DNA of 64,000 nucleotides from an uncultured Ilumatobacter sp. (lineage in GTDB: Bacteria > Actinomycetota > Acidimicrobiia > Acidimicrobiales > Ilumatobacteraceae), in contig CAJQPY010000028.1 of NCBI GenBank assembly GCA_905480335.1, forward strand, positions 1 to 64,000. Reading direction: 5' to 3'. Below the pieces are notes generated by a model that worked only from the letters and a program-made list of their open reading frames with translations, made no database searches and had not been told where the DNA came from. This document shows positions 1 to 64,000 of this stretch, piece after piece. The position numbers and the translations under genes are program-made. How positions within the stretch are numbered: position 1 is the first letter of the stretch; each line of letters opens with the position of its first letter.

Positions 1-33
1 TCGCCGCAGCCAGCGCTGCGACTGCGTTTATGC

Positions 34-1500
34 TCAGTCGACGCAGACGAGCCTGAGCACATCGGTCGCCACATCCTTATGACCTAGCCCTGCACGGGTC
101 TCCTGCAATACCGTTGGCGCTCCGGCGAGCACGATCACAGTGTCACCATGATCGGCCACACCGTGCCCCATCGCCGTTTCCACTGCGAACCAGACCATTT
201 CGTCAGTCGACGAATACGTGTCGACTTTGATTGGCTCGATACCCCATGTAAGCGCCATCGTGCGTACCACCTTCGGGTCGGGCGAGAGGCCTACCATCCG
301 TGCCACAGGCCGGAATCGTGCCATAGCTCGGGCAGTGCGGCCGCTGCGCGTACAGCAAAGAATGGCCGCTACGTCTGCATCTATTGCGGCTTCTGATGCC
401 GCTCGCGAGAGTGCCATCGTGATTTGATCGCCCGCATCGACATCGTGGCGGAATTCGCGTTGCATCTTTCCAAGCTTGTTCGCCCACTGCTGGTAGCTAG
501 CTTCAGACTCCGCTCGGGCGGCAACCCTGGCCATCGTCCTAATGACTGCGACAGGATTGCGCCCGATCGCCGTCTCGCCCGACAGCATGACGGCGTCGGT
601 TCCGTCGAACACTGCGTTGGCGACATCGCTGACCTCGGCACGGGTTGGCGATGGTGCCGTGATCATCGACTCAAGCATCTGCGTTGCTGTAATTACGGGC
701 TTACCTGCGGCGATACAGTCGCGAATGATCTGCTTCTGCAGATGCGGGACCTCCTCAATCGGACAGTCGATACCAAGATCACCACGGGCCACCATCAGCG
801 CATCGGACACCGCAATGATCGCGTCGAGGTCGTCGAGTGCCGCCTGGGTCTCGATCTTCGAGACGAGAAGCGCACGCGAACCAACCACGTCGGCCACCCG
901 CTCGACATCGGCGGCAGCGCACACGAACGATACTGCGATGAACTCGACGCCGGCGGCGGCCATCGTCTCCGCGAGCACCAAGTCCTCGGGAGTGGGTGTT
1001 GCGAGCCGCACGACGGTCGATGACAGATGCACTCCCGGTTGCCCGCTGGTCCGACCGCCTGTCTCGACCACAGCCAATGCGGCCTCGTCGGTCACCCCGG
1101 TCACCGTCATCGAGACCGCACCATCACCGAGTTGCACCGTAGAGCCAGGACGGAGATCGTCGAGCAACGTCGGGTACGCCACCGAGATTGTCGAGGCATC
1201 GCTGAGACCCTCGCCGGGTACCAAGCGGATTTTGCTCGTACTCTCAATCATCACGTCATCATCGCCGAACGATCCTGCGCGGATCTTCGGTCCGGGCAGG
1301 TCGACGAGCACGGCAACGGGTCGGCCCACCGCCTCGGCCGTCTCACGTACGCGTGCAAGGGTTGTCAGATGGTCGGAGATGTCGCCGTGGCTGAGATTTA
1401 AGCGCACTACGTCGAGACCCGCAATCATTAGCTCCTCGAGCACCGCCCGCGAGTCACTTGCTGGTCCGATTGTCGCTACGATCTTCGTTTTGCGAGTCAT
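34..1500 (-). CDS. pyk: Pyruvate kinase
   Basis: Converts phosphoenolpyruvate and ADP to pyruvate and ATP, the last step of glycolysis, in the cytosol. The 488-residue protein has the usual family length. It opens with KIVATIGPASDS, then the RLNLSHGD substrate motif, the active-site stretch with VSKIETQ and MVARGDLGI, TATQMLESM, and a C-terminal alpha/beta domain. The ATG at 1500 is 20 bp from the divergent phosphatase start. A TAGACA hexamer lies 7 nt before it, a weaker version of the leaderless signal seen elsewhere in this window. A 6-bp inverted repeat at 5-20 beyond the stop might be a weak terminator. Confidence 0.97.
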   Translation of the reverse strand: MTRKTKIVATIGPASDSRAVLEELMIAGLDVVRLNLSHGDISDHLTTLARVRETAEAVGRPVAVLVDLPGPKIRAGSFGDDDVMIESTSKIRLVPGEGLSDASTISVAYPTLLDDLRPGSTVQLGDGAVSMTVTGVTDEAALAVVETGGRTSGQPGVHLSSTVVRLATPTPEDLVLAETMAAAGVEFIAVSFVCAAADVERVADVVGSRALLVSKIETQAALDDLDAIIAVSDALMVARGDLGIDCPIEEVPHLQKQIIRDCIAAGKPVITATQMLESMITAPSPTRAEVSDVANAVFDGTDAVMLSGETAIGRNPVAVIRTMARVAARAESEASYQQWANKLGKMQREFRHDVDAGDQITMALSRAASEAAIDADVAAILCCTRSGRTARAMARFRPVARMVGLSPDPKVVRTMALTWGIEPIKVDTYSSTDEMVWFAVETAMGHGVADHGDTVIVLAGAPTVLQETRAGLGHKDVATDVLRLVCVD

Positions 1501-1520
1501 GTCTGCTTGTCTATCGTTCG

Positions 1521-2147
1521 ATGGAATTGTTGCTGATCAGACACGCACTCCCCATACGCCGCGAACTTGAGGTCGGCGTTGCCGACCCCGAACTTTCTGA
1601 AATAGGGCACGAGCAGGCTAGACATTTGGGCCAGTATCTCTCGTCTGAGCATCTCGATGCGGTCTATGCGAGTTCGCTGCGCCGAGCGCAACAAACAGCG
1701 CTGCCGGTCGTGGAACACCGAGACCTTCAAATTGTCATAGAGCCGGACGTCGCCGAATACGACAAGAACAGCCCGGAATATGTCCCCGTCGAGGAGCTCA
1801 AGGCAACGAACGATCCGCGCTGGCTCGCAATGCTCGACGGCACCTGGGAACAAGACGGCGAGGACGAGGAGACGTTTAACGCCCGCATAATCGACGCGAT
1901 CGAGCGGATTATCGGCGAACACCGCGGCGACCGGATCGCCGTGGTCTGCCACGGCGGAGTCATCAACGCATATCTCACCCACATTCTTAACCTCAAGGTC
2001 GGATCGCGCGGATTCTTTTACCCCAACTACACGTCGATCCATCGGGTTGCTGCGGCGTCGAGCGGCGAGCGCTCGATCGTGACAGTCAACGAGACCGGCC
2101 ACCTGCGCGGCACCGGACTCCCAATGGGTTTATTCCAGAACGGTTGA
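1521..2147 (+). CDS. Histidine phosphatase (phosphoglycerate mutase-like) protein
   Basis: Member of the histidine phosphatase superfamily. The protein starts MELLLIRHALP, where RH is the phospho-acceptor motif. It contains SLRRAQQTA and a late VVCHGGVI carrying the second catalytic His. The frame is open upstream to 1458, but that would overlap the divergent pyruvate kinase start, so the ATG at 1521 is chosen; no clear Shine-Dalgarno precedes it. The substrate cannot be told from sequence. It is followed after 8 nt by the aminopeptidase and is probably co-transcribed with it. A second member of the superfamily lies at 21141-21818. Confidence 0.88.
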   Translation: MELLLIRHALPIRRELEVGVADPELSEIGHEQARHLGQYLSSEHLDAVYASSLRRAQQTALPVVEHRDLQIVIEPDVAEYDKNSPEYVPVEELKATNDPRWLAMLDGTWEQDGEDEETFNARIIDAIERIIGEHRGDRIAVVCHGGVINAYLTHILNLKVGSRGFFYPNYTSIHRVAAASSGERSIVTVNETGHLRGTGLPMGLFQNG

Positions 2148-2155
2148 GCTGACCG

Positions 2156-3406
2156 ATGGCTGCTCACACCGACGACCTGATCGCCTACCTCGACGCATCA
2201 CCGTCGCCGTGGCATGCCGTCGCGTCCACCACCCGACGTCTCGCTGATTTCGATGTGCTATCCGAACACGACGACTGGTCGGACCTTCCGGCCCGGGGAC
2301 TGGTCGTGCGTGACGGAGCTATCATCGCGTGGGCGATTCCTGAAGGTTCCCCAGCACATACTGGCTTCCATATCGCCGGCGCACACACCGACTCCCCCGG
2401 TCTCCGAGTCAAGCCGAGTCCCGATCTCGATACTGTCGGGTGGAAGCAACTTGCCGTCGAAGTGTATGGCGGCATCCTGAACAACACCTGGCTGGATCGA
2501 GACCTCGGCCTCGCTGGTCGTGTTGTTTCGTTGAATGGATCTGACGTACTCGTTAACGTGGCTGAGCCGATCGCCCGAGTCCCGCAACTAGCTGTCCATC
2601 TTGACCGTGGGGTCAACGACACCGGGCTTCAGCTCGATCCACAACGACATCTCACCCCCGTGTGGGGCGTAGGAGCCGGGCGACCGGGTGAATTCGCCGA
2701 CTGGATCGGCACCTGCGCCGAACTCGACGGTCGTCCGGCGTGGTGGGAGTTGTGTCTCTACGACCTTCAGGGCGCTGCCATCATCGGCGCTGACCGTTCG
2801 TTGCTAACTTCGGCCCGGCTGGACAATCAGCTCTCGTGTTGGGCTGCCACAGTTGCGCTCGCAGCAGCTGAGCCGCGGATGCAAATCGCGATGATCGTGT
2901 TGAACGATCACGAAGAGGTTGGCTCAGCGAGCACGACAGGAGCGCAGGGCCCGTTTCTCGGGACCGTGATCGAACGTTTGGTGTTCGCGCGCGGCGGCAG
3001 CCGTGAAGATTTCCACCGAGCGCTGAGCGCGTCGGCGTGTGTGTCAGCCGACAACGCCCACGCCGTACACCCGAATTACGTTGATCGTCACGAGCCATCC
3101 CATCGACCGATCGTCAACGCCGGACCTGCCATCAAGGTGAACTCGAATCAACGGTACGCAACGTCGGCAACAACCGCGGCGCTCTTCCAGCAGGCCTGTG
3201 AGCAGGCTGGGGTGCCGTGGCAGGTGTTTGTCTCGCGGAACAACATGCCATGCGGATCGACGATCGGGCCCGTGACCGCAACCCGACTCGGCGTCGGCAC
3301 CGTCGACGTGGGAGTACCTCAGTTGTCGATGCACTCCGCTCGAGAACTCTGCGGGGTCGACGACCCGCTACATCTCGCCGCGGCACTCGGCGCGTTTTTC
3401 AGCTGA
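2156..3406 (+). CDS. apeB: M18 family aminopeptidase
   Basis: Cytosolic zinc aminopeptidase of the M18 (aspartyl aminopeptidase) family that removes N-terminal residues from peptides. At 416 residues the length is typical. Visible motifs are GAHTDSPGLRVKP (first metal ligands), the acidic LNDHEEVGSAS, and the C-terminal MHSARELCG with the last ligand His. Substrate preference (acidic or general) cannot be read. It follows the phosphatase by 8 nt, and its 3' end overlaps the convergent acyltransferase by 8 nt. Confidence 0.93.
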   Translation: MAAHTDDLIAYLDASPSPWHAVASTTRRLADFDVLSEHDDWSDLPARGLVVRDGAIIAWAIPEGSPAHTGFHIAGAHTDSPGLRVKPSPDLDTVGWKQLAVEVYGGILNNTWLDRDLGLAGRVVSLNGSDVLVNVAEPIARVPQLAVHLDRGVNDTGLQLDPQRHLTPVWGVGAGRPGEFADWIGTCAELDGRPAWWELCLYDLQGAAIIGADRSLLTSARLDNQLSCWAATVALAAAEPRMQIAMIVLNDHEEVGSASTTGAQGPFLGTVIERLVFARGGSREDFHRALSASACVSADNAHAVHPNYVDRHEPSHRPIVNAGPAIKVNSNQRYATSATTAALFQQACEQAGVPWQVFVSRNNMPCGSTIGPVTATRLGVGTVDVGVPQLSMHSARELCGVDDPLHLAAALGAFFS

Positions 3407-4085
3407 CCCGTGCTTGCGCCGCATCGTAGAGCTGCTGGAGCTCACCATAGAGCCGCTCGGTTGCGACGCCGAGCTGCTCTCTTGTGGCGCGACTACGCCC
3501 GCTTGTCTCAACACTGAACGGCTTACCGACGATCACGTGTACTCGCCGGGGATATACGAATTTGGCGCCACGTGGCATCGCTTGAGCTGACCCCCCGATA
3601 CCTACGGGAACCAACGGCACGCCGGCTTTTGCGGCAAGGAACGCCGCACCGTCCAGCAGCGGTTGCACTTTGGCCCCGTCCTTGCGTTCCCCTTCCGGGA
3701 ACAGCACGAGCGGCTGGCCGCTCTCGAGCACCTGCAGGCACCGCTTGAGCGCCTCGCGATCGATCGCTCCGCGGTGCACGGGAATCGCCCCCATCGCCGT
3801 GAATAGCTTGCCAAGCAACTCGTTCTTCCACATCGAGTTCTTGCCGAGATAGCGCATCCGACGCAACTGCACCCAGGAGGAGATCGGAGTATCGATGTAG
3901 CTCCGGTGAACCGGAGCCAAGATGAAGGCGCCGCCCGGAAGATTCTCTTTACCTTCGACAGTCCCACGGGTGTATATCCGCAGAGAGTTACTGACCACCT
4001 GACGGAAGAATCCATAAAGCATCCGATTCAGGCGCGTATCACGACCCGGCTTAGTCTCTATGCGCTGCTTCTCCCCGTCGCTCAC
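3399..4085 (-). CDS. plsC: 1-acyl-sn-glycerol-3-phosphate acyltransferase (PlsC family)
   Basis: Membrane-associated acyltransferase expected to acylate lysophosphatidic acid in phospholipid synthesis. The 228-residue protein has the catalytic HX4D motif in HRSYIDTPI and the glycerophosphate-binding FPEGERKDG. The N-terminus is polar, with one hydrophobic stretch. Its start overlaps the cmk stop by 4 nt (ATGA), so translational coupling in a guaB1-cmk-plsC operon is likely. cmk next to a plsC-like gene is a recurrent bacterial arrangement. The exact acyl acceptor is inferred from the family. Confidence 0.85.
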   Translation of the reverse strand: MSDGEKQRIETKPGRDTRLNRMLYGFFRQVVSNSLRIYTRGTVEGKENLPGGAFILAPVHRSYIDTPISSWVQLRRMRYLGKNSMWKNELLGKLFTAMGAIPVHRGAIDREALKRCLQVLESGQPLVLFPEGERKDGAKVQPLLDGAAFLAAKAGVPLVPVGIGGSAQAMPRGAKFVYPRRVHVIVGKPFSVETSGRSRATREQLGVATERLYGELQQLYDAAQARVS

Positions 4086-4732
4086 GAAAGCATGCCCAGG
4101 ATGTGGTCGACGACTTCTTGGATCGACAAACCGGACGTGTCGACAACGGTCGAATCCGATGCCTCAACAAGCGGGCTGTCGGCGCGCGACGAATCCTTCC
4201 GGTCACGTTCGATGATTGAGGCCTCAACTTCGTCGACGTCACCGCCGATCTCTGCCACGCGCCGTTCGGCGCGCACCCTCGCTGACGCCGTCACGAACAG
4301 CTTCAGATCGGCATCCGGAAACACCACCGAGCCAATGTCGCGGCCTTCGACCACAGCGCCCCCCTGCTCCTTCACGACTGAACGCTGACGCCGGACCATC
4401 TCGGCACGAACACCGCTGTTCGCCGCCACTGCGCTGACGGCGCCAGTGACTGCGCGTCCACGAATCTCGATGCTTACGTCCTCGCCGTCAACGACAACTT
4501 CCGTTGCCCCGGCGACATCGGTGACGTCCAGTTCGATCTTCGATGCGATCTCGGACACATGGTCGATGTCGTGCGGATCGATTCCGCGCCGGAGCACAGC
4601 GAAGGTGACGGCCCGGTACATCGCTCCTGTGTCCAGATAGCCCACGCCCAGACGCCGGGCGATCGCTCGACCGACAGTCGACTTCCCGGCGCCTGCAGGT
4701 CCATCGATCGCGATCACGGTCGACGTCACCAT
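4082..4732 (-). CDS. cmk: Cytidylate kinase
   Basis: Phosphorylates CMP and dCMP with ATP. The 216-residue protein begins MVTSTVIAIDGPAGAGKST, a P-loop, and has the CMP-kinase signature YLDTGAMYRA, the NMP-binding insert and RDIGSVVFPDADLK. The open frame reaches 4837, but homology begins at the ATG at 4732, which overlaps the end of guaB1 by 7 nt. It sits between guaB1 and plsC in a tightly overlapped operon. Confidence 0.95.
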   Translation of the reverse strand: MVTSTVIAIDGPAGAGKSTVGRAIARRLGVGYLDTGAMYRAVTFAVLRRGIDPHDIDHVSEIASKIELDVTDVAGATEVVVDGEDVSIEIRGRAVTGAVSAVAANSGVRAEMVRRQRSVVKEQGGAVVEGRDIGSVVFPDADLKLFVTASARVRAERRVAEIGGDVDEVEASIIERDRKDSSRADSPLVEASDSTVVDTSGLSIQEVVDHILGMLS

Positions 4733-6159
4733 GAGATGCCCTGCGGGCGACCTTCGTCGTAGCCGGCTGCGCCCTGTACCCCAACGACCGCACGCTCTTG
4801 GAACTCGGCGATCGAGGCAGCCCCGGCATACGTGCACGACGATCGGAGTCCAGCCACAACCTGGTCGATGATGTCCTCAACGCCGGGCCGCTCAGGATCA
4901 AGGTACATCCGCGAGGTGCTGATCCCCTCTTCGAACAACTCCTTGCGGGCTCGTTCGAACTCGGACTCGGTTCGGGTTCGATTCTTGACGGCCCGGTTCG
5001 ACGCCATTCCGAAGCTTTCCTTGTAGAGGCGGCCGTCAGTGTCGAGTCGAGTATCGGCCGCCGACTCGTAGGTTCCTGCAAGCCATGATCCGATCATCAC
5101 ATTGGCGGCTCCGCCGGCGAGCGCCAGGGCCACATCGCGCGGATACTTCACTCCACCGTCGGCCCAGATGTGTGCACCGAATCGCGCGGCTTCGTCGGCG
5201 CACTCGACAACTGCGGAGAACTGTGGGCGCCCAACCCCCGTCATCATCCGCGTCGTACACATCGCTCCCGGCCCGACACCGACTTTGATCACGTCGGCGC
5301 CAGCCTCGAGCATCTGGCGCGTTCCCTCAGCGGTCACTACATTGCCTGCCACGATCTTCGTGTCGCCGACCGCTGAGCGAACGGACTCGATTGCGTGCAA
5401 GGTTCGAGTCTGGTGACCGTGAGCCGTATCGATGACGAGCACGTCAGCCCCTATGGCGGTCAGTTCGGCGGCACGGCCGGCGGGGTCGCCATTGATGCCA
5501 ACGGCCACTCCGACCATGAGTTTGTCTGCGGAATCGAGCGCCGGGGTGTAGATCGTTGAGCGCAACGCACCCTTGCGTGTCACGACGCCTAGTAGTCGTT
5601 CGGTGTCGTCGACCACAGGTGCGACATGGAGTCGGCGCTCTCCAAGTTGTTCGTGCGCAGTTGCAGCATCAACGTCGGGAGCGAGAATGTGCACGGTCGA
5701 AGACATCACGTTGCGGAGTTGGGTGAATCGGTCGAAGCCGTCACCGTCCTTTGCCGTGAAGACGCCGAGCGGCCGGCCGTCCTCGACTACAACAACGGCA
5801 GCGTGTGCTCGCTTGTGAATCAGTGAGAGCGCATCGCCGATCGTGGCCTCGGGGCCCATCGTGATAGGGGTTTCAAAAACCGAGTGGCAACTCTTGACGC
5901 TCGCAATAACGGTTTGGACGACGTCAATCGGAATGTCCTGGGGAAGGATTGCGATGCCGCCACGCCGCGCGACCGTCTCGGCCATACGCCGGCCAGCGAC
6001 GGCAGTCATATTTGAGACCACGAACGGAATGGTGGTCCCGAGGCTGTCGGGTGTGGTGAGGTCGACGTCCATCCGCGAAGGCACCGCAGACAGGTTCGGC
6101 ACCATGAACACATCGTTGTACGTGAGGTCGTAGCCGGGGTGGGGGTGGAGCATGCGCAT
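4726..6159 (-). CDS. guaB1: GuaB1-family IMP dehydrogenase-related protein (probable GMP reductase)
   Basis: 477-residue TIM-barrel nucleotide oxidoreductase with two CBS domains inserted at about residues 90-210. The catalytic loop at residues 297-310 reads GPGAMCTTRMMTGVG with Cys301. The CTTR form resembles GMP reductases more than the CITR-type loop of IMP dehydrogenases. Mycobacterial GuaB1 has been reported to be a GMP reductase, so conversion of GMP to IMP is the best guess, with the CBS pair a possible nucleotide sensor. Start is the ATG at 6159 or 6153. A TAGCAT hexamer lies 9 nt upstream of the first. It leads the operon with cmk and plsC. Confidence 0.85.
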   Translation of the reverse strand: MRMLHPHPGYDLTYNDVFMVPNLSAVPSRMDVDLTTPDSLGTTIPFVVSNMTAVAGRRMAETVARRGGIAILPQDIPIDVVQTVIASVKSCHSVFETPITMGPEATIGDALSLIHKRAHAAVVVVEDGRPLGVFTAKDGDGFDRFTQLRNVMSSTVHILAPDVDAATAHEQLGERRLHVAPVVDDTERLLGVVTRKGALRSTIYTPALDSADKLMVGVAVGINGDPAGRAAELTAIGADVLVIDTAHGHQTRTLHAIESVRSAVGDTKIVAGNVVTAEGTRQMLEAGADVIKVGVGPGAMCTTRMMTGVGRPQFSAVVECADEAARFGAHIWADGGVKYPRDVALALAGGAANVMIGSWLAGTYESAADTRLDTDGRLYKESFGMASNRAVKNRTRTESEFERARKELFEEGISTSRMYLDPERPGVEDIIDQVVAGLRSSCTYAGAASIAEFQERAVVGVQGAAGYDEGRPQGISW

Positions 6160-6182
6160 GGGGGTCGAATGCTATTGCCTTC

Positions 6183-6188
6183 TACGCT
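6183..6188 (+). promoter_or_regulatory. Putative -10 element (TACGCT), leaderless
   Basis: TACGCT ends 7 nt before the GTG at 6196. It fits the recurrent TAnnnT-N6-9-start pattern of this window and supports that start. Confidence 0.45.
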
Positions 6189-6195
6189 GTGGGTT

Positions 6196-6900
6196 GTGAA
6201 ATCTTCCAAGACGGTGGTGTTGGTGCATGGATGGGGCGGGTCATTCGAGTCGACCTGGCAGCGCAATGGGTTCACTGCCCTCCTTGAGGATGGTGGCAAA
6301 CAAGTGATTGGCGTTGACTTGCTCGGACATGGCGTCGCGCCCAAGCCGCACGAGCCTGAGGCGTACGCCGACATGACTGAGCGGATCATTGATGCGCTGC
6401 CGCCAGAGCCGATCGCCGCTATTGGGTTCTCGCTCGGTGCGCTCACGCTTCTGAGCACGGCGATTCGCCATCCGGACCGGTTCGAACGGATCGTCTTGGC
6501 AGGCATCGGCCGCAACGTCTTCGATCGCGACAATTCGGGCGCCGCTGCGATCGTCGACGGACTGCGTGCTCTCATTAATGGTGCCGACCCGGCATCGCTT
6601 GATCAGACTGCCCGCCATTTCGCTCAGTACGCGCAACAGCCCGGCAATGACCTCAACGCACTGCTGGCCGTTATGGAACGTCCGACCGGGTTTGAGATTG
6701 ATGCCGCCGGGTTGGGACTGGTGACATGCCCCGTGCTCGTAGTCGTTGGCGAGGACGATTTCGTTTATCCGGCCGACGAGCTGGCAGCAGCGTTCTCCGC
6801 TGGCCGCTTGGTTACCCTGCCGCGCACCGACCATTTTGCGACGACTGAGTCCTTCGCATTCTTCGACGCGGCGCTTGAGTTCGTCGACGCTGTATCGTGA
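6196..6900 (+). CDS. Alpha/beta hydrolase
   Basis: Serine hydrolase of the alpha/beta fold, 234 residues from the GTG at 6196. It has the oxyanion motif VHGWGG, the nucleophile elbow GFSLGA, an acid in VGEDDFV and the catalytic His in RTDHFA. The frame is open to 6139, but that overlaps the divergent guaB1 start; the GTG just before KSSKTVVLVHG is preceded by a -10-like TACGCT. Its stop overlaps the next start by 4 nt (GTGA), so it is co-translated with Sua5. Substrate unknown; a housekeeping hydrolase is likely. Confidence 0.82.
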   Translation: MKSSKTVVLVHGWGGSFESTWQRNGFTALLEDGGKQVIGVDLLGHGVAPKPHEPEAYADMTERIIDALPPEPIAAIGFSLGALTLLSTAIRHPDRFERIVLAGIGRNVFDRDNSGAAAIVDGLRALINGADPASLDQTARHFAQYAQQPGNDLNALLAVMERPTGFEIDAAGLGLVTCPVLVVVGEDDFVYPADELAAAFSAGRLVTLPRTDHFATTESFAFFDAALEFVDAVS

Positions 6901-7826
6901 CGCGCCGACTCGTGCGCGGTGGAGTGGATCAGGCCGCCGCGGCGATCCGGGCCGGCGGTTTAGTCGCAATGCCGACCGAAACCGTGTACGGGTTGGCCGC
7001 TGATGCGACCGATCCGATTGCGTTGGCCAGAATCTTTGAGATTAAGGGTCGGCCCCACGATCACCCGCTGATCGTTCACCTAGCTGACCCGGAGAACCTT
7101 GCTGTGTGGGCACCCGATGCGCCTGATTCGGCTCGACGCCTCGCTGCTTGCAGTTGGCCAGGACCACTCACTTTGATCGTGCCGCGTTCGGACCGTCTGC
7201 CAGCAGCGGTGGCGGGCGGCAGGAACTCCGTTGGGTTGCGCGTCCCGGCCCATCCGATGGCTCGCGAGTTGATCCGTTCCGCCGGAGTTCCCGTTGCCGC
7301 ACCGTCGGCCAACCGTTTCGGAGCAGTCAGTCCAACGACAGCAGGCCATGTCATTGCGGATCTTGGCGATCTACTCAACCCGGATCGCGATGTCGTACTG
7401 GACGGTGGGCCGAGCCCCATTGGTGTTGAAAGCACGATCGTCGATTGCACCGTCGATCCAGTCCAGGTTCTTCGCACCGGAGCGGTGACCGCTGAACAGG
7501 TTCGCAGCATCCTCGATGCCGATGTCGTCGGAGCTGCAGGCCCGAGCCGGGCGAGCGGGATGTTGGCGTCTCACTACGCTCCTCGGTGTGAGGTACGCCT
7601 TGTTGATACAGCCGACGACGCTGCCGCCCTTGCGGCCGGTACTACGGGGGCACGCATTCTCGATCTCACTGATGATGTCGCCCGGTATGGACGCGAGCTC
7701 TACACAGCCTTGCGTTTCGCCGACAACGAGGGCGTACGAGTTGTGATCGCTGTCTTGCCCGCTGCCGAGGGTTTGGGGCACGCGATCCGGGACCGACTGA
7801 CAAAGGCAGCGGCTCCGCGGATTTAG
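6897..7826 (+). CDS. sua5: L-threonylcarbamoyladenylate synthase (long Sua5 form)
   Basis: Makes threonylcarbamoyl-AMP from Thr, bicarbonate and ATP, the first step of the t6A37 modification of ANN-decoding tRNAs. The 309-residue protein has the YrdC fold at about 1-200 (PTETVYGLAADATD, PHDHPLIVH, SANRFGAVSPT). It then has a linker with SGMLASHYAP and a C-terminal Sua5 domain, the long form. The GTG at 6897 overlaps the hydrolase stop by 4 nt. The 3' end overlaps the convergent J-domain gene by 4 nt. Confidence 0.93.
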   Translation: MTRRLVRGGVDQAAAAIRAGGLVAMPTETVYGLAADATDPIALARIFEIKGRPHDHPLIVHLADPENLAVWAPDAPDSARRLAACSWPGPLTLIVPRSDRLPAAVAGGRNSVGLRVPAHPMARELIRSAGVPVAAPSANRFGAVSPTTAGHVIADLGDLLNPDRDVVLDGGPSPIGVESTIVDCTVDPVQVLRTGAVTAEQVRSILDADVVGAAGPSRASGMLASHYAPRCEVRLVDTADDAAALAAGTTGARILDLTDDVARYGRELYTALRFADNEGVRVVIAVLPAAEGLGHAIRDRLTKAAAPRI

Positions 7827-8380
7827 AGGTTTGACCAATCCAATCTGTTCAGCGCAGTGATGTACGCGTTACGGACATCGACGATGGCTGGCAGTAAATG
7901 ACCCTCGACAGGGGCGATTGACACATTGATCGTCGACGCGCCGGCATCGGGGACGACGTCCAATTGACACCAGCAGATCAACGGTGAATGCAGCAGCGCA
8001 CAAAGTTCGTAGGGCGGATCGTCGCCCTCAACGTCGCCCAGTTCAGCAGTCGCAACGAGGAGCGCCTCAAACGCCTCGGCTGGTAGCGCCTCAACGGTGA
8101 ACGACGGAACGTCACGCTCTGTCCCAAACCAGTCGTCGGTCGGTGACCCGGCGGCGGTCTCTTGCTCATGACCTCCACCCGTCGCTGAAGGTCTCTGTGA
8201 CACCCTTTCGCCGAGCATCCGGAGTGCATCTGCGGCAGCACCATTGACGGCTTGCATGACGGCCGCATCGCCGCCTACGTCGGGATGGTGGATCCTTGCG
8301 AGTTCGCGTTGCGCGTTTCGGATCTCGTCCGCGGTCGCCGTCGTCGCAATCCCGAGGACTGAGTGCGGGGGCCTGGTCAT
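7823..8380 (-). CDS. J-domain protein
   Basis: 185-residue protein with an N-terminal J-domain (about 1-60). It includes SVLGIATTATADEIRNA and the HPD tripeptide in RIHHPDVGG, which stimulates Hsp70 ATPase. There is no Gly/Phe region, zinc finger or membrane segment. The C-terminal about 110 residues (FTVEALPAEAFEALLVA onward) are not recognised and may form a client or partner domain. Its start overlaps the xylulokinase stop by 4 nt (ATGA), so it is co-expressed with a sugar kinase. It is a co-chaperone by family, client unknown. Confidence 0.75.
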   Translation of the reverse strand: MTRPPHSVLGIATTATADEIRNAQRELARIHHPDVGGDAAVMQAVNGAAADALRMLGERVSQRPSATGGGHEQETAAGSPTDDWFGTERDVPSFTVEALPAEAFEALLVATAELGDVEGDDPPYELCALLHSPLICWCQLDVVPDAGASTINVSIAPVEGHLLPAIVDVRNAYITALNRLDWSNL

Positions 8381-9759
8381 GCGTCGCGTAGCGCGGCGTA
8401 GCGATCGCGAACGTCACTTCCGTCCACGCCGTCGACAGCCGCACCGACACCCAGTCCCCAGCGATGTTGAATGACCGCATGCTCCACTTGTTCCAGCACC
8501 GCCGCTGCCTGCACCGCTGCGCCGGTGGCGACGGCTTCCTCGGCGTTGGAGACGACAACCGACATTCCGGCCAGGCCCGCAACGACCTTCTGAACGGCGA
8601 GCGATCGCGCACCGCCGCCGACGAGCACCAATCGTCCGGTGACGTCAGCGTGACCGCGAAGCGCATCGAGACCGTCAAGTAGCCCGCACGCCACTCCGTC
8701 GACCGCAGCGCGGGCGAACTGCTCCCGGGTCACATCCGAGCGAAGTCCGGTCATTGAACCTGTCGACGACGGTCGGTAAGGCGTTCGTTCACCATCGAAG
8801 TACGGCAGCAGGATGGGCCCTCCGCGATCGGCGGCAAGCGCCAGCCGATCGAATTCGTCGTGGTCCACTCCGAGCAGATGGCGGATCGCTTCGAGGACTT
8901 TGGCTGCGTTCGACGTGCATACGAGCGGGAGAAAGCGACCGGTCGCGTCGGCGAAGCCGGCGACCGATCCACTTGGGTCGGCAGTCGGAGTTGACGACAC
9001 GGCTGAAACCGTTCCCGACGTCCCGATCGACATCATTACGTCGCCGGGCAGAAGGCCGACGCCTAGTGCTGCGGCCATGTTGTCACCGGTGCCCGGAGCG
9101 ACCACCGAGCCGTTCCATTCTCCTGCACGATCCATTGGGCCGAGCACCGTGGGAACAGCAGAAGTCCAATCACGCTGAGGGTCGACGATCTCGAGTACGT
9201 CGTAGCGATAGTCGCCGGTCGACGGCGACCAATACCCTGTCCCGGAGGCATCGCCGCGGTCCGTCGTGTACAGTCCGGTTAGTCGGTGCGTGAGGTAGTC
9301 GTGTGGCAACATTACCCGTGCCAGACGCCGCCATTGATCAGGATGTTTTCGGTGCAGCCACGAGAGCTTCGTAATCGTGAACGCGGCGACCGGAACGCTG
9401 CCGATCGCATCGGCCCAGGCCGCTTCGGATCCCAGTTGCTCGATCAGCCACCCGGCGTCAGCTTCCGATTCGGTGTCGTTCCAGAGCTTGGCCGGATGTA
9501 CCGGCCGGTCGTCTAAGTCCAGTGCCACCATGCCGTGCTGCTGTCCGCCGATTGCGATGGCCGCCACCACAGGTGATCCGGCCGCCTGCCATGCCTCGTC
9601 GAAGGCACGCGTCCATGTACTCGGATCTTGTTCGCTGCGCGGCGGCGTAACGACTGGGTGGGATTCGTGCGCCGTCGCTACCACCTCGCCGGATGCGAGG
9701 TCGCGAATCTCAACTTTGGTGCTCTGGGTGCTGGAGTCGACGCCGGCGACGAGAGTCAT
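8377..9759 (-). CDS. xylB: Xylulokinase (FGGY family)
   Basis: FGGY carbohydrate kinase of 460 residues, expected to phosphorylate D-xylulose to xylulose 5-phosphate. It begins LVAGVDSSTQSTKVEI (phosphate-1 motif) and has IGGQQHGMVALD as in xylulokinases, LPHDYLTHRLTG, the catalytic-Asp region PYFDGERTPYRP and the late LVLVGGGARS. No xylose isomerase is present in the window, so the substrate rests on family resemblance. It is upstream of and overlaps the J-domain gene. Confidence 0.87.
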   Translation of the reverse strand: MTLVAGVDSSTQSTKVEIRDLASGEVVATAHESHPVVTPPRSEQDPSTWTRAFDEAWQAAGSPVVAAIAIGGQQHGMVALDLDDRPVHPAKLWNDTESEADAGWLIEQLGSEAAWADAIGSVPVAAFTITKLSWLHRKHPDQWRRLARVMLPHDYLTHRLTGLYTTDRGDASGTGYWSPSTGDYRYDVLEIVDPQRDWTSAVPTVLGPMDRAGEWNGSVVAPGTGDNMAAALGVGLLPGDVMMSIGTSGTVSAVSSTPTADPSGSVAGFADATGRFLPLVCTSNAAKVLEAIRHLLGVDHDEFDRLALAADRGGPILLPYFDGERTPYRPSSTGSMTGLRSDVTREQFARAAVDGVACGLLDGLDALRGHADVTGRLVLVGGGARSLAVQKVVAGLAGMSVVVSNAEEAVATGAAVQAAAVLEQVEHAVIQHRWGLGVGAAVDGVDGSDVRDRYAALRDA

Positions 9760-9768
9760 GCGACGAAG

Positions 9769-10416
9769 CTAATCCGCCAAATCGTCCTGGCCCTCGGCCC
9801 AGGCCGCAGGCTCACCCCATTGGTCATCGAACACGATCTCACGGAGTGGCTTGCGGCGAAGCGGTCCATGGTGTCCCTCGGGAACGCCGAGGGTGATGCA
9901 CGCCGACAATCCAACGTGTTCCGGGATCGCTAACAGTTGACGGAGTTCGGCTTCGACGCCGAGGTGCCACATTGTGAGCGCCCCACCGTAGCCATGTGCT
10001 CGAGCGGCCAGCAAAAGGTTCTGACACGCCGGGTATACCGACGCACCCTCCATCGCATTGGGAGCTCGATATCGGTCAAGGCATACGAGGATCACTACCG
10101 GAACGCGTTCGAAGCGGTCAACGTACCGCTGCATCGAGTCGGCGAACCTGCTGGCGCGGTACCCATCGCTTGCCCGCTTTGCCGCCCAACCGGCGCGGAA
10201 TGCTGTGCCAAGCACCGATTTTGCTTCCCGTGCGGCGGATCCGTCCCTTAGCACAAGAAATCGAAACGGTTGCCGATTCGACCCGGACGGCGCCCGGCCG
10301 GCGTGCCACAGGATCGACCTGAGATCGTCTAAATCGACCGATTCATCGGTATAGCGGCGGATCGAGCGAGTGGTCGCAAGTCCTTCAAGCAGATCGACTG
10401 CTGCCTTCGCCTCCAC
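9769..10416 (-). CDS. Nitroreductase-family flavoprotein
   Basis: 215-residue FMN-dependent nitroreductase-fold protein. ATTRSIRRYTDESVD at the N-terminus and GRAPSGSNRQPFRFLVL are the FMN-phosphate-binding hallmarks. GASVYPACQNLLLAARAHG and LGVPEGHHGPLRRKPL complete the family pattern. The frame stays open far upstream, but that stretch is antisense to livK. The GTG at 10416 begins just before the homology and has TACGGT 8 nt upstream. Substrate unknown. The second nitroreductase-fold protein (42846) is not closely similar. Confidence 0.82.
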   Translation of the reverse strand: MEAKAAVDLLEGLATTRSIRRYTDESVDLDDLRSILWHAGRAPSGSNRQPFRFLVLRDGSAAREAKSVLGTAFRAGWAAKRASDGYRASRFADSMQRYVDRFERVPVVILVCLDRYRAPNAMEGASVYPACQNLLLAARAHGYGGALTMWHLGVEAELRQLLAIPEHVGLSACITLGVPEGHHGPLRRKPLREIVFDDQWGEPAAWAEGQDDLAD

Positions 10417-10424
10417 GGCAAATG

Positions 10425-10430
10425 ACCGTA
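10425..10430 (-). promoter_or_regulatory. Putative -10 element (TACGGT), leaderless
   Basis: Reads TACGGT on the minus strand, 8 nt before the GTG at 10416 of the nitroreductase gene. Confidence 0.4.
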
Positions 10431-10435
10431 GTGCT

Positions 10436-10464
10436 TTGTGACAAGTCAAAACCACGCGTAGGCT
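10436..10464 (+). promoter_or_regulatory. Putative sigma-A promoter of livK
   Basis: TTGTGA at 10436 and TAGGCT at 10459, 17 nt apart. They lie 59 nt upstream of the livK ATG, which has its own strong AGGGGGAG Shine-Dalgarno at 10507-10514. livK is thus a leadered gene, unlike many neighbours. Confidence 0.4.
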
Positions 10465-10522
10465 CTCGTCACCTGAATATTCGGGCAATCCCGCCCGCAT
10501 TTGCACAGGGGGAGAAATCAAA

Positions 10523-11866
10523 ATGCAGAAAGCACGCGTGAAGCGCGTCGGCGCCCTGCTCGTGGGACTCTCGCTCGTTGCGGCCGCATGCGGCAGCGAC
10601 GACGACGGGTCAGCCACGACCGAGGCCCCGTCCACCGAGGCCCCATCCACCGAGGCCCCGTCAACTGAAGCCCCATCCACCGAAGCCCCATCCACCGAGG
10701 CCCCATCGGACGCCGGAGACCAGCTCGTGCTCGGCGGGCTTCTCCCCGAGACCGGCAACCTTGCGTTCCTCGGCCCGCCTGAGATCGCTGGAGTCGAACT
10801 TGCGGTTGAAGATGTCAATGCAGCTGGTGGCGTACTCGGACAGCCCGTCGTATATCTTCCCGGCGACTCGGGAGATAACGGTGAGGTTGCCAACGCGACA
10901 GTTGACCGTCTTCTCGCTGAGGACGTTGACGGATTCATCGGAGCTGCGAGCTCGGGTGTCTCCCTGACCGTGATCGACAAGATCACTCAGGCAGGCAAGG
11001 TTCACTTCAGCCCGGCAAACACCTCACCAACGTTCACCGACTACGACGACAACGGCCTGTACTTCCGTACGGCGCCCTCCGACGTCGTGCAGGGTGCCGC
11101 ACTCGCTGACATCCTGATTGCCGACGGCAATGCCTCGGCGACGTTCCTCGTTCTGAACGATGCCTACGGCACCGGATTGCTCGAGTACACGAAGGGACCC
11201 TTCGAGGCTCAGGGTGGCGTTGTTGATGCAGAGAACATCTACGACCCGAAGGCAGAGAACTTCGACGACGTCGTTGCAGTTGCCGTCGAAGCTGGTTCTG
11301 ATGCAATCGTGATCATCGGGTTCGACGAGACCTCCAAGATCCTCACGGGTCTTATCGAGGCTGGCGTCGGACCGACGAGCGACACCAACGTGTACGGCGT
11401 TGACGGCAACATGGGCAACGCACTTGCGGAGGCCTTCGACGATCCCACAGTCCTCGCCGGGATGAAGGGCACCCTTCCCGGGGTTGACGTCGAGGGTGAA
11501 CTCGAGGCCTTCCGTGATCAGTTGCTCGGGGTTGACCCAGATCTCGTTGACTTCTCGTACGCCGCTGAGTCGTACGACACCGTGGTCATCATGTCACTTG
11601 CAGCCACCGTCGCCGGCTCTACCGATGGCGTTGCCATGGCTGCGGAGATCAACGACGTGACTCGTGGCGGCGAAAAGTGCACTAGCTACGCCGAGTGCTT
11701 GCCGCTCGCCGAGGCTGGTACGGACTTTGACTATGACGGGGTCTCGGGTCCGTTGGAGTTCCGCGACGAGGGTGAGCCGACACAGGCCTCAATTCTCACG
11801 CTGGAATTCGATGATCAAGGTGTGATCTTCGTTGCCGGTTCGGTTCAGGGTTCGGTCGAGGTCTGA
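10523..11866 (+). CDS. livK: Branched-chain amino acid-type ABC transporter substrate-binding lipoprotein
   Basis: Periplasmic-binding-protein-like lipoprotein (447 residues) that captures branched-chain amino acids or related compounds and delivers them to LivHM. The N-terminus has a charged start, a hydrophobic core and the lipobox VAAACG, with Cys23 as the lipidated residue. A Thr/Glu/Ala/Pro/Ser repeat linker follows (six TEAPS units). The type I fold then runs from LVLGGLLPETGNLAFLG. Strong Shine-Dalgarno AGGGGGAG, spacing 8. It converges on the livHMGF operon 620 bp away and ends in a strong hairpin terminator. True ligand unknown; the family also binds amides, urea and aromatics. Confidence 0.87.
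   Translation: MQKARVKRVGALLVGLSLVAAACGSDDDGSATTEAPSTEAPSTEAPSTEAPSTEAPSTEAPSDAGDQLVLGGLLPETGNLAFLGPPEIAGVELAVEDVNAAGGVLGQPVVYLPGDSGDNGEVANATVDRLLAEDVDGFIGAASSGVSLTVIDKITQAGKVHFSPANTSPTFTDYDDNGLYFRTAPSDVVQGAALADILIADGNASATFLVLNDAYGTGLLEYTKGPFEAQGGVVDAENIYDPKAENFDDVVAVAVEAGSDAIVIIGFDETSKILTGLIEAGVGPTSDTNVYGVDGNMGNALAEAFDDPTVLAGMKGTLPGVDVEGELEAFRDQLLGVDPDLVDFSYAAESYDTVVIMSLAATVAGSTDGVAMAAEINDVTRGGEKCTSYAECLPLAEAGTDFDYDGVSGPLEFRDEGEPTQASILTLEFDDQGVIFVAGSVQGSVEV
10619..10708 (+). repeat. Six tandem 15-bp units encoding TEAPS
   Basis: Direct in-frame repeat ACCGAGGCCCCATCC with third-position variants, encoding (TEAPS)x6 straight after the lipidated Cys region of livK. It is a flexible spacer lifting the binding domain off the membrane. 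Simple repeats of this kind can change copy number by slippage without breaking frame. Confidence 0.9.
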
Positions 11867-11907
11867 TCCTCTGGGTCAAACCGTAGAAACGAACTAAGAA
11901 TCACTGG

Positions 11908-11937
11908 AACGGCCCGGAGCTTCAGCTCCGGGCCGTT
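11908..11937 (+). terminator. Hairpin terminator after livK
   Basis: Perfect 13-bp stem AACGGCCCGGAGC / GCTCCGGGCCGTT with a TTCA tetraloop, 42 nt after the livK stop. Only a short T run (GTTTCG) follows, as is common in actinobacteria. The symmetry lets it act in either direction. Confidence 0.8.
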
Positions 11938-12486
11938 TCGCGTCCCGGCGGCCACGCCGCTTTGCCGTGCTCACTCATCTCGCTACAAATAAACACAGGC
12001 ATCAGATGTGTGGGCGGAACGACCCTGGCGAGCGTTAACTCGTCAAACTCATCAGCGCAAACGAGCCATAGCAGGTGGCGAACACAAGGTCAGCCTGCAC
12101 TCCGTACCATGCACCTATTGGCGCAAAGTGGCCGTTGGAATACGTCGACTGCCACAGCAGGCCTTGACCCGTCCAACCTCTCATGAGTGTTGCCGATCAG
12201 GAACCGTTACCGAGGATTGACCTCCAGCAGCGCCGTCCGGCACTTACCCGACGAACAGTGAGATACGACGACGAAAAGCGGTCAACGTTGAAAAGCTGTT
12301 CAACTCTGAGACAGCCTGCTGCCAGTACAAGGCTTAGACGTCGACTTGAAATCGGGACCTGTGCATGCGACCTAATGCCGTATTAGTCAACGAAACTGCC
12401 CATTCCCTCAGTCACAAAACAGGGTCGACCTTTGGCAACGGCCCGATTCGACGTCTAGCAGGAGTCTGAACGGCACGACCCTGCGG
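11938..12486. other. 550-bp region with no recognisable gene
   Basis: Lies between the livK terminator and the livF stop. Short open frames exist on both strands (for example 12008-12220 and 12183-12386 on +), but none has a Shine-Dalgarno or a recognisable protein. I saw no tRNA, SRP, tmRNA or RNase P signature. It could be decayed coding sequence or a spacer between convergent units. Confidence 0.6.
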
Positions 12487-13269
12487 TCACTCTTGGTGAT
12501 CTTTGACCAAGGTACCGAGATACAGTTCGATAACTTTCGGGTCCTTCAGCAGTTCGGCACCCGTACCGGTGTAGGCGTTCGCACCCTGGTCGAGCACGTA
12601 ACCACGATCACAGATCTGAAGACAGCGACTCGCGTTTTGTTCGACCATCACGATCGATACACCGGCCTTATTGATCGCATGACAGCGAATGAAAACCTCG
12701 TCTTGAAGTGCTGGAGAGAGACCAGCAGACGGTTCGTCAAGTAAAAGCACTGTCGGGTCCATCATAAGTGCGCGACCCATAGCGAGCATCTGACGCTCGC
12801 CGCCAGACAAGGATCCAGCACGCTGTCCAGCACGCTCAACGAGGCGCGGGAACATCTCACCGACAACCTCGTAGCGATCAGCAAAAATCTTCGGTTGCAG
12901 ATACACCCCCATCTCGAGGTTCTCGACAACCGTCAACGCCGGAAAGACATTCTCGTTTTGCGGTACGTACCCGATCCCACGGCTGACCAGTGAATGAGCC
13001 TTCATGTTCGTGATGTCTTCGCCACGCAGGCGAACTTTGCCGTTTCGGATGTTTACCAATCCGAACATCGACTTCACTAGCGTCGATTTTCCAGCACCAT
13101 TGGGCCCGATAATCCCGACGAGTTCACCTTCGTCGAGGGTCAAACCACAGTCGTTAAGAATGTTGACGCCCGGGATGTACCCTGCTGTCAGCGAATCGGC
13201 TTCCAGGAGTGGCGCCTCGACGGCCGATGCCGCTGCCACCTCTGTGTCGTCCAAGTTGTTGTCGGTCAT
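12487..13269 (-). CDS. livF: Branched-chain amino acid ABC transporter ATP-binding protein LivF
   Basis: One of the two ATPases of the uptake system. The 260-residue protein has Walker A GIIGPNGAGKST, signature LSGGERQ, Walker B LLLDEPSAGLSP and the LivF-type YVPQNENVFPALTVVENLEMG. The open frame runs to 13404, but the ATG at 13269 overlaps the livG stop by one base (TGATG) and precedes the homologous region. The first about 20 residues are a short variable extension. Last gene of ctaA-livH-livM-livG-livF. Confidence 0.93.
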   Translation of the reverse strand: MTDNNLDDTEVAAASAVEAPLLEADSLTAGYIPGVNILNDCGLTLDEGELVGIIGPNGAGKSTLVKSMFGLVNIRNGKVRLRGEDITNMKAHSLVSRGIGYVPQNENVFPALTVVENLEMGVYLQPKIFADRYEVVGEMFPRLVERAGQRAGSLSGGERQMLAMGRALMMDPTVLLLDEPSAGLSPALQDEVFIRCHAINKAGVSIVMVEQNASRCLQICDRGYVLDQGANAYTGTGAELLKDPKVIELYLGTLVKDHQE

Positions 13270-14219
13270 CAGGATCCTTCGCCCAGATCGAGCGCCGAGT
13301 CGTGGCTTGAGCCGAGATAAGCGTCGACAACAGCCTGGTTTTGGCCGATGGAACCAGGCGGTCCTTCGGCAATGATCTTGCCCTCGGCCATCACGATGAC
13401 CCAATCACTGATTTCCTGCACCATGTCCATGTCATGCTCGACGAAAAGGACGGTCATCCCACGGTCGCGAAGGCCAGTTACGTGGCCGAGTAACGACTGT
13501 GTGAGCGCTGGATTGACACCCGCCATCGGCTCATCGAGCATGACCATCTCTGGTTCAACCATGAGCGCACGAGCCATCTCCAGAAGTTTGCGCTGGCCAC
13601 CCGAGAGCGTGCCTGCGAACTGGTCTCTCATATGCTCCATCTTGAAGTGGACAAGCAGCTCGTCCGCCCGGGATTCGATCTCGTTCTCCTGTTTACGCCA
13701 GAGGACTGGAAGGACCGAGGCAAACAGCGATTCCCCTCTCTGGTCGGTAGCGCCCAACTTCATGTTCTCAATTACCGTCATCTTCGACAGCGCTTTCGTC
13801 AATTGGAACGTGCGCACCATGCCGTAACCGGCGATTTTGTGCGCCGGCACCTTGTCAATCGCCTGGCCGTTGAAGAGTCGCGAACCGGTGTCAGGAGTAT
13901 CAAAGTTCGTCAGCAGATTGAAAAGCGTTGTCTTCCCCGCACCGTTGGGGCCAATCAGCGCAGTGATCACACCCCGCTGCACCTCCACATGGTCGACATC
14001 GACCGCTGTCAGGCCCCCAAAGCGGCGAACCACGTTGTCAGCAACCAAGATCGGGTCCGGCTTCGACGCTCCCGGTTCCCAAGGCACCTCGGAAAGTGCG
14101 GACCTGGCCGCGGCGACGTCGACATCAAACATGGGGAGCGCATGCGCTGGATGCGGGGCATGGGACTTTGGACCCGCTTCGGGGACCAATGCGTCATGCT
14201 TTGCGAATTCATCGGTCAT
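13269..14219 (-). CDS. livG: Branched-chain amino acid ABC transporter ATP-binding protein LivG
   Basis: Second ATPase of the LivFGHM importer, 316 residues. Walker A is ALIGPNGAGKTT, signature LSGGQRKL, Walker B MVMLDEPMAGVNP, and the H-loop is in LFVEHDMDMV. The LivG-type RTFQLTKALSKMTV is present. It has an unusual N-terminal extension of about 65 residues, rich in Pro, His and Ala, before the ABC fold starts at VADNVVRRFGG. LivG proteins normally start within a few residues of the fold. The ATG at 14219 overlaps livM by 11 nt. Confidence 0.92.
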   Translation of the reverse strand: MTDEFAKHDALVPEAGPKSHAPHPAHALPMFDVDVAAARSALSEVPWEPGASKPDPILVADNVVRRFGGLTAVDVDHVEVQRGVITALIGPNGAGKTTLFNLLTNFDTPDTGSRLFNGQAIDKVPAHKIAGYGMVRTFQLTKALSKMTVIENMKLGATDQRGESLFASVLPVLWRKQENEIESRADELLVHFKMEHMRDQFAGTLSGGQRKLLEMARALMVEPEMVMLDEPMAGVNPALTQSLLGHVTGLRDRGMTVLFVEHDMDMVQEISDWVIVMAEGKIIAEGPPGSIGQNQAVVDAYLGSSHDSALDLGEGS

Positions 14220-15243
14220 CGAGGGCCATCTCTTCCTTGTTGCCGAAGATGCCTTGCGGTCTGAACGCGGCCAATAGCACCAGGCCGAGACCAACGATCA
14301 TGAATCGGACTTGACCGACTTGCGTTCCACTCATAAACGAACTCGGTATATAGTCGTTCTCCACGAGTTGTCGCAGAACCGTGTCGGAGGAGTCGAGTAC
14401 GGCATAGAGCAGCGCCGCTCCGACAAGGGGGCCGAACACCTTTCCGGCACCTCCCAGAATCAAAGCCACCCACACAAAAAATGTGACATCGGTGATGAAG
14501 TTGTCAGGTTGCGCCACGGAGAAGCCGACCGCTCGAACCATGCCACCTACCGCTCCGAACATGCCACCAAGAATCAGCGCCTGCATTTTGTATGAGTAGG
14601 CATTCTTTCCGAGACTGCGCGCAGCGTCCTCGTCTTCGCGAATTGCCTTTAAAACGCGACCCCAAGGACTCCGAACAAGCAGCCAGCAAATGGTGGTACC
14701 GATGGCCAAGATCGTCCACCCGACAAGCACAAGGAAGAACTGGTTGCCGGTGAACAGATTGAAGAAATACCGGCCTGTTGTAGAGAACGGACTGAGGTCG
14801 TAGAACGTGCCGCTGAAGCCGGTCAGACCGTCAGACGAGCCCGTAAGCCAGTCAAACCGTGGAGATCGCGCAACGATGCGAAAAATTTCAGCGACCGCAA
14901 TTGTGACGATTGCTAGATAGTCCGCCCGTAGGCGAAGTGTCGGTATGCCCATAACGAGGGCGAACAAAATAGGAAAGACAACCACCGCCGTGAACACGCC
15001 AACCCAGAACAACGTCGTCTCCGACATGTTGAGCCCGGTGTTCTCGTTCAGCCGCGGGCCAACGGTCGCTACCATCATGGCAAGACCGTAGGCGCCGGCC
15101 GCCATAAAAACGGCCTGTCCAAAGTTCAGCAGACCTGTGTAGCCAAAGTGCAGATTCAGGCCAATGGCCGCAAGAGCGAATACGATGAAGCGTTCGCCGA
15201 TTAGGCCACGGAACAGGCTTTCAATGATTGCTTGGTAGTCCAT
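14209..15243 (-). CDS. livM: Branched-chain amino acid ABC transporter permease LivM
   Basis: Integral membrane permease of 344 residues with about eight to ten hydrophobic segments. The LivM hallmarks are ALAAIGLNLHFGYTGLLNFG near the N-terminus and SPWGRVLKAIREDEDAARSLG in the cytoplasmic loop that contacts the ATPases. It pairs with LivH to form the channel. It lies 9 nt downstream of livH and overlaps livG. Confidence 0.93.
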   Translation of the reverse strand: MDYQAIIESLFRGLIGERFIVFALAAIGLNLHFGYTGLLNFGQAVFMAAGAYGLAMMVATVGPRLNENTGLNMSETTLFWVGVFTAVVVFPILFALVMGIPTLRLRADYLAIVTIAVAEIFRIVARSPRFDWLTGSSDGLTGFSGTFYDLSPFSTTGRYFFNLFTGNQFFLVLVGWTILAIGTTICWLLVRSPWGRVLKAIREDEDAARSLGKNAYSYKMQALILGGMFGAVGGMVRAVGFSVAQPDNFITDVTFFVWVALILGGAGKVFGPLVGAALLYAVLDSSDTVLRQLVENDYIPSSFMSGTQVGQVRFMIVGLGLVLLAAFRPQGIFGNKEEMALDDR

Positions 15244-15252
15244 GGAGCTTCC

Positions 15253-16611
15253 TTATCCAATTCGTTCCGACCGTCCGAGCAGGCCCTGCGGCCTGATCAG
15301 GAGGATGAGGATCAGCGCAACGAGCGCTCCGACGTTCTTCATGTCGCCGGGCAAGATCAGGGTTGAAAGCTGGATGAACAAGCCAGCGATGATGCTGCCG
15401 AGCAGCGCGCCGTACGCCGTTCCCAAGCCCCCGAGTGTCACGCCAGCAAACATCAGCAGCAAAAGGCGGAAGCCCATTTCCCAGTTGATGTTCTCGGTCA
15501 TGCCGAACATCACTCCGCCGAGCCCAGCAAGTGCGGAACCGATGATCCAGACGAGGCGGATGACCTTCTCGACGTCGATACCAGACGATTCGGCAAGGTC
15601 GCGGTTGTCCGCAACCGCACGCATTGCCTTGCCCGCTCGGGTCTTCTGCAGTGCGAGGCCGACGCAGACCAGAATCAGCGTGACGAACACCATGATGAAG
15701 AGATCCTTTTTCAGGATCGTAAAGATGCCAAAATCGATTGATTGACCAATTCTAAAGTCGCGGTAGAACCCGGCTCGCCCGCCAAATTGGTAGAGCAGGA
15801 TGTAGCGCACGAATATCGAGAATCCAATCGATACGACGAGTGCTGCAATGAGGCTGGCTCCGCGCTTGCGTAACGGTTTCCAGACGCCTTCGTTAAAAGC
15901 GAAACCGAGCACTCCGGTAACGAGAACCGCCATGACAGCACCAAAGGCGAGCGAGGTCATCCAATCGCCGAGCCAATCTAGGTGCCACGTGACGTTAAAC
16001 AAATAGGCCACCATCGCTCCGATGGTCACCATCTCGCCGTGGGCGAAGTTTGTGAGGCCAGTCGTGCCATAGATTAACGACAGCCCGATCGCACAGATAG
16101 CAATGATCAAGCCAAGTTTCAGACCATCAACTGTGAGCTGCGCTACACGGTTGGTGTTGTTGTCGCTCGCTTCGCGCTCTCCAAGGGGAAACAGCGTGTT
16201 CTTATTCGTGTTGGGCTGGACCTCAATCCCCTCCAAGGGATTCTTTTCAGGGTTCCGAAGCGCATTGCCCTCAGGGAGCGTGGCCTCGACTAATTCGACC
16301 GAGTAGACCCCGGAACTCGGAAGGTCGACGCGCCAGACGCCCTCGGCGTCCGACTCGGCCGTGCCGACCTCACTGCCACCGGCGTCAAGGACGATGAACG
16401 TCACGCCCTCGAGAAAGATCTTCTCACCATCTTCGCCCTTGGTCTGAAGCGTGCCCCCGATCGACTCAGTTGCCCCTTCCGACCCGCCCTCGTCCTCTTG
16501 GGCAAACGCCGGACCGCCGAGAGCTACGAGCCCAAGCAGCGCCACGACGGCACCGAGGATGAGACGCAGCCAGGCAGGCTGCACCGTTGGTGTCAGGTTC
16601 GCAGAGCGCAC
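15253..16611 (-). CDS. livH: LivH permease fused to a signal peptide and an extracytoplasmic domain
   Basis: 452 residues from the GTG at 16611. Residues about 1-37 are a signal peptide (hydrophobic LILGAVVALLGLVALGG, cleavage near AFA/QED). An acidic linker follows, then about 52-145 look like a carboxypeptidase-regulatory/SpaA-type beta-sandwich (GVTFIVLDAGGSEVG, GVWRVDLPSSGVYSVEL). The canonical LivH permease begins at about 155 (LKLGLIIAICAIGLSLIYG, GLTNFAHGEM) and ends LLIRPQGLLGR. Ordinary LivH has only the permease (about 290-310 residues). The extra domain would face outside, near the binding protein. The frame is open to 16743, but that overlaps ctaA. Start uncertain (GTG 16611 or 16584). 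Confidence 0.87.
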   Translation of the reverse strand: MRSANLTPTVQPAWLRLILGAVVALLGLVALGGPAFAQEDEGGSEGATESIGGTLQTKGEDGEKIFLEGVTFIVLDAGGSEVGTAESDAEGVWRVDLPSSGVYSVELVEATLPEGNALRNPEKNPLEGIEVQPNTNKNTLFPLGEREASDNNTNRVAQLTVDGLKLGLIIAICAIGLSLIYGTTGLTNFAHGEMVTIGAMVAYLFNVTWHLDWLGDWMTSLAFGAVMAVLVTGVLGFAFNEGVWKPLRKRGASLIAALVVSIGFSIFVRYILLYQFGGRAGFYRDFRIGQSIDFGIFTILKKDLFIMVFVTLILVCVGLALQKTRAGKAMRAVADNRDLAESSGIDVEKVIRLVWIIGSALAGLGGVMFGMTENINWEMGFRLLLLMFAGVTLGGLGTAYGALLGSIIAGLFIQLSTLILPGDMKNVGALVALILILLIRPQGLLGRSERIG

Positions 16612-16622
16612 GGGTCGGTACT

Positions 16623-17552
16623 CTAGACGCGCGTCACGCGTGATCGGAAGAAATGCTCGGACTCGAGAGCACGTCCCGCCGCCGTCTCGCCACCTTCCGT
16701 GGCATCGAGCCCGGAGAGTCCCAGCCGCACGGTCGCCACCCACAAAAGGGTCGCCCCGGCAATATGGAGTCCGACGAGCACTTCGGGAACGCCGTTAAAG
16801 TACTGCGCGTAGCCGATGCCCCCCTGCAAGATTGCTACGAACAGCCATGAAGACATCGAGTTCTGCAAGGTCCTGACCCGTCGGGCGACCGACCAAGCCA
16901 GCACCGCCCCGCAAGCTACCGCCAAGATCACCGTCAAGCTGTGCATGCGGGCGACAGCGCCGATGTCGAACCCGTAGCGGCGAACATCCTCCTCGCCGGC
17001 ATGCGGTCCAGCGCCGGTGACCACGGTGCCGGTGGCAAGAGCTGCGGCGGTCATCGCCACGAGTGCGAACAATTGCACATGAACTGGGTTTGACAATGAC
17101 GCGCTCCGCCACGAAATCGGACGATTGGACGCTGTCCGCACCGCTATCAGGCCGAAGGTAATCGAGACCATCGCAAGCAGGAAGTGCGACTGTATGAGAA
17201 ACGGATGCAGGTCCCCGAGAACCGCCATACCCCCCACAAAGCCATTGGCGAGCACCGATGCAAGCACGCCGATTGCCGGCCACCGCAGACCGCTCCCACG
17301 CGGAGCGGCTCGAAATCCCGCTACAGCGAGGAGGACGGTCGGGATGGCGATCACACCGCTCAGAAGGCGATTTAGCTGCTCAATCGCCGCATGCCCGCTC
17401 GATACGTCAAGAAACCGTTCGTCGTTGCAGTTTGGCCAATCGTCGCAGCCAAGCCCACTCCCTGTTAGTCGCACAACTCCTCCAGCCACGACCAGAATGC
17501 AAATGCCGATCGTGGTCACCATGGCCATCTGCCGGTAGCGGGTGAGCGTCAT
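16623..17552 (-). CDS. ctaA: Heme A synthase (COX15/CtaA)
   Basis: Membrane enzyme oxidising the heme O C8 methyl group to make heme A for aa3-type cytochrome oxidase. 309 residues with eight hydrophobic segments, GGVVRLTGSGLGCDDWPNC near the N-terminus, and conserved His in IQSHFLLAM, ARMHSLTVI and VGLHIAGATL. The ATG at 17552 has TAACAT 8 nt upstream. It is 11 nt ahead of livH, so it appears to lead the transport operon. No ctaB or oxidase gene lies in the window. Confidence 0.92.
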   Translation of the reverse strand: MTLTRYRQMAMVTTIGICILVVAGGVVRLTGSGLGCDDWPNCNDERFLDVSSGHAAIEQLNRLLSGVIAIPTVLLAVAGFRAAPRGSGLRWPAIGVLASVLANGFVGGMAVLGDLHPFLIQSHFLLAMVSITFGLIAVRTASNRPISWRSASLSNPVHVQLFALVAMTAAALATGTVVTGAGPHAGEEDVRRYGFDIGAVARMHSLTVILAVACGAVLAWSVARRVRTLQNSMSSWLFVAILQGGIGYAQYFNGVPEVLVGLHIAGATLLWVATVRLGLSGLDATEGGETAAGRALESEHFFRSRVTRV

Positions 17553-17560
17553 CAGAGCAC

Positions 17561-17566
17561 ATGTTA
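17561..17566 (-). promoter_or_regulatory. Putative -10 element (TAACAT), ctaA/liv operon
   Basis: Reads TAACAT on the minus strand, 8 nt before the ctaA ATG. It sits 4 bp from the oppositely directed element at 17571, so the two promoters are back to back. Confidence 0.45.
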
Positions 17567-17570
17567 CGAC

Positions 17571-17576
17571 TACCGT
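17571..17576 (+). promoter_or_regulatory. Putative -10 element (TACCGT), leaderless
   Basis: TACCGT ends exactly 7 nt before the GTG at 17584, supporting that start for the lipocalin-like protein. Confidence 0.5.
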
Positions 17577-17583
17577 CGGTGGG

Positions 17584-18717
17584 GTGCTGAGTTCGTTCGA
17601 CGACTTTCCGATCCACCAGACGTCACAGCCGGTAGCCCGTACCGGGTCAAGTGATCTCAACCACTACGACCGCTACTTCTTCAACGGATACACCCGCGAC
17701 ACCCGCCTCTACTTCGCTGCCGCCATGGGCCTGTATCCAAACCGCCACATCGCCGATGCCTCATTTAGCGTAGTCGTTGACGGTGGGACCGCAGATGCCC
17801 GCCAAATCAACGTCCATGCATCGCGTCGCGCTCCGAACGACCGCGGTGACGCAAATCAGGTTGGACCGATTGTGGTTGAGGTTCTCGACCCCTTGAGCGC
17901 GCTCCGGCTCACGGTCGAGTCGCCCGAACATGGAATCCGATGCGATCTCACCTTCGTTCGTCGGTCGGCACCACTTGAGGAACCTCACTTCTTCCACCAA
18001 GTCGGTCAACGAGTTGTGATGGATTCGACCCGAATGACCCAATTCGGCACCTGGGAGGGGTGGATCGAGATCGACGGCGAGATCTCCCATTTAGGGCCAG
18101 GCGAGACCCTCGGTTCGCGTGACCGCTCCTGGGGAATCCGCACCGTCGGCGAGCGTGCTGCAACCGGTGCGCCGGTCGCCGACCCGCAGTTCTTCTGGCT
18201 GTGGGCGCCGATCAACTTCGAGGGGTTCTCGACACATTTCGATGTCAACGAATATTTCGATGGTCGCCGCTGGCACGAGTCCGGCTTCATCTCGCTCGTC
18301 CCAACCGAATCGAACCCGCCCGAACCGGCCGAGGCGATGCGAACGGTCGATTACCGGATCGAGTGGCGTCCCGGCACCCGAGCCGCTGCCTCGTTCGAGT
18401 TCAACATGATTCCGTGGACGGGCGAGTCCACGTCAATCGTGCTAGAGCCGCTGTTTGACTTCCACATGATGGGGCTCGGCTACACACATCCTGAGTGGGG
18501 GCACGGCGTCTGGAAAGGTGAGCTCAAAGTTGGCGGCGAGCGCTGGGATCTGCCGGTCACCGATATGACCGCGCCACACCACGTCCACATCCAAACGCTC
18601 GTCAAGGCCACTACCTCAGGTGCCGTAGGCGTCCATGAAGGATTAGGCGTACTCGAACAGTTCGTGGTCGGCCGCCACGACCCGAGCGGACTAACCGGGC
18701 TCTTCAACGGCGCCTGA
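17584..18717 (+). CDS. CrtC/AttH lipocalin-like protein (DUF7064/7065-type)
   Basis: 377 residues, no signal peptide or membrane segment. The sequence is beta-rich with many Trp and aromatic residues. GSRDRSWGIRTVG in the middle is the DxSWG-type motif found in proteins related to hydroxyneurosporene hydratase (CrtC) and AttH lipocalin-like domains. FFNGYTRDTRLYFAAAMG opens the fold. These families bind hydrophobic ligands such as carotenoids or steroids; the ligand here is unknown. Start taken as the GTG at 17584, since the frame upstream overlaps the divergent ctaA. It stands alone on +. Confidence 0.6.
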   Translation: MLSSFDDFPIHQTSQPVARTGSSDLNHYDRYFFNGYTRDTRLYFAAAMGLYPNRHIADASFSVVVDGGTADARQINVHASRRAPNDRGDANQVGPIVVEVLDPLSALRLTVESPEHGIRCDLTFVRRSAPLEEPHFFHQVGQRVVMDSTRMTQFGTWEGWIEIDGEISHLGPGETLGSRDRSWGIRTVGERAATGAPVADPQFFWLWAPINFEGFSTHFDVNEYFDGRRWHESGFISLVPTESNPPEPAEAMRTVDYRIEWRPGTRAAASFEFNMIPWTGESTSIVLEPLFDFHMMGLGYTHPEWGHGVWKGELKVGGERWDLPVTDMTAPHHVHIQTLVKATTSGAVGVHEGLGVLEQFVVGRHDPSGLTGLFNGA

Positions 18718-18745
18718 CGTCCGTTCGGCCAGATGGACTGGCTCG

Positions 18746-19537
18746 TTAGGTGTGCCGAATCGACATGCCGCCGTCGACCGGGATGTGGGCGCCGCTGACG
18801 AAGCTCGATGCCGGTAGACACAGGTTGAGGGTCATCTGTGCGACTTCCTCCGGCATGCCGTAGCGGCGCAACGGAACCCGTCGACGGGAGTACCTCGCCT
18901 TCGATTCCTCGTCGATGCCCGCGGTCATCGCGGTGTTGATCGGTCCCGGGCAAATAGCGTTTACGGTCACTCCGTGCCGTCCGAGTTCGACCGCCAGTGA
19001 CTGAGTCAGTCCAACCACACCGGCCTTGGTTGCAGCGTACGCGCCTAATCCTGCTGTGCTGACCAGTGCCTCGGTCGAGGCAATATTTACAATCCGCGCA
19101 GCATGGGACTGAAGGAGGTGTGGCAACGCGAGACGAACGAGCCGGGCATGAGCCGTCAGGTTCACGTCGACGGTCTGGGCCCAACTCGTCTCGAACTCGT
19201 CGGCATCCTGGAAGGGTGAGTTGATCATCGACACGCCGGCGTTGTTGATCAAGATGTCGAGCCGACCGGCCCACTCGACGGACCGCGTCACCAAAGTTTC
19301 AAGCTGCGCCGAGTCGGCGACGTCGGTGACGATTCCGAGGGCGGAATCCGGTCCGTGGATAGCGTGGATCTCGTTTATCACTGCGTCGACTCGTTCGGGC
19401 CCGAGGTCGGCAACCACGACACGTGCTCCCTCGTCGGCGAAAAGGTGCGCCGTTGCGCGGCCCATGCCGCTAGCCGCTCCCGTAACGATCGTGGCGTGCC
19501 CGTTTATCGAACGCGACAGGGAAGTTAGGCGTTCCAA
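18746..19537 (-). CDS. SDR-family NAD(P)-dependent oxidoreductase
   Basis: Classical short-chain dehydrogenase, 263 residues. Cofactor motif VTGAASGMG, Asp in VVVADLGPE (suggesting NAD preference), NNAGVS, catalytic Ser in NIASTEA, Tyr/Lys in AYAATKAG, and the C-terminal VSGAHIPVDGGMS typical of the FabG-like group. Substrate unknown. Its start overlaps the upstream PNPOx-like gene by 13 nt, so the two form an operon. Confidence 0.88.
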   Translation of the reverse strand: MERLTSLSRSINGHATIVTGAASGMGRATAHLFADEGARVVVADLGPERVDAVINEIHAIHGPDSALGIVTDVADSAQLETLVTRSVEWAGRLDILINNAGVSMINSPFQDADEFETSWAQTVDVNLTAHARLVRLALPHLLQSHAARIVNIASTEALVSTAGLGAYAATKAGVVGLTQSLAVELGRHGVTVNAICPGPINTAMTAGIDEESKARYSRRRVPLRRYGMPEEVAQMTLNLCLPASSFVSGAHIPVDGGMSIRHT

Positions 19538-19965
19538 CGCTGCATCCCGCCCATGCCGTATTGCTTAAGAATCAGGGCACGTGTCGGCGTGATGGCGAGA
19601 AATGCCGTGTCGGGCGAGTTGTCCGGCCCCCCTGGGGCGAAAGCGTTAAGGTCGTAGTCGAAGACACCATTCCAGAGACGACGCTTCGTTTCCACGTCAG
19701 CGAACACCTCGCCGGTCCCCCACACCTCGACGCCGTCGCCGTTCTCGGTGACCTGCCAATGGATTGCCAGCTTCGGATTGTGCGCCAGGTTCCGCACCTT
19801 TGCTGACGTCGTACCGACCATGGTCCAAAGGGTTTCGCCGTCCCAGCACGGATGCACAGGAACTACGTCAGGCTCATCATCAGCCCCGACCGTGGCGATG
19901 TGGGCCCACGAGCTCAGGTTGGAGGCGAACGTCTTAACATCGGCGAGTGTGCAGTCATCGCTCAT
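19525..19965 (-). CDS. Pyridoxamine 5'-phosphate oxidase-like flavin/F420 protein
   Basis: 146-residue split-barrel protein of the PNPOx-like superfamily: WAHIATVGADDEPDVVPVHPCW, VRNLAHNPKLAIHWQVTEN, then GTGEVFADVETKRRLWNG. Actinobacterial members bind FMN, F420 or heme; the cofactor cannot be assigned from sequence. TACGGT 7 nt before the ATG at 19965 suggests leaderless expression. Overlap with the downstream SDR suggests a redox pair. Confidence 0.78.
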   Translation of the reverse strand: MSDDCTLADVKTFASNLSSWAHIATVGADDEPDVVPVHPCWDGETLWTMVGTTSAKVRNLAHNPKLAIHWQVTENGDGVEVWGTGEVFADVETKRRLWNGVFDYDLNAFAPGGPDNSPDTAFLAITPTRALILKQYGMGGMQRWNA

Positions 19966-19972
19966 CTCGGTG

Positions 19973-19978
19973 ACCGTA
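19973..19978 (-). promoter_or_regulatory. Putative -10 element (TACGGT), leaderless
   Basis: TACGGT on the minus strand, 7 nt before the ATG at 19965. Confidence 0.5.
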
Positions 19979-19990
19979 GTCGATCAGGGG

Positions 19991-21094
19991 TCAGACTCTA
20001 ATCTCATAGAAATTGTTCACGCTGTGGTCGATGTCCATCTTACGAAATTGTGAGAAGCCTGCTGTCGAGGACATCTCCTCGGCTTTTGACGCCGGCAGAC
20101 CCAGCGTTCCGAGGCCGGCGCCGTTCGGCTCGGAGAGCGCTGAGCTCATGCATGACAGCACGCTGATGCCATACATCAACGACGCCATCGGGTTTTTCTC
20201 GACGTTCTCGGCGAACGTGTCGCGCCCCTTGATGTCGACGAGCAGCCAGGTCCCATCATCGGCAATGGCCTTGCGGATCGAGTGCATCATCTCCTGCGGC
20301 CGGGTCATGTCGTGGATACAGTCGAATGTCGTCACTAAGTCACATGAACCATCGGTCGGCATCGACTCGTCTCGCGGATTCGCGAAGCGCGCGTTCGAGA
20401 CCTCCGACTCCGCGAGGCGTTCCGCAGCTCGTTCGAGTGCCCGCTCAGAGATGTCGTAGCCAACGAACGTGGAATTCGGAAACCGTTTAGCCATCAGTAG
20501 CACAGCGCCACCTGCCCCGCACCCGATGTCGATTACTGACACGCCTCGTTCCAGTCGCTCGATCACGCCGTCGAGGCCGGACAGCACCGTGTCAAGCAGA
20601 TGGTGTCGCATCCACGGCTCGAAGCTTTTCTCGATACCGATCGCACCCTCACAACCGTGAGTGTCGTAGTCGTGCCCCAGCCCAGTGCGGAAGCTTTCAG
20701 GCATTTCTCCGAGCGCCGCCATCGTCTGCGGGAAGCGATGGAACATTCCGACACCGAATGCGACATTGTCGGGCGATGCGAGGACGGCAACCGCCTCAGG
20801 CGAGAGCGAAAACAGCTCTGGCGTGACTGTGGTGTCGACGTTAATGATCTGGGCGGCGGCCTGATTGTGCGCCCACTCCCGAACCCAACGCTCTTGGAGC
20901 CCTGCGGCTTCGGCCAGCTCGGCGGTCGTGGCCGGCCGATCGAGCCCGGCGAGCGCGGCATACAACCCGAGCTTGTCACCGAGATGGATCATCCCGGCGG
21001 TGACGGCGCCGCTCAGCTGAGAAAACACCCCGAAGGAGAACATCTTCAGTCTCTCGGGATCGATTTCAGTTCGGGTGACGTCGGTGTCGGTCAT
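19991..21094 (-). CDS. Class I SAM-dependent methyltransferase with N-terminal winged helix
   Basis: 367 residues. An N-terminal helical/winged-helix domain (about 20-90; GDKLGLYAALAGLDRPATTAELAEAAG) precedes a Rossmann methyltransferase with motif I VIDIGCGAGGAVLLMA and VGYDIS. Motif LVTTFDCIHDMTRP follows. This two-domain layout matches actinobacterial proteins such as Rv2258c, for which a substrate is not firmly known. TAGAGT lies 6 nt before the ATG. Probably small-molecule O- or C-methylation. Confidence 0.8.
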   Translation of the reverse strand: MTDTDVTRTEIDPERLKMFSFGVFSQLSGAVTAGMIHLGDKLGLYAALAGLDRPATTAELAEAAGLQERWVREWAHNQAAAQIINVDTTVTPELFSLSPEAVAVLASPDNVAFGVGMFHRFPQTMAALGEMPESFRTGLGHDYDTHGCEGAIGIEKSFEPWMRHHLLDTVLSGLDGVIERLERGVSVIDIGCGAGGAVLLMAKRFPNSTFVGYDISERALERAAERLAESEVSNARFANPRDESMPTDGSCDLVTTFDCIHDMTRPQEMMHSIRKAIADDGTWLLVDIKGRDTFAENVEKNPMASLMYGISVLSCMSSALSEPNGAGLGTLGLPASKAEEMSSTAGFSQFRKMDIDHSVNNFYEIRV

Positions 21095-21100
21095 GCTGCA

Positions 21101-21106
21101 ACTCTA
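21101..21106 (-). promoter_or_regulatory. Putative -10 element (TAGAGT), leaderless
   Basis: TAGAGT on the minus strand, 6 nt before the methyltransferase ATG at 21094. Confidence 0.4.
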
Positions 21107-21140
21107 ATTCTTCCCGAATTTCCTGCAGGCCGCGGGCGTT

Positions 21141-21818
21141 TCAGCGCGTTCGCTGGACTGCGTCGAGGTGCTCGACGTCGCTCAGTTTCGAGAGGCTGAA
21201 CGTGAATCCGTCGTGCAGCTCGAGCGCCTCGAGCCTGCTGATCGCTGTGTGGCCGATCACGAAACGATCCCATTCCCACGGCGTTGGCTGCATCCCGAGC
21301 AGGTGTGCAATAGACACCGAATTCGTGCCCGCGTGCGCCACCAGGGCAATCCGGCGGCCAGGTTCGTCGATCTGCCAGATCGGCAAGTCGTGCGACGACC
21401 GCTGCATACCGCGATGAGTGAAGAAGTCGTCGCTCCCTCGCCGGATCCGCTTGGTGAAATCACGGATGGACTCGCCTCCGTGGAGACCGTCCCACCGGTC
21501 GTCGACTGGTCGCGTCCGAAGTTCGTCGTACGCTGCCTGCGCTTTCTCCTGCGGAGTCCCGTGCCACCCGGGGTCGCGAATTTCCTCGAGCCAGGGGGCA
21601 ATCTGCTCCGTGCGCCCGAGCGCTTCGAACAACGGCGCCGCAGTCTGGCGCGCTCGGAGCAGCGGCGACGCATACACCTCATCGAACGACTCTGAGGCGA
21701 GTGCTCGCGCCATAGCTCGGGCTTGCTCGTGACCGAGTTCGGTGAGAGGCGGGTTCGCCACGTTGAGCCCGTTGCGGATCCACTCAGGCTGGCCATGACG
21801 AATGAAGACGATTTCCAC
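21141..21818 (-). CDS. Histidine phosphatase family protein
   Basis: 225-residue phosphoglycerate-mutase-like phosphatase. N-terminal EIVFIRHGQPEW (RHG phospho-acceptor), ASPLLRARQTAAPL, and ALVAHAGTNSVSI with the second catalytic His. GTG start at 21818, with TAGTGT 6 nt upstream. It is related in fold to the gene at 1521 but has a different tail. Only 22 bp separate its start from the divergent DUF2510 gene. Confidence 0.87.
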   Translation of the reverse strand: MEIVFIRHGQPEWIRNGLNVANPPLTELGHEQARAMARALASESFDEVYASPLLRARQTAAPLFEALGRTEQIAPWLEEIRDPGWHGTPQEKAQAAYDELRTRPVDDRWDGLHGGESIRDFTKRIRRGSDDFFTHRGMQRSSHDLPIWQIDEPGRRIALVAHAGTNSVSIAHLLGMQPTPWEWDRFVIGHTAISRLEALELHDGFTFSLSKLSDVEHLDAVQRTR

Positions 21819-21824
21819 GACGCC

Positions 21825-21830
21825 ACACTA
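21825..21830 (-). promoter_or_regulatory. Putative -10 element (TAGTGT), overlapping a divergent -10
   Basis: TAGTGT on minus, 6 nt before the GTG at 21818. It shares two bases with the plus-strand element at 21829-21834. Confidence 0.45.
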
Positions 21831-21834
21831 GGTT
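21829..21834 (+). promoter_or_regulatory. Putative -10 element (TAGGTT), overlapping a divergent -10
   Basis: TAGGTT on plus, 6 nt before the GTG at 21841. Confidence 0.45.
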
Positions 21835-21840
21835 GACGCC

Positions 21841-22524
21841 GTGCAAGACGACCGCTCGGTTGGGTATGAAGCGGGCTGGTACCCCAACCCTGTTGGCGTT
21901 CACGAACTCCGATTCCACAACGGCCAGACCTGGACAGGCGACGTATCAACCGACGGCATCCGCCAGGTCTCGCCGATTCCGGCCGCTCCCAGCTCTGATC
22001 CGACCGGCACTGCGGCGCTGGTCCTCGGCATCGTGTCGCTGTGCATCGGGTGGATCCCGTTTCTGAGCATCGCCGTGTTTGGGACATCGATCGCTGCCGT
22101 GGTGCTCGGGCTGCGTCGCCGCCATTTCCCGCAGGCTCGAGGCGCAGCGAGTGCCGGAGTCGTCACCGGAATGGCCGGGTTTATCTTCGCAATCGGAGGC
22201 ACGTGGTCCGCGTTCGTGATCGTCCATGCTGTTGCGAGGTACGAGGATCCGGGCCCGCACGCGATCGAGCTCGTCGAATGCGTCGAAGTGGACGGGGTGA
22301 CACGTGCGACCGGCGCGATCTCTAATCTCGCTCAAGGGATACGCAGCTACACGATTGAGGTCACCTTCGACGACAACCGTTCCGACATCGTCGAGGTTGC
22401 CGACGTCGGGCCTCGCGTCACCGCATCATTCGCCGTTGAGCAAGACCTCCGCTTCGACGATCTCACGTGCGAAGTCACGTCGGTCAAGGGGCCACGTCCT
22501 TTCGGCCTCAACACGGACCTCTGA
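21841..22524 (+). CDS. DUF2510/DUF4190 membrane protein
   Basis: 227 residues. An N-terminal DUF2510 motif (GWYPNPVGVHELRFHNGQTW) is followed by two membrane helices of the DUF4190 type (ALVLGIVSLCIGWIPFL; GVVTGMAGFIFAIGG). A soluble C-terminal domain of about 100 residues is probably outside the membrane. The layout is typical of actinobacterial envelope proteins of unknown function. Its last 99 nt overlap, antisense, the end of the ABC exporter gene at 22426. Confidence 0.8.
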   Translation: MQDDRSVGYEAGWYPNPVGVHELRFHNGQTWTGDVSTDGIRQVSPIPAAPSSDPTGTAALVLGIVSLCIGWIPFLSIAVFGTSIAAVVLGLRRRHFPQARGAASAGVVTGMAGFIFAIGGTWSAFVIVHAVARYEDPGPHAIELVECVEVDGVTRATGAISNLAQGIRSYTIEVTFDDNRSDIVEVADVGPRVTASFAVEQDLRFDDLTCEVTSVKGPRPFGLNTDL

Positions 22525-24336
22525 CGGTTCGCTCTGCTTCGACACCGTCGTCGCCGAGATCCATGCGTCGTGCAACAGGCGATACGCACCATTGCTGACA
22601 ACGAGCTCGGAGTGGCATCCGTCCTCGACCAACTCGCCGTCAGCCAGCACGAGCACGCGATCTGCTCGTGCAGCCGTCGACAACCGGTGTGCAATCGCAA
22701 TCGTCGTGCGTCCAGCAGCAAGGCGGTCAAGTGCTCTGGCGATCCGCACCTCGGTCAACGCATCCACCGATGACGTTGCCTCGTCAAGGATAAGCACATC
22801 GGGATCAGCTAAACCGGCACGGATCAGCGCTACGAGCTGCCGCTCCCCTGCGGACAGCGCCTCGCCCCGCTCGCCCACTTTCGTGTCTAGACCGTCGTCC
22901 AACGCATCAATCCAATCGGTTGCGCCGAGGTCTGCAATGACGGCTTTAATTTCGACCATTGTGCTACTCGGACGAGCAAAGCCGATGTTCGCACGTATGG
23001 AATCGTCGAACAGGAACGGCTCCTGCGACACGATGACCAGCCGCTGACGTAACTCGTTAGGTGCGACTGAGCCGAGGTCGACACCGCCCACCGAGATCGT
23101 TCCGGTGGTCGGATCGGCAAAGCGTGCAACCAGGCGCCCCAGCGTCGTCTTGCCGGACCCGGTCGCACCAACCACCGCAACCTGTTGACCAGCGGGGATA
23201 GTGACGGTGACGTCGCGGAGCACATCGACCTCGCTGCTCGGATAACGAAAGCTGACCGCCCGAATCAGGATGTCGAGCGATCCAGCCGGCAGCGGAATCG
23301 GCGCCTCCGGAGCGGGTGGCCCGACAGGCATGTCGAGCACGGTCAGCACCCGTCGCAGCCCCGCAACAGCAGTCTGCGTTTGGTCGATGATTTCGGTGAA
23401 TTCCGCAATTGGCTCAAGGAATCGAAACGTCAGGAAAATGAAACCGATCAGTGCGCCTGCCGTCAGTCCGCTTTCGGGCCCGCGCCAGACACCGACACCG
23501 ATGACCGCCGACACCGTGAAAACCGAGAACACCTCGCCCGACGGAAACAAGAAGGCCCCGATCCATGCCGCTCGGATCTGCTGAGTTGCCTTACGCTCGG
23601 TGGCAGTACGCACGACGGCACCAAGGTGGTCGCCAGCCTCGTATGCGCGGATGGTCCTCGCTCCTGAGACCACCTCCGCAATGGCGCCCAGCATTTCTCC
23701 GTTGCGCTCACGCGCCTCGCCGTGGGCGAGGACGAGGCGCCTCTGGACCGCCCGCAACACAATCGCCAGCGGACACGCAACTGCGAACGCCACGCCAGCC
23801 AATAGTGGATCATACGCCAGCATCACGATCGACACGATCAACATCAGCGCTGTATTCCGCATCCACGCCATACCTCCCCACTGAAAGAACTGGGCGAGCG
23901 TCTCGATATCGCTCGTGACCCGCGCGACCAGACCACCGCGCCGCTCCTCGCTGTGATCGGCAAGGCTCAGTCCATGGATATGGCCGATGAGCCGTTCGCG
24001 TAAGTCGTAAAGCGCCTGCTCGCTACGCACCCCGAGCCTGAGCGCGGCCTGTCGGAACGCAATGCCCGCTATCAAAACCATAACGAGACCAACGAAGGCC
24101 AGCCAAGCAACCAATGCCACGTCGACGAAATCCTCGCCACCCACACCAACGATTCCCTTGTCGATTGCCTGCTGGATCAGGATCGGGACGACGACACGGC
24201 CGCCAGACCCGAGCGCCGCCAGCAGAAATGTCAGCCAGAGCCCGTGCCGCAGGACCGGGACTTCGCGCAGTCCGCGACGGATCGTCGTTATGGCGGTCTC
24301 GCTCGTCTCGAGGCTGGAGGTGAATCCTCCGGTCAC
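22426..24336 (-). CDS. ABC exporter half-transporter with consensus ATPase site (subunit B)
   Basis: 636 residues: six-helix exporter membrane domain (about 30-325) and an ATPase domain. Walker A is GATGSGKTT (390-398), Walker B LILDE with catalytic Glu519, and the switch His is His550 in IAIAHRLS. The signature is the altered LSAGE (494-498). The upstream half-transporter has the opposite defects, so the two should form a heterodimer with one active and one degenerate site, as in TM287/288-type exporters. Start overlaps the partner's stop by 4 nt. A charged C-terminal tail overlaps the convergent DUF2510 gene. Cargo unknown. Confidence 0.9.
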   Translation of the reverse strand: MTGGFTSSLETSETAITTIRRGLREVPVLRHGLWLTFLLAALGSGGRVVVPILIQQAIDKGIVGVGGEDFVDVALVAWLAFVGLVMVLIAGIAFRQAALRLGVRSEQALYDLRERLIGHIHGLSLADHSEERRGGLVARVTSDIETLAQFFQWGGMAWMRNTALMLIVSIVMLAYDPLLAGVAFAVACPLAIVLRAVQRRLVLAHGEARERNGEMLGAIAEVVSGARTIRAYEAGDHLGAVVRTATERKATQQIRAAWIGAFLFPSGEVFSVFTVSAVIGVGVWRGPESGLTAGALIGFIFLTFRFLEPIAEFTEIIDQTQTAVAGLRRVLTVLDMPVGPPAPEAPIPLPAGSLDILIRAVSFRYPSSEVDVLRDVTVTIPAGQQVAVVGATGSGKTTLGRLVARFADPTTGTISVGGVDLGSVAPNELRQRLVIVSQEPFLFDDSIRANIGFARPSSTMVEIKAVIADLGATDWIDALDDGLDTKVGERGEALSAGERQLVALIRAGLADPDVLILDEATSSVDALTEVRIARALDRLAAGRTTIAIAHRLSTAARADRVLVLADGELVEDGCHSELVVSNGAYRLLHDAWISATTVSKQSEPSEVRVEAERTWPLDRRDFAREIVEAEVLLNGE

Positions 24337-26075
24337 GATGACGCGGCCCGATCAGCTTCGAAAGCTTCAACGATTTCCCGGTAACCCGACTCACGCTCAA
24401 GGAGTTCGACATGCGTGCCGTGCGCTACAACTCGCCCCGCCGACATGAACACCACATCGTCTGCCAGTGCAATGGTGGACGGCCGCGATGCGACCATCAA
24501 CACCGTCGACTCAAGCGACGAGCGCAACCGGCTCAGAATCGCCTCCTCGGTTGTTGGGTCGAGCGCTGAGGTGGTGTCGTCAAGAACCAGGATCGACGGG
24601 TGCCGAACGAGTGCCCGAGCAAGCGCGACACGCTGACGCTGTCCGCCACTGAGACTGATACCTCGCTCGCCCACCACGGTGTCAAGACCCAACGGCAACG
24701 CGCAGACAAAGTCGTCCGCTGCCGCGAGGTGCAGGGCGGCCCAAACGTCGTCATCATCGGCATGGTTGCCGAACGCAACGTTGTCGCGGACTGTCCCTGC
24801 GATGAGAAACGCCTCCTGAAACACGATTGACCTGGCGCCCGGAGCGAGGGCCACGATCCCAGACGTCGCAGGAACAAGGCCGACTACAACGTCTGTCAAC
24901 GTCGACTTTCCACATCCTGTCGACCCAACGAGCGCCGTGATCTTGCCCAGTGAAAGGGCGAGATCGATATCGTGCAAAGCCGCTAGTCCAGATCCCTCGT
25001 GGTTGAAACTCACCCCTGTGAGTTGAATGCCGAGGCCGGTGTCAGCCGTACCGATTTCCATAGTCGGGTCGTCAAGCACCACCTCGGTCACCACCGCCTG
25101 GATGCGGATCCACGCCGCCATTGAGCGAGGCAACTCTGACAGCGCGTAGCCGATAAGACGGAGCGGCAGCACGAGCAGTGTGAACAGAAAAATTACACTC
25201 GTGAACTCTCCGATGGTGACGTTGCCAGACTCAACCCGCGCTGCACCGAGGAGCACCAAGACGATGTTGGCGATCGCCGGGATCATGTCGGTCAGCGCAT
25301 CGAACCAACTTCGCCGCCCGATCGCTTCGACTCGCGACGCACGAACGCGACCTGCGAGTTCGGTGAGGCGCATTGTCTCGCGCTCCTCGGCGCAGTATGC
25401 CTTGATGACTTGTACCCCTTCAAAGCTCTCGTGGACAGCTGCAGAGAAGTCCCCGAGCTGTTCCTGCGCCCGGGTGTAGTACTGCGAGACGGACCGCTCG
25501 TACACCACGTTCGTGGCAATCACGAGTGGAAACACAATCAGAGCGACGATGCCGAGCGGAATATCAATGATAAGAAGCCAGATCGTCGAGATCACGATCA
25601 TCAGCACGGTGCTCGTGGCGAAAGGGATCGGAGCGATCACGCTCACCGTGGTCTCAGTGTCGACACCGGCCCGCGCCACCAGATCACCGTCCTGGTAGCG
25701 GCGATGCCAACTGACCGGCTGACGCACGAGACGGTCGAGAACCTGGTTGGTGTAGGTCTCGGCGACTCGCCACATCCCCGCCGACGCAAACGCCCGACGA
25801 AACACCACCCCGATAGCACGCACCAACCCGATCCCAATGATCATGCCGATACCGGCGAAGAACGTTCCGACGGCGACCTGACCGTCCTCAAATCGCGGCA
25901 GGATTACATTGTCAATCACCCATCGAATCGCAAAACTCGAGACCACCGTCGCAAGAGCGAACACCGCTGCGCCGGCGAATGAAAACACGAACGACCGCGG
26001 ATGCAGCGACAGCATCGACCGGATCAACGTCCCATTTCGGCGAAGGCGATAGAAATGCCGGGAGCCGATGGTCAC
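24333..26075 (-). CDS. ABC exporter half-transporter with degenerate ATPase site (subunit A)
   Basis: 580 residues: six membrane helices (about 25-315) and an ATPase domain. Walker A is GSTGCGKST (384-392) and the signature a canonical LSGGQ (475-479). Walker B ends in LVLDD, with Asp500 where Glu is catalytic. The switch-loop His is replaced in VASRPS (Ser530). This is the degenerate partner of the following gene. GTG start at 26075 with a weak TAGAAA 6 nt upstream; the divergent gene at 26119 starts 43 bp away. Family members export lipids, peptides or drugs. Confidence 0.9.
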   Translation of the reverse strand: MTIGSRHFYRLRRNGTLIRSMLSLHPRSFVFSFAGAAVFALATVVSSFAIRWVIDNVILPRFEDGQVAVGTFFAGIGMIIGIGLVRAIGVVFRRAFASAGMWRVAETYTNQVLDRLVRQPVSWHRRYQDGDLVARAGVDTETTVSVIAPIPFATSTVLMIVISTIWLLIIDIPLGIVALIVFPLVIATNVVYERSVSQYYTRAQEQLGDFSAAVHESFEGVQVIKAYCAEERETMRLTELAGRVRASRVEAIGRRSWFDALTDMIPAIANIVLVLLGAARVESGNVTIGEFTSVIFLFTLLVLPLRLIGYALSELPRSMAAWIRIQAVVTEVVLDDPTMEIGTADTGLGIQLTGVSFNHEGSGLAALHDIDLALSLGKITALVGSTGCGKSTLTDVVVGLVPATSGIVALAPGARSIVFQEAFLIAGTVRDNVAFGNHADDDDVWAALHLAAADDFVCALPLGLDTVVGERGISLSGGQRQRVALARALVRHPSILVLDDTTSALDPTTEEAILSRLRSSLESTVLMVASRPSTIALADDVVFMSAGRVVAHGTHVELLERESGYREIVEAFEADRAASS

Positions 26076-26104
26076 GCTGGGTTTCTACCAGCGGGTCGGG
26101 GTCA

Positions 26105-26110
26105 TAGCGT
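26105..26110 (+). promoter_or_regulatory. Putative -10 element (TAGCGT), leaderless
   Basis: TAGCGT ends 8 nt before the GTG at 26119. Confidence 0.4.
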
Positions 26111-26118
26111 CATGACTT

Positions 26119-26694
26119 GTGGCAACTCCCGACAGCGCACCCGGAGGGAACCACGCTCTGGAGCGTCAGGCGACATATGGTCCCGGGCCTCGCACAGGTG
26201 GATCGAAGCCACTGCGGCTTCTCTTCCTACTCGGTGCAGCCATCTTTGTCGCGTTCTGGTTCTGGGCCCTGTTCCTCATCGACAAGACGGCGGTGAACAA
26301 GATCGAAGACCGAGCGTGGGCAGCGCGCGCCGAGGCAATCTGCGAACCTGTAAAACTCCAAATTCGACGACTTGACCTCGAAACAGCTGCCGAACTCGAG
26401 GGGCGTGCCGATCTGGTGGTCGAATCAACCGACCTGCTGTCGGTGATGTTGGGAGACCTTGAGGCAGTGGAGCCGACGGACGCGAAAGGGCGAGCGATCG
26501 TGCCTGACTGGATCACCGACTACCGCACGTTGCTTCAGGACCGCTACAACTACGCCGACCGGCTACGTTCTGGCCAAAACGTGCCCTTCACCGAAACCGG
26601 TGTCCAGGGCGTCCCGATCACCGAGCGGATCGAAACGTTCGCCGGCGACAACGAGATGCCGAGCTGCGCGCCCCCACGCTCTGGCGTTTTGTGA
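26119..26694 (+). CDS. Single-pass membrane protein of unknown function
   Basis: 191 residues, not recognised. A polar N-terminus is followed by one membrane helix at about 32-55 (LRLLFLLGAAIFVAFWFWAL). The rest is a soluble, acidic, probably helical domain (IEDRAWAARAEAICEPVKL, LETAAELEGRADLVVEST) and would face outside. The two Cys in the soluble part (AICEP, PSCAP) could form a disulfide. Divergent from the ABC exporter by 43 bp. Confidence 0.7.
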   Translation: MATPDSAPGGNHALERQATYGPGPRTGGSKPLRLLFLLGAAIFVAFWFWALFLIDKTAVNKIEDRAWAARAEAICEPVKLQIRRLDLETAAELEGRADLVVESTDLLSVMLGDLEAVEPTDAKGRAIVPDWITDYRTLLQDRYNYADRLRSGQNVPFTETGVQGVPITERIETFAGDNEMPSCAPPRSGVL

Positions 26695-26728
26695 TTGACG
26701 CCCGACGATTGGCCGTCCGCTCAAACGC

Positions 26729-27370
26729 TCAAAGATGCTTGATCACCCTGGCAGGCACACCGGCAGCCACGCAGTTGTCGGGAAGGTCGCGCGTGACGAC
26801 GCTGTTGGCTCCCACCACTACGTGGTGACCGATATTCACGCCCGGGAGCACCACCGTGCCGTGCCCTAGCCACGTTCCATCGCCGATCGACACAGGGCGC
26901 TCGGGCATCACCTGCCTCGAGATCGGAAGATTGAGATCCTCGTAGCCGTGGTTCTGATCGGTGATGTACACGTGATGCCCGGTCCACACGTCGTTTCCGA
27001 CACGGATTTCAAGATGTCCGACAATCCCACTGCCTTTCCCGAAGAGACATCGATCGCCTACCGTGATCACCGGATCGGTCACCATGTCCTGCCCGGGCAC
27101 CATCCCTGCCGACAAGGTGGCCTGCGGGCCGAACAGCGTGCTTTCGCCAATGTGAATGTACTGCTCGTTGAACAACGTGTTCGGTGGAAAACAAATCACG
27201 CTGTTGCGGCCGAGATAACCAAAACGCCGACCGCGACGAGTATCAGGACCAATTGCTCCGAGCTCGACCACGAGATCCCGGCCCTGGTGGACGACCTCAC
27301 CGGCAGCACGTTTGATTCCCGTCATAACCCGTCGCACCAGCGTTTTCGGGACGGCCTCTCGTTCGAGCAC
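26729..27370 (-). CDS. Hexapeptide-repeat (left-handed beta-helix) acyltransferase
   Basis: 213 residues. The central part is a series of hexapeptide repeats (IHIGESTLFGPQATLSAG, ITVGDRCLFGKGSGIVGHL, VSIGDGTWLGHGTVVLPGV). The loop ITDQNHGYED carries the presumed catalytic His, and the end VTRDLPDNCVAAGVPARVI is classic for maltose/galactoside-type acetyltransferases. Acceptor unknown; likely a sugar or a cell-surface glycan. The GTG at 27370 is supported by TAGCGT 6 nt upstream. Confidence 0.85.
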   Translation of the reverse strand: MLEREAVPKTLVRRVMTGIKRAAGEVVHQGRDLVVELGAIGPDTRRGRRFGYLGRNSVICFPPNTLFNEQYIHIGESTLFGPQATLSAGMVPGQDMVTDPVITVGDRCLFGKGSGIVGHLEIRVGNDVWTGHHVYITDQNHGYEDLNLPISRQVMPERPVSIGDGTWLGHGTVVLPGVNIGHHVVVGANSVVTRDLPDNCVAAGVPARVIKHL

Positions 27371-27376
27371 AACGTA

Positions 27377-27382
27377 ACGCTA
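27377..27382 (-). promoter_or_regulatory. Putative -10 element (TAGCGT), leaderless
   Basis: TAGCGT on the minus strand, 6 nt before the GTG at 27370. Confidence 0.45.
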
Positions 27383-27435
27383 CGACGAAACGACCTCCCG
27401 GCACCTAGTTTTAAATCGGTGGGGATGAAGCGACG

Positions 27436-28464
27436 ATGATCGGAACGCCGTTCGGATCGGTTCTCGACGTGCCCGGGGTCGGTGTGGGCCACTACCAACG
27501 CACAGGATCCGGCTGGCAAACCGGATCGACGGTCATCACCGTGGCCCGCGGCGCAACTCCGGGCGTGGATGTCCGCGGGGGTGGGCCCGGCACCCGCGAA
27601 ACCGATGCGCTCCGACCGGAGAACCTCGTCCAGCAGATCCACGCCGTGACTCTCACCGGTGGAAGCGCCTACGGTCTCGCAGCCGCCGACGGCGTGGTCG
27701 GGCTGCTCGAGCAACGCGGGCTCGGGTTTCCGATTGCGGAAAGCGTGGTCCCCGTCGTCCCCGCTGCGGTCATTTTTGACCTCGGAAGAGGTGGTGCTTT
27801 CACAAGCCGCCCAAACGCTTTATTCGGTGAGAGGGCCGCTCGCACTGCGCTCGCCGGCCGAAAACTCCCGGGCTGGGGCTCGGTAGGTGCGGGCACGGGG
27901 GCGCGTGCCGGTGGGTTGCAGGGCGGCGTCGGTACGGCGAGCACCACGCTTCAGATCGGCAATGCAGGCGTCATCGTCGCCGCGATCGCCGTCGTCAATT
28001 CGAACGGCTCAGCGGTCGACCCGACAACGGCGCTCCCGTGGGAGCGTCATAGCCTCCGGCTCACGCGTCCATCGATCAACGAGCGCAACAGTGTGCGCTC
28101 AGTACTAGCAAACCAAGCTGCTGTCGGGCTCAACACGACCATCGGCGTGGTGGTCACATCGGCAGCGCTCGACAAAGCGGAGTGCTCGAAAGTAGCGGCC
28201 GTCGCCCACGACGGGCTTGCTCGCGCCATACGCCCTGCCCACTCGATGACCGATGGCGACACCGTCTTCACTCTGGCCACCGGCGATACCAACCTGCCAG
28301 CACATGTCAACAATTCGACTAGATTTGCCGCGATCAACCAGATCCTCCGCGCAGGTGCCGATGTTTTCTCAGCCGCCTGCACGCATGCGGTCGTGAGCGC
28401 GACGACGATCGGTGACACCCCCGCTTGGCGGGACCTCTGTCCGAATACGCTCGCTGCATGCTGA
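27436..28464 (+). CDS. P1 family (DmpA/NylC-type) peptidase
   Basis: 342-residue Ntn-hydrolase-like peptidase that matures by self-cleavage. Family motifs are VPGVGVGHYQ, VDVRGGGPGTRETD, LTGGSAYGLAAADG and GLQGGVGTAS. The predicted cleavage is Asn233/Thr234 in LNTTIGVVVTSA, freeing Thr234 as nucleophile, as in NylC. DmpA relatives are aminopeptidases or amidases; the natural substrate is unknown. The coding end overlaps panC by 7 nt, so the two genes are coupled. Confidence 0.88.
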   Translation: MIGTPFGSVLDVPGVGVGHYQRTGSGWQTGSTVITVARGATPGVDVRGGGPGTRETDALRPENLVQQIHAVTLTGGSAYGLAAADGVVGLLEQRGLGFPIAESVVPVVPAAVIFDLGRGGAFTSRPNALFGERAARTALAGRKLPGWGSVGAGTGARAGGLQGGVGTASTTLQIGNAGVIVAAIAVVNSNGSAVDPTTALPWERHSLRLTRPSINERNSVRSVLANQAAVGLNTTIGVVVTSAALDKAECSKVAAVAHDGLARAIRPAHSMTDGDTVFTLATGDTNLPAHVNNSTRFAAINQILRAGADVFSAACTHAVVSATTIGDTPAWRDLCPNTLAAC

Positions 28465-29321
28465 CGATCGAATCCCCCGACGAAATGCGTGCATGGGCGA
28501 GGGAGCAGGCCGCCAGCGATCGAACAATCGGTCTCGTGCCGACCATGGGAGCGCTCCACGGCGGCCACCTTGCACTCATCGCTGATGCCTCCCGCCGATG
28601 CGACGTCGTCGTCGTGTCGATCTTCGTCAATCCCCTGCAGTTCAACGAGGCCGACGACTTCGGCAATTATCCGCGCCCTATCGACAATGATGTTGCCAAC
28701 TGCCAAGCCGCAGGCGTGTCGGTGGTGTATGCACCGAGTGGCTCGGCCATGTACCCAGAGCACTTTCAGACCCGCGTGATTCTGGGAACGCTCGCCGAGG
28801 TGATGGAGGGACCGATGCGTCCGGGTCACTTTGAGGGCGTAGCAACGGTGGTCTCCAAGCTGTTCGGTGCCGTGCGGCCGGATGTTTCGATCTTTGGAGA
28901 GAAGGACTTTCAGCAGTTGGCCGTTATCACGCAGATGGCAGCGGACCTTGACACGGGAATCGAAGTGGTCGGGCACCCCATTGTGCGCGACCCCGACGGC
29001 GTCGCCCAGTCGAGCCGCAACCGCCGTCTCACACCGGCACAGCGAGCTGCTGCCGTCTGTGTTCCCAAGTCACTTACCGCAGCGCGTATCGCCGCGGCCG
29101 GCGGTGCCGAACCAGGTGACGTGATCGCCGCCGCGGCCGCAATCATCGACAGTGAACCACTAACCGAGCGTGAGTACATCACCATTTTCGACGCTCGGAC
29201 GTTGACCGAGATCGAGCGATTCGAGATCATTAACCGGCGGGCGCGTGCCGTGCGCATCGCAACGGCCGTGTGGTTCGGCAACGTGCGGTTGATCGACAAC
29301 TGCGACCTCTTCGGCGAATGA
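28458..29321 (+). CDS. panC: Pantothenate synthetase
   Basis: Joins pantoate and beta-alanine with ATP to make pantothenate, the CoA precursor. 287 residues from the ATG at 28458. VPTMGALHGGHLALI holds the HIGH-like ATP motif. FVNPLQFNEADDFGNYPR, FGEKDFQQL and AQSSRNRRL (KMSKS-like position) complete the active site. The frame is open a little further upstream, but homology starts here. Other pan genes are not in the window. The last 162 nt overlap, antisense, the end of the CPBP protease gene. Confidence 0.95.
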   Translation: MLTIESPDEMRAWAREQAASDRTIGLVPTMGALHGGHLALIADASRRCDVVVVSIFVNPLQFNEADDFGNYPRPIDNDVANCQAAGVSVVYAPSGSAMYPEHFQTRVILGTLAEVMEGPMRPGHFEGVATVVSKLFGAVRPDVSIFGEKDFQQLAVITQMAADLDTGIEVVGHPIVRDPDGVAQSSRNRRLTPAQRAAAVCVPKSLTAARIAAAGGAEPGDVIAAAAAIIDSEPLTEREYITIFDARTLTEIERFEIINRRARAVRIATAVWFGNVRLIDNCDLFGE

Positions 29322-30167
29322 CGCACCATTCTCGATCAAGTTAGAATTATCCTCAAGTAGCCGGTCGCGAATCCCTGTAAGCAACAGAACCATCACGACG
29401 CCGTTGAAGATTGCGTGAGCCACGACCGTCGGACCGATTCGTCTGAGTAGGTACGCCCCAGTGCCGAGCGAGATACCAACGCCCGAGAGAATGAACGCGA
29501 GACCGGTGTTACCGATACCCCGAACCGGATCAATATGTGCGACACCGAACAAGAAACCCTGGAGCACAATCGCCGCAAACGCCGGAAGTTTCGATAGCAG
29601 ACTCCGCATCACGAGTCCCCGGAAAACGAATTCTTCGACGACCGGCGCTGCGATGACGGCGGTGACTACGATCGCAACTGCGTAGGTTCGGTTAGCTGAC
29701 AGTCCACCGATGTCATCGGTGTTGTTCGACAACGGGATGTCGAATCCCAAAACGATGGCCCCGATAAACATCTGCACGAGGACCGTCGCCGTCCAGATGA
29801 GGGGGCCCCACCCGATGTCGCTCCACTGTGGGCGAGCACCGACATCATTTATACGGTGGCCGCTCCCCCATCGTCCGCTGGCAAACCACCACCACGCAAT
29901 CGACGGTCCGTAGCCGATCACTGCGAGCAGGAGAACGTAAACGGCGACCGGCCAATCGAAATCAACGATTAGGTCGAGGACGTACTTCGATATCAGTAGA
30001 GACAGTGTGAGTACGACAAGCGCACCCAATCCGGCTGCGAGGGGCAACGTCGGGTGCTTGGGTCGAGGCGCTTTGAAGCCCAAAGCCAGACCAGCGTCAG
30101 CAGGGACGCCAATCGGGGTAGTCGGCGGACCCCACGGTGCGGTCGATTGGGTGTGGTCCACGGTCAT
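29160..30167 (-). CDS. CPBP family intramembrane metalloprotease
   Basis: 335 residues with about eight membrane helices. The CAAX-protease/bacteriocin-processing signature is EEFVFRGLVMRSLL (EExxxR), followed by FGVAHIDPVRG and the His region VVAHAIFNG. The family includes prenyl-protein proteases and bacteriocin-immunity proteins; the bacterial substrate is usually unknown. The fold should end near TGIRDRLLEDNSN. The last about 54 residues are polar and are read entirely from the antisense strand of panC, so they look like a read-through extension after stop-codon loss. Confidence 0.82.
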   Translation of the reverse strand: MTVDHTQSTAPWGPPTTPIGVPADAGLALGFKAPRPKHPTLPLAAGLGALVVLTLSLLISKYVLDLIVDFDWPVAVYVLLLAVIGYGPSIAWWWFASGRWGSGHRINDVGARPQWSDIGWGPLIWTATVLVQMFIGAIVLGFDIPLSNNTDDIGGLSANRTYAVAIVVTAVIAAPVVEEFVFRGLVMRSLLSKLPAFAAIVLQGFLFGVAHIDPVRGIGNTGLAFILSGVGISLGTGAYLLRRIGPTVVAHAIFNGVVMVLLLTGIRDRLLEDNSNLIENGASFAEEVAVVDQPHVAEPHGRCDAHGTRPPVNDLESLDLGQRPSVENGDVLTLG

Positions 30168-30736
30168 CGATAACTGGAGGAAAGCGTATCGGCGGACAAC
30201 GAAGCATCGAACAAAACCAACGGGCCGTACCCGTTGACGTTACCTGCCAGAGCAATAAAGGTATCTGTGGCCCCAGTGTCGCAACGTGCCGTCCTGTCAT
30301 CCGGATATCGGCTTGAAGAACGCCTTGTCAGCTCTAGTCGAGTGGAGGGCATGTACGACGACGGCGCCGTCGTCCCGGTTGAAGCCAAAATTTCGCCGAG
30401 CGCCGGCTCATCGGTCGAGCCGCTATCACAGCATCGCATCGTCAGACCCCTTGAGTGTCTGAAGGCTGATGCGCTCGACTCGGAGCCACTGGACACATGT
30501 AGCGGGGCTTTCCTTCAACCGGATGTCACTCCATGTTTGAGGCACACTGCGTTGCCCAATCATCGGTAGGCCAGCTTGCAAATGAGGAGAAGACGATCGA
30601 AGTACTGCATTTGTCCATCTACTGGGTCACCGACGCCGAGCAGCGAACGCCCTGGGTCTCCATGGCGAGGTTCAGCAGATCCTCGCGAGCGCAGGCCTTC
30701 ACCAGTCGGGAAGATACGGATCCTGACGCGCACGAC
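30168..30736. other. 570-bp region with no recognisable gene
   Basis: Between the CPBP start and the proA stop. Open frames on both strands (30234-30569 +, 30164-30496 -) have no homology I recognise and no good ribosome site. Upstream sequence needed by the CPBP gene must lie here, but I could not define a promoter. Confidence 0.6.
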
Positions 30737-32236
30737 TTAGCGATGCGTCGTCGGATCGCTGACGATCGCTCGGTAGCGGACCGTGTGAACGCTGTCTCCG
30801 GAAAGGATCCCGCCTCGCCCGAGCATCCGACCTCCTTGCCAGTTCGAGAGGCCGAGCTCGGGTTTGTCGAGGGCATACTGACCGTCGACCCACCGGGTGA
30901 AGCCGTTCCCCACGAACGGTGCATCGACTGCCTCGTAGAACCGTTCGTGCTCAACCGGATCGACACTGATCAGCGACGCAACGAAGTGTGGGCTGTGGCG
31001 GTTGAAGAGGTCGACTCCGTCGTCAATCGCGTCGACGACGACGAGCGAGATCTCCGGGCTGTTCTCCCATTCCCATTCAACAGCGAGATCGGTTTCGGAG
31101 AGCACCGATGCCAGCGTTTCGTTGCTTGGCCCTCCAGCCCGGTCAATCGTGACCGAGGTTTCGAAGAGCTCCGCCGGCACGAACTCCTGGCTCCCCTCGA
31201 CAACGTGAAGCCGTGCATGCGTATTACGGACGTCAGCCGCATCACGAACCGCGTCGAGCGCCACCGGTACGAGCACTTCAGCGTTGCAACGTAGGATCAC
31301 CAGGCAGTTGAGTGTGTTGCACACCTTTCGATCAAGCGAGTGCCTGACCGCAGCGCGGAGTTCGCTGGGGTCACAGGACTGGCCGGCCATGATCCACGCC
31401 CCACCGGTACCATGCAAGCTCACGGGGATTCCCGCCTGGGACGCTACTGCCCCGAGTTGTGCAACCGCAGCCCCTGATCCGCGGGCGACGGCCAACGCGA
31501 GGCGCCGGTCGCTGAACAGTGCGTGGCCAGCGCTACGCGCTGACGATTCGACGAGTTGTACCGCTCCAAGCGGCAGCCCCGCTCCCTCCAATGCAGGACG
31601 GAGCGCGTGTTCGACGATCGCGCTCGCAGTCCCGAGCGCATCGGAGCCAATTCGGAACACAACAGTGTTCCCACTCCGCAGCACACCACAAGCATCAGCA
31701 AAAACGTTCGGCCGACCTTCAAAAACGAAAGCGACCACGCCAAGAGGCGCCCGACGAGCCTCAAGTTGCCAGCCCGTATGGTCGACCATCTCGACGAGGG
31801 CGTTTCGGCCGGAGGTGGCACGCTGCCACCCCATGAGTCCGGCAATCATGTCGGAACGCATTGTGGCGCCGACCTCGAGCCGTGTGGTCGACCTCCCCCT
31901 ACTTCGCGCGGATTCAATGTCATCAACGTTGGCCTCGATGATTGCCGAAAAGACCTCATCGTTGGCGAGAAGGGCGCCGAACCGGGCGAAGAAGTCGCTG
32001 ATCTGATCATCAGAGCAACGGGCGAGCTCGACGAAACCATCGATGGCTGCTGACACTGCAGCGTCGACCATTCGATACTCTCCGGCCGGAATGTGCAAGA
32101 GATCGCCCGTGTCCTGAACGACGATCAGCTGGTCACCGGCCTTAAATGCCGCAGCGAGTTCAGAAGTCACCTCGGCTACTCGGTCGCCACCGAACACGAT
32201 CGGCTGACCTGCCGCTAGTGTGGTAAGGGGAATCAC
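30737..32236 (-). CDS. proA: Glutamate-5-semialdehyde dehydrogenase with N-terminal extension
   Basis: NADPH-dependent reduction of glutamyl-5-phosphate to the semialdehyde, second step of proline synthesis. The aldehyde-dehydrogenase-fold core starts at about residue 65 with FFARFGALLANDEVFSAII. It continues with RRAPLGVVAFVFEGRPNVF, SLHGTGGAWIM and the catalytic Cys in DRKVCNTLNC. At 499 residues it is about 80 longer than usual. The first about 65 (MIPLTTLAAGQPIVFGGDRV onward) are unrecognised. The start overlaps the oxidoreductase upstream by 4 nt. No proB is nearby. Confidence 0.88.
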   Translation of the reverse strand: MIPLTTLAAGQPIVFGGDRVAEVTSELAAAFKAGDQLIVVQDTGDLLHIPAGEYRMVDAAVSAAIDGFVELARCSDDQISDFFARFGALLANDEVFSAIIEANVDDIESARSRGRSTTRLEVGATMRSDMIAGLMGWQRATSGRNALVEMVDHTGWQLEARRAPLGVVAFVFEGRPNVFADACGVLRSGNTVVFRIGSDALGTASAIVEHALRPALEGAGLPLGAVQLVESSARSAGHALFSDRRLALAVARGSGAAVAQLGAVASQAGIPVSLHGTGGAWIMAGQSCDPSELRAAVRHSLDRKVCNTLNCLVILRCNAEVLVPVALDAVRDAADVRNTHARLHVVEGSQEFVPAELFETSVTIDRAGGPSNETLASVLSETDLAVEWEWENSPEISLVVVDAIDDGVDLFNRHSPHFVASLISVDPVEHERFYEAVDAPFVGNGFTRWVDGQYALDKPELGLSNWQGGRMLGRGGILSGDSVHTVRYRAIVSDPTTHR

Positions 32237-33342
32237 CAGTCGAATCCATCGAGCTCAGAGAGTTCGGACATCAGCACCGGCAATCCACTGTCGATCGAGC
32301 GGTGTGCTGCGAAACCGATCGCTGCTGATCTGAGGCCGTCCATGAGAGTCACCGCCGGCGGCGACCCCGATCGAATTGCTGCCACGAAGTCGACGTGTTC
32401 GAGGTAGCTGGAACCGTGGTGCAGTCCGACGTGCTTAATGCCCTCGTGCCGAATCTCGTGCGTGTTAACCACGTGCTGCCCGTCGGCACGCTTTCCGATC
32501 CTCAGCTTCGATTCGGTGACCATCGCTTCCATCTTGCCGACATCGCCCGTCACGACGATCTCCTGTTCGTTTACGCTTGCCTCTGCGAACATGCACAGGT
32601 CGAGCATGCCTCGCGAGTCATCGTCGAAATCGACTACCACATAGGCATTATCCAAAATATCCGGCGTCTTGCCGTCGTAACGCTCGTCGAGGTGATTCAC
32701 GGACTGTCCGCCCGTGGCGAAGACTCGCACCGGTCGCGCCTGCGTGATCTGCAACATTAGGTCAAAAAAATGGCAGGTCTTCTCGACCAGTGTCCCGCCG
32801 GTGTTGCGGCTAAACCGATTCCAGTTGTCAACTTTCGTGAGGAAAGGGAACCGGTGCTCACGGATAGCAACCATCTTCACGTCCCCCACCGCCCCGGTAG
32901 CGAGTTCGGCGAGCAAACACTGAGTCGGGGCCATGTAGCGATACTCCAGGCCCATCCACACGACCCGCTCGTGTCCCGATCGAGTTACTGCCTCGACGGC
33001 GTCACGGCAATGCCCGAGCGTTGCGCAAAGCGGCTTCTCCATCAGGATGTGGACCGGATGCGCAATGACGTCGAGCAGGATCTGATGGTGCGTATGGTTC
33101 GGTGAGGCGATAACCACTGCATCAACAAGGCCCGAGTCGAGCATTTCGTTGTGGTCGCTGAACTCCTCCAGCAGAACGTCAGTTCCGACTGCTCGGCGAG
33201 CCCGCTTGATCGACTCAGGGTGTGGATCGGCAACGGCGGTGACGATGGCACCGTCAACCGCTGCCACGTTGCGGATGTGCTCCACGCCCATCATGCCGGT
33301 CCCGATGACGCCATACCGAATGGGTGACTTGTGTTCATCCAT
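32233..33342 (-). CDS. Gfo/Idh/MocA family oxidoreductase
   Basis: 369-residue NAD(P)-dependent dehydrogenase. The N-terminal Rossmann domain starts IRYGVIGTGMMGVEHIRN, then VVIASPNHTHHQI and HILMEKPLC, which carries the family EKP motif. The C-terminal alpha/beta domain includes GGTLVEKTCHFFDLML with the conserved His. Typical substrates are sugars or inositol; unknown here. The ATG at 33342 has TACGCT 7 nt upstream. Leads a two-gene unit with proA. Confidence 0.9.
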   Translation of the reverse strand: MDEHKSPIRYGVIGTGMMGVEHIRNVAAVDGAIVTAVADPHPESIKRARRAVGTDVLLEEFSDHNEMLDSGLVDAVVIASPNHTHHQILLDVIAHPVHILMEKPLCATLGHCRDAVEAVTRSGHERVVWMGLEYRYMAPTQCLLAELATGAVGDVKMVAIREHRFPFLTKVDNWNRFSRNTGGTLVEKTCHFFDLMLQITQARPVRVFATGGQSVNHLDERYDGKTPDILDNAYVVVDFDDDSRGMLDLCMFAEASVNEQEIVVTGDVGKMEAMVTESKLRIGKRADGQHVVNTHEIRHEGIKHVGLHHGSSYLEHVDFVAAIRSGSPPAVTLMDGLRSAAIGFAAHRSIDSGLPVLMSELSELDGFDW

Positions 33343-33349
33343 TCTACGA

Positions 33350-33355
33350 AGCGTA
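33350..33355 (-). promoter_or_regulatory. Putative -10 element (TACGCT), leaderless
   Basis: TACGCT on the minus strand, 7 nt before the ATG at 33342. Confidence 0.5.
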
Positions 33356-33379
33356 GAGCCGTTTGCCAGACTGGAGCAG

Positions 33380-34060
33380 ATGAACGATGACCGTCTGTAC
33401 TTCCGTCAACTCCTCTCGGGACAAGATTTTGCGTCCGGCGACATGCTCGCCGAGCAGATGGTCAATTTCGTGTATGCGATCGGCGACCGGGGGACCGGCG
33501 AATGCGTGCTGGTTGACCCGGCCTACGCCGTCGGTGACATCGTCGACGTGGTCGAGGCGGACGGCATGTCCGTCACGGCGGCCCTGGCCACCCACTACCA
33601 CCCCGACCACGTCGGCGGATCGATGATGGGCCACACAATCGAAGGTGTCGCAGCGTTGCTTGAGCGTGTCGACTGTCCTATTCACATCCACACCGACGAG
33701 TGCGAGTGGGTCACCAAGTCCACCGGTGTCGGCAACGACCACTTGGTCGAACATGTGTCAGGCGATGTTGTCACTGTTGGCACCGTCGACATCCGACTTC
33801 TACACACACCCGGCCACACACCAGGGAGCCAGTGTTTCCTCGTCGACGGGCGCCTAGTCGCTGGCGACACTTTGTTCCTCGAGGGATGCGGTCGAACCGA
33901 CCTTCCGGGATCAAACCCTGCCGAGATGGTCGACAGTCTCCGCAGACTCGCACAGATTCCCGATGAGACGATGTTGTTTCCTGGTCATCGCTACTCGGCC
34001 GCGTCGAGCGCAAGCATGGCGACCGTAAAGAAGATCAACTTCGTGTTCGACGAACTGTGA
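33380..34060 (+). CDS. MBL-fold metallo-hydrolase (glyoxalase II-like)
   Basis: 226 residues from the ATG at 33380, preceded by a weak GGAG. The metal site motif is THYHPDHVGG; later ligands are in HTPGHTPGS, AGDTLFLEGCGRTDLPGS and FPGHRYS. The pattern resembles hydroxyacylglutathione hydrolase or persulfide dioxygenase. An actinobacterium lacking glutathione would use a mycothiol or other thioester substrate (inference). The frame is open further upstream, but that is antisense to the oxidoreductase. Confidence 0.87.
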   Translation: MNDDRLYFRQLLSGQDFASGDMLAEQMVNFVYAIGDRGTGECVLVDPAYAVGDIVDVVEADGMSVTAALATHYHPDHVGGSMMGHTIEGVAALLERVDCPIHIHTDECEWVTKSTGVGNDHLVEHVSGDVVTVGTVDIRLLHTPGHTPGSQCFLVDGRLVAGDTLFLEGCGRTDLPGSNPAEMVDSLRRLAQIPDETMLFPGHRYSAASSASMATVKKINFVFDEL

Positions 34061-34087
34061 TTCATCGGGTGTTAGGCACCCGATGAA
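34061..34087. terminator. Bidirectional hairpin between convergent genes
   Basis: Perfect 11-bp inverted repeat TTCATCGGGTG / CACCCGATGAA with a 5-nt loop. It starts at the first base after the MBL stop and ends one base before the stop of the LysM gene. The A/T-rich stem ends give short T runs on either strand, so it can end both transcripts. Confidence 0.8.
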
Positions 34088-34088
34088 T

Positions 34089-34715
34089 TCAGCAGTCGTC
34101 TTTAGCAGGAATGATGATTTTTTCCCCAGGTATGAAGCGACCAAAGGCCGGGTTATTTGCGTTTGCTGCTTGCAGCGCCTCAAGTGTCACGTCGTATTGC
34201 TCAACGAGCTTCAACGGGATGTCACCTGCGACCACGGTGTGTGAACCTGCTTCGCAGTTGCTCCCGGGATCAGGGATGGCTTCGCCGGCCTCGCCGCCGC
34301 TGGTCGTTGCGTCTTCCTCACCGCCAGTCGCATCGGTTCCCACTGCTTCGATAGTCCCGCCTGCCGGAATCTTGATGACGGTGCCGGGTCCCGGGAACTC
34401 CTTACTCGCGTCAGACCATCCATTGATGTTTTGAAGATCCTCGAGAGACACCCCGAACTGATTGGCCACCTTGATGCCGTAGTCGCCGGCCTGCACCGTG
34501 TAGTCCTGTTCGGCCCCAGCCGACACTTCACCGGGTGCGAGTGTGGTGGTAGTCACTGGCGCGATGGTTTGGTAGTCGGTTTCGCCAGCGGCAAGCGTCA
34601 CAGTTGCACGCGTCGCTGCGTCCGAGTCGTCGCCGCCACACGCGCCGAGCACGAGGGCTGCCACCAATAAGGGTCCGACGACTGCGGCGATACGGTACGT
34701 AGTCCTTACGTTCAT
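34089..34715 (-). CDS. LysM-domain lipoprotein
   Basis: 208 residues. Signal peptide with lipobox LGACGG (Cys26), then a Thr-rich linker (VTTTTLAPGE). A first LysM domain is at about 70-117 (DYTVQAGDYGIKVANQFGV). An acidic Gly-rich linker and a second LysM at about 158-203 (GSHTVVAGDIPLKLVEQYDV, PGEKIIIP) follow. LysM domains bind peptidoglycan glycans, so the protein should tether membrane to wall. TACACT lies 7 nt before the ATG. Confidence 0.87.
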   Translation of the reverse strand: MNVRTTYRIAAVVGPLLVAALVLGACGGDDSDAATRATVTLAAGETDYQTIAPVTTTTLAPGEVSAGAEQDYTVQAGDYGIKVANQFGVSLEDLQNINGWSDASKEFPGPGTVIKIPAGGTIEAVGTDATGGEEDATTSGGEAGEAIPDPGSNCEAGSHTVVAGDIPLKLVEQYDVTLEALQAANANNPAFGRFIPGEKIIIPAKDDC

Positions 34716-34722
34716 GGACCAC

Positions 34723-34728
34723 AGTGTA
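34723..34728 (-). promoter_or_regulatory. Putative -10 element (TACACT), leaderless
   Basis: TACACT on the minus strand, 7 nt before the ATG at 34715. Confidence 0.5.
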
Positions 34729-34781
34729 CGACGTCAGCCGAGCCCGTCGCCGTCACCGCCACCCATTGAGCACAGCAGCCG

Positions 34782-36236
34782 TCACACTAAGGGTCGCGCT
34801 GTTGGCGGGATAGGGGCCGGTAGCTGTGTCTCACCCATAAGGTATTCGTCCACTCCGGCGGCAGCAGCACGCCCTTCGGCGATCGCCCACACGATCAGGC
34901 TCTGTCCACGACCCATGTCGCCGGTGACAAAGATGCCCGGTTTGTTGGTCATGTAGCGGTCGTCGCGGGCAACATTGCCCCGTTGGTCGTACTCAAGCTC
35001 CAGTTCGTCGAGCCACGACCCTTTTTCGGGCCCGACGAAACCTAGTGCGAGGAAGACGAAATCAGCGGGGATTTCGCGATCGGTGCCCTCAATTTTAGTG
35101 AAGGTGCCGTCAATCATTTCGACCTCATGAAGGCGAAGCGCCCTGACGTTGCCATGACCGTCGTCGATGAATTGTTCGGTGTTGACGCTAAATAGGCGAT
35201 CACCGCCTTCCTCGTGAGCAGAGGTCACCTTGTAGACCATTGCGAACTGCGGCCAAGGGTTGCGCTCGGCGGCGCGCTGCTCAGGCGGCATCGGCATGAT
35301 CTCGAGCTGCGTAACCGATGCCGCTCCCTGACGATGCGACGTGCCGAGGCAGTCGGCACCGGTATCACCGCCACCGATGATGACCACGTGTTTGCCGCTC
35401 ACGTCGATCGAGGACTCTTCAATGTCGCCAAGCTGCACTCGGTTGGATGGGGGCAAGAACTCCATCGCCTGGTGGATGCCACCGAGCTCGCGCCCGGGAA
35501 TCGGTAGATCGCGCCACTGTGTCGCACCGCATGCGAGGACGACTGCGTCATGCGAGGCCCGCAGCACCTCCATGTCAACAGTTGAGCCAACGGCGGCGTT
35601 CACGCGGAACTCGGTTCCCTCTGCCTCCATTTGCGTGAGACGCCGGTCGATGTGGCGCTTCTCCATCTTAAACTCGGGGATGCCGTAGCGGAGGAGACCT
35701 CCGATTCGATCGGCACGTTCCAGTACGACGACTTCGTGGCCGGCGCGCGTGAGCTGCTGCGCTGCGGCCAGACCAGCGGGGCCGGAGCCGACCACTGCGA
35801 TCTTCTTCCCAGTGCGAACAGATGGGACATGCGGCGTAACCCAGCCCTCGGCGAACGCACGGTCGACGATTTCTACCTCGATTTGTTTGATTGCAACGGG
35901 ATCCTGGTTGATGCCGAGTACGCATGCCGACTCACATGGTGCCGGGCACAGCCGTCCGGTGAACTCGGGAAAGTTGTTTGTGGCGTGCAGTCGCTCGATG
36001 GCCTGCTGCCATTGATCGCGGTAGACGAGATCATTCCAGTCCGGAATCAGATTCCCGAGCGGGCATCCGTTGTTGCAGAACGGGATCCCACAGTCCATGC
36101 ACCGTGCGGCCTGGTGATTCAACTCCTCCGCCGGAAAGGGCTCGTAGACCTCTTTCCAATCCTTGAGCCGCACCGGCACCGGACGATGCGGCGGCGTCGA
36201 GCGCTCAAATTCCAAGAACCCGGTTGGTTTCCCCAT
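34782..36236 (-). CDS. gltD: Glutamate synthase small (beta) subunit
   Basis: NADPH-oxidising subunit that feeds electrons to GltB. 484 residues: N-terminal iron-sulfur cysteines in ARCMDCGIPFCNNGCPLGN, FAD motif VVGSGPAGLAAAQQL, NADPH motif VIIGGGDTGADC, and the C-terminal FVTGDMGRGQSLIVWAIAEG. It lies 115 nt downstream of gltB. A GAAAGGA Shine-Dalgarno-like sequence stands about 12 nt before the ATG. Confidence 0.96.
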   Translation of the reverse strand: MGKPTGFLEFERSTPPHRPVPVRLKDWKEVYEPFPAEELNHQAARCMDCGIPFCNNGCPLGNLIPDWNDLVYRDQWQQAIERLHATNNFPEFTGRLCPAPCESACVLGINQDPVAIKQIEVEIVDRAFAEGWVTPHVPSVRTGKKIAVVGSGPAGLAAAQQLTRAGHEVVVLERADRIGGLLRYGIPEFKMEKRHIDRRLTQMEAEGTEFRVNAAVGSTVDMEVLRASHDAVVLACGATQWRDLPIPGRELGGIHQAMEFLPPSNRVQLGDIEESSIDVSGKHVVIIGGGDTGADCLGTSHRQGAASVTQLEIMPMPPEQRAAERNPWPQFAMVYKVTSAHEEGGDRLFSVNTEQFIDDGHGNVRALRLHEVEMIDGTFTKIEGTDREIPADFVFLALGFVGPEKGSWLDELELEYDQRGNVARDDRYMTNKPGIFVTGDMGRGQSLIVWAIAEGRAAAAGVDEYLMGETQLPAPIPPTARPLV

Positions 36237-36351
36237 AACGACTATCGATTCCTTTCATCAGTCGATTGCCCCGACAGTGGGGTCCGAAGCAGTGGCTGGC
36301 TCGCTACTAACACTTGCCCCGGTACGCCGGGAGTATCATCGAATCTGATAC

Positions 36352-39300
36352 TCATACGCGAGCAGCTTCCATGATCTTGGCGACTGTTTGATCATCGTCG
36401 AGTCCAGCACCTTCGCTTTCGACGATCACGCCGAGAACTCGCTTGTAGTCACTTGGCATGACTTTGCGGAACTTCGAGGCATCAACCGCCCAAGAGTTCA
36501 GGATCGCTGCGGCAACTGTTGATCCCGTGAAGTCACGATGACGCACGACGGTGTCATGGAGGAATGCCCGATCTTCGTCATTCAGCGGTTCCAGGTCAAC
36601 CATGTCGTAATTGACCTTCTCAGCGAAGGCGCCATCAGGGTCGTAGACGTACGCGATGCCACCCGACATGCCTGCACCAAAGTTTCGGCCGGTCGGTCCA
36701 AGGACGATGACTCGGCCGCCGGTCATGTATTCGCAACCATGATCGCCAATACCTTCACTGACCGCAAGTGCACCGGAGTTGCGAACACAGAAGCGTTCGC
36801 CCACCATGCCTCGCAGGAAGATCTCACCGCTAGTCGCACCGTACGCGATCACGTTGCCGGCCACGACCTGATCCTCTGGCGCGAACGGCACGTCCGGGTG
36901 AGGGTGGACGATGAGTCGTCCCCCGGACAGTCCTTTGCCGACGTAGTCGTTGGTGTCACCGATGAGCCGCATCTGGATACCGGCTGGAACGAAGGCTCCA
37001 AAGCTCTGCCCCGCCGAGCCGGTGAAGGTGATGTCGATGGTTCCATCCGGCAAGCCGACGCCCTTCCACACCTTGGTTACCTCGTGACCGAGCAGCGTCC
37101 CGGTAGTACGGTTGATGTTTCGGATTGGGAGGTCAATAGACACCTTAAAACCATCGGTGATCGCCGGCTGCGCTTGGGTAATTAACTCCCGATCAAGCGC
37201 AATCTCCAGTTCGTGGTCTTGACCGACCGACTGGATCATCGTCTGGGCGTAAGGGTTCTCAGGAATCTTCAGGATCGGAGCAATGTCCAGCCCTGCCGCC
37301 TTCCAGTGATCGACCGCAGCGCGGGTGTCGAGGCACTCAACGTGGCCGATCATCTCGTTCATCGTCCGGAACCCGAGTTCAGCCATTAACTCGCGGACTT
37401 CTTCGGCCACGAAGTTCATGAAGTTCACAACGAACTCAGCTTTGCCCGAGAAGCGCTCGCGCAACGCTGGATTCTGCGTGGCGATCCCGACCGGACAGGT
37501 ATCAAGATGGCAGACCCGCATCATGATGCAGCCGGACACCACGAGTGGCGCAGTAGCAAAACCGTATTCCTCGGCACCGAGCAACGCCGCGATCACCACG
37601 TCACGGCCCGTCTTCATCTGACCGTCGGCCTGCACGACGATCCGGTCGCGAAGCCCATTGAGCATCAAGGTCTGCTGCGTCTCGGCCAGGCCGAGTTCCC
37701 ACGGCCCACCAGCGTGCTTCAACGACGTGAGAGGGCTGGCCCCAGTACCGCCGTCGTGACCGGAAATAAGAACGACATCGGCCTTCGCCTTCGACACCCC
37801 AGCTGCGACAGTGCCTACGCCGGTCTCCGCCACAAGTTTAACGTGGATCCGCGCTGCAGGGTTTGCGTTCTTCAGATCGTGGATCAATTGCTTCAGATCC
37901 TCAATCGAGTAGATGTCGTGATGTGGAGGTGGGCTGATGAGCCCTACTCCCGGCGTGGAATGCCGAGTCTTGGCGATCCATGGATATACCTTGTGGCCCG
38001 GCAGCTGACCGCCTTCCCCGGGCTTCGCGCCCTGGGCCATTTTGATCTGAATGTCGTCAGCGTTGGTGAGGTACTCCGACGTGACACCGAATCGACCGGA
38101 CGCGACCTGCTTAATCGACGACCGCCGTTCAGAGTCGTACAGTCGCTCGGCATCCTCGCCGCCTTCACCGGTGTTCGACTTCGCACCAAGCTGATTCATC
38201 GCAATCGCAAGCGTTTCGTGTGCCTCCGCTGAAATCGACCCGTAGCTCATTGCGCCGGTCGAGAAGCGTTTGACGATCGCGCTCACCGGTTCGACTTCCT
38301 CAATCGGGATCGACGTACGCTCGCCTGGCGTCAACTCAAACAACCCGCGCAGCGTCATTAAAGTTTTCGACTGGTCGTCGACCGTGGCGGTGTAGTCCTT
38401 AAAGACCTCATATCGGCCGCTGCGCGTCGAGTGCTGCAGCTTGTAGACGGTCTCGGGATTGAACAGGTGAGGAGCACCTTCGCGCCGCCACTGGTATTCA
38501 CCGCCCAATTCGAGCTTGCGGTGGGCCCGCTCCTCGGGTCGCTTCGGATTGGCAACTGCATGCCGGGCGGCCACCTCCTGCGCAATTTCGGTGAGGCCTA
38601 TTCCGCCGAGCTGCGAAATCGTGCCCGTGAAGTGCTTGGCTATGAGTTCGTCGCCGAGGCCGATCGCCTCAAAGATCTGGGCGCCGGTGTAGGAGGCAAC
38701 GGTTGAGACGCCCATTTTCGACATCACCTTGAGCACACCCTTGTTGGATGCCTTGATGTAGTTGCGGATCGCCTGCTGTCGGTCAAGGCCGCCCATGCCA
38801 TGCATGCCCTCTGCGATCAAATCCTCAATTGACTCGAACGCCAGGTACGGGTTGATCGCCCCGGCCCCGTATCCGATCAACAGGGCCATGTGATGCACCT
38901 CACGAGCGTCGCCCGCTTCAATGACTAAACCCGCCATCGTGCGCTGCTTAGTGCGAACAAGATGGTGGTGAACAGCAGCGGTGACCAACAGCGACGGAAT
39001 CGGCGCATCGACCGAGTCGGCGTTGCGGTCGGAGAGCACGATGATCCGTGCGCCTTCCTCGATGGCCTGCGACGCCTGCTCACAGACACGATCGATCGCA
39101 GCCGAGAGACCGGCGCCGCCACTCTCGACGCGGTAGAGCCCTGACAGTACTTTCGCCCGGAGACCCGGGTGGTCGCCGTCATCATCGATGTGGATGATCT
39201 TGGCCAGCTCATCGTTGTTGATGATCGGGTTGGGTAGCGCCAGCTGCTTGCACGACTCTGGGCCCGGATCAAGAAGATTCGCCTCGGGACCAACCGTCGA

Positions 39301-40896
39301 CGACACCGAGGTGACGACCTCTTCACGAATTGCATCGAGCGGCGGATTCGTCACCTGGGCGAACAACTGCTTGAAGTAGTCGAACACCAGCCGCGGCCGC
39401 TCCGAGAGCACAGCGAGCGGTGTATCTGTCCCCATCGACCCAAGCGCCTCCATTCCCTTCGTCGCCATCGGTGCCACGAGGATCTTCAACTCCTCGTGCG
39501 TGTACCCGAACAGCTGCTGGCGACGCAGCACACTGTCGTGGCTGAACACCACATGTTCACGTTCGGGCAGACCTGCCAAATCGACGAGACCCTGATCGAG
39601 CCATTCCCCGTATGGATGTTCGGCGGCGAGCGTCGCCTTGATCTCGTCGTCGTCGACGATGCGGCCCTGGTCGGTGTCGATGAGGAACATCTTTCCGGGC
39701 TGCAGTCGTCCTTTCGCAATGACGTTGGACGGTTCGAGATTGATGACGCCGACCTCCGATGCCATGACGACCAGGTCGTCATCGGTCACCCAGTAGCGGC
39801 TCGGTCGGAGACCGTTGCGGTCGAGCACTGCTCCGATCATCTTTCCGTCGGTGAAGGTGACGCTCGCCGGTCCGTCCCACGGCTCCATTATCGAGGAATG
39901 GAAGCGGAAGAAATCGCGCAGTTCTTTGGACATTGTTTCGTCGTTCTCCCACGCCGATGGGATCATCATCATTACGGCGTGATGCAGGGGGTATCCACCC
40001 AGGTGCAGTAGTTCGAGGACCTCGTCGAACCGAGCTGTATCCGAGGAGCCAGGCGTGCAGATCGGAAAGGCACGGTCAATCCCCGGGAGACTTGCGCTTT
40101 CGAGCATGGCTTCGCGGGCATGCATCCAGTTTTGGTTCCCTTGCACCGTGTTGATCTCACCGTTGTGTGCCACGAAACGATACGGGTGGGCGAGCGGCCA
40201 TGACGGGAACGTGTTGGTCGAGAACCTCGAATGCACCAGCAGCAGTGCCGATTCGATCCGCGGGTCAGTGAGGTCGACAAAGAACTCACTGAGTTGCGGT
40301 GTCGTCAGCATTCCCTTGTACACGATCGTACGTGCGGAAAGCGACGCGAAATAGGTGTCGAGTTCGTCAACAAGCTCGCGGCGCGACCGCTTCCGGGCAA
40401 CAAATGCTTTGCGATCCAACTCGATGCCGGTTGAACCGGCGGGATCTGAGACGAACAACTGTCGGAACGTAGGCATTGCCGCACGAGCGGTCTTTCCGAG
40501 GCAATCGGGGTTGACCGGCAGGTCGCGCCAGCCCAGAACCTCGAGACCGACATCGGCCACCGTTGCATCGATCGCCGACTGCGCCTTCTCGCATGCAATC
40601 TCGTCGGCAGGAAGAAAGGCGATTCCCGTCGCGTACGCGCCGGCTGGAGGCAACTCGAAATCGACAACCGACCGGTACAGCTCGTCGGAAACCTGCAACA
40701 GGATCCCGGCACCGTCTCCGGTGTCAGGCTCGGCACCCGTTGCGCCACGGTGCTCCAGATTGGTCAGAGCAGTTAGTCCGGTCACGACCAGCTCGTTCGA
40801 CCGCTCACCCTTAAGGTTCGCGACGAACGAGACCCCACAGGAGTCATGTTCGTTGCATGGATCGTAAAGACCAATCGGTCCGGGAGCCTGGATCAT
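36352..40896 (-). CDS. gltB: Glutamate synthase large (alpha) subunit
   Basis: Makes two glutamates from glutamine and 2-oxoglutarate. 1514 residues from the ATG at 40896. A short propeptide ([19 protein letters not shown]) ends before Cys20 of CGVSFVAN, the Ntn amidotransferase nucleophile. A central domain and the FMN barrel follow, with the 3Fe-4S cysteines spaced C-x5-C-x4-C in [17 protein letters not shown]. The C-terminal beta-helix has [21 protein letters not shown]. The frame is open 25 codons further upstream, but homology favours 40896. Two hairpins at 40986-41020 lie in its leader. Confidence 0.97.
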
Positions 40897-40985
40897 CTGG
40901 ACACATCCTCGAAGGTACGTCCGGGCGCGAGCCCGAAGGGATTCTTTTCGAACGCTGCGCTGGGTCGTCATTGACCGAGCGGCGG

Positions 40986-41020
40986 CGCCTCAACGCTGAG
41001 GCATCTCGGGTGTTACCCGA
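40986..41020 (-). promoter_or_regulatory. Twin hairpins in the gltB 5' leader
   Basis: On the minus strand, CTCGGGT-AAC-ACCCGAG (41020-41004) is followed after 2 nt by GCCTCA-GCGT-TGAGGC (41001-40986), about 90 nt before the gltB ATG. Two adjacent perfect stems in a leader suggest a cis-regulatory RNA or attenuator. I do not recognise a known riboswitch class. Confidence 0.4.
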
Positions 41021-41136
41021 GCGGGGTCCCCTAATGCTAGGCCATTGACTCAGCATGAGCGACTTCGTTCGCTCGTGAACGACTCGGCGACCGGCACTAG
41101 CCCGGGCCGCGTTCGTCCCAGATCGGCGCTGTACCC

Positions 41137-41583
41137 TCAGCTAAGCCGGGATTTAACGAGGTCGGCCACGACTCGACCTTCGGCGCGTCCTGCCACCTCG
41201 ACGTTGACTGCCTTCATGGCCAGGCCCATATCAGCTTTCTTCGTGAAGCCGTTGTCGGCAAGGACATCGCCGACGAGCGCTTCAAGTTCGTCGGCGCTCA
41301 GCGCGGCCGGAAGGTACGCCTCGAGCACTTCTATCTCGGCTCGTTCGGCCGCTGCACGGTCCGCGGCCCCGCCGGAGTCGAACGCTTCGGCAGCGTCGAG
41401 GCGCCGCTTCACCTGCGACTTCAATACGGCCTGAACCCCGTCGTCATCGAGTGTAGATGCAGCCTCGCCAGAGACCTGTGCCTCTTGAACCGCAGCAATC
41501 GCCGATCGCAGCGTGCGTTGGCGAAGCGCTTCCTTGGCCTTTGTGGCCGTGATGAGGTCAGCGCGGATCTGGTCGATAAGCAT
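41137..41583 (-). CDS. GatB/YqeY domain protein
   Basis: 148 residues matching the YqeY family: MLIDQIRADLITATKAKE, then LRSAIAAVQEAQV and EVLEAYLPAALSADELEAL, with the C-terminal GLAMKAVNVEVAGRAEGR. The fold is shared with the tail of GatB, suggesting tRNA interaction, but the role of stand-alone YqeY is not established. It is 15 nt downstream of the crotonase gene and probably co-transcribed with it. Confidence 0.9.
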   Translation of the reverse strand: MLIDQIRADLITATKAKEALRQRTLRSAIAAVQEAQVSGEAASTLDDDGVQAVLKSQVKRRLDAAEAFDSGGAADRAAAERAEIEVLEAYLPAALSADELEALVGDVLADNGFTKKADMGLAMKAVNVEVAGRAEGRVVADLVKSRLS

Positions 41584-41598
41584 GTGATCAGTCTGGCC

Positions 41599-42423
41599 TC
41601 AGTCGACGAAGACTGGCGCACGCTTTTCGAAACCGGATAGCACTGCTTCCATCTGATTCGGCGATCCGATTTGTTCGCCAATTGCTCGGCGCTCTTCGGC
41701 GAATGCTTCGGCGGCACCGTCGTGGTCAAGGCGGTTGAATAGCGCCTTCGAGCCGCGCACTGCACCGGGACTGCGGCCGGAGATCTCTCGGGCGAGCAGC
41801 AAAGCGTCGCGGAGGGGCGTTGCGCTCAGCCGGGTGGCGAGCCCGAGCACGTGAGCCTCGTTTCCGTCAAACACCCGCGCCGTATAAGTCAGTTCACGTG
41901 CGATGTCGGGCCGGACAAGCTTGGAAAGCATAAACGTCCCTGTCATATCTGGAACCAGTCCCCAGTGCACCTCGCGAACGGACATCTTCGTATCTGGATG
42001 CACGATGCGGATATCGGCGCCAAGGGCGATCTGCAGACCTCCGCCGAGCGCATGGCCATGAACGGCGGCGATTACCGGCATCGGCAATTCCTGCCACACC
42101 CAGCAGATCTGTTGACCCAGGTGCGTAATCCGACCCGCCGCCATCTCCCCGGGATTTCCGTCGCGGCGGGTTGCCGCTTGCTCGGCGCCGTTGTCGCCGG
42201 CGTCGGCCAGCGCCTGCATAGAGGAAAAATCAAGACCGGCGCAGAACGATGCTCCATCACCAGAAAGCACCACGACGCGCACGTCACGAATCCTCTTCAG
42301 TTGCTCTCCGGCATCGGCGATGCCCTGGAACATCGAGTTATCAAGTGCGTTACGTTTATCGGCGCGATTGAGACGGACATCGGCGATGCCATCGCTGATC
42401 GAAACGGTGACTCGGTCGGACAT
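41599..42423 (-). CDS. Enoyl-CoA hydratase/crotonase family protein
   Basis: 274 residues. Crotonase-fold features are VRLNRADKRNALDNSM, the oxyanion-hole segment GDGASFCAGLDFSSM and HGHALGGGLQIALGADIRI, with SVREVHWGLVPDMTG at the second active-site stretch. The acidic pair of true enoyl-CoA hydratases is not clear, so the reaction could be hydration, isomerisation or hydrolysis. GGAGG directly precedes the ATG at 42423, closer than usual. Confidence 0.83.
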   Translation of the reverse strand: MSDRVTVSISDGIADVRLNRADKRNALDNSMFQGIADAGEQLKRIRDVRVVVLSGDGASFCAGLDFSSMQALADAGDNGAEQAATRRDGNPGEMAAGRITHLGQQICWVWQELPMPVIAAVHGHALGGGLQIALGADIRIVHPDTKMSVREVHWGLVPDMTGTFMLSKLVRPDIARELTYTARVFDGNEAHVLGLATRLSATPLRDALLLAREISGRSPGAVRGSKALFNRLDHDGAAEAFAEERRAIGEQIGSPNQMEAVLSGFEKRAPVFVD

Positions 42424-42480
42424 CCTCCAATCTTGCCAGATCCGCCCTCCCTATGCCGGGGTCGTGCTACAACCTGCAAC

Positions 42481-42777
42481 ATGAGCATGCCGCCACCGCC
42501 ACCCGCAGGCTTCGAGAGTCTCGACAACCTTGGAGGCGCCCAGACACCGCACCCTCGGGGAACGCTCGTCCTAGTACTCGGCATTCTGTCGTTCTTCATC
42601 TGCGGCATCGTTCTCGGCGGCGTTGCCTTCGTGATGGGAAGCAACGCCCTGAGAGAAATCGATCGCAATCCGAGCGCGTATACCAACCGTCGCCTCGTCA
42701 GCGCCGGACGGATTTGTGGTGCAATCGGTGCAGCGCTCAGTGTGGCGTTGCTGATCTTCGCCCTTACCTCCAGCTGA
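42481..42777 (+). CDS. Small DUF4190 membrane protein
   Basis: 98 residues: a proline-rich start (MSMPPPPPAGF), then two membrane helices (LVLVLGILSFFICGIVLGGVA; ICGAIGAALSVALLIFAL) joined by SNALREIDRNPSAY. This is the DUF4190 pattern common in actinobacteria. Function unknown. The frame runs far upstream, but that part is antisense to the crotonase. TACAAC stands 7 nt before the ATG. The larger protein at 21841 has the same helix pair. Confidence 0.82.
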   Translation: MSMPPPPPAGFESLDNLGGAQTPHPRGTLVLVLGILSFFICGIVLGGVAFVMGSNALREIDRNPSAYTNRRLVSAGRICGAIGAALSVALLIFALTSS

Positions 42778-42845
42778 GCCACCCCATCCGACCGGACGGC
42801 ACCGTCCGTCTGAGCCCGACGGCGACACCCCTGACATGCTGAAGT

Positions 42846-43496
42846 ATGCATCTCGATTTGTCCGCTAACGATGTCCTAACCACAACTCGGTCGGTGCGCA
42901 AGCGCCTCGACCTCGACCGTCCAGTCGAGCGGGCGATCATCAAGGAATGCCTCGAGATCGCCTTGCAGGCCCCAACTGGCTCGAACAAGCAGGGTTGGAA
43001 GTTTGTGATGGTGGAGGACGCGAAGAAAAAACAAGCTCTTGCGGACATCTATGCACGAAACTTCCGGAAATACGCCGAGCTGGCGGCTTCAAACGAATAT
43101 CAACCCGGCGATCCGCGCTATGACCAGAAGGACAAGGTGACGTCTTCAGCGGTTCACCTCGTCGAGAACTTCCACCGGGTGCCGATGATGATGATTCCGT
43201 GCATCGCAGGCCAACTGGATCGGGCGCCGACCTTCCAAGCCGCATCGGCGTGGGGCTCAATCCTGCCTGCGGTCTGGAGCTTTATGCTTGCCCTGCGCGA
43301 GCGAGCGATGGGCTCGGCATGGACCACGATTCACCTCATGGACGGCGGCGACGCCGAAGCGGCCGAGATCCTCGGGATACCACATGGCCAAATCACACAG
43401 GCCGGGCTGTTCCCTATCGGGTACACCGTGGGCACCGACTTCAGGGTTGCTGATCGACTCCCGCTCGACTCGGTGCTTCATTGGGACGAGTGGTGA
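42846..43496 (+). CDS. Nitroreductase-family flavoprotein
   Basis: 216 residues. TTRSVRKRLDLDRPVE and LEIALQAPTGSNKQGWKFVMV are the FMN-binding motifs, and ASAWGSILPAVWSFMLALRER is the dimer helix. The late GYTVGTDFRVADRLPLDSV and the Trp-rich end resemble actinobacterial nitroreductases that reduce nitro- or quinone-like compounds. Substrate unknown. Confidence 0.85.
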   Translation: MHLDLSANDVLTTTRSVRKRLDLDRPVERAIIKECLEIALQAPTGSNKQGWKFVMVEDAKKKQALADIYARNFRKYAELAASNEYQPGDPRYDQKDKVTSSAVHLVENFHRVPMMMIPCIAGQLDRAPTFQAASAWGSILPAVWSFMLALRERAMGSAWTTIHLMDGGDAEAAEILGIPHGQITQAGLFPIGYTVGTDFRVADRLPLDSVLHWDEW

Positions 43497-43601
43497 CGCG
43501 TCCGCGCCGTGCCGTTTGGCCATCCGTCGCCGGCGTTGCGGAGACCGTAGAGCGGGGCAAGATCTGCGAAATTGCGCCCGTTATCGCTGCGCCATTCTGG
43601 C

Positions 43602-44819
43602 TCAGCTTCGCCAGGCGACGATCTCCCGGTCGATTTCCGCAATGCTCCGGCATCCGTTGAGCGCCATCGTGCGCTCAAGTCCCTCACGCATGAACGACAG
43701 CATCTGGTCGACACCGGCCTCACCTGCTGCGGCCAGTGCGTAAAGATAGGGGCGCCCGATCGACACTGCGTCTGCTCCCAACGCCAGAGCCTTGACGATG
43801 TCGGCACCACGCCGAACGCCACCATCACAGATGATCGTAGCCTGCTCCTGAAGCTCCTGCCGGACCGGCTCGACTAGCTCGATCGGTCGTGGCGCGTCGT
43901 CAAGCTGACGACCGCCATGATTCGACAGTCCGATTGCATCGACTCCAGCCACGACCGCCTGTTTCGCGTCTGCGACTGTCTGGACACCCTTCAACGCGAT
44001 CGGACCGTCCCAGAACGAGCGCAGCCAGTCGATATCGTCCCACGACAATGCCTGGTCGAACTGCGTCGCAACCTTCTCGGCGAGGGCAATCGGCTTCGAG
44101 CCGTCAGGCACTGAACTATTCTCCAAATTCGCGAACATGATCGGATCGTTCCGCAGAAAATCCCAGCTCCATCCAGGGTGAACTGCACCGTCGAGCAGTG
44201 TGCCGAGTCCAATCTTCGGTGGCAGTGAGAAGCCGCGCCGAACGTCACGTTCACGTCGACCAAGCACCGCCGTATCGACCGTGAGCCACAATGCGGTGTA
44301 GCCCGCCGCTGCAGAGCGCTGCACAAGCTCCTTGACTAAACCTCGATCTCGCCAGGTGTAGACCTGGAACCACTTGTTGCCGCCGTTGACCGTTGCCACC
44401 TCCTCAATCGAACGCGTCCCCATCGTCGACAACGAATACGGCACACCAGCGCGCTCGGCCGCTCGCGCCACGGCGAGCTCGCCTTGCGAATCGGCGATTC
44501 GGGTGTAGCCCGTCGGCGCAAGGATCAGCGGCATCGAAAGTGATTCTCCGAGAATGGTGGTGGTGGTGTCGAGCCTGCTGACATCGCGGAGAACTCGTGG
44601 CCTCCACTCCAAGCGGGAGAAGCTCGACGAGTTGCCCGAGAGAGTCCGTTCGTCCTCCGCCCCACCGTCGATGTAGTCAAAGACACCTCGAGGGATGCGA
44701 CGCTTCGCAATTCGTCGAAAATCGTCGACCGTTACACAACGCTGCAGACGCCGCTCGACCGGCGATAGCGAGACGTTCTGGAATCTCACCGTTTCGCGAA
44801 AGGTGTTGATGATGCTCAC
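43602..44819 (-). CDS. FMN-dependent alpha-hydroxy-acid oxidase/dehydrogenase
   Basis: 405 residues of the lactate dehydrogenase (LldD)/glycolate oxidase family. It has RRIPRGVFDYIDGGAEDE, LAPTGYTRI, the catalytic lysine region PIALKGV, the active-site His in LSNHGGRQLDDAPRPIE and FMN phosphate-binding ICDGGVRRGADIVKAL. Oxidises a 2-hydroxy acid such as L-lactate; the exact substrate and electron acceptor are not shown. GTG start at 44819 with TACGGT 7 nt upstream. A GntR regulator lies just upstream and may control it. Confidence 0.88.
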   Translation of the reverse strand: MSIINTFRETVRFQNVSLSPVERRLQRCVTVDDFRRIAKRRIPRGVFDYIDGGAEDERTLSGNSSSFSRLEWRPRVLRDVSRLDTTTTILGESLSMPLILAPTGYTRIADSQGELAVARAAERAGVPYSLSTMGTRSIEEVATVNGGNKWFQVYTWRDRGLVKELVQRSAAAGYTALWLTVDTAVLGRRERDVRRGFSLPPKIGLGTLLDGAVHPGWSWDFLRNDPIMFANLENSSVPDGSKPIALAEKVATQFDQALSWDDIDWLRSFWDGPIALKGVQTVADAKQAVVAGVDAIGLSNHGGRQLDDAPRPIELVEPVRQELQEQATIICDGGVRRGADIVKALALGADAVSIGRPYLYALAAAGEAGVDQMLSFMREGLERTMALNGCRSIAEIDREIVAWRS

Positions 44820-44826
44820 TCAGTCG

Positions 44827-44832
44827 ACCGTA
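44827..44832 (-). promoter_or_regulatory. Putative -10 element (TACGGT), leaderless
   Basis: TACGGT on the minus strand, 7 nt before the GTG at 44819. Confidence 0.5.
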
Positions 44833-44887
44833 TTACAACCACCGCCAGCTCGGGCCGATGACCAGCTCGACAAGACCTCGGGATCGG

Positions 44888-45613
44888 TCAGTCGACAATC
44901 CGGAATCCGCTCGGTGTCATGCTCGGCTCGGCCTGCGGGAGATCGACGACGAACTCTGTGCGATGCGCCGGAAACACATGCTCGCTAAGCAGCAGCGCGC
45001 AGCCCGCATGGTCGGTGGTCACCCGTTGGCAGCGCAGCAACGGTGCTCCGACCGGCACATCGAGAAGTGATGCATCGCCAGCCGACGCCAGGTCTGCTCC
45101 GATCGTCTGCGTTGCTCCACGCAACTGCACGTCGAGGAGTTCGTAGAACGGACGCCGTTCGACATCGCGCCGCGACAGCGTTGCGCCGAGGTCAGCCGGG
45201 CACCAGACCGTAACGACGGCAAATGGTTCGCCGTCGGCAAGGTTGACCCGCTTCACCCTAAGCACCTGGTCGACCCCAAGGATCTTTCGTACTCGTTCCG
45301 GAGCTGCTTCGAACGCGAACTCCTCGATCTTGCGTTCTGATAGCTTCCCGACGCCTTCGACGTGGGACTCGATGGTGGCTAACGACCCCAGAGACTGGCG
45401 CACGGGCTCGCCGGCCACGTACCAACCGAAGCCCTGGCGAGCAGCAATCAAACCGTCATCGCGCACGAGCTCAAGCGCGCGGCGAATCGTCACCCGCGAC
45501 GCGCCGAATTCAGCCGACATTTCGGACTCCGAGGGCAGAACGGAACCGACCGGCGCATCGCAGAACCGGCTCCGCAGTTCGCCGGCGATCTCCTGGTAGC
45601 GGATGTGCCTCAT
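44888..45613 (-). CDS. GntR-family transcriptional regulator with UTRA domain
   Basis: 241 residues. N-terminal winged helix (about 1-70): RYQEIAGELRSRFCDAPVG, LPSESEMSAEFGASRVTIR, DDGLIAARQGFGWYVA. A C-terminal UTRA effector domain (FEAAPERVRKILGVDQVLRV onward) is typical of the HutC subfamily, which senses small metabolites. It is coupled to the VOC gene by a 4-nt overlap and sits upstream of the hydroxy-acid oxidase, a plausible target. No operator was identified with confidence. Confidence 0.9.
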   Translation of the reverse strand: MRHIRYQEIAGELRSRFCDAPVGSVLPSESEMSAEFGASRVTIRRALELVRDDGLIAARQGFGWYVAGEPVRQSLGSLATIESHVEGVGKLSERKIEEFAFEAAPERVRKILGVDQVLRVKRVNLADGEPFAVVTVWCPADLGATLSRRDVERRPFYELLDVQLRGATQTIGADLASAGDASLLDVPVGAPLLRCQRVTTDHAGCALLLSEHVFPAHRTEFVVDLPQAEPSMTPSGFRIVD

Positions 45614-45990
45614 GCGTAAGCTCCTCCGTCCTCGATCAGTTCGATCCGATTACCGAATGGGTCGAACACGTGGCATCGCACCACCCCGACGATTTCATCG
45701 TTCCACGTTGCGTGTAGCCCGGACGTCGAGATGAAATCGGTCAACCCACGCATCGTGAACGCCGGGTGGGCCTTGCGCGCCGGCACGAAGGGATCCTCGA
45801 CCCCGACGTGGATCCGCACCGCACCGGATTCGAACCAGGCCCCACCCCGCGTCGCCATCACGGCGGGTTTCGGCACCTCGGCAAGGCCCAACACGTCAAC
45901 GTAAAACGCGCGCGCTGCGTCAGCGGATCCGGCCGGAATCGCCACTTGCACGTGATCGATACCAATCCATCGCACATTCTCGCTGGTCAT
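45610..45990 (-). CDS. VOC family (glyoxalase/dioxygenase fold) protein
   Basis: 126 residues from the ATG at 45990, which has a perfect AGGAGG (45999-46004) 8 nt upstream; the frame before it is unsupported. One glyoxalase unit: IGIDHVQVAIPAGSADAARAFY, GLAEVPKPAVMATRGGAWFE, VRIHVGVEDPF and HVFDPFGNRIELIE. His and Glu at the usual metal positions are present. Function could be lyase, dioxygenase or resistance. First gene of VOC-GntR. Confidence 0.85.
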   Translation of the reverse strand: MTSENVRWIGIDHVQVAIPAGSADAARAFYVDVLGLAEVPKPAVMATRGGAWFESGAVRIHVGVEDPFVPARKAHPAFTMRGLTDFISTSGLHATWNDEIVGVVRCHVFDPFGNRIELIEDGGAYA

Positions 45991-46049
45991 GATTCGGACC
46001 TCCTGGCCTGTCGATATCACCCCACCCTACTTGTATCTAACTTGTCTGC

Positions 46050-46055
46050 TATGGT
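46050..46055 (+). promoter_or_regulatory. Putative -10 element (TATGGT), leaderless acnA
   Basis: TATGGT ends 6 nt before the acnA ATG at 46062. Just upstream, ACTTGT occurs twice (46029 and 46040), a possible -35 or operator region. Confidence 0.45.
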
Positions 46056-46061
46056 TGCCGT

Positions 46062-48326
46062 ATGGCCACCGTCAGTGCAACCACTCCCGTCGAGCTCGTC
46101 GAGCAGGTCTACGCCGCCCTCCCGGGCAACGTCGAAATCGCTCGCAGCCGTCTCCAGCGACCACTTACGCTCACCGAGAAGATCCTCGTCAACCACCTCG
46201 CCGACCCCCAACTGCAGGAGCTTGAACGCGGTCACAGCTACGCCGACTTTCATCCCGACCGGGTTGCGATGCAGGACGCTACGGCGCAGATGGCGCTACT
46301 CCAGTTCATGACTGCAGGCCTCCCCGAGGTATCCGTGCCCTCGACCGTTCATTGTGACCACCTGATCCAGGCGAAGGTCGGCGCGGAGATCGATCTGGAC
46401 GTCGCCGTCGAGACGAACGCCGAGGTGTACGATTTTCTTAAGTCGGTCAGCGCCAATTACAACATTGGCTTCTGGGGCCCCGGCTCGGGCATTATCCACC
46501 AAGTTGTCCTCGAGAACTACGCCTTTCCGGGCGGCATGATGATCGGCACCGACAGCCACACCCCCAACGCTGGCGGACTCGGGATGGTTGCGATCGGTGT
46601 CGGCGGCGCCGACGCAGTTGACGTGATGACGGGATTCGCGTGGAACGTAAAGTGGCCCAAAGTGATCGGCGTCAAACTCACCGGCACCCTGTCCGACTGG
46701 TCAAGCCCAAAAGACGTCATTCTCGAAGTTGCCCGCCAGCTCACGGTAAAGGGCGGCACGGGTGCCATCGTGGAGTACCACGGCCCAGGCGCGGACTCGA
46801 TCTCGGCGACCGGCAAAGCGACGATCTGCAACATGGGCGCGGAAATCGGCGCCACCACCTCGGTGTTCGGTTACGACACCAACATGGGCCAGTACCTCAA
46901 GGCAACCGGGCGGGAAGCAATCGCCGACGCTGCCGACAGAGTTGTCGACCATCTTCGCCCCGACGACGGCGCGCTCTACGACGAACTGATCGAAGTCGAC
47001 CTCAGCCGACTAAAACCCCTGATCAATGGACCACACACGCCTGACCTCGCACATCGTGTCGGCACCGACGTCGGTGAGGCTGCTCACGAGAACGGCTGGC
47101 CGCTAGTCCCGTCCGCCGCGCTAATCGGATCGTGCACCAACTCGTCATACGAGGACATCACTCGTGCCGCCTCGATCGCTCGACAGGCTGCGAAACATGG
47201 ACTCACCGCGAAGGTCAATTTGATGATCACGCCAGGTTCCGAGCAAACGCGCGCAACAATCGAACGTGACGGTCTTCTCGCTGACCTCGAAGCCGTCGGA
47301 GCGACAGTGCTGGCCAATGCCTGCGGACCGCGCATCGGTCAGTGGAGCCGCCCCGAGTCAGTCACGAGCGAAATCAACACAATCGTCACCTCCTTCAACC
47401 GCAACTTCCCGAAACGGAACGACGGCTCGGCAAACACGCTTGCGTTTGTTACCTCGCCCGACACCGTGATGACGATCGCGCTGTCCGGTCGTCTCGACTT
47501 CGACCCCACCACCGACACGATCACTGCGCCGAGCGGAACCGAGGTTCACCTCGACGCACCCGTCGGCCAGGTGCTCCCCGACGCCGGTTACGACCCGGGC
47601 GAAGACACATTCACCGCTCCACCGTCGGACGGTCACGACGTTCCGATCGCAGTGAGCCCGGCGAGCGACCGCCTACAACTGCTCAAGCCGTTCGAGCCAG
47701 TTCCGCTCGAACGATTCAACGACCTCCCGGTTCTTGTCAAAGCTCAGGGCAAGTTCACCACCGACCACATCTCGATGGCCGGGCCCTGGCTCAAATATCG
47801 AGGCCACCTCGAAAACATCTCTGGAAATCTTTACCTTGGCGCAGTCAGTGCCTACGACGGGTACGAGGTCGGATTCGGAAAAAACCAGATCACCGGTGAA
47901 ACACAGGCATTCCCCGACATCGCCAAGGCGTACCACGAAGCGGATCAGCCTTGGGTCGTCATCGGCGACGAGAACATGGGTGAAGGATCGAGCCGCGAAC
48001 ACGCCGCTATGGAACCTCGTTTCCGTATGGGGCTCGTCGCCATCGCCCGCAGCTTCGCCCGGATCCATGAGACCAATCTGAAGAAGCAGGGCATGGTGCC
48101 GCTCACGTTCTCCGACCCGGCCGACTACGACAAGATCGATGAGGATGACCGCATCAGCGTCCTCGGCCTCCCGCCCGTGCCCGACGAAACCGTCACCTGC
48201 CGAATCACCAAGCCGGACGGCTCGACGGTCGACTTCGAGTGCAACCACACCTTCAGCCCAGAGCAGGTCGACTGGTTCCAGGCCGGATCAGCGCTCAACA
48301 TCATTCGCCAGAAGTCGGCTGGCTGA
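46062..48326 (+). CDS. acnA: Mitochondrial-type aconitate hydratase with an altered Fe-S ligand
   Basis: TCA-cycle interconversion of citrate and isocitrate. 754 residues, the mitochondrial-type length. Catalytic residues are present in [35 protein letters not shown] and [15 protein letters not shown]. Iron-sulfur ligands Cys358 ([11 protein letters not shown]) and Cys421 are present. The third ligand position, normally Cys in ACGPCIGQW, is Arg424 (ACGPRIGQW, codon CGC at 47331-47333, one transition from TGC). Otherwise the gene is intact and full length. Activity is therefore uncertain. Confidence 0.93.
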
Positions 48327-48333
48327 CGCTCCG

Positions 48334-48774
48334 TTGGCCAGATCAAAGAAGCAGCGCGAGCAGCATCGGACGTCATATTCTGACGCTGGCACCCATGCCG
48401 AGATCATCATCCCGTTCCAGTCGTTCGAGACGGCAGACGGAGCGACAATCGCTCGGTGGGCCGAGGTCACCCGCCGCTTCGGCTCCGTGACGTCCTACCC
48501 GGCCTCACTCGGTGCCGGGCCGAGTTCGATTGCACTGGTACTCGACAATTTCGCCTTCGACCTGTATGTCGACGATCGCTTTGTAGCGACAGGTACCCAC
48601 GACGGCACTACGTTTCGCAACCTCGCGGTCGAACACGGCGTGTCGGTGTACCTCACCCAGAACATCGACGTCCGACGGTCGACGCCGTCCGACTTCGATG
48701 CCGCCGCTGCCCGGGGACACATCGTCGGATCACGCGTTGCGGCGTTCGGTGTCAACACCCTCGGAGTGCGGTAA
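48334..48774 (+). CDS. Hypothetical protein downstream of aconitase
   Basis: 146 residues if started at the TTG at 48334, 7 nt after the acnA stop; no in-frame ATG exists before the conserved-looking part. Lys/Arg-rich start (ARSKKQREQHR), then a mixed alpha/beta sequence without membrane segments (EIIIPFQSFETADGATIARW, SIALVLDNFAFDLYVDDRF). Not recognised. Probably co-transcribed with acnA. Its 3' end lies opposite an open frame next to the sulfatase pseudogene. Confidence 0.5.
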   Translation: MARSKKQREQHRTSYSDAGTHAEIIIPFQSFETADGATIARWAEVTRRFGSVTSYPASLGAGPSSIALVLDNFAFDLYVDDRFVATGTHDGTTFRNLAVEHGVSVYLTQNIDVRRSTPSDFDAAAARGHIVGSRVAAFGVNTLGVR

Positions 48775-48818
48775 GCGAACGACCGCCTGGTCCGCAGTTT
48801 CCTCGCTAGTGAGCTGGA

Positions 48819-49315
48819 TCAGGCTCCACGGCCTGCCACGACGTCGTTTAGGTAGATGATTGCGCATGTACTGGTTCGCTCCAGCGGTCATCGGCTGATA
48901 CTCCAACGCAGAAAAGCGTCCTTGTCGCATTGCCATGTCGATGAGCGCACGGTCCTGCTGATTCGAGCGAACCCCTGCGTCGGTTTTGTCGGGATCCCAT
49001 CGTCGCAGCACATCCCTCGTGAAGTCGGCCATAACGTCCATGAAGTCGGCATCACCAACCAGGTTCACCAGCTCGTGCGGATCGCGTTCGAGTTGAGCTG
49101 GCCGATCATCATCGCGAAACGAGCGGGTGCACACAGCGGACTGTTCGAGTATGCCGAGCTGAACGTGACCCCTGCTCGGCCAGCCGGTTGATGTTGGGGT
49201 GACAGTCGGGCCCGCCGTGGAGCGCAAGGAGCGGCGCCGCCAACTGGTCCGCCATGATCAGCAGGATGTGCGGCCCTATGACGTGGTGAGGCAGCCCCAC
49301 CACGTGGCTCGTCAC
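48819..49315 (-). pseudogene. betC: Choline-sulfatase pseudogene, internally deleted and frameshifted
   Basis: The ATG at 49315 overlaps the choline dehydrogenase stop (ATGA). The start reads PHILLIMADQLAAPLLALHG and NINRLAEQG, a sulfatase N-terminus. A one-base loss in a C run at 49169-49172 moves VTFSSAYSNSPLCAPARF, with the intact CxPxR active site at 49119-49133, into another frame. About 350 residues are then missing (junction near 49092-49099), and the C-terminal part resumes in a third frame with RDPHELVNLVGDADF, EYQPMTAGANQYMRNH. A further shift near 48855-48862 precedes LNDVVAGRGA and the original stop at 48819. Confidence 0.85.
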
Positions 49316-50991
49316 CGTCGTCCGACCTCGGTCCCGGTGCCGCGATATACCTCGGTGTGGTCGGGCGGGAGCGGTGTGTTGCCGAGGATCAGGTCCGCAG
49401 CCTTCTCGGCAATCATCATCGTGGGCGCATAGGTGTTGCCATTGCTGACATTCGGCATGCAGCCCGCATCGACAACGCGCAGTCCCTCGGTGCCCCAGAC
49501 CCGCATTGATTCAGGATCAAGCACCGCCATCGGATCACTCTGTGCCCCGATCCGAGTGGTGCACGACGGATGCAGTGCGGTCTCTGAGTCGCGAGCGACC
49601 CACTCCATGATCTCCTCATCCGTCTCGACCGACGGACCGGGTGAGATCTCACCAGCATTGAACGACTCGAACGCCGGCTGGGTCAGGATCCGACGTGCGG
49701 TCCGGACCGCTTCGATCCACTCCCGCCGATCTTGCTCGGTCGACAGGTAGTTGAACTGGACGGCCGGATGCTCACGCGGATTGGTCGACGTGATCTTCAC
49801 GGTGCCCCGGGCGTCGGAGTACATCGGCCCGACATGCACCTGGTACCCGTGCTCGATCTTCACGTTGCTGCCGTCAGGTCGGCTCGGCGACGAACCGTCA
49901 TAGCGAATCGCAATCGGGAGAAAATGGAACATCAGGTTCGGATACGACTCGTCCGGATTGCTCTTTACGAATGCTCCCGCCTCGAAGTGGTTTGATGCTC
50001 CGGGCCCCCTACGGAACAGCCACTGCAACCCGATCCAAGGCTTCTTCCAGTGCGCAAGATGTGGCTGGATCGTCACCGGTCGCTTCGACTCGTACTGGAT
50101 GTACACCTCGAGGTGATCCTGCAGGTTTTCTCCGACGCCAGGGAGCTCGGCCACCACGTCAATCCCGAGCGAACAGAGGTGTTCCGGATCGCCAACCCCC
50201 GACAGCTGCAGGAGCTGTGGGCTGTTGAACGCTCCGCCGCACAGAACGACCTCTCCAGCAGCAATCATCTCTACGCCGCGACCCCTCGCAACTTCGACAC
50301 CGATCGCCCGGGTGCCGTCGAAGACGACGCTGTTCACGTGCGTGCTCGTCATCAAGTCGAGGTTCGGTCGGTTGAGCACTGGGTGGAGGTACGCCCGAGC
50401 TGCGCTCAATCGGCGTCCGCGAAACACGTTCTTGTCGAATGCAGCGAAGCCTTCCTGACGGAACCCGTTGACGTCGTCGGTTCGATTGAATCCGGCCTCG
50501 ACCCCAGCGTCGAGCCATGCGTCGAAGAGGGGCGACTCCGCTGGTCCTCGCTCGAGCTTGAGTGGACCGTCGTCGTTGCGCAAGCCGTCAGCTCCGGCGA
50601 GACAGGTTTCCATCCGTTTGAAATACGGAAGGCAGTGTGCCCAGTCCCAGCTTTCGAGGCCAGGCAACGATCCCCACTTGTCGTAGTCCATCGGGTTGCC
50701 GCGCTGAAATATCATCCCGTTGATGCTCGATGAGCCACCCAACACCTTGCCCCGAGCGTGATAGACCCGCCGTCCGTCCATGAACGGTTCGGGTTCGGAT
50801 TCGTACTTCCAGTCGTAGAAGCGGCTGCCGATGGGGAACGCCAATGCCGCAGGCATGTGAATGAACACGTCCCACTTCCAATCGCGTCGGCCTGCCTCGA
50901 TGAGTAGCACCCGATTGGCTGAGTCGGCGCTCAGGCGGTTAGCGAGGGCGCACCCAGCAGAGCCACCGCCGACGATCACATAGTCGTACAC
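49312..50991 (-). CDS. betA: Choline dehydrogenase (GMC oxidoreductase)
   Basis: FAD enzyme oxidising choline toward glycine betaine, or a related alcohol. 559 residues: [19 protein letters not shown] (FAD motif), [20 protein letters not shown] and [15 protein letters not shown] (GMC signatures). Catalytic His is in [10 protein letters not shown], and the end [20 protein letters not shown] is typical of BetA. The reading frame is intact. Choline use is supported by the coupled sulfatase remnant downstream. GTG start at 50991; a short inverted repeat GGCAG-CTGCC lies at 50992-51006. No betaine-aldehyde dehydrogenase is in the window. Confidence 0.8.
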
Positions 50992-51045
50992 GGCAGGTAG
51001 TCTGCCAGCACCACGGCTCGGCCGCTTCGGTGAGCCGTCGGGCCG

Positions 51046-51415
51046 CTATTCGGGAGCGCAGCAGACCGCTTCGACGTTGTTGCCGCCGGGGTCGCGCACG
51101 GATCCCCCGTAGTAATTCTGGGGGTACTCCGACCAGACACGGGGCAGATAAAACACGTCTGCACCTGCGGCGACTGCTGCAGGGCGAGGGGGCCCACGGA
51201 GGCGCTGTCGGGAGCGGAGAACGCGACGTGCGACTCGCGAAAACCGTTGCCGTGGTTTACTTGCCAATTCAGAAGTCCGACATCGGGGGAACTCCGCGGT
51301 GGATCACCTCGCCGAAGTCCATGATCCGAGTCCCACCGAGGGTTGCGAAACCAGTGTCGTAGAAGGCGGCGCTCGCCTCGACGTCGACACACTGGATGGA
51401 CAGGTGATTGAGCAT
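51046..51415 (-). pseudogene. VOC family protein pseudogene
   Basis: A single glyoxalase-type unit is recognisable across three frames. MLNHLSIQCVDVEASAAFYD to GVPPMSDF comes first, then an in-frame TGA where Trp is expected, then IGK and TAA where Gln is expected. After a one-base loss, GNGFRESHVAFSAPDSASV follows in a second frame. After a second shift near 51200, AAVAAGADVF, NYYGGSVRDPGGNNVEAV follows in a third. Two stops and two shifts in 370 bp show a long-dead gene just upstream of choline dehydrogenase. Confidence 0.82.
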
Positions 51416-51495
51416 CTGTTGATTGTCGTACGCTCGACCGTGCTCCTTCAACGATCACTCGGACAGACGACCTCTGGAACGGTCGTGGTGTGTCG

Positions 51496-52269
51496 TCAGT
51501 CGGCGTCGATGGTGGCGCGGACCTCGGCGACGTAGTCGCCGACAGCATCCGGGCCGGATTCGATCAGCCGACGCACCATGCTGGCGCCTTGAATCACTCC
51601 GTCGGCGACCCGAGTCACCTCGTAGGCCTGCGCGGCGTTCGAGACGCCGACTCCGACCAGGACCGGCACATCGGTGACGGCCTTGAGCCGAGCGGCAAGA
51701 TCAGTGGCGGTCTGCGCCAACGATGCGCGCTCGCCGGTCACGCCGAGTAATCCGACCGAGTACAGGAAACCGCGTGCTCGACCAGCCACTCGCGGTAACC
51801 GCTCATCGGGGGCCGTCGGCGCGGCCAACATGATCGTCTCGATGTCATGAGCATCGGCAGCGTCGCACCAAGGGCCGGACTCCTCCAATGGGAGGTCCGG
51901 AAGGATTGCGGCCGAGATGCCCGAGCGTTCGAGGTGAGCGGCAAAGCGCTCGGGCCCCGGATGATGCACGAGGTTGTAATAGGTCATGACGGCCAGCGGG
52001 ATGTCGACGTCGAGGCTGGGCACCTCGTCGAGGATCGCGGTCGGTGTGATTCCGGCATCGAGCGCCGCTTGACTCGCCTGTTGGATAACCGGACCGTCCA
52101 TCACCGGATCGGAGAAAGGGATCCCGATCTCGACTGCATCGGCGCCGTTCGCCGCACAGGCACGGATCGCATCCTGCCAGCCCGGGTAGCCACCGGTGAT
52201 GTACGGAACGAGCAGCTTGCGCCCGGACGCTCGCTTCGTTCGGAACTCAGTCTCCATCCGACCCATCAC
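51496..52269 (-). CDS. trpA: Tryptophan synthase alpha chain
   Basis: Cleaves indole-glycerol phosphate to indole and glyceraldehyde 3-phosphate. 257 residues. Catalytic Glu and Asp sit in [19 protein letters not shown] and [19 protein letters not shown] and [12 protein letters not shown] bind phosphate. The ATG at 52269 overlaps the trpB stop by 4 nt (ATGA); Met5 is an alternative. Last gene of trpF-trpB-trpA. Confidence 0.96.
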
Positions 52270-53441
52270 AGCTGCGCGTCCAGAATGTCCATCATCTGGG
52301 CAACGTCCTTATCGCCGCGTCCGGAAAGGTTCATCAGGACCGTCTGGCCCTGGATCTCTGGGGCAGTGCGACTAATCCACGCAACAGCGTGGGCGCACTC
52401 GAGGGCGGGGATGATCCCCTCAGTCTCCGAGAGCAGCCGGAACCCCTCGATCACCTCTGCGTCAGTGACGCTCGGGTATTCGGCGCGTCCGATGGAGGCG
52501 AGGTGCGAGTGCTCAGGGCCGACCCCCGGGTAGTCGAGGCCTGCGGAAATCGACAGCGCCTCTTCGACTTGTCCGACCTCGTCCTGCATCAGAAAGCTGC
52601 GTGAACCGTGGACCACGCCCGGCGTCCCTCGGCCGACAGCAGCGCCCCCCACCGGCTCTACGCCGACGAGGCGGACATCGGATTCGTCGACGAAGCCCGA
52701 GAAGATGCCTATCGCGTTCGACCCGCCGCCCACACACGCCACGACGACGTCGGGCATTGAGCCGGTCGTCGTGCTGATCTGCGCGTGAGCCTCATCGCCG
52801 ATGATCGACTGGAACTGACGGACCATGAACGGATACGGATGCGGCCCGACGACCGACCCCAGACAGAAGTGGGTGTCGGACACATTGGCGACCCAGTGGC
52901 GCATCGCCTCGTTGACTGCATCTTTCAGCGTCCGACTACCGCTGTGCACCGCTTCGACCTCGGCGCCGAGGAGCTTCATCCGAAAGACGTTGAGGGCTTG
53001 GCGTTCGACGTCGACTGCACCCATGTATACCTTGCATTCGAGACCCATCAGCGCGGCTGCGGTCGCACTCGCTACACCATGTTGGCCGGCCCCGGTGTCG
53101 GCGACGATCCGCTTCTTGCCCATCCGCTTCGCCAATAGCGTCTGGCCGATGACGTTGTTGATCTTGTGCGACCCGGTGTGGTTGAGATCTTCGCGTTTGA
53201 GAATCAAGCGGATGCCGAGCCGCTCGCCGAGGTTATGACACTCGGTCAGAATCGACGGTCGCCCAGAGTACTGGGTATGCACTCGTGTCAGCTCGGAGCG
53301 AAACTGCGGATCGGTCCACGCCTCGGAGAAGGCAGTTTCGAGCTCTTGGCACGCAGGGACGAGAGTTTCGGGAACAAATCGCCCCCCGAACTCGCCAAAG
53401 CGACCGGTCTCGTTAGGAGGTGCGTTCAGCGTATCCGTCAT
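52266..53441 (-). CDS. trpB: Tryptophan synthase beta chain
   Basis: PLP enzyme condensing indole and serine to tryptophan. 391 residues. PLP-binding Lys in [13 protein letters not shown], phosphate loop [12 protein letters not shown], and [18 protein letters not shown] at the start. It has no Shine-Dalgarno. Instead a perfect 13-bp hairpin ends 4 nt before its ATG, between trpF and trpB. Confidence 0.97.
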
Positions 53442-53445
53442 CGGT

Positions 53446-53474
53446 GCCGAGGGTACCCAGCGGGTACCCTCGGC
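53446..53474 (-). promoter_or_regulatory. Perfect 13-bp hairpin in the trpF-trpB gap
   Basis: On the minus strand GCCGAGGGTACCC-GCT-GGGTACCCTCGGC, ending 4 nt before the trpB ATG and starting 12 nt after the trpF stop. No T run follows, so it is not a classic terminator. It occupies the place of the trpB ribosome-binding site and could block initiation or direct mRNA processing. Confidence 0.6.
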
Positions 53475-53486
53475 CGGGCAGCGGTG

Positions 53487-54140
53487 CTACTCGAAATCCC
53501 AGTTGTAGGGGCCCTCGTCGTCGCCGAGATACTGCTCGGGCGCGGCGCCCTTTGCGTTCTCGATGAACCGCATGACGGCGATCGGGTCCTTCTTGCCGGG
53601 CTCGCGCTCGACGCCGCTCGCCACATCGACACCCCACGGCTCGACTTCAGTGATCGCTGCGGCCACGTTGCCGGGGTTGAGCCCGCCGGCGAGGATCAAC
53701 TTGAGCTGCGACGGCGCGTCGCCGACGAGGTTCCAATCGAAGACCTTGCCCGACCCGGGTTCCGGTGCATCCATAAGGATCATGTCGGTGCCGAACTGAT
53801 CGGCGCTGGGCAGGATTTCGTCGCCGGCACCGAAGGCCTTGATCACCCAACGGAAGTGCACGGCAATCTCCTTGCACTGGCCCGGCGTCTCTCGCCCGTG
53901 CAGCTGGACCGCTTTCACGCCGGCCTTGTGTGCGATCTCAACGACCCGGGATGGCAGGTCATCACGGAACACCCCGACGGTGAGGATCTCGGGCGGCAGT
54001 CGACGTGTGATGTCGTACACCTTCTGCGGCGCGATCTGACGAGTCGACGGCGCGAAAATGAAACCGACCGCATCGGCCCCCATCGCCACAGCCAGCAGTG
54101 CGTCGTCTTCGTTGGTGATTCCACAGATCTTCACGAACAT
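53487..54140 (-). CDS. trpF: Phosphoribosylanthranilate isomerase
   Basis: 217 residues. Catalytic Cys in FVKICGITNEDD and Asp in LMDAPEPGSGKVFDW, with LAGGLNPGNV and GVDVASGVE as phosphate-binding loops. A tail of about 25 residues (GAAPEQYLGDDEGPYNWDFE) extends beyond the barrel. TACGGT lies 9 nt before the ATG. First gene of trpF-trpB-trpA. Confidence 0.94.
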   Translation of the reverse strand: MFVKICGITNEDDALLAVAMGADAVGFIFAPSTRQIAPQKVYDITRRLPPEILTVGVFRDDLPSRVVEIAHKAGVKAVQLHGRETPGQCKEIAVHFRWVIKAFGAGDEILPSADQFGTDMILMDAPEPGSGKVFDWNLVGDAPSQLKLILAGGLNPGNVAAAITEVEPWGVDVASGVEREPGKKDPIAVMRFIENAKGAAPEQYLGDDEGPYNWDFE

Positions 54141-54149
54141 GCCAACGCG

Positions 54150-54155
54150 ACCGTA
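54150..54155 (-). promoter_or_regulatory. Putative -10 element (TACGGT) of trpFBA
   Basis: TACGGT on the minus strand, 9 nt before the trpF ATG; very short or no leader, leaving no room for a trp leader peptide downstream of it. Confidence 0.4.
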
Positions 54156-54179
54156 TCTCGCGGTGGACGTCCGTGGGTC

Positions 54180-54185
54180 TATGGT
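54180..54185 (+). promoter_or_regulatory. Putative -10 element (TATGGT), leaderless
   Basis: TATGGT ends 8 nt before the ppk2 ATG at 54194. Confidence 0.4.
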
Positions 54186-54193
54186 CTTGGTCG

Positions 54194-54937
54194 ATGGGGC
54201 GCCTCGACGAAATCGACCTCACACTGCGACTGGGCCGCGACGAATACGAGCAACGGCTTGCCGCCGCGCAAGAACGTTTCCTAAAGCTCCGACTGGAACT
54301 CGGTGGCGAGACCAACGACGGCGACATCGGCCCCGGCCTGCTGGTCGTCGTCGAGGGGGTCGACGCCGGCGGCAAGGGCGGCGCGATTCGACGAACTGTC
54401 GAGCGGCTCGACCCGCGCCACTTCTCGGTGTACTCGTACGGCAAGCCCGACGCACGCGAAAAGCGACACCACTTCCTGTGGCGGTTTTGGCAAAAGATCC
54501 CCGGGCAAGGCGGGATGTGCGTGTTCGACCGCAGCTGGTACGGCCGTGTGCTCGTCGAGCGTGTGGAGGAGTTCGCCACCCGCGAGGAGTGGATGCGCGC
54601 CTACGACGAGATCGTACAATTCGAACGTAGCCTCGCAATGGAGGGCGTAATCGTGGTCAAGTTCTGGTTGCAGATCAGCCAGGACGAACAGTTGAAGCGA
54701 TTCGAGTCTCGCCGCGACGACCCGTTGCGAAGCTGGAAGCTCGTCGACGAGGACTGGCGCAACCGCAACAAGTGGCCCCAGTACAACGCGGCGATCGAGG
54801 ACACGTTCGCGATGACCGACCACGACGCTGCGCCATGGAACCTGGTCGCCGGCGAGCAGAAGAAATGGGCTCGCGTGAACTTCCTCGAGACCCTAAACGA
54901 ACGTGTCGTCGAGGGTATCGAACGAGCCAAGAGCTGA
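54194..54937 (+). CDS. ppk2: Polyphosphate kinase 2 family protein
   Basis: Transfers phosphate between polyphosphate and nucleotides. 247 residues. Walker A VVEGVDAGGKGGAIRR, lid-region YGKPDAREKRHHFLWRFW and the Walker B-like CVFDRSWYGRVLVERVE are the PPK2 core; SWKLVDEDWRNRNKW completes the single domain. Whether it prefers ADP, GDP or AMP cannot be told. The ATG at 54194 is preferred over the frame opening at 54173. An SDR gene follows 31 nt downstream. Confidence 0.92.
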   Translation: MGRLDEIDLTLRLGRDEYEQRLAAAQERFLKLRLELGGETNDGDIGPGLLVVVEGVDAGGKGGAIRRTVERLDPRHFSVYSYGKPDAREKRHHFLWRFWQKIPGQGGMCVFDRSWYGRVLVERVEEFATREEWMRAYDEIVQFERSLAMEGVIVVKFWLQISQDEQLKRFESRRDDPLRSWKLVDEDWRNRNKWPQYNAAIEDTFAMTDHDAAPWNLVAGEQKKWARVNFLETLNERVVEGIERAKS

Positions 54938-54955
54938 TGTTCACCCCTCGATCAC

Positions 54956-54961
54956 TACGGT
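54956..54961 (+). promoter_or_regulatory. Putative -10 element (TACGGT), leaderless
   Basis: TACGGT ends 7 nt before the ATG at 54969. Confidence 0.5.
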
Positions 54962-54968
54962 CGACGGC

Positions 54969-55817
54969 ATGAAGATCGTGAAGGGCCAGGTTGCGGCGAT
55001 CACGGGCGCAGGCTCGGGCATCGGACAGGCTCTTTCGGAGGAATTGGCCCGTCGCGGCTGCGACCTATCGCTGAGCGACGTCGACGAGGAAGGCCTGGCC
55101 GAAACTGTGCTCCGATGCGAACGGCCCGGGGTCACTGTCCGACCAGCGCGACTCGACGTCGCCGACCGCAGCGAAGTGTTCGCCTGGGCCGACACGGTCA
55201 TCGCCGACCATGGCAAGATCAACCTGATCGCGAACAATGCCGGTGTCGCGCTGGGAGCCAGCGCCGCAGCGCAGTCCATCGAGGACTTCGAGTGGTTGAT
55301 GAACATCAACTTCTGGGGAGTCGTGCACGGCACGCAGGCGTTCCTGCCCCATCTCCGAGCTACCGGTGATGGCCACATCGTCAACATCTCAAGCGTGTTC
55401 GGCCTGGTCAGCATCCCGATGCAGTCCGCTTACAACGCCTCCAAGTTCGGAGTGCGCGGCTTCACCGATGCACTGCGGATGGAACTCGAGATCGAGCCGT
55501 GTGGTGTCTCGTCGACCACGATCCACCCGGGCGGCATCAAGACGAACATCGCCCGGAACGCCCGCACCGACGAGTCAGCGATGCTCGGTGGAGCCACCCG
55601 TGAGGAGATGGCGGACGCCTTCGATCGGCTCGCCCGAACCACACCGCGGGCAGCCGCCAACAAGATCCTCAAGTCCGTCGAGCGCAACCGCCGGCGGGCG
55701 CTGATCGGACCGGATGCTGTGCTGTTCGACATCATGTCCCGCCTCCCTGCCGTGATCTCTCAGCGACTCTTCGTCGCGACCACTAAGCGCGAGCGGGAAA
55801 AGCGGCTGGCGAACTAA
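54969..55817 (+). CDS. SDR-family oxidoreductase
   Basis: 282 residues. Cofactor motif AITGAGSGIGQALSEEL, NNAGVALG, catalytic Ser in NISSVFG and Tyr/Lys in SAYNASKFGVRGF. The longer C-terminus with IGPDAVLFDIMSRLPAVI resembles SDRs annotated as acetoin or lipid-metabolising dehydrogenases; substrate unknown. The ATG at 54969 has a leaderless-type TACGGT upstream. The stop overlaps the convergent trpC stop by 4 nt. Confidence 0.87.
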   Translation: MKIVKGQVAAITGAGSGIGQALSEELARRGCDLSLSDVDEEGLAETVLRCERPGVTVRPARLDVADRSEVFAWADTVIADHGKINLIANNAGVALGASAAAQSIEDFEWLMNINFWGVVHGTQAFLPHLRATGDGHIVNISSVFGLVSIPMQSAYNASKFGVRGFTDALRMELEIEPCGVSSTTIHPGGIKTNIARNARTDESAMLGGATREEMADAFDRLARTTPRAAANKILKSVERNRRRALIGPDAVLFDIMSRLPAVISQRLFVATTKREREKRLAN

Positions 55818-56590
55818 GCGATCAGCTCGGCGATCGCTGCGGCCGGATCGGGGCTCGTCACGAGCGTCTCACCGACGAGTACTGCGTCGTAGCCGGCAGC
55901 TTCAAGGCGGCGAGCGTCATCGCCGCCACGTACACCGCTCTCAGCGACCTTTACCGCTTGGTCGGGAATGACGCTGGCCATCCGCACGGCACGCTCGTGG
56001 TCGACCTTAAATGTGATGAGGTCACGCTGGTTCACCCCGATCAGCGTCGCGTCGGCAGCCAGCGCAAGATCAAGTTCAGCTTCGTCGTGGATTTCGACGA
56101 GCACGTCAAGCCCGATCTCGGTCGCGAGCTGATGGAAGTCGACCAGCTCGGTGCGGTCGAGCGCTGCGGCGATCAGCAGCACACAATCGGCACCCATTAG
56201 GCGGGCGTCGATGACGTCGAGCGGACAGACGGTGAAGTCCTTGCGCAGCGTTGGCAGCGAACACGCCTGCCATGCCGTCACGAGATCCCCAACCGAGCCA
56301 CCGAAGTGTGGTGCGTCGGTAAGGACCGATAGGCAGCTCGCTCCCCCTCGTTCGTAGCTTCGGGCCATCTCGGCTGGATCGAGATCGGCGAGCAGGTCAC
56401 CCTTCGATGGCGACCGCCGTTTGATCTCTGAGATCACGCCGAGCTGGTCTGAGTCGGCGAGCGCCGCACGAAACCCACGGGTCGGGGGCATCCCCCGAGC
56501 GACGTCCAACAGTTGATCGACGGCGCGCTTCTCTGCGGCTGCCGCCGCCCGATGGGCGTCGAGGATTGCGTCGAGGTACGTCGTGGTCAC
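55814..56590 (-). CDS. trpC: Indole-3-glycerol phosphate synthase
   Basis: 258 residues. GVISEIKRRSPSKGDL with the catalytic Lys, LRKDFTVCPLDVIDAR, IGVNQRDLITF and VAESGVRGGDDARRL match the TrpC barrel. It stands about 1.7 kb from trpF, separated by ppk2 and an SDR. Its start overlaps the ABM monooxygenase stop by 4 nt, so it is translated with that gene. Confidence 0.96.
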   Translation of the reverse strand: MTTTYLDAILDAHRAAAAAEKRAVDQLLDVARGMPPTRGFRAALADSDQLGVISEIKRRSPSKGDLLADLDPAEMARSYERGGASCLSVLTDAPHFGGSVGDLVTAWQACSLPTLRKDFTVCPLDVIDARLMGADCVLLIAAALDRTELVDFHQLATEIGLDVLVEIHDEAELDLALAADATLIGVNQRDLITFKVDHERAVRMASVIPDQAVKVAESGVRGGDDARRLEAAGYDAVLVGETLVTSPDPAAAIAELIA

Positions 56591-56895
56591 AGACCCTTGC
56601 CGCGCACCGGGTTCAGCAGGGTGATCTCGGGGCGCGCTCCTGCGAGAGGGCGAAGCGCCATCCCCATCTCCTTCATCGCTTCACTCGAGCTGTGCGCAGC
56701 CAAGGCTTCGTCGCTCGTGTACTCCTCGTACATCCACAGCACGTTTTCATCTGCGGCGTCCACATTAAGGATGTACGTGAGAGTGTCAGGCTCGTTAGCC
56801 TCGACATGGTCAATCATGGGCCCCATGGCGGCAACTAGCTCGTCGCGCTTTCCCTCGAGTGCAGTGATTTTGGCGATGACGACGACCTTGCTCAT
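56587..56895 (-). CDS. Antibiotic-biosynthesis-monooxygenase (ABM) domain protein, YgiN-like
   Basis: 102 residues, one ferredoxin-like ABM domain: KVVVIAKITALEGKRDEL, TLTYILNVDAADENVLWMYEEYTS, ALAAHSSSEAMKEMG. Relatives are putative quinol monooxygenases. TAGATT 6 nt upstream favours the ATG at 56895 over the GTG at 56898. Translationally coupled to trpC, an odd pairing that hints at a link to indole or aromatic metabolism (inference only). Confidence 0.82.
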   Translation of the reverse strand: MSKVVVIAKITALEGKRDELVAAMGPMIDHVEANEPDTLTYILNVDAADENVLWMYEEYTSDEALAAHSSSEAMKEMGMALRPLAGARPEITLLNPVRGKGL

Positions 56896-56901
56896 CACGG
56901 C

Positions 56902-56907
56902 AATCTA
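56902..56907 (-). promoter_or_regulatory. Putative -10 element (TAGATT), leaderless
   Basis: TAGATT on the minus strand, 6 nt before the ATG at 56895. Confidence 0.4.
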
Positions 56908-56979
56908 CTGCGGACAGTATCGGACGCCTCGCTCGGTCCAAGTGATCAGCTCAAGTTGCCAATATCGGGTCAGACCAAA

Positions 56980-58290
56980 TCAGAACCCGAGGCGGTCACC
57001 GACTGTTGCGAGCAGTTCGTCAATCGGAACCCGGACCTGCTCGGTTGTGTCGCGGTCGCGGATGGTGACCGCATTGTCCTCGAGCGAGTCGAAGTCGACC
57101 GTCACGGCCAACGGCGTACCGATCTCGTCCTGCCGTCGGTACCGCTTGCCGATGTTCTGGGTCTCGTCGTAGTCGATCAGGTACCGGTCGGCGAGCAGCT
57201 TGCGCACCTCGTGAGCGAGCGGTGTGAGTGTGTCCTTCTTGCTCAACGGCAGCACGGCGATCTTGTACGGGGCAAGGCGCGGATGCAGCCGGAGCACGGT
57301 GCGGCTCTCGCCGTTCACCTCGTCCTCTTCGTAGGCGGCGAGGAGGAATGCAGCCATGGTCCGTGTGGCGCCCGCGGCCGGCTCGATCACGTAGGGCACG
57401 TAGCGCTCGTTCGTCTGCGGGTCGAAGTAGTCGAGCCGCTCCCCCGATACTGCGGCGTGCGCCTTGAGATCGAAGTCGGTTCGCTGGGCGATACCTTCGA
57501 GTTCGTCGAAGCCCCAGGGGAACTTAAACTCGACATCAGAGGTGCCGGTCGAATAGTGCGACAACTCGTCGTCACCGTGGGGCCGCAGCAGCAACATGTC
57601 TGCAGGGATACCCAAATCGATGTACCAGTTGAGGCGTTCGTTGCACCAGTACTGGTACCACTGCTCCGATTCATCCGGCGGCACGAAAAATTCCATCTCC
57701 ATCTGCTCAAACTCGCGGGTGCGGAAGATCCAGTTCTGCGGGGTGATCTCGTTGCGAAATGACTTGCCGACCTGCGCAATCCCAAACGGAGGCTTCTTGC
57801 GCGACGTCTGCAGCACGTTTGCAAAGTTGGTGAACATGCCTTGCGCCGTCTCGGGGCGCAAGTAGGCATCGGCTCCGGTGCCCTCCACCGGTCCCGCCTG
57901 GGTTTTGAACATCAAGTTGAACTCGCGGGCCTCAGTGAAGCTGTTCTTCTCTCCACAGTTCGGGCAGATACTGGGATCGTCGAGCTTGTCTAGCCGGAAT
58001 CGGTTCTTGCAGTTCATGCAGTCGACAAGCGGATCCGAAAAGTTTGCCAGGTGACCTGAGGCCTGCCACACCTGCGGCGGACTGAGAACGGCAGCGTCGA
58101 TCAGCACAACGTCATCCCGCTGCTGGACCATCGAGCGCAGCCAGGCTTCCTTGACGTTGCGAAGCAGGAGCGAGCCCAGCGGGCCGAAGTCATACGTGGA
58201 GCGGAATCCGCCATAGATCTCGGCGGATTGGTACACAAACCCCCGACGCTTGCAAAGGGACACGATCTGTTCAAGGTCGGTTGCGGCCAT
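56980..58290 (-). CDS. glyQS: Glycyl-tRNA synthetase (dimeric class II)
   Basis: 436 residues, the eukaryote/actinobacteria-type alpha2 enzyme. N-terminal RRGFVYQSAEIYGGFRSTYD, a Cys-rich zinc-like pair (CMNCKNRF, CPNCGEKN), motif 2 FRNEITPQNWIFRTREFEQM, motif 3 around GATRTMAAFLLAAYEEDE, and an anticodon-binding C-terminal domain (LAPYKIAVLPLSKKD). Essential, cytosolic. Upstream of it, on the same strand, lies recO. Confidence 0.97.
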   Translation of the reverse strand: MAATDLEQIVSLCKRRGFVYQSAEIYGGFRSTYDFGPLGSLLLRNVKEAWLRSMVQQRDDVVLIDAAVLSPPQVWQASGHLANFSDPLVDCMNCKNRFRLDKLDDPSICPNCGEKNSFTEAREFNLMFKTQAGPVEGTGADAYLRPETAQGMFTNFANVLQTSRKKPPFGIAQVGKSFRNEITPQNWIFRTREFEQMEMEFFVPPDESEQWYQYWCNERLNWYIDLGIPADMLLLRPHGDDELSHYSTGTSDVEFKFPWGFDELEGIAQRTDFDLKAHAAVSGERLDYFDPQTNERYVPYVIEPAAGATRTMAAFLLAAYEEDEVNGESRTVLRLHPRLAPYKIAVLPLSKKDTLTPLAHEVRKLLADRYLIDYDETQNIGKRYRRQDEIGTPLAVTVDFDSLEDNAVTIRDRDTTEQVRVPIDELLATVGDRLGF

Positions 58291-58410
58291 AGGCCGTCCA
58301 AGGCTACGGCGACCTCCGACGGACCACCCGTCTCAATCCGACCCGCAACCAATCAACTTCATACGTGCCCGACCGGTTGCAGTAGTTGGCGAAATAAGCT
58401 TTGGCGCCCG

Positions 58411-59139
58411 CTAGTGGCCCTCGAACATCGCAACTGCCCGGAGGCGTCGTTCGATCTGGAACTCCAACGCCTTCGTTGCCAACGATGACACCTCGTGCGT
58501 CGCCGATGATTCTTCTTGATCTAGGGCGTGTTGGAGGCGACCGCCAAGAATGTCGCGCATGAGGCCGAGGGCTACGGAGCTGATCGCCTGCCCCGAACGG
58601 CACGATCGGCAGAGCACACCGCCCTCATTGAGGTCGAAGGCGACCAACGACACGTCGGGTTCAGATTCGTGGCAGCGCACGCATTCATCGAGTTCGGGGT
58701 GGAATCCCTCACGTGCCAGCAGCTTCCAGTAGAAGGCGGGCACGTTCAACGGTGATGGCTTCGCCGCAACGGTCCGCAGCACACCAACGAGCATTTTGTA
58801 GAGCTGCGGATTTGCCTCACGCTCGAGCGACAGCTGATCGACCGCCTCCAGCGCTGCGAGGCCCTGTGATGCCCGGTCGAGCGAAGACAGCATTGGTGAC
58901 AGAGGTTCAACGGCCTCGGCCTGGCTCACGATGTCGAGTTCACGGCCTCGGTACAGCAGAACTTTGACATGGCTCATCGGCTCGAGACGCGCGCCGAAGC
59001 GCGACCGCGTTTTACGAACGCCTTTGGCAACGGCACGGACCTTACCGTTGTCACGCGTATGGAACACCACGATCTTGTCGGATTCACGCAGCTTGTAGGT
59101 ACGCAGCACGACTCCGACGTCGTGATAGAGGCCGCTCAA
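58411..59139 (-). CDS. recO: DNA repair protein RecO
   Basis: Recombination mediator that loads RecA with RecR. 242 residues. The N-terminal OB-fold begins GVVLRTYKLRESDKIVVFHT, followed by a helical domain and a four-Cys zinc site (ECVRCHES, VLCRSC). The start overlaps the upstream UppS-like gene by 4 nt. recO beside uppS is usual in actinobacteria. Confidence 0.95.
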   Translation of the reverse strand: MSGLYHDVGVVLRTYKLRESDKIVVFHTRDNGKVRAVAKGVRKTRSRFGARLEPMSHVKVLLYRGRELDIVSQAEAVEPLSPMLSSLDRASQGLAALEAVDQLSLEREANPQLYKMLVGVLRTVAAKPSPLNVPAFYWKLLAREGFHPELDECVRCHESEPDVSLVAFDLNEGGVLCRSCRSGQAISSVALGLMRDILGGRLQHALDQEESSATHEVSSLATKALEFQIERRLRAVAMFEGH

Positions 59140-59753
59140 CCGACCGCCTCGTCGGAGTCGTCAAGCCCGCCGAAACGACGCTCCCGTTGAGCGAAGTCGG
59201 CGATCGCCTCAACGAGGTGATCCTTCGTCAACTCATTCCATTCCATCGGACGGAAAACGAGTTCGCCATATGCGAGTTCCCACACGAGCGAGGGCGGAAG
59301 CCGAGTCGGTTCGCCGAGGACGACGATCAGATCGGGTTCGCAGTCAGCCGGCGCATACAGCATCTCGGATACCGTGGCCTCGTTCACCGGCTCGTCGGCA
59401 GCAAGGCTGGCCATCGCCTGAGCGAATCGGGTCCGACCGTCACCGCAGGGGTCGATGATCACGTGACAGCTGCCGACCATCCGCTCCCAACCCGTGCTGT
59501 CGCTGGGTCGGCTTCCGGGTTCGAACGCCCGCAGCGTCAGAAACGTTGAGCCGGCATTGGCGGCAACGGCACCGAGCTCGCTGACGCGTTCGTCCCAGCG
59601 CTTTACGCCGAGGTCATCCCAGTCCCCGAGCGTGCCCCCGACCACCATGACGTGGCGAAGAAACTGTTGCGTTGATTTGGTTTTGGGCAGCGTGTCCAGG
59701 CGGACGTCCCATTCGGCGCTTGCTGGGGAGGACGTCGTCATCACGACAACCAT
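59136..59753 (-). CDS. Degenerate UppS paralogue keeping the C-terminal RxG tail (NgBR-like)
   Basis: 205 residues. The cis-prenyltransferase fold is visible. RHVMVVGGTLGDW (33-45) aligns with the catalytic HVACIMDGNGRW of the next gene, but the essential Asp is Gly40 and the Arg is Asp44. STFLTLRAFEPG aligns with the FSTEN region. CEPDLIVVLGEPTRLP (138-153) replaces the RTSGER substrate motif. The end, IADFAQRERRFGGLDD, is the classic UppS C-terminus. It lacks about 50 central residues. It is probably a non-catalytic partner of UppS. Start 59753 or Met5. Coupled to recO. Confidence 0.8.
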   Translation of the reverse strand: MVVVMTTSSPASAEWDVRLDTLPKTKSTQQFLRHVMVVGGTLGDWDDLGVKRWDERVSELGAVAANAGSTFLTLRAFEPGSRPSDSTGWERMVGSCHVIIDPCGDGRTRFAQAMASLAADEPVNEATVSEMLYAPADCEPDLIVVLGEPTRLPPSLVWELAYGELVFRPMEWNELTKDHLVEAIADFAQRERRFGGLDDSDEAVG

Positions 59754-59807
59754 TCTTCCACGCCGGGGGTCCAGCGATGGTGTCCCTGGAATGAATCTGT
59801 GCGGGAG

Positions 59808-59813
59808 TACTCT
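59808..59813 (+). promoter_or_regulatory. Putative -10 element (TACTCT) of uppS
   Basis: TACTCT ends 8 nt before the GTG at 59822. Confidence 0.4.
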
Positions 59814-59821
59814 CGTCCCTT

Positions 59822-60547
59822 GTGCCAGCCGATTCAGCGGAGTCCCCCGATGATCGTGCAGCAGGAGGTTCAGAGCTCCACGACCGAGGGCTTCATGTGG
59901 CGTGCATCATGGACGGAAACGGTCGGTGGGCTGGCTCTCGAGGGCTTCCACGCGCTGACGGCCACACCGAAGGTGAGGAGAACCTGGCCCGCCTGGTGCG
60001 CGTGGCGGTCGAACGCAACATCAGCTACCTGACGGTCTTCGGATTCTCAACCGAGAACTGGCGGCGCCCCAGGCCCGAGGTCCGCCACATTCTCGGACTG
60101 CACGAAAAGCTGTTCGGCCGCGTTGCGGAACTCAATGAACTCAACGTCCGCATCCAGTGGATTGGCCGCCCATTCGACTCGCGTGAAGCGCGCACACCGC
60201 GATACGTCCAACGAGCGATCCAAAAAGCGATCGACGACACCGCAAATAACACCGGAATGACCCTCACCGTCGCTTTCGACTACGGCGGCCGCTCCGAACT
60301 CGTCAGCGCCGTCGAGAAGGCCCGTAAAGGCGCGGACGGCATCACGACCGACTCGATTTCACGCCAGCTATACCTGCCGGACCTGCCGCCCGTCGACGTC
60401 CTCGTGCGCACTAGCGGTGAGCGACGCATCTCAAACTTCCTGCTCTGGCAAGCAGCAGGTGCGGCCATCTACTTTACCGACGCTCCGTGGCCGGACTTCG
60501 ATGCCACAGAACTCGATGCGGCGCTCAATCTGGTACCCGGTCGATGA
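59822..60547 (+). CDS. uppS: Polyprenyl (undecaprenyl/decaprenyl) diphosphate synthase lacking the C-terminal RxG tail
   Basis: Makes the lipid carrier for cell-wall synthesis from IPP. 241 residues. Catalytic HVACIMDGNGRWA (Asp31), GFSTENWRRP, FDYGGRSELVSAV, VRTSGERRISNFLLWQ (196-210), YFTDAPWPDF. Homologues continue with about 20 residues ending RERRFGG. This one stops at LDAALNLVPGR, and no RRFGG is found in other frames past the stop. The stop overlaps the helicase start (ATGA). The missing tail is present in the divergent paralogue 68 bp away. Confidence 0.93.
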   Translation: MPADSAESPDDRAAGGSELHDRGLHVACIMDGNGRWAGSRGLPRADGHTEGEENLARLVRVAVERNISYLTVFGFSTENWRRPRPEVRHILGLHEKLFGRVAELNELNVRIQWIGRPFDSREARTPRYVQRAIQKAIDDTANNTGMTLTVAFDYGGRSELVSAVEKARKGADGITTDSISRQLYLPDLPPVDVLVRTSGERRISNFLLWQAAGAAIYFTDAPWPDFDATELDAALNLVPGR

Positions 60548-62442
60548 GCGCGGCCGGCGCCGGCCCGCCCGACATACGCACGCTCTCGGCGCTCTCCACG
60601 GTCACTGCCGCCCTCGACAAGAGCGAAGAGCGACCGGGCCAGCACGAAATGGCGCTGCTCGTGGAGCAGGCGATACTCAACAAGCGGCACCTCGTAGTCC
60701 AGGCGGGGACTGGCACAGGCAAGACCCTCGCATACCTCGTTCCTGCGCTCACCTCCGGCTCGCCGGTGGTCATCGCCACGGCTACCAAGGCGCTCCAGGA
60801 CCAATTGGCGAGCAAGGACCTTCCCTTTCTCGCCGACCACCTTGGCATCGACTTCGACTGGGCGATTCTCAAAGGCCGCAGCAATTACGTCTGCCTGCAG
60901 CGGCTGCGCGAAGTAGCGAACCCGGACCAGGAGCAGCTCGACCTCGACAGGATCGCGGTCACGACGAAGGCCGAGATTGACAAGCTCGCCGAATGGGCCG
61001 GCACCAGCACCACGGGAGATGCAGCCGAACTTAATTGGACGCCAACCGACGCAGCCTGGCGCTCGGTGAGCGTCGGCTCGGACGAATGCCCGGGCGCCGA
61101 CCGCTGCCCGCTCGGTGAGCCGTGCTTCGCCGAACAGGCTCGCCGACGAGCACAGGCCGCCGACGTCGTGGTCGTCAACACCCACCTTTACGGCCTCCAC
61201 GTTGCATCCGAAAACGCGATCCTTCCGGACCACGAGGTCGTCGTGTTCGACGAGGCACATGTCCTTGAGGACATCATGAGCGACACCGTCGGCATCGAGA
61301 TCTCACCGGGGCGCTTCGTTGCGCTCTCCTCAACGATTCGGCGAATTCTGGATGACCCCAAAACCACGGGATCCGTCGCTGAAATCGCCGAGACGCTCCG
61401 AGACGTCCTCTCGCCTCATGTTGGGGAACGACTGACCACGTCGCTCCCCGACTCGATCCAGGAACCACTCGCAGCAGCACGACTCACGCTCGGCAATGCG
61501 AGCGACGAACTCATCGCAATCGAGACGAACAACGAGGATGCCAAGCAGCGCAGGTTGCGCGCCCAGACAATGACGGGACGTTTAATCCAACAGTTGGATA
61601 TCGCCGTCGAAGGTCGTGAGGGCTACGTCGCATTCGTCTCAGGCTCCAGCGACTCCCCACGCCTTGAGGTGGCTCCCCTAGACGTCGGTCCCGTGATGGA
61701 TGAGGGCGTCTGGAAGCGTCGGACTGCGATCCTTACAAGCGCAACGATCCCGTCGTCGCTCGCGAAGCGAGTCGGAATCGCATCTGACTTAGTAGACGCC
61801 GCCGATGTTGGGAGTCCGTTCGACTACGAGTCGAACTCAATGTTGTACTGCGCTGTCCACCTACCGAACCCAAATGCATCGGAATTCCGGGCGAGGGCCA
61901 ACGACGAACTGGAAGCCCTCATTAAGGCCGCCGGCGGACGCACGCTTGCACTGTTCACGAGTTACCGGGCGATGGATGAAGCCGCCGAGGAGATGCGCAA
62001 GCGGCTCACGGTGCCAGTGCTTACCCAACGCGAAATGCCCAAAACTGCGCTCGTGAAAGCCTTTTCTGACGATGAATCAACCTGTCTTTTTGCGACGGCG
62101 GGACTCTTTCAGGGTGTCGACGTGCCTGGAGGAACGTTGTCGCTCGTCGTTATCGATCGGATTCCGTTTCCCCGACCCGACGATCCCTTACTGTCCGCTC
62201 GACGGGATCAACTCGGCCGCACTGCGTTCAGTGAAATCGACATTCCCCGAGCGTCGATGATGCTTGCCCAAGCGGCAGGCCGGCTGATCCGGTCGTCCAC
62301 CGACACCGGCGTAGTAGCCGTGATGGACCCCCGTCTCGGCAAGGCCAACTACCGGTGGGACATCGTGCGAGCGCTTCCGCCGATGAAACGAACCCGGCAT
62401 CGTTCCGAGGTCGAGAACTTTCTACGCCGGATCACCGGATGA
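60544..62442 (+). CDS. dinG: DinG/XPD-type ATP-dependent DNA helicase
   Basis: 632 residues. Walker A VQAGTGTGKTLAYLVP, iron-sulfur cysteines (NYVCLQR, then DECPGADRCPLGEPCF), DEAH box VVVFDEAHVLED, and C-terminal motifs FATAGLFQGVDVPG and AQAAGRLIRSSTDTG. 5'-3' helicase expected to act on R-loops, G-quadruplex or damaged DNA. The ATG at 60544 overlaps uppS by 4 nt. Confidence 0.92.
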   Translation: MSAAGAGPPDIRTLSALSTVTAALDKSEERPGQHEMALLVEQAILNKRHLVVQAGTGTGKTLAYLVPALTSGSPVVIATATKALQDQLASKDLPFLADHLGIDFDWAILKGRSNYVCLQRLREVANPDQEQLDLDRIAVTTKAEIDKLAEWAGTSTTGDAAELNWTPTDAAWRSVSVGSDECPGADRCPLGEPCFAEQARRRAQAADVVVVNTHLYGLHVASENAILPDHEVVVFDEAHVLEDIMSDTVGIEISPGRFVALSSTIRRILDDPKTTGSVAEIAETLRDVLSPHVGERLTTSLPDSIQEPLAAARLTLGNASDELIAIETNNEDAKQRRLRAQTMTGRLIQQLDIAVEGREGYVAFVSGSSDSPRLEVAPLDVGPVMDEGVWKRRTAILTSATIPSSLAKRVGIASDLVDAADVGSPFDYESNSMLYCAVHLPNPNASEFRARANDELEALIKAAGGRTLALFTSYRAMDEAAEEMRKRLTVPVLTQREMPKTALVKAFSDDESTCLFATAGLFQGVDVPGGTLSLVVIDRIPFPRPDDPLLSARRDQLGRTAFSEIDIPRASMMLAQAAGRLIRSSTDTGVVAVMDPRLGKANYRWDIVRALPPMKRTRHRSEVENFLRRITG

Positions 62443-62746
62443 CCTGCTCCGGTTAGCCCTATCTGGGGCCAAGGTGTCGTTCGAGGTGCACCGAGCGACG
62501 CTGGCCCGTCACTCGAGACAAATGGCACAGCACCAGGAGGTACACATGACGTCGGGATCCATTGCGGTCATCGTGATTGGGTTCTCTTGGAATCAGTTCG
62601 ACGGCGCGGTCATCCCCGAATGCGGAAAGGTCGTCGAAAGCGGCACTCTTCTACTTTCCTGAGCGAGACGGCAAAAGCGGATCGGCTGCGGCACGGGCGA
62701 GATTGCGGTTCTGGTCTCACCTAGTGCGCGATGCCCTAAGCGGCTG
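62443..62746. other. 304-bp gap between convergent genes, mostly without a gene
   Basis: Between the helicase stop and the fba stop. It holds the short DUF1269-like open frame at 62546-62662. The rest shows no gene or clear terminator hairpin. Confidence 0.6.
62546..62662 (+). pseudogene. Truncated DUF1269/DUF6325-like protein
   Basis: A perfect AGGAGG at 62535-62540 stands 5 nt before an ATG opening a 38-codon frame, MTSGSIAVIVIGF then FDGAVIPECGKVVESGT. This matches the start of actinobacterial DUF1269/DUF6325 membrane-associated proteins (usually about 130-180 residues). A stop follows right after GTLLLS and no continuation is clear in other frames. Most likely a decayed remnant; a genuine micro-protein is possible. 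Confidence 0.5.
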
Positions 62747-63832
62747 TCATCGAGCTAGCGTGCCGATGTTGTTCAGCTCTGCGAACGCCTGCTCGAGGCG
62801 ATCGATGAAACTGACCTCCCCGGCGCGCAGCCAGACGCGTGGGTCGTAGTACTTTTTATTTGGAGCGTTCACGCCATCGGGGTTGCCGAGCTGACCCTGG
62901 AGATAATCGTGCCTTTCCGACTCGTAGCTGCGAACACCGTCCCAGTACGCCCACTGAAGGTCGGTGTCAATGTTCATCTTGATTACGCCATAGCCGATGG
63001 CTTCCTCGATGTCCGCTGCGGTTGAGCCCGATCCTCCGTGGAAGACGAAGTTGACCGGCTTTTCAGACTTTGTTCCAAGCTTTTCAGCGATATGAGCTTG
63101 GGCATCGCGCAGAATTGTGGGCGTGAGCTTGACATTGCCCGGCTTGTAGACGCCGTGCACGTTGCCGAAGGCTGCAGCAATCGTGAAATTCGGGCTGACC
63201 TCCATCAGTCGCTCGTACGCATAGGCCACCTCCTCGGGCTTCGAGTAGAGGTCCTCGGGATTCGCATCGGAATTATCGACGCCATCTTCCTCGCCCCCAG
63301 TGATACCCAACTCGATCTCGAGTGTCATCCCAATTGGGGCCATTCGTTTCAGAAAGTCGACGCAAATATCGAGGTTCTCTTCCATCGGCTCCTCCGACAG
63401 GTCGAGCATGTGCGAGCTGAATAGCGGCTGCCCGGTCGACTCGAAGTGGGCTTCACCCTCATCGAGCAGACCCGAGATCCAGCCGAGCTTGTTCTTCGGG
63501 CAATGGTCAGTGTGGAGAATCACGCGGGCGTCGTAGGCCGCAGCCATTGTCTGCACGTGCTTCGCTCCCGCTACCGACCCGAGGATCGATGCGCGATCGC
63601 CATCGACGGGGACGTTTTTGCCGCCGACAAATGCCGAACCACTGGTTGAGAACTGGATGATGACCGGGCTATTGACCTTGCCGGCCGTCTCCATAACAGC
63701 GTTCATTGAGTTGGTGCCGATGCAGTTGGCCGCCGGAAGCGCGAACTTCTCGGCCTTCGCGAGTGCGAAGACCTGGTTCACTGCCTCGCCGGTGAGTACA
63801 CCTGCTGGAAAGTCGTTTTTGAACTGGGTCAC
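62747..63832 (-). CDS. fbaA: Class II fructose-bisphosphate aldolase
   Basis: Zinc-dependent cleavage of fructose 1,6-bisphosphate in glycolysis and gluconeogenesis. 361 residues. Zinc ligands in ILHTDHCPKNK and NVHGVYKPGNV; GITGGEEDGVDNSD and FHGGSGSTAADI are typical of the long (class IIA) form. The GTG at 63832 is chosen because homology starts there and TACACT lies 7 nt upstream; the longer frame to 63994 overlaps the divergent gene. Confidence 0.95.
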   Translation of the reverse strand: MTQFKNDFPAGVLTGEAVNQVFALAKAEKFALPAANCIGTNSMNAVMETAGKVNSPVIIQFSTSGSAFVGGKNVPVDGDRASILGSVAGAKHVQTMAAAYDARVILHTDHCPKNKLGWISGLLDEGEAHFESTGQPLFSSHMLDLSEEPMEENLDICVDFLKRMAPIGMTLEIELGITGGEEDGVDNSDANPEDLYSKPEEVAYAYERLMEVSPNFTIAAAFGNVHGVYKPGNVKLTPTILRDAQAHIAEKLGTKSEKPVNFVFHGGSGSTAADIEEAIGYGVIKMNIDTDLQWAYWDGVRSYESERHDYLQGQLGNPDGVNAPNKKYYDPRVWLRAGEVSFIDRLEQAFAELNNIGTLAR

Positions 63833-63839
63833 ATCGCCG

Positions 63840-63845
63840 AGTGTA
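63840..63845 (-). promoter_or_regulatory. Putative -10 element (TACACT), leaderless fbaA
   Basis: TACACT on the minus strand, 7 nt before the GTG at 63832. Confidence 0.5.
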
Positions 63846-63871
63846 GATCGCAGCGACGGTGTGCCCGCCAG

Positions 63872-63877
63872 TACGGT
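63872..63877 (+). promoter_or_regulatory. Putative -10 element (TACGGT), leaderless
   Basis: TACGGT ends 7 nt before the ATG at 63885. Confidence 0.5.
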
Positions 63878-63884
63878 TCTGGCC

Positions 63885-64000
63885 ATGGAGCAACTCGTTA
63901 CCGTCGGCCTTAACGCCGATATCGCCACAATCACGATGGACTCCCAGCACAACCGCAACGCGCTGTCGATGCAGCTTCTCGCAGAACTGCACACTGGACT
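63885..64000 (+). CDS. Enoyl-CoA hydratase/crotonase family protein (partial, runs off window)
   Basis: First 38 codons only: MEQLVTVGLNADIATITMD then SQHNRNALSMQLLAEL, the N-terminal strand and NRNAL helix of the crotonase fold. Divergent from fbaA by 52 bp, with a good -10 element. The reaction cannot be assigned from this fragment. Confidence 0.7.
   Translation, partial: MEQLVTVGLNADIATITMDSQHNRNALSMQLLAELHTG

Follow-up and report, generated by a model that had tools for sequence, protein, structure and literature searches.

In the window, a 64,000-nucleotide stretch of the genome of an uncultured Ilumatobacter sp., two genes encoding cis-prenyltransferase (cPT)-like proteins diverge from a 68-bp intergenic region (59754–59821, between the listed starts), a spacing that the first-pass annotation had given correctly. 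The plus-strand gene (uppS, 59822–60547; 241 amino acids, GTG start as listed) encodes a PF01255 protein predicted to be a catalytic subunit that has no C-terminal RxG tail. The minus-strand gene (59136–59753; 205 amino acids), assigned by PF01255, AlphaFold and Foldseek, encodes a putative NgBR-like, non-catalytic subunit with a C-terminal RERRFGG, hereafter called the partner. Next to the partner gene lies recO (58411–59139, minus strand), whose start overlaps the partner stop and which marks the ancestral uppS slot; glyS (56980–58290, minus strand; from the ORF list) flanks the locus on the recO side. On the opposite side, a gene for a dinG-like helicase (60544–62442, plus strand) overlaps the uppS stop at an ATGA, if its start is taken at 60544 (the ORF is listed from 60487). 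Such stop/start overlaps were discarded as proof of coupling: ATGA, GTGA or TTGA occurs at the partner stop in 65/92 and at the uppS stop in 59/92 of the pair loci described below, a frequency close to chance because most stops are TGA (85/93 and 77/93, respectively).

UppS matched PF01255 at 6.6e-65 (219.2 bits against a cut-off of 27) over profile positions 1–208 of 219. It retains the motifs MDGNG and RTSGERRISN and terminates with LDAALNLVPGR, just short of the RxG tail; no tail-like sequence was found in frame beyond its stop in the window. The partner matched the same profile at 2.6e-13 (50.5 bits, gathering cut-off 27) over positions 127–219 of 219 only, and its C terminus reads AQRERRFGGLDDSDEAVG. 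Opposite MDGNG of UppS it carries VVGGT, which places Gly in the column of the catalytic Asp, and opposite RTSGERRISN it carries VLGEPTRLPPS. Neither chain combines catalytic residues with RxG, as a homodimeric-type enzyme would: UppS is tail-less and the partner has no catalytic Asp. Instead, the locus presents both features of a heteromeric cPT, namely a subunit with an intact active site and no RxG, and a second subunit with RxG and no Asp.

AlphaFold modelled the partner with a mean pLDDT of 86 (over 90 in the core) and UppS with a mean pLDDT of 85. Two helices of the UppS model, those between strands two and three, have no counterpart in the partner model, consistent with the earlier remark that the neighbour is shorter in the middle. 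The 30-odd residues that precede the fold in the partner were modelled with low confidence and, on inspection, contain no long hydrophobic stretch. All 50 best Foldseek matches of the partner were cPTs (one labelled only ISPT), with probability 1.00 and query TM scores of 0.48–0.57. A profile built from 12 partner relatives aligned over most of its length with an E. coli UppS chain (profile 16–167 on residues 39–246). Pfam, by contrast, covers the C-terminal half of the neighbour only, a qualification to the claim that it aligns along the same fold. The partner profile scored ordinary UppS chains at 2.8e-20 versus a best E value of 6.3e-5 for human NUS1 chains, and no NUS1 chain was among the 50 best Foldseek matches. 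By sequence the partner is nearer to UppS than to NUS1, so although it appears to work like NgBR, we do not class it as a member of the NgBR/NUS1 family.

To survey this arrangement in related genomes, as the first-pass annotation had proposed, we aligned 93 distinct loci that hold the complementary pair with E. coli UppS, whose numbering is used throughout. Sixty-six come from GTDB records, out of 80 loci listed of 142 found, and the rest are the window's own locus and its relatives; 12 rows in which one of the genes was absent or truncated by the end of a contig were left out, and identical partner C termini were counted once. In UppS, the following columns are constant in 93/93 loci: D26, N28, R30, W31, R39, H43, F70, S71, E73, N74, W75, R77, E81, R194, T195, S196, G197, E198, R200, S202 and N203. 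The partner never has Asp at D26 (Gly in 92/93, a gap in one) and never Arg at R194 (Val, Ile, Leu or Ala); its R30 column is acidic in 78/93 and its S202 column is Pro in 92/93. Some active-site residues persist in the partner, namely Arg at R200 in 55/93 and Ser at S71 in 22/93, and the W31 and W207 columns are kept by both proteins (92/93 and 93/93, respectively, in the partner).

The C termini divide in the opposite direction. The RRFGG tail is present in 92/93 partners, the exception being a broken gene (L140, in genome G042), and in none of the 93 UppS proteins is the G244 column of the tail occupied by Gly. After the WPDF motif, UppS of the pair loci continues for 12–24 residues (median 14), compared with 22–46 in tailed UppS (25 of 26 rows measured). 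Twenty-nine aligned rows have no partner, including three tail-less UppS at contig edges (L141, L142 and L145); the other 26, all tailed, have Gly at G244 in 26/26 and Arg at 242 in 25/26. Recurrence in 93 distinct loci argues that the pattern is not due to chance. It also extends well beyond the window what the first-pass annotation had described for one locus: a UppS with catalytic motifs and no tail, beside a neighbour that has Gly for Asp, has lost RTSGE and retains the tail. A tail surviving as a relic to be reached by frameshift or read-through was discarded as an explanation, a pattern search for a tail-like string over 25 codons starting at the UppS stop giving 0/93. At one locus only (L116, genome G162), UppS ends in ISSFQRDKQR, which resembles an eroded canonical tail that has lost FGG. 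The UppS of L120 has R-Q-G within a shorter, unaligned C terminus, and this is absent from its nearest relatives (L088, L089, L090 and L106).

Outside the tail, the E213 column stood out. Glu occupies it in 93/93 partners, in 11/93 tail-less UppS and in 26/26 tailed UppS (27/29 if the three contig-edge rows are included), which suggests a position surrendered by most catalytic subunits, though not all. E. coli Glu213 presumably lies near the dimer face; we found no mention of this residue in the open-licence PMC literature searched. A strict split at Glu213 as a universal rule is ruled out by the 11 UppS that keep it and, together with Arg at R200 in 55/93 partners, these indicate that the division is not clean at every residue.

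We then considered how far the pair extends. In the family Ilumatobacteraceae, 208 of 221 genomes have a PF01255 match, and none of the 13 without one is over 84% complete. By hand count, 191 of the 208 have at least two matches and 17 a single one; tail extents were taken from the matches listed, in which any full-length copy would be expected among the top ranks. Four of the 17 carry a single full-length copy (G006, G020, G225 and G226), and the match in G004 is a fragment akin to the G006 copy. In five (G058, G104, G113, G184 and G191) the sole match is a tail-less UppS located at the edge of a contig. For the remaining seven, a partner-profile search recovered the partner: G044, G063, G068, G080, G208 (as a fragment), G042 and G075. 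The last two hold damaged partner genes beside a tail-less UppS, with three in-frame stops in G042 (77% complete) and with one stop, next to undetermined bases, in G075 (93% complete). In the four genomes with a full-length UppS (G006 and G226 being 72 and 85% complete), the same search found only that UppS and one match too weak to be convincing. With 0/93 UppS of pair loci having Gly at G244, the survey revealed no relative that combines a tailed UppS with the paralogue.

Beyond the family, tailed UppS is the norm. In the order, 141 of 142 genomes have a PF01255 match and, among the matches listed, all reach profile position 219; the only match in one of these genomes (G325, 8.3e-15) falls outside those listed. 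In the class, 86 of 89 genomes matched and, apart from two fragments in G356 and one in G413, all matches run over positions 1–219. In the phylum, 66 of 67 matched, all reaching 219 except in G493 and G473, where a second copy stops at 215 and 217, respectively, and accompanies one that reaches 219. Elsewhere in the class and phylum, genomes commonly have two long UppS matches, which is a different phenomenon. Within the survey, one MAG (G064; L184 and L185) has two tail-less UppS copies on separate contigs, reflecting contamination or a real second copy. Five public MAGs that bear the names Bifidobacterium breve, Ferrithrix thermotolerans or Acidobacteria (L098, L099, L101, L103 and L104) have the partner adjoining recO, and uppS and dinG are also present where the contig reaches, as in Ilumatobacteraceae; the Ilumatobacteraceae-like order suggests that these organism names are wrong.

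A divergent, non-catalytic paralogue might be a functionless uppS duplicate in decay. The partner does evolve faster than UppS (median pairwise distance 1.08 versus 0.39), sits on a very long branch and is broken in G042 and perhaps in G075. However, omega for the partner had a median of 0.11 and a maximum of 0.31, compared with a median of 0.06 for UppS (37 of 42 close comparisons, five having been dropped for dS out of range), and the gene is under purifying selection. An alignment of 47 partner sequences shows no variation in the RRFGG tail or in several columns of Trp, Glu and His. Frequent loss of the partner in complete genomes would favour decay; none was seen, and 191 of 208 family genomes keep two or more PF01255 matches. 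We therefore regard decay as hardly credible. Evolutionary distances of UppS and the partner co-varied weakly beyond those of recO, dinG and glyS (partial rho 0.31 across 48 loci; 0.78 for recO–dinG and 0.23 for UppS–recO).

A maintained partner could still act apart from catalysis, as a separate regulator or scaffold beside a tail-less UppS that is self-sufficient. There is precedent in Methanosarcina MM_0014, which, like close relatives, lacks RXG and is active (PMC8131916). The 11 tail-less UppS with Glu at E213 and the two MAGs with a broken partner gene could be read in the same way. Nevertheless, the neighbour retains precisely the tail that UppS is missing in 92/93 loci, and a stand-alone regulator would need no RRFGG. 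Wherever the family survey met a tail-less UppS with no partner, the contig broke off on the side where the partner would lie, and MM_0014 is described as having a substitute C-terminal TLGG (PMC8131916). We consider self-sufficiency unlikely, with UppS and partner acting jointly as the better account.

Both PF01255 matches in the Ilumatobacter genome (2.95 Mb, 51 contigs, 94% complete) fall at the 59136–60547 locus, and a PF01255 profile search of this genome found no second full-length UppS. The genome also has two PF00953 (MraY/WecA family) genes, the products of which use the carrier lipid. With these genes present and no other cPT found, the pair is the expected source of the wall carrier, unless another UppS is encoded in the 6% of the genome that is missing. 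The same facts speak against a heteromeric cPT whose product is not the peptidoglycan carrier but, for instance, a polyprenyl of greater or smaller chain length. That reading draws on eukaryotic heteromers, which make long chains of over 70 carbons (PMC7839719 and PMC7573591); an archaeal heteromer is reported to make C45–C50 (PMC8131916), and we judge a different product very improbable.

The complementary loss and retention of motifs, the coexistence and synteny of the two genes, purifying selection on the partner, its predicted fold and the absence of any other cPT match in the genome led us to conclude that the two genes very probably encode the subunits of a heteromeric undecaprenyl diphosphate synthase. 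The first-pass annotation had proposed a heteromer resembling DHDDS/NgBR, and this reading gained support. Of four observations it had named as contradicting the idea, three were looked for: a second full-length UppS in the genome, relatives combining a tailed UppS with the paralogue, and a paralogue not scoring as a cPT. None was encountered, the paralogue reaching 50.5 bits against a cut-off of 27 and its 50 best Foldseek matches being cPTs.

In the mechanism that we propose, UppS would bind farnesyl diphosphate, isopentenyl diphosphate and Mg2+ and perform the chemistry. The partner, with the same fold but without the catalytic Asp and with few other active-site residues, would pair with UppS over the usual cPT dimer face. 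Its C-terminal RERRFGG, probably together with Glu at the E213 column, would insert into the UppS active site and so contribute the part that each ordinary bacterial UppS subunit gives its twin; by parallel with DHDDS/NgBR, this should complete the active site. In the human enzyme, the backbone of the NgBR RxG holds the phosphate at S2 and touches DHDDS residues E81, N82 and R85; R290H in this motif lowers activity, and the complex turns over ~400-fold faster than DHDDS alone (PMC7573591). By our own reading of the alignment, the UppS linker S-T-E-N-W-x-R, with S71, E73, N74, W75 and R77 in 93/93 loci, may correspond to the positions of DHDDS E81, N82 and R85. As yeast Nus1 is described as having no canonical RxG (PMC7573591), the tail is not all that such a partner gives. 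We infer that the two proteins form a physical, obligate heterodimer with the tail in the active site, that UppS is inactive or weak alone, and that the product is the wall carrier of about C50–C55.

Gene order indicates how the pair may have arisen. In loci with a single full-length UppS (L003–L020), recO adjoins UppS in 16 of 18, the two exceptions (L019 and L020) carrying an RTSSE-type UppS; dinG, where in reach, is divergent from uppS (L004, L010, L011, L014 and the in-family L017). In the pair loci, partner and uppS lie on opposite strands in 93/93 and, judged by stop positions, recO and the partner share one strand while uppS and dinG share the other, in 93/93 as far as the contigs reach. 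The uppS–dinG order holds in 92/92 pair loci reaching dinG, and glyS–recO in all 68 reaching glyS. Set against the relatives, this order places the non-catalytic partner, not the catalytic UppS, in the relatives' uppS slot beside recO. The first-pass annotation was right that recO is the usual UppS neighbour, and the placement of the partner in that slot refines its reading.

In a quick tree of partners with tail-less and tailed UppS (77 rows, with E. coli as sole outgroup), partners fell among tailed Acidimicrobiales UppS with support of 92, on a very long stem of 5.08 changes per column; this placement fits the synteny, although long-branch error could have produced it. Tail-less UppS formed one clade (19 rows, 100/100 support) on a long stem outside other Acidimicrobiales UppS. 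An origin inside the latter, by duplication, was not rejected (p-AU 0.508), and the tail-less UppS may stem from either duplication or acquisition. Of the earlier claim of duplication and division of labour, the second half is backed by complementary motifs at 93 loci; duplication is not established. A single origin of the pair was likewise not rejected (p-AU 0.151), while the unconstrained recO+dinG+glyS tree requires two changes.

Not every member of the family has the pair. Genome G020, a family member, has one UppS, which is tailed and occupies the recO slot, in the ancestral gene order. In genus g42 (G225, G226 and G227; L157, L158 and L159), recO directly adjoins dinG and the cPT genes that would separate them are absent; elsewhere in G225 and G226 there is a full-length UppS of the RTSSE...FPW type, which groups with that of G025 from another family. 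We do not claim this genus as a natural experiment in co-loss of the pair: its genomes group with the single-UppS G020 and so may never have possessed it. Two genus-mates, G006 (L115) and G004 (L183), have an alternative RTSSE-type UppS and a fragment like it, respectively; the dinG contig of G004 ends where the pair would lie, and neither recO nor dinG was found in G006 (72% complete).

Among known systems, human DHDDS/NgBR (NUS1) and yeast Rer2/Nus1 likewise join a catalytic cPT with a non-catalytic protein of the cPT fold, the C terminus of which, in DHDDS/NgBR-type systems, reaches the active site over the dimer face (PMC7573591). According to the same source, a membrane domain occupies the N terminus of human NgBR and a helix-turn-helix domain the C terminus of DHDDS; neither is apparent in the bacterial pair. 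Unlike yeast Nus1, the bacterial partner has a canonical tail, RRFGG; the human and yeast products are long dolichols, and the bacterial subunits are encoded by divergent neighbouring genes. Methanosarcina mazei MM_0618/MM_1083 is a prokaryotic two-subunit cPT for a glycosyl carrier lipid (PMC8131916), but archaeal, and is likened here by description rather than residue by residue. Homodimeric bacterial UppS (E. coli IspU and other Acidimicrobiales) shares fold and catalytic residues with the plus-strand protein and, in Acidimicrobiales, the recO neighbourhood with the pair; it differs in being a single gene with both catalytic residues and tail. A heteromeric cPT pair is also known from Archaeoglobus. 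MM_0014 resembles the window's UppS in lacking RXG and, unlike the proposed pair, is described as active without a partner, with its own TLGG (PMC8131916). Heteromeric cPTs are reported from fungi, animals and plants (PMC7839719); bacterial cPTs are described as homodimeric, and heteromery is tied to long-chain products (PMC7839719 and PMC7573591). No bacterial heteromeric cPT was found in the open-licence PMC literature searched, and one may be reported elsewhere. We rate the pair as sharing the working principle of known heteromeric cPTs, in a domain of life that is new by the literature searched.

Judged from the synteny and the restriction to one family, with trees that covered bacterial sequences only, the pair apparently arose independently of DHDDS/NgBR. 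Ilumatobacteraceae probably evolved an obligate heteromer of their own, in which the recO-operon UppS became a tail donor and the tail-less, dinG-side UppS the sole catalyst. If so, small bacterial subunits would be available for studying the role of the RxG donor, with disease relevance for NUS1 and DHDDS. A bacterial heteromer in an essential wall pathway would separate heteromery from long-chain synthesis. The family would also show an evolutionary route to the split, since a tailed relative with the ancestral order (G020) persists within it, and its members would divide labour as DHDDS and NgBR do, at an essential step of wall-lipid synthesis.
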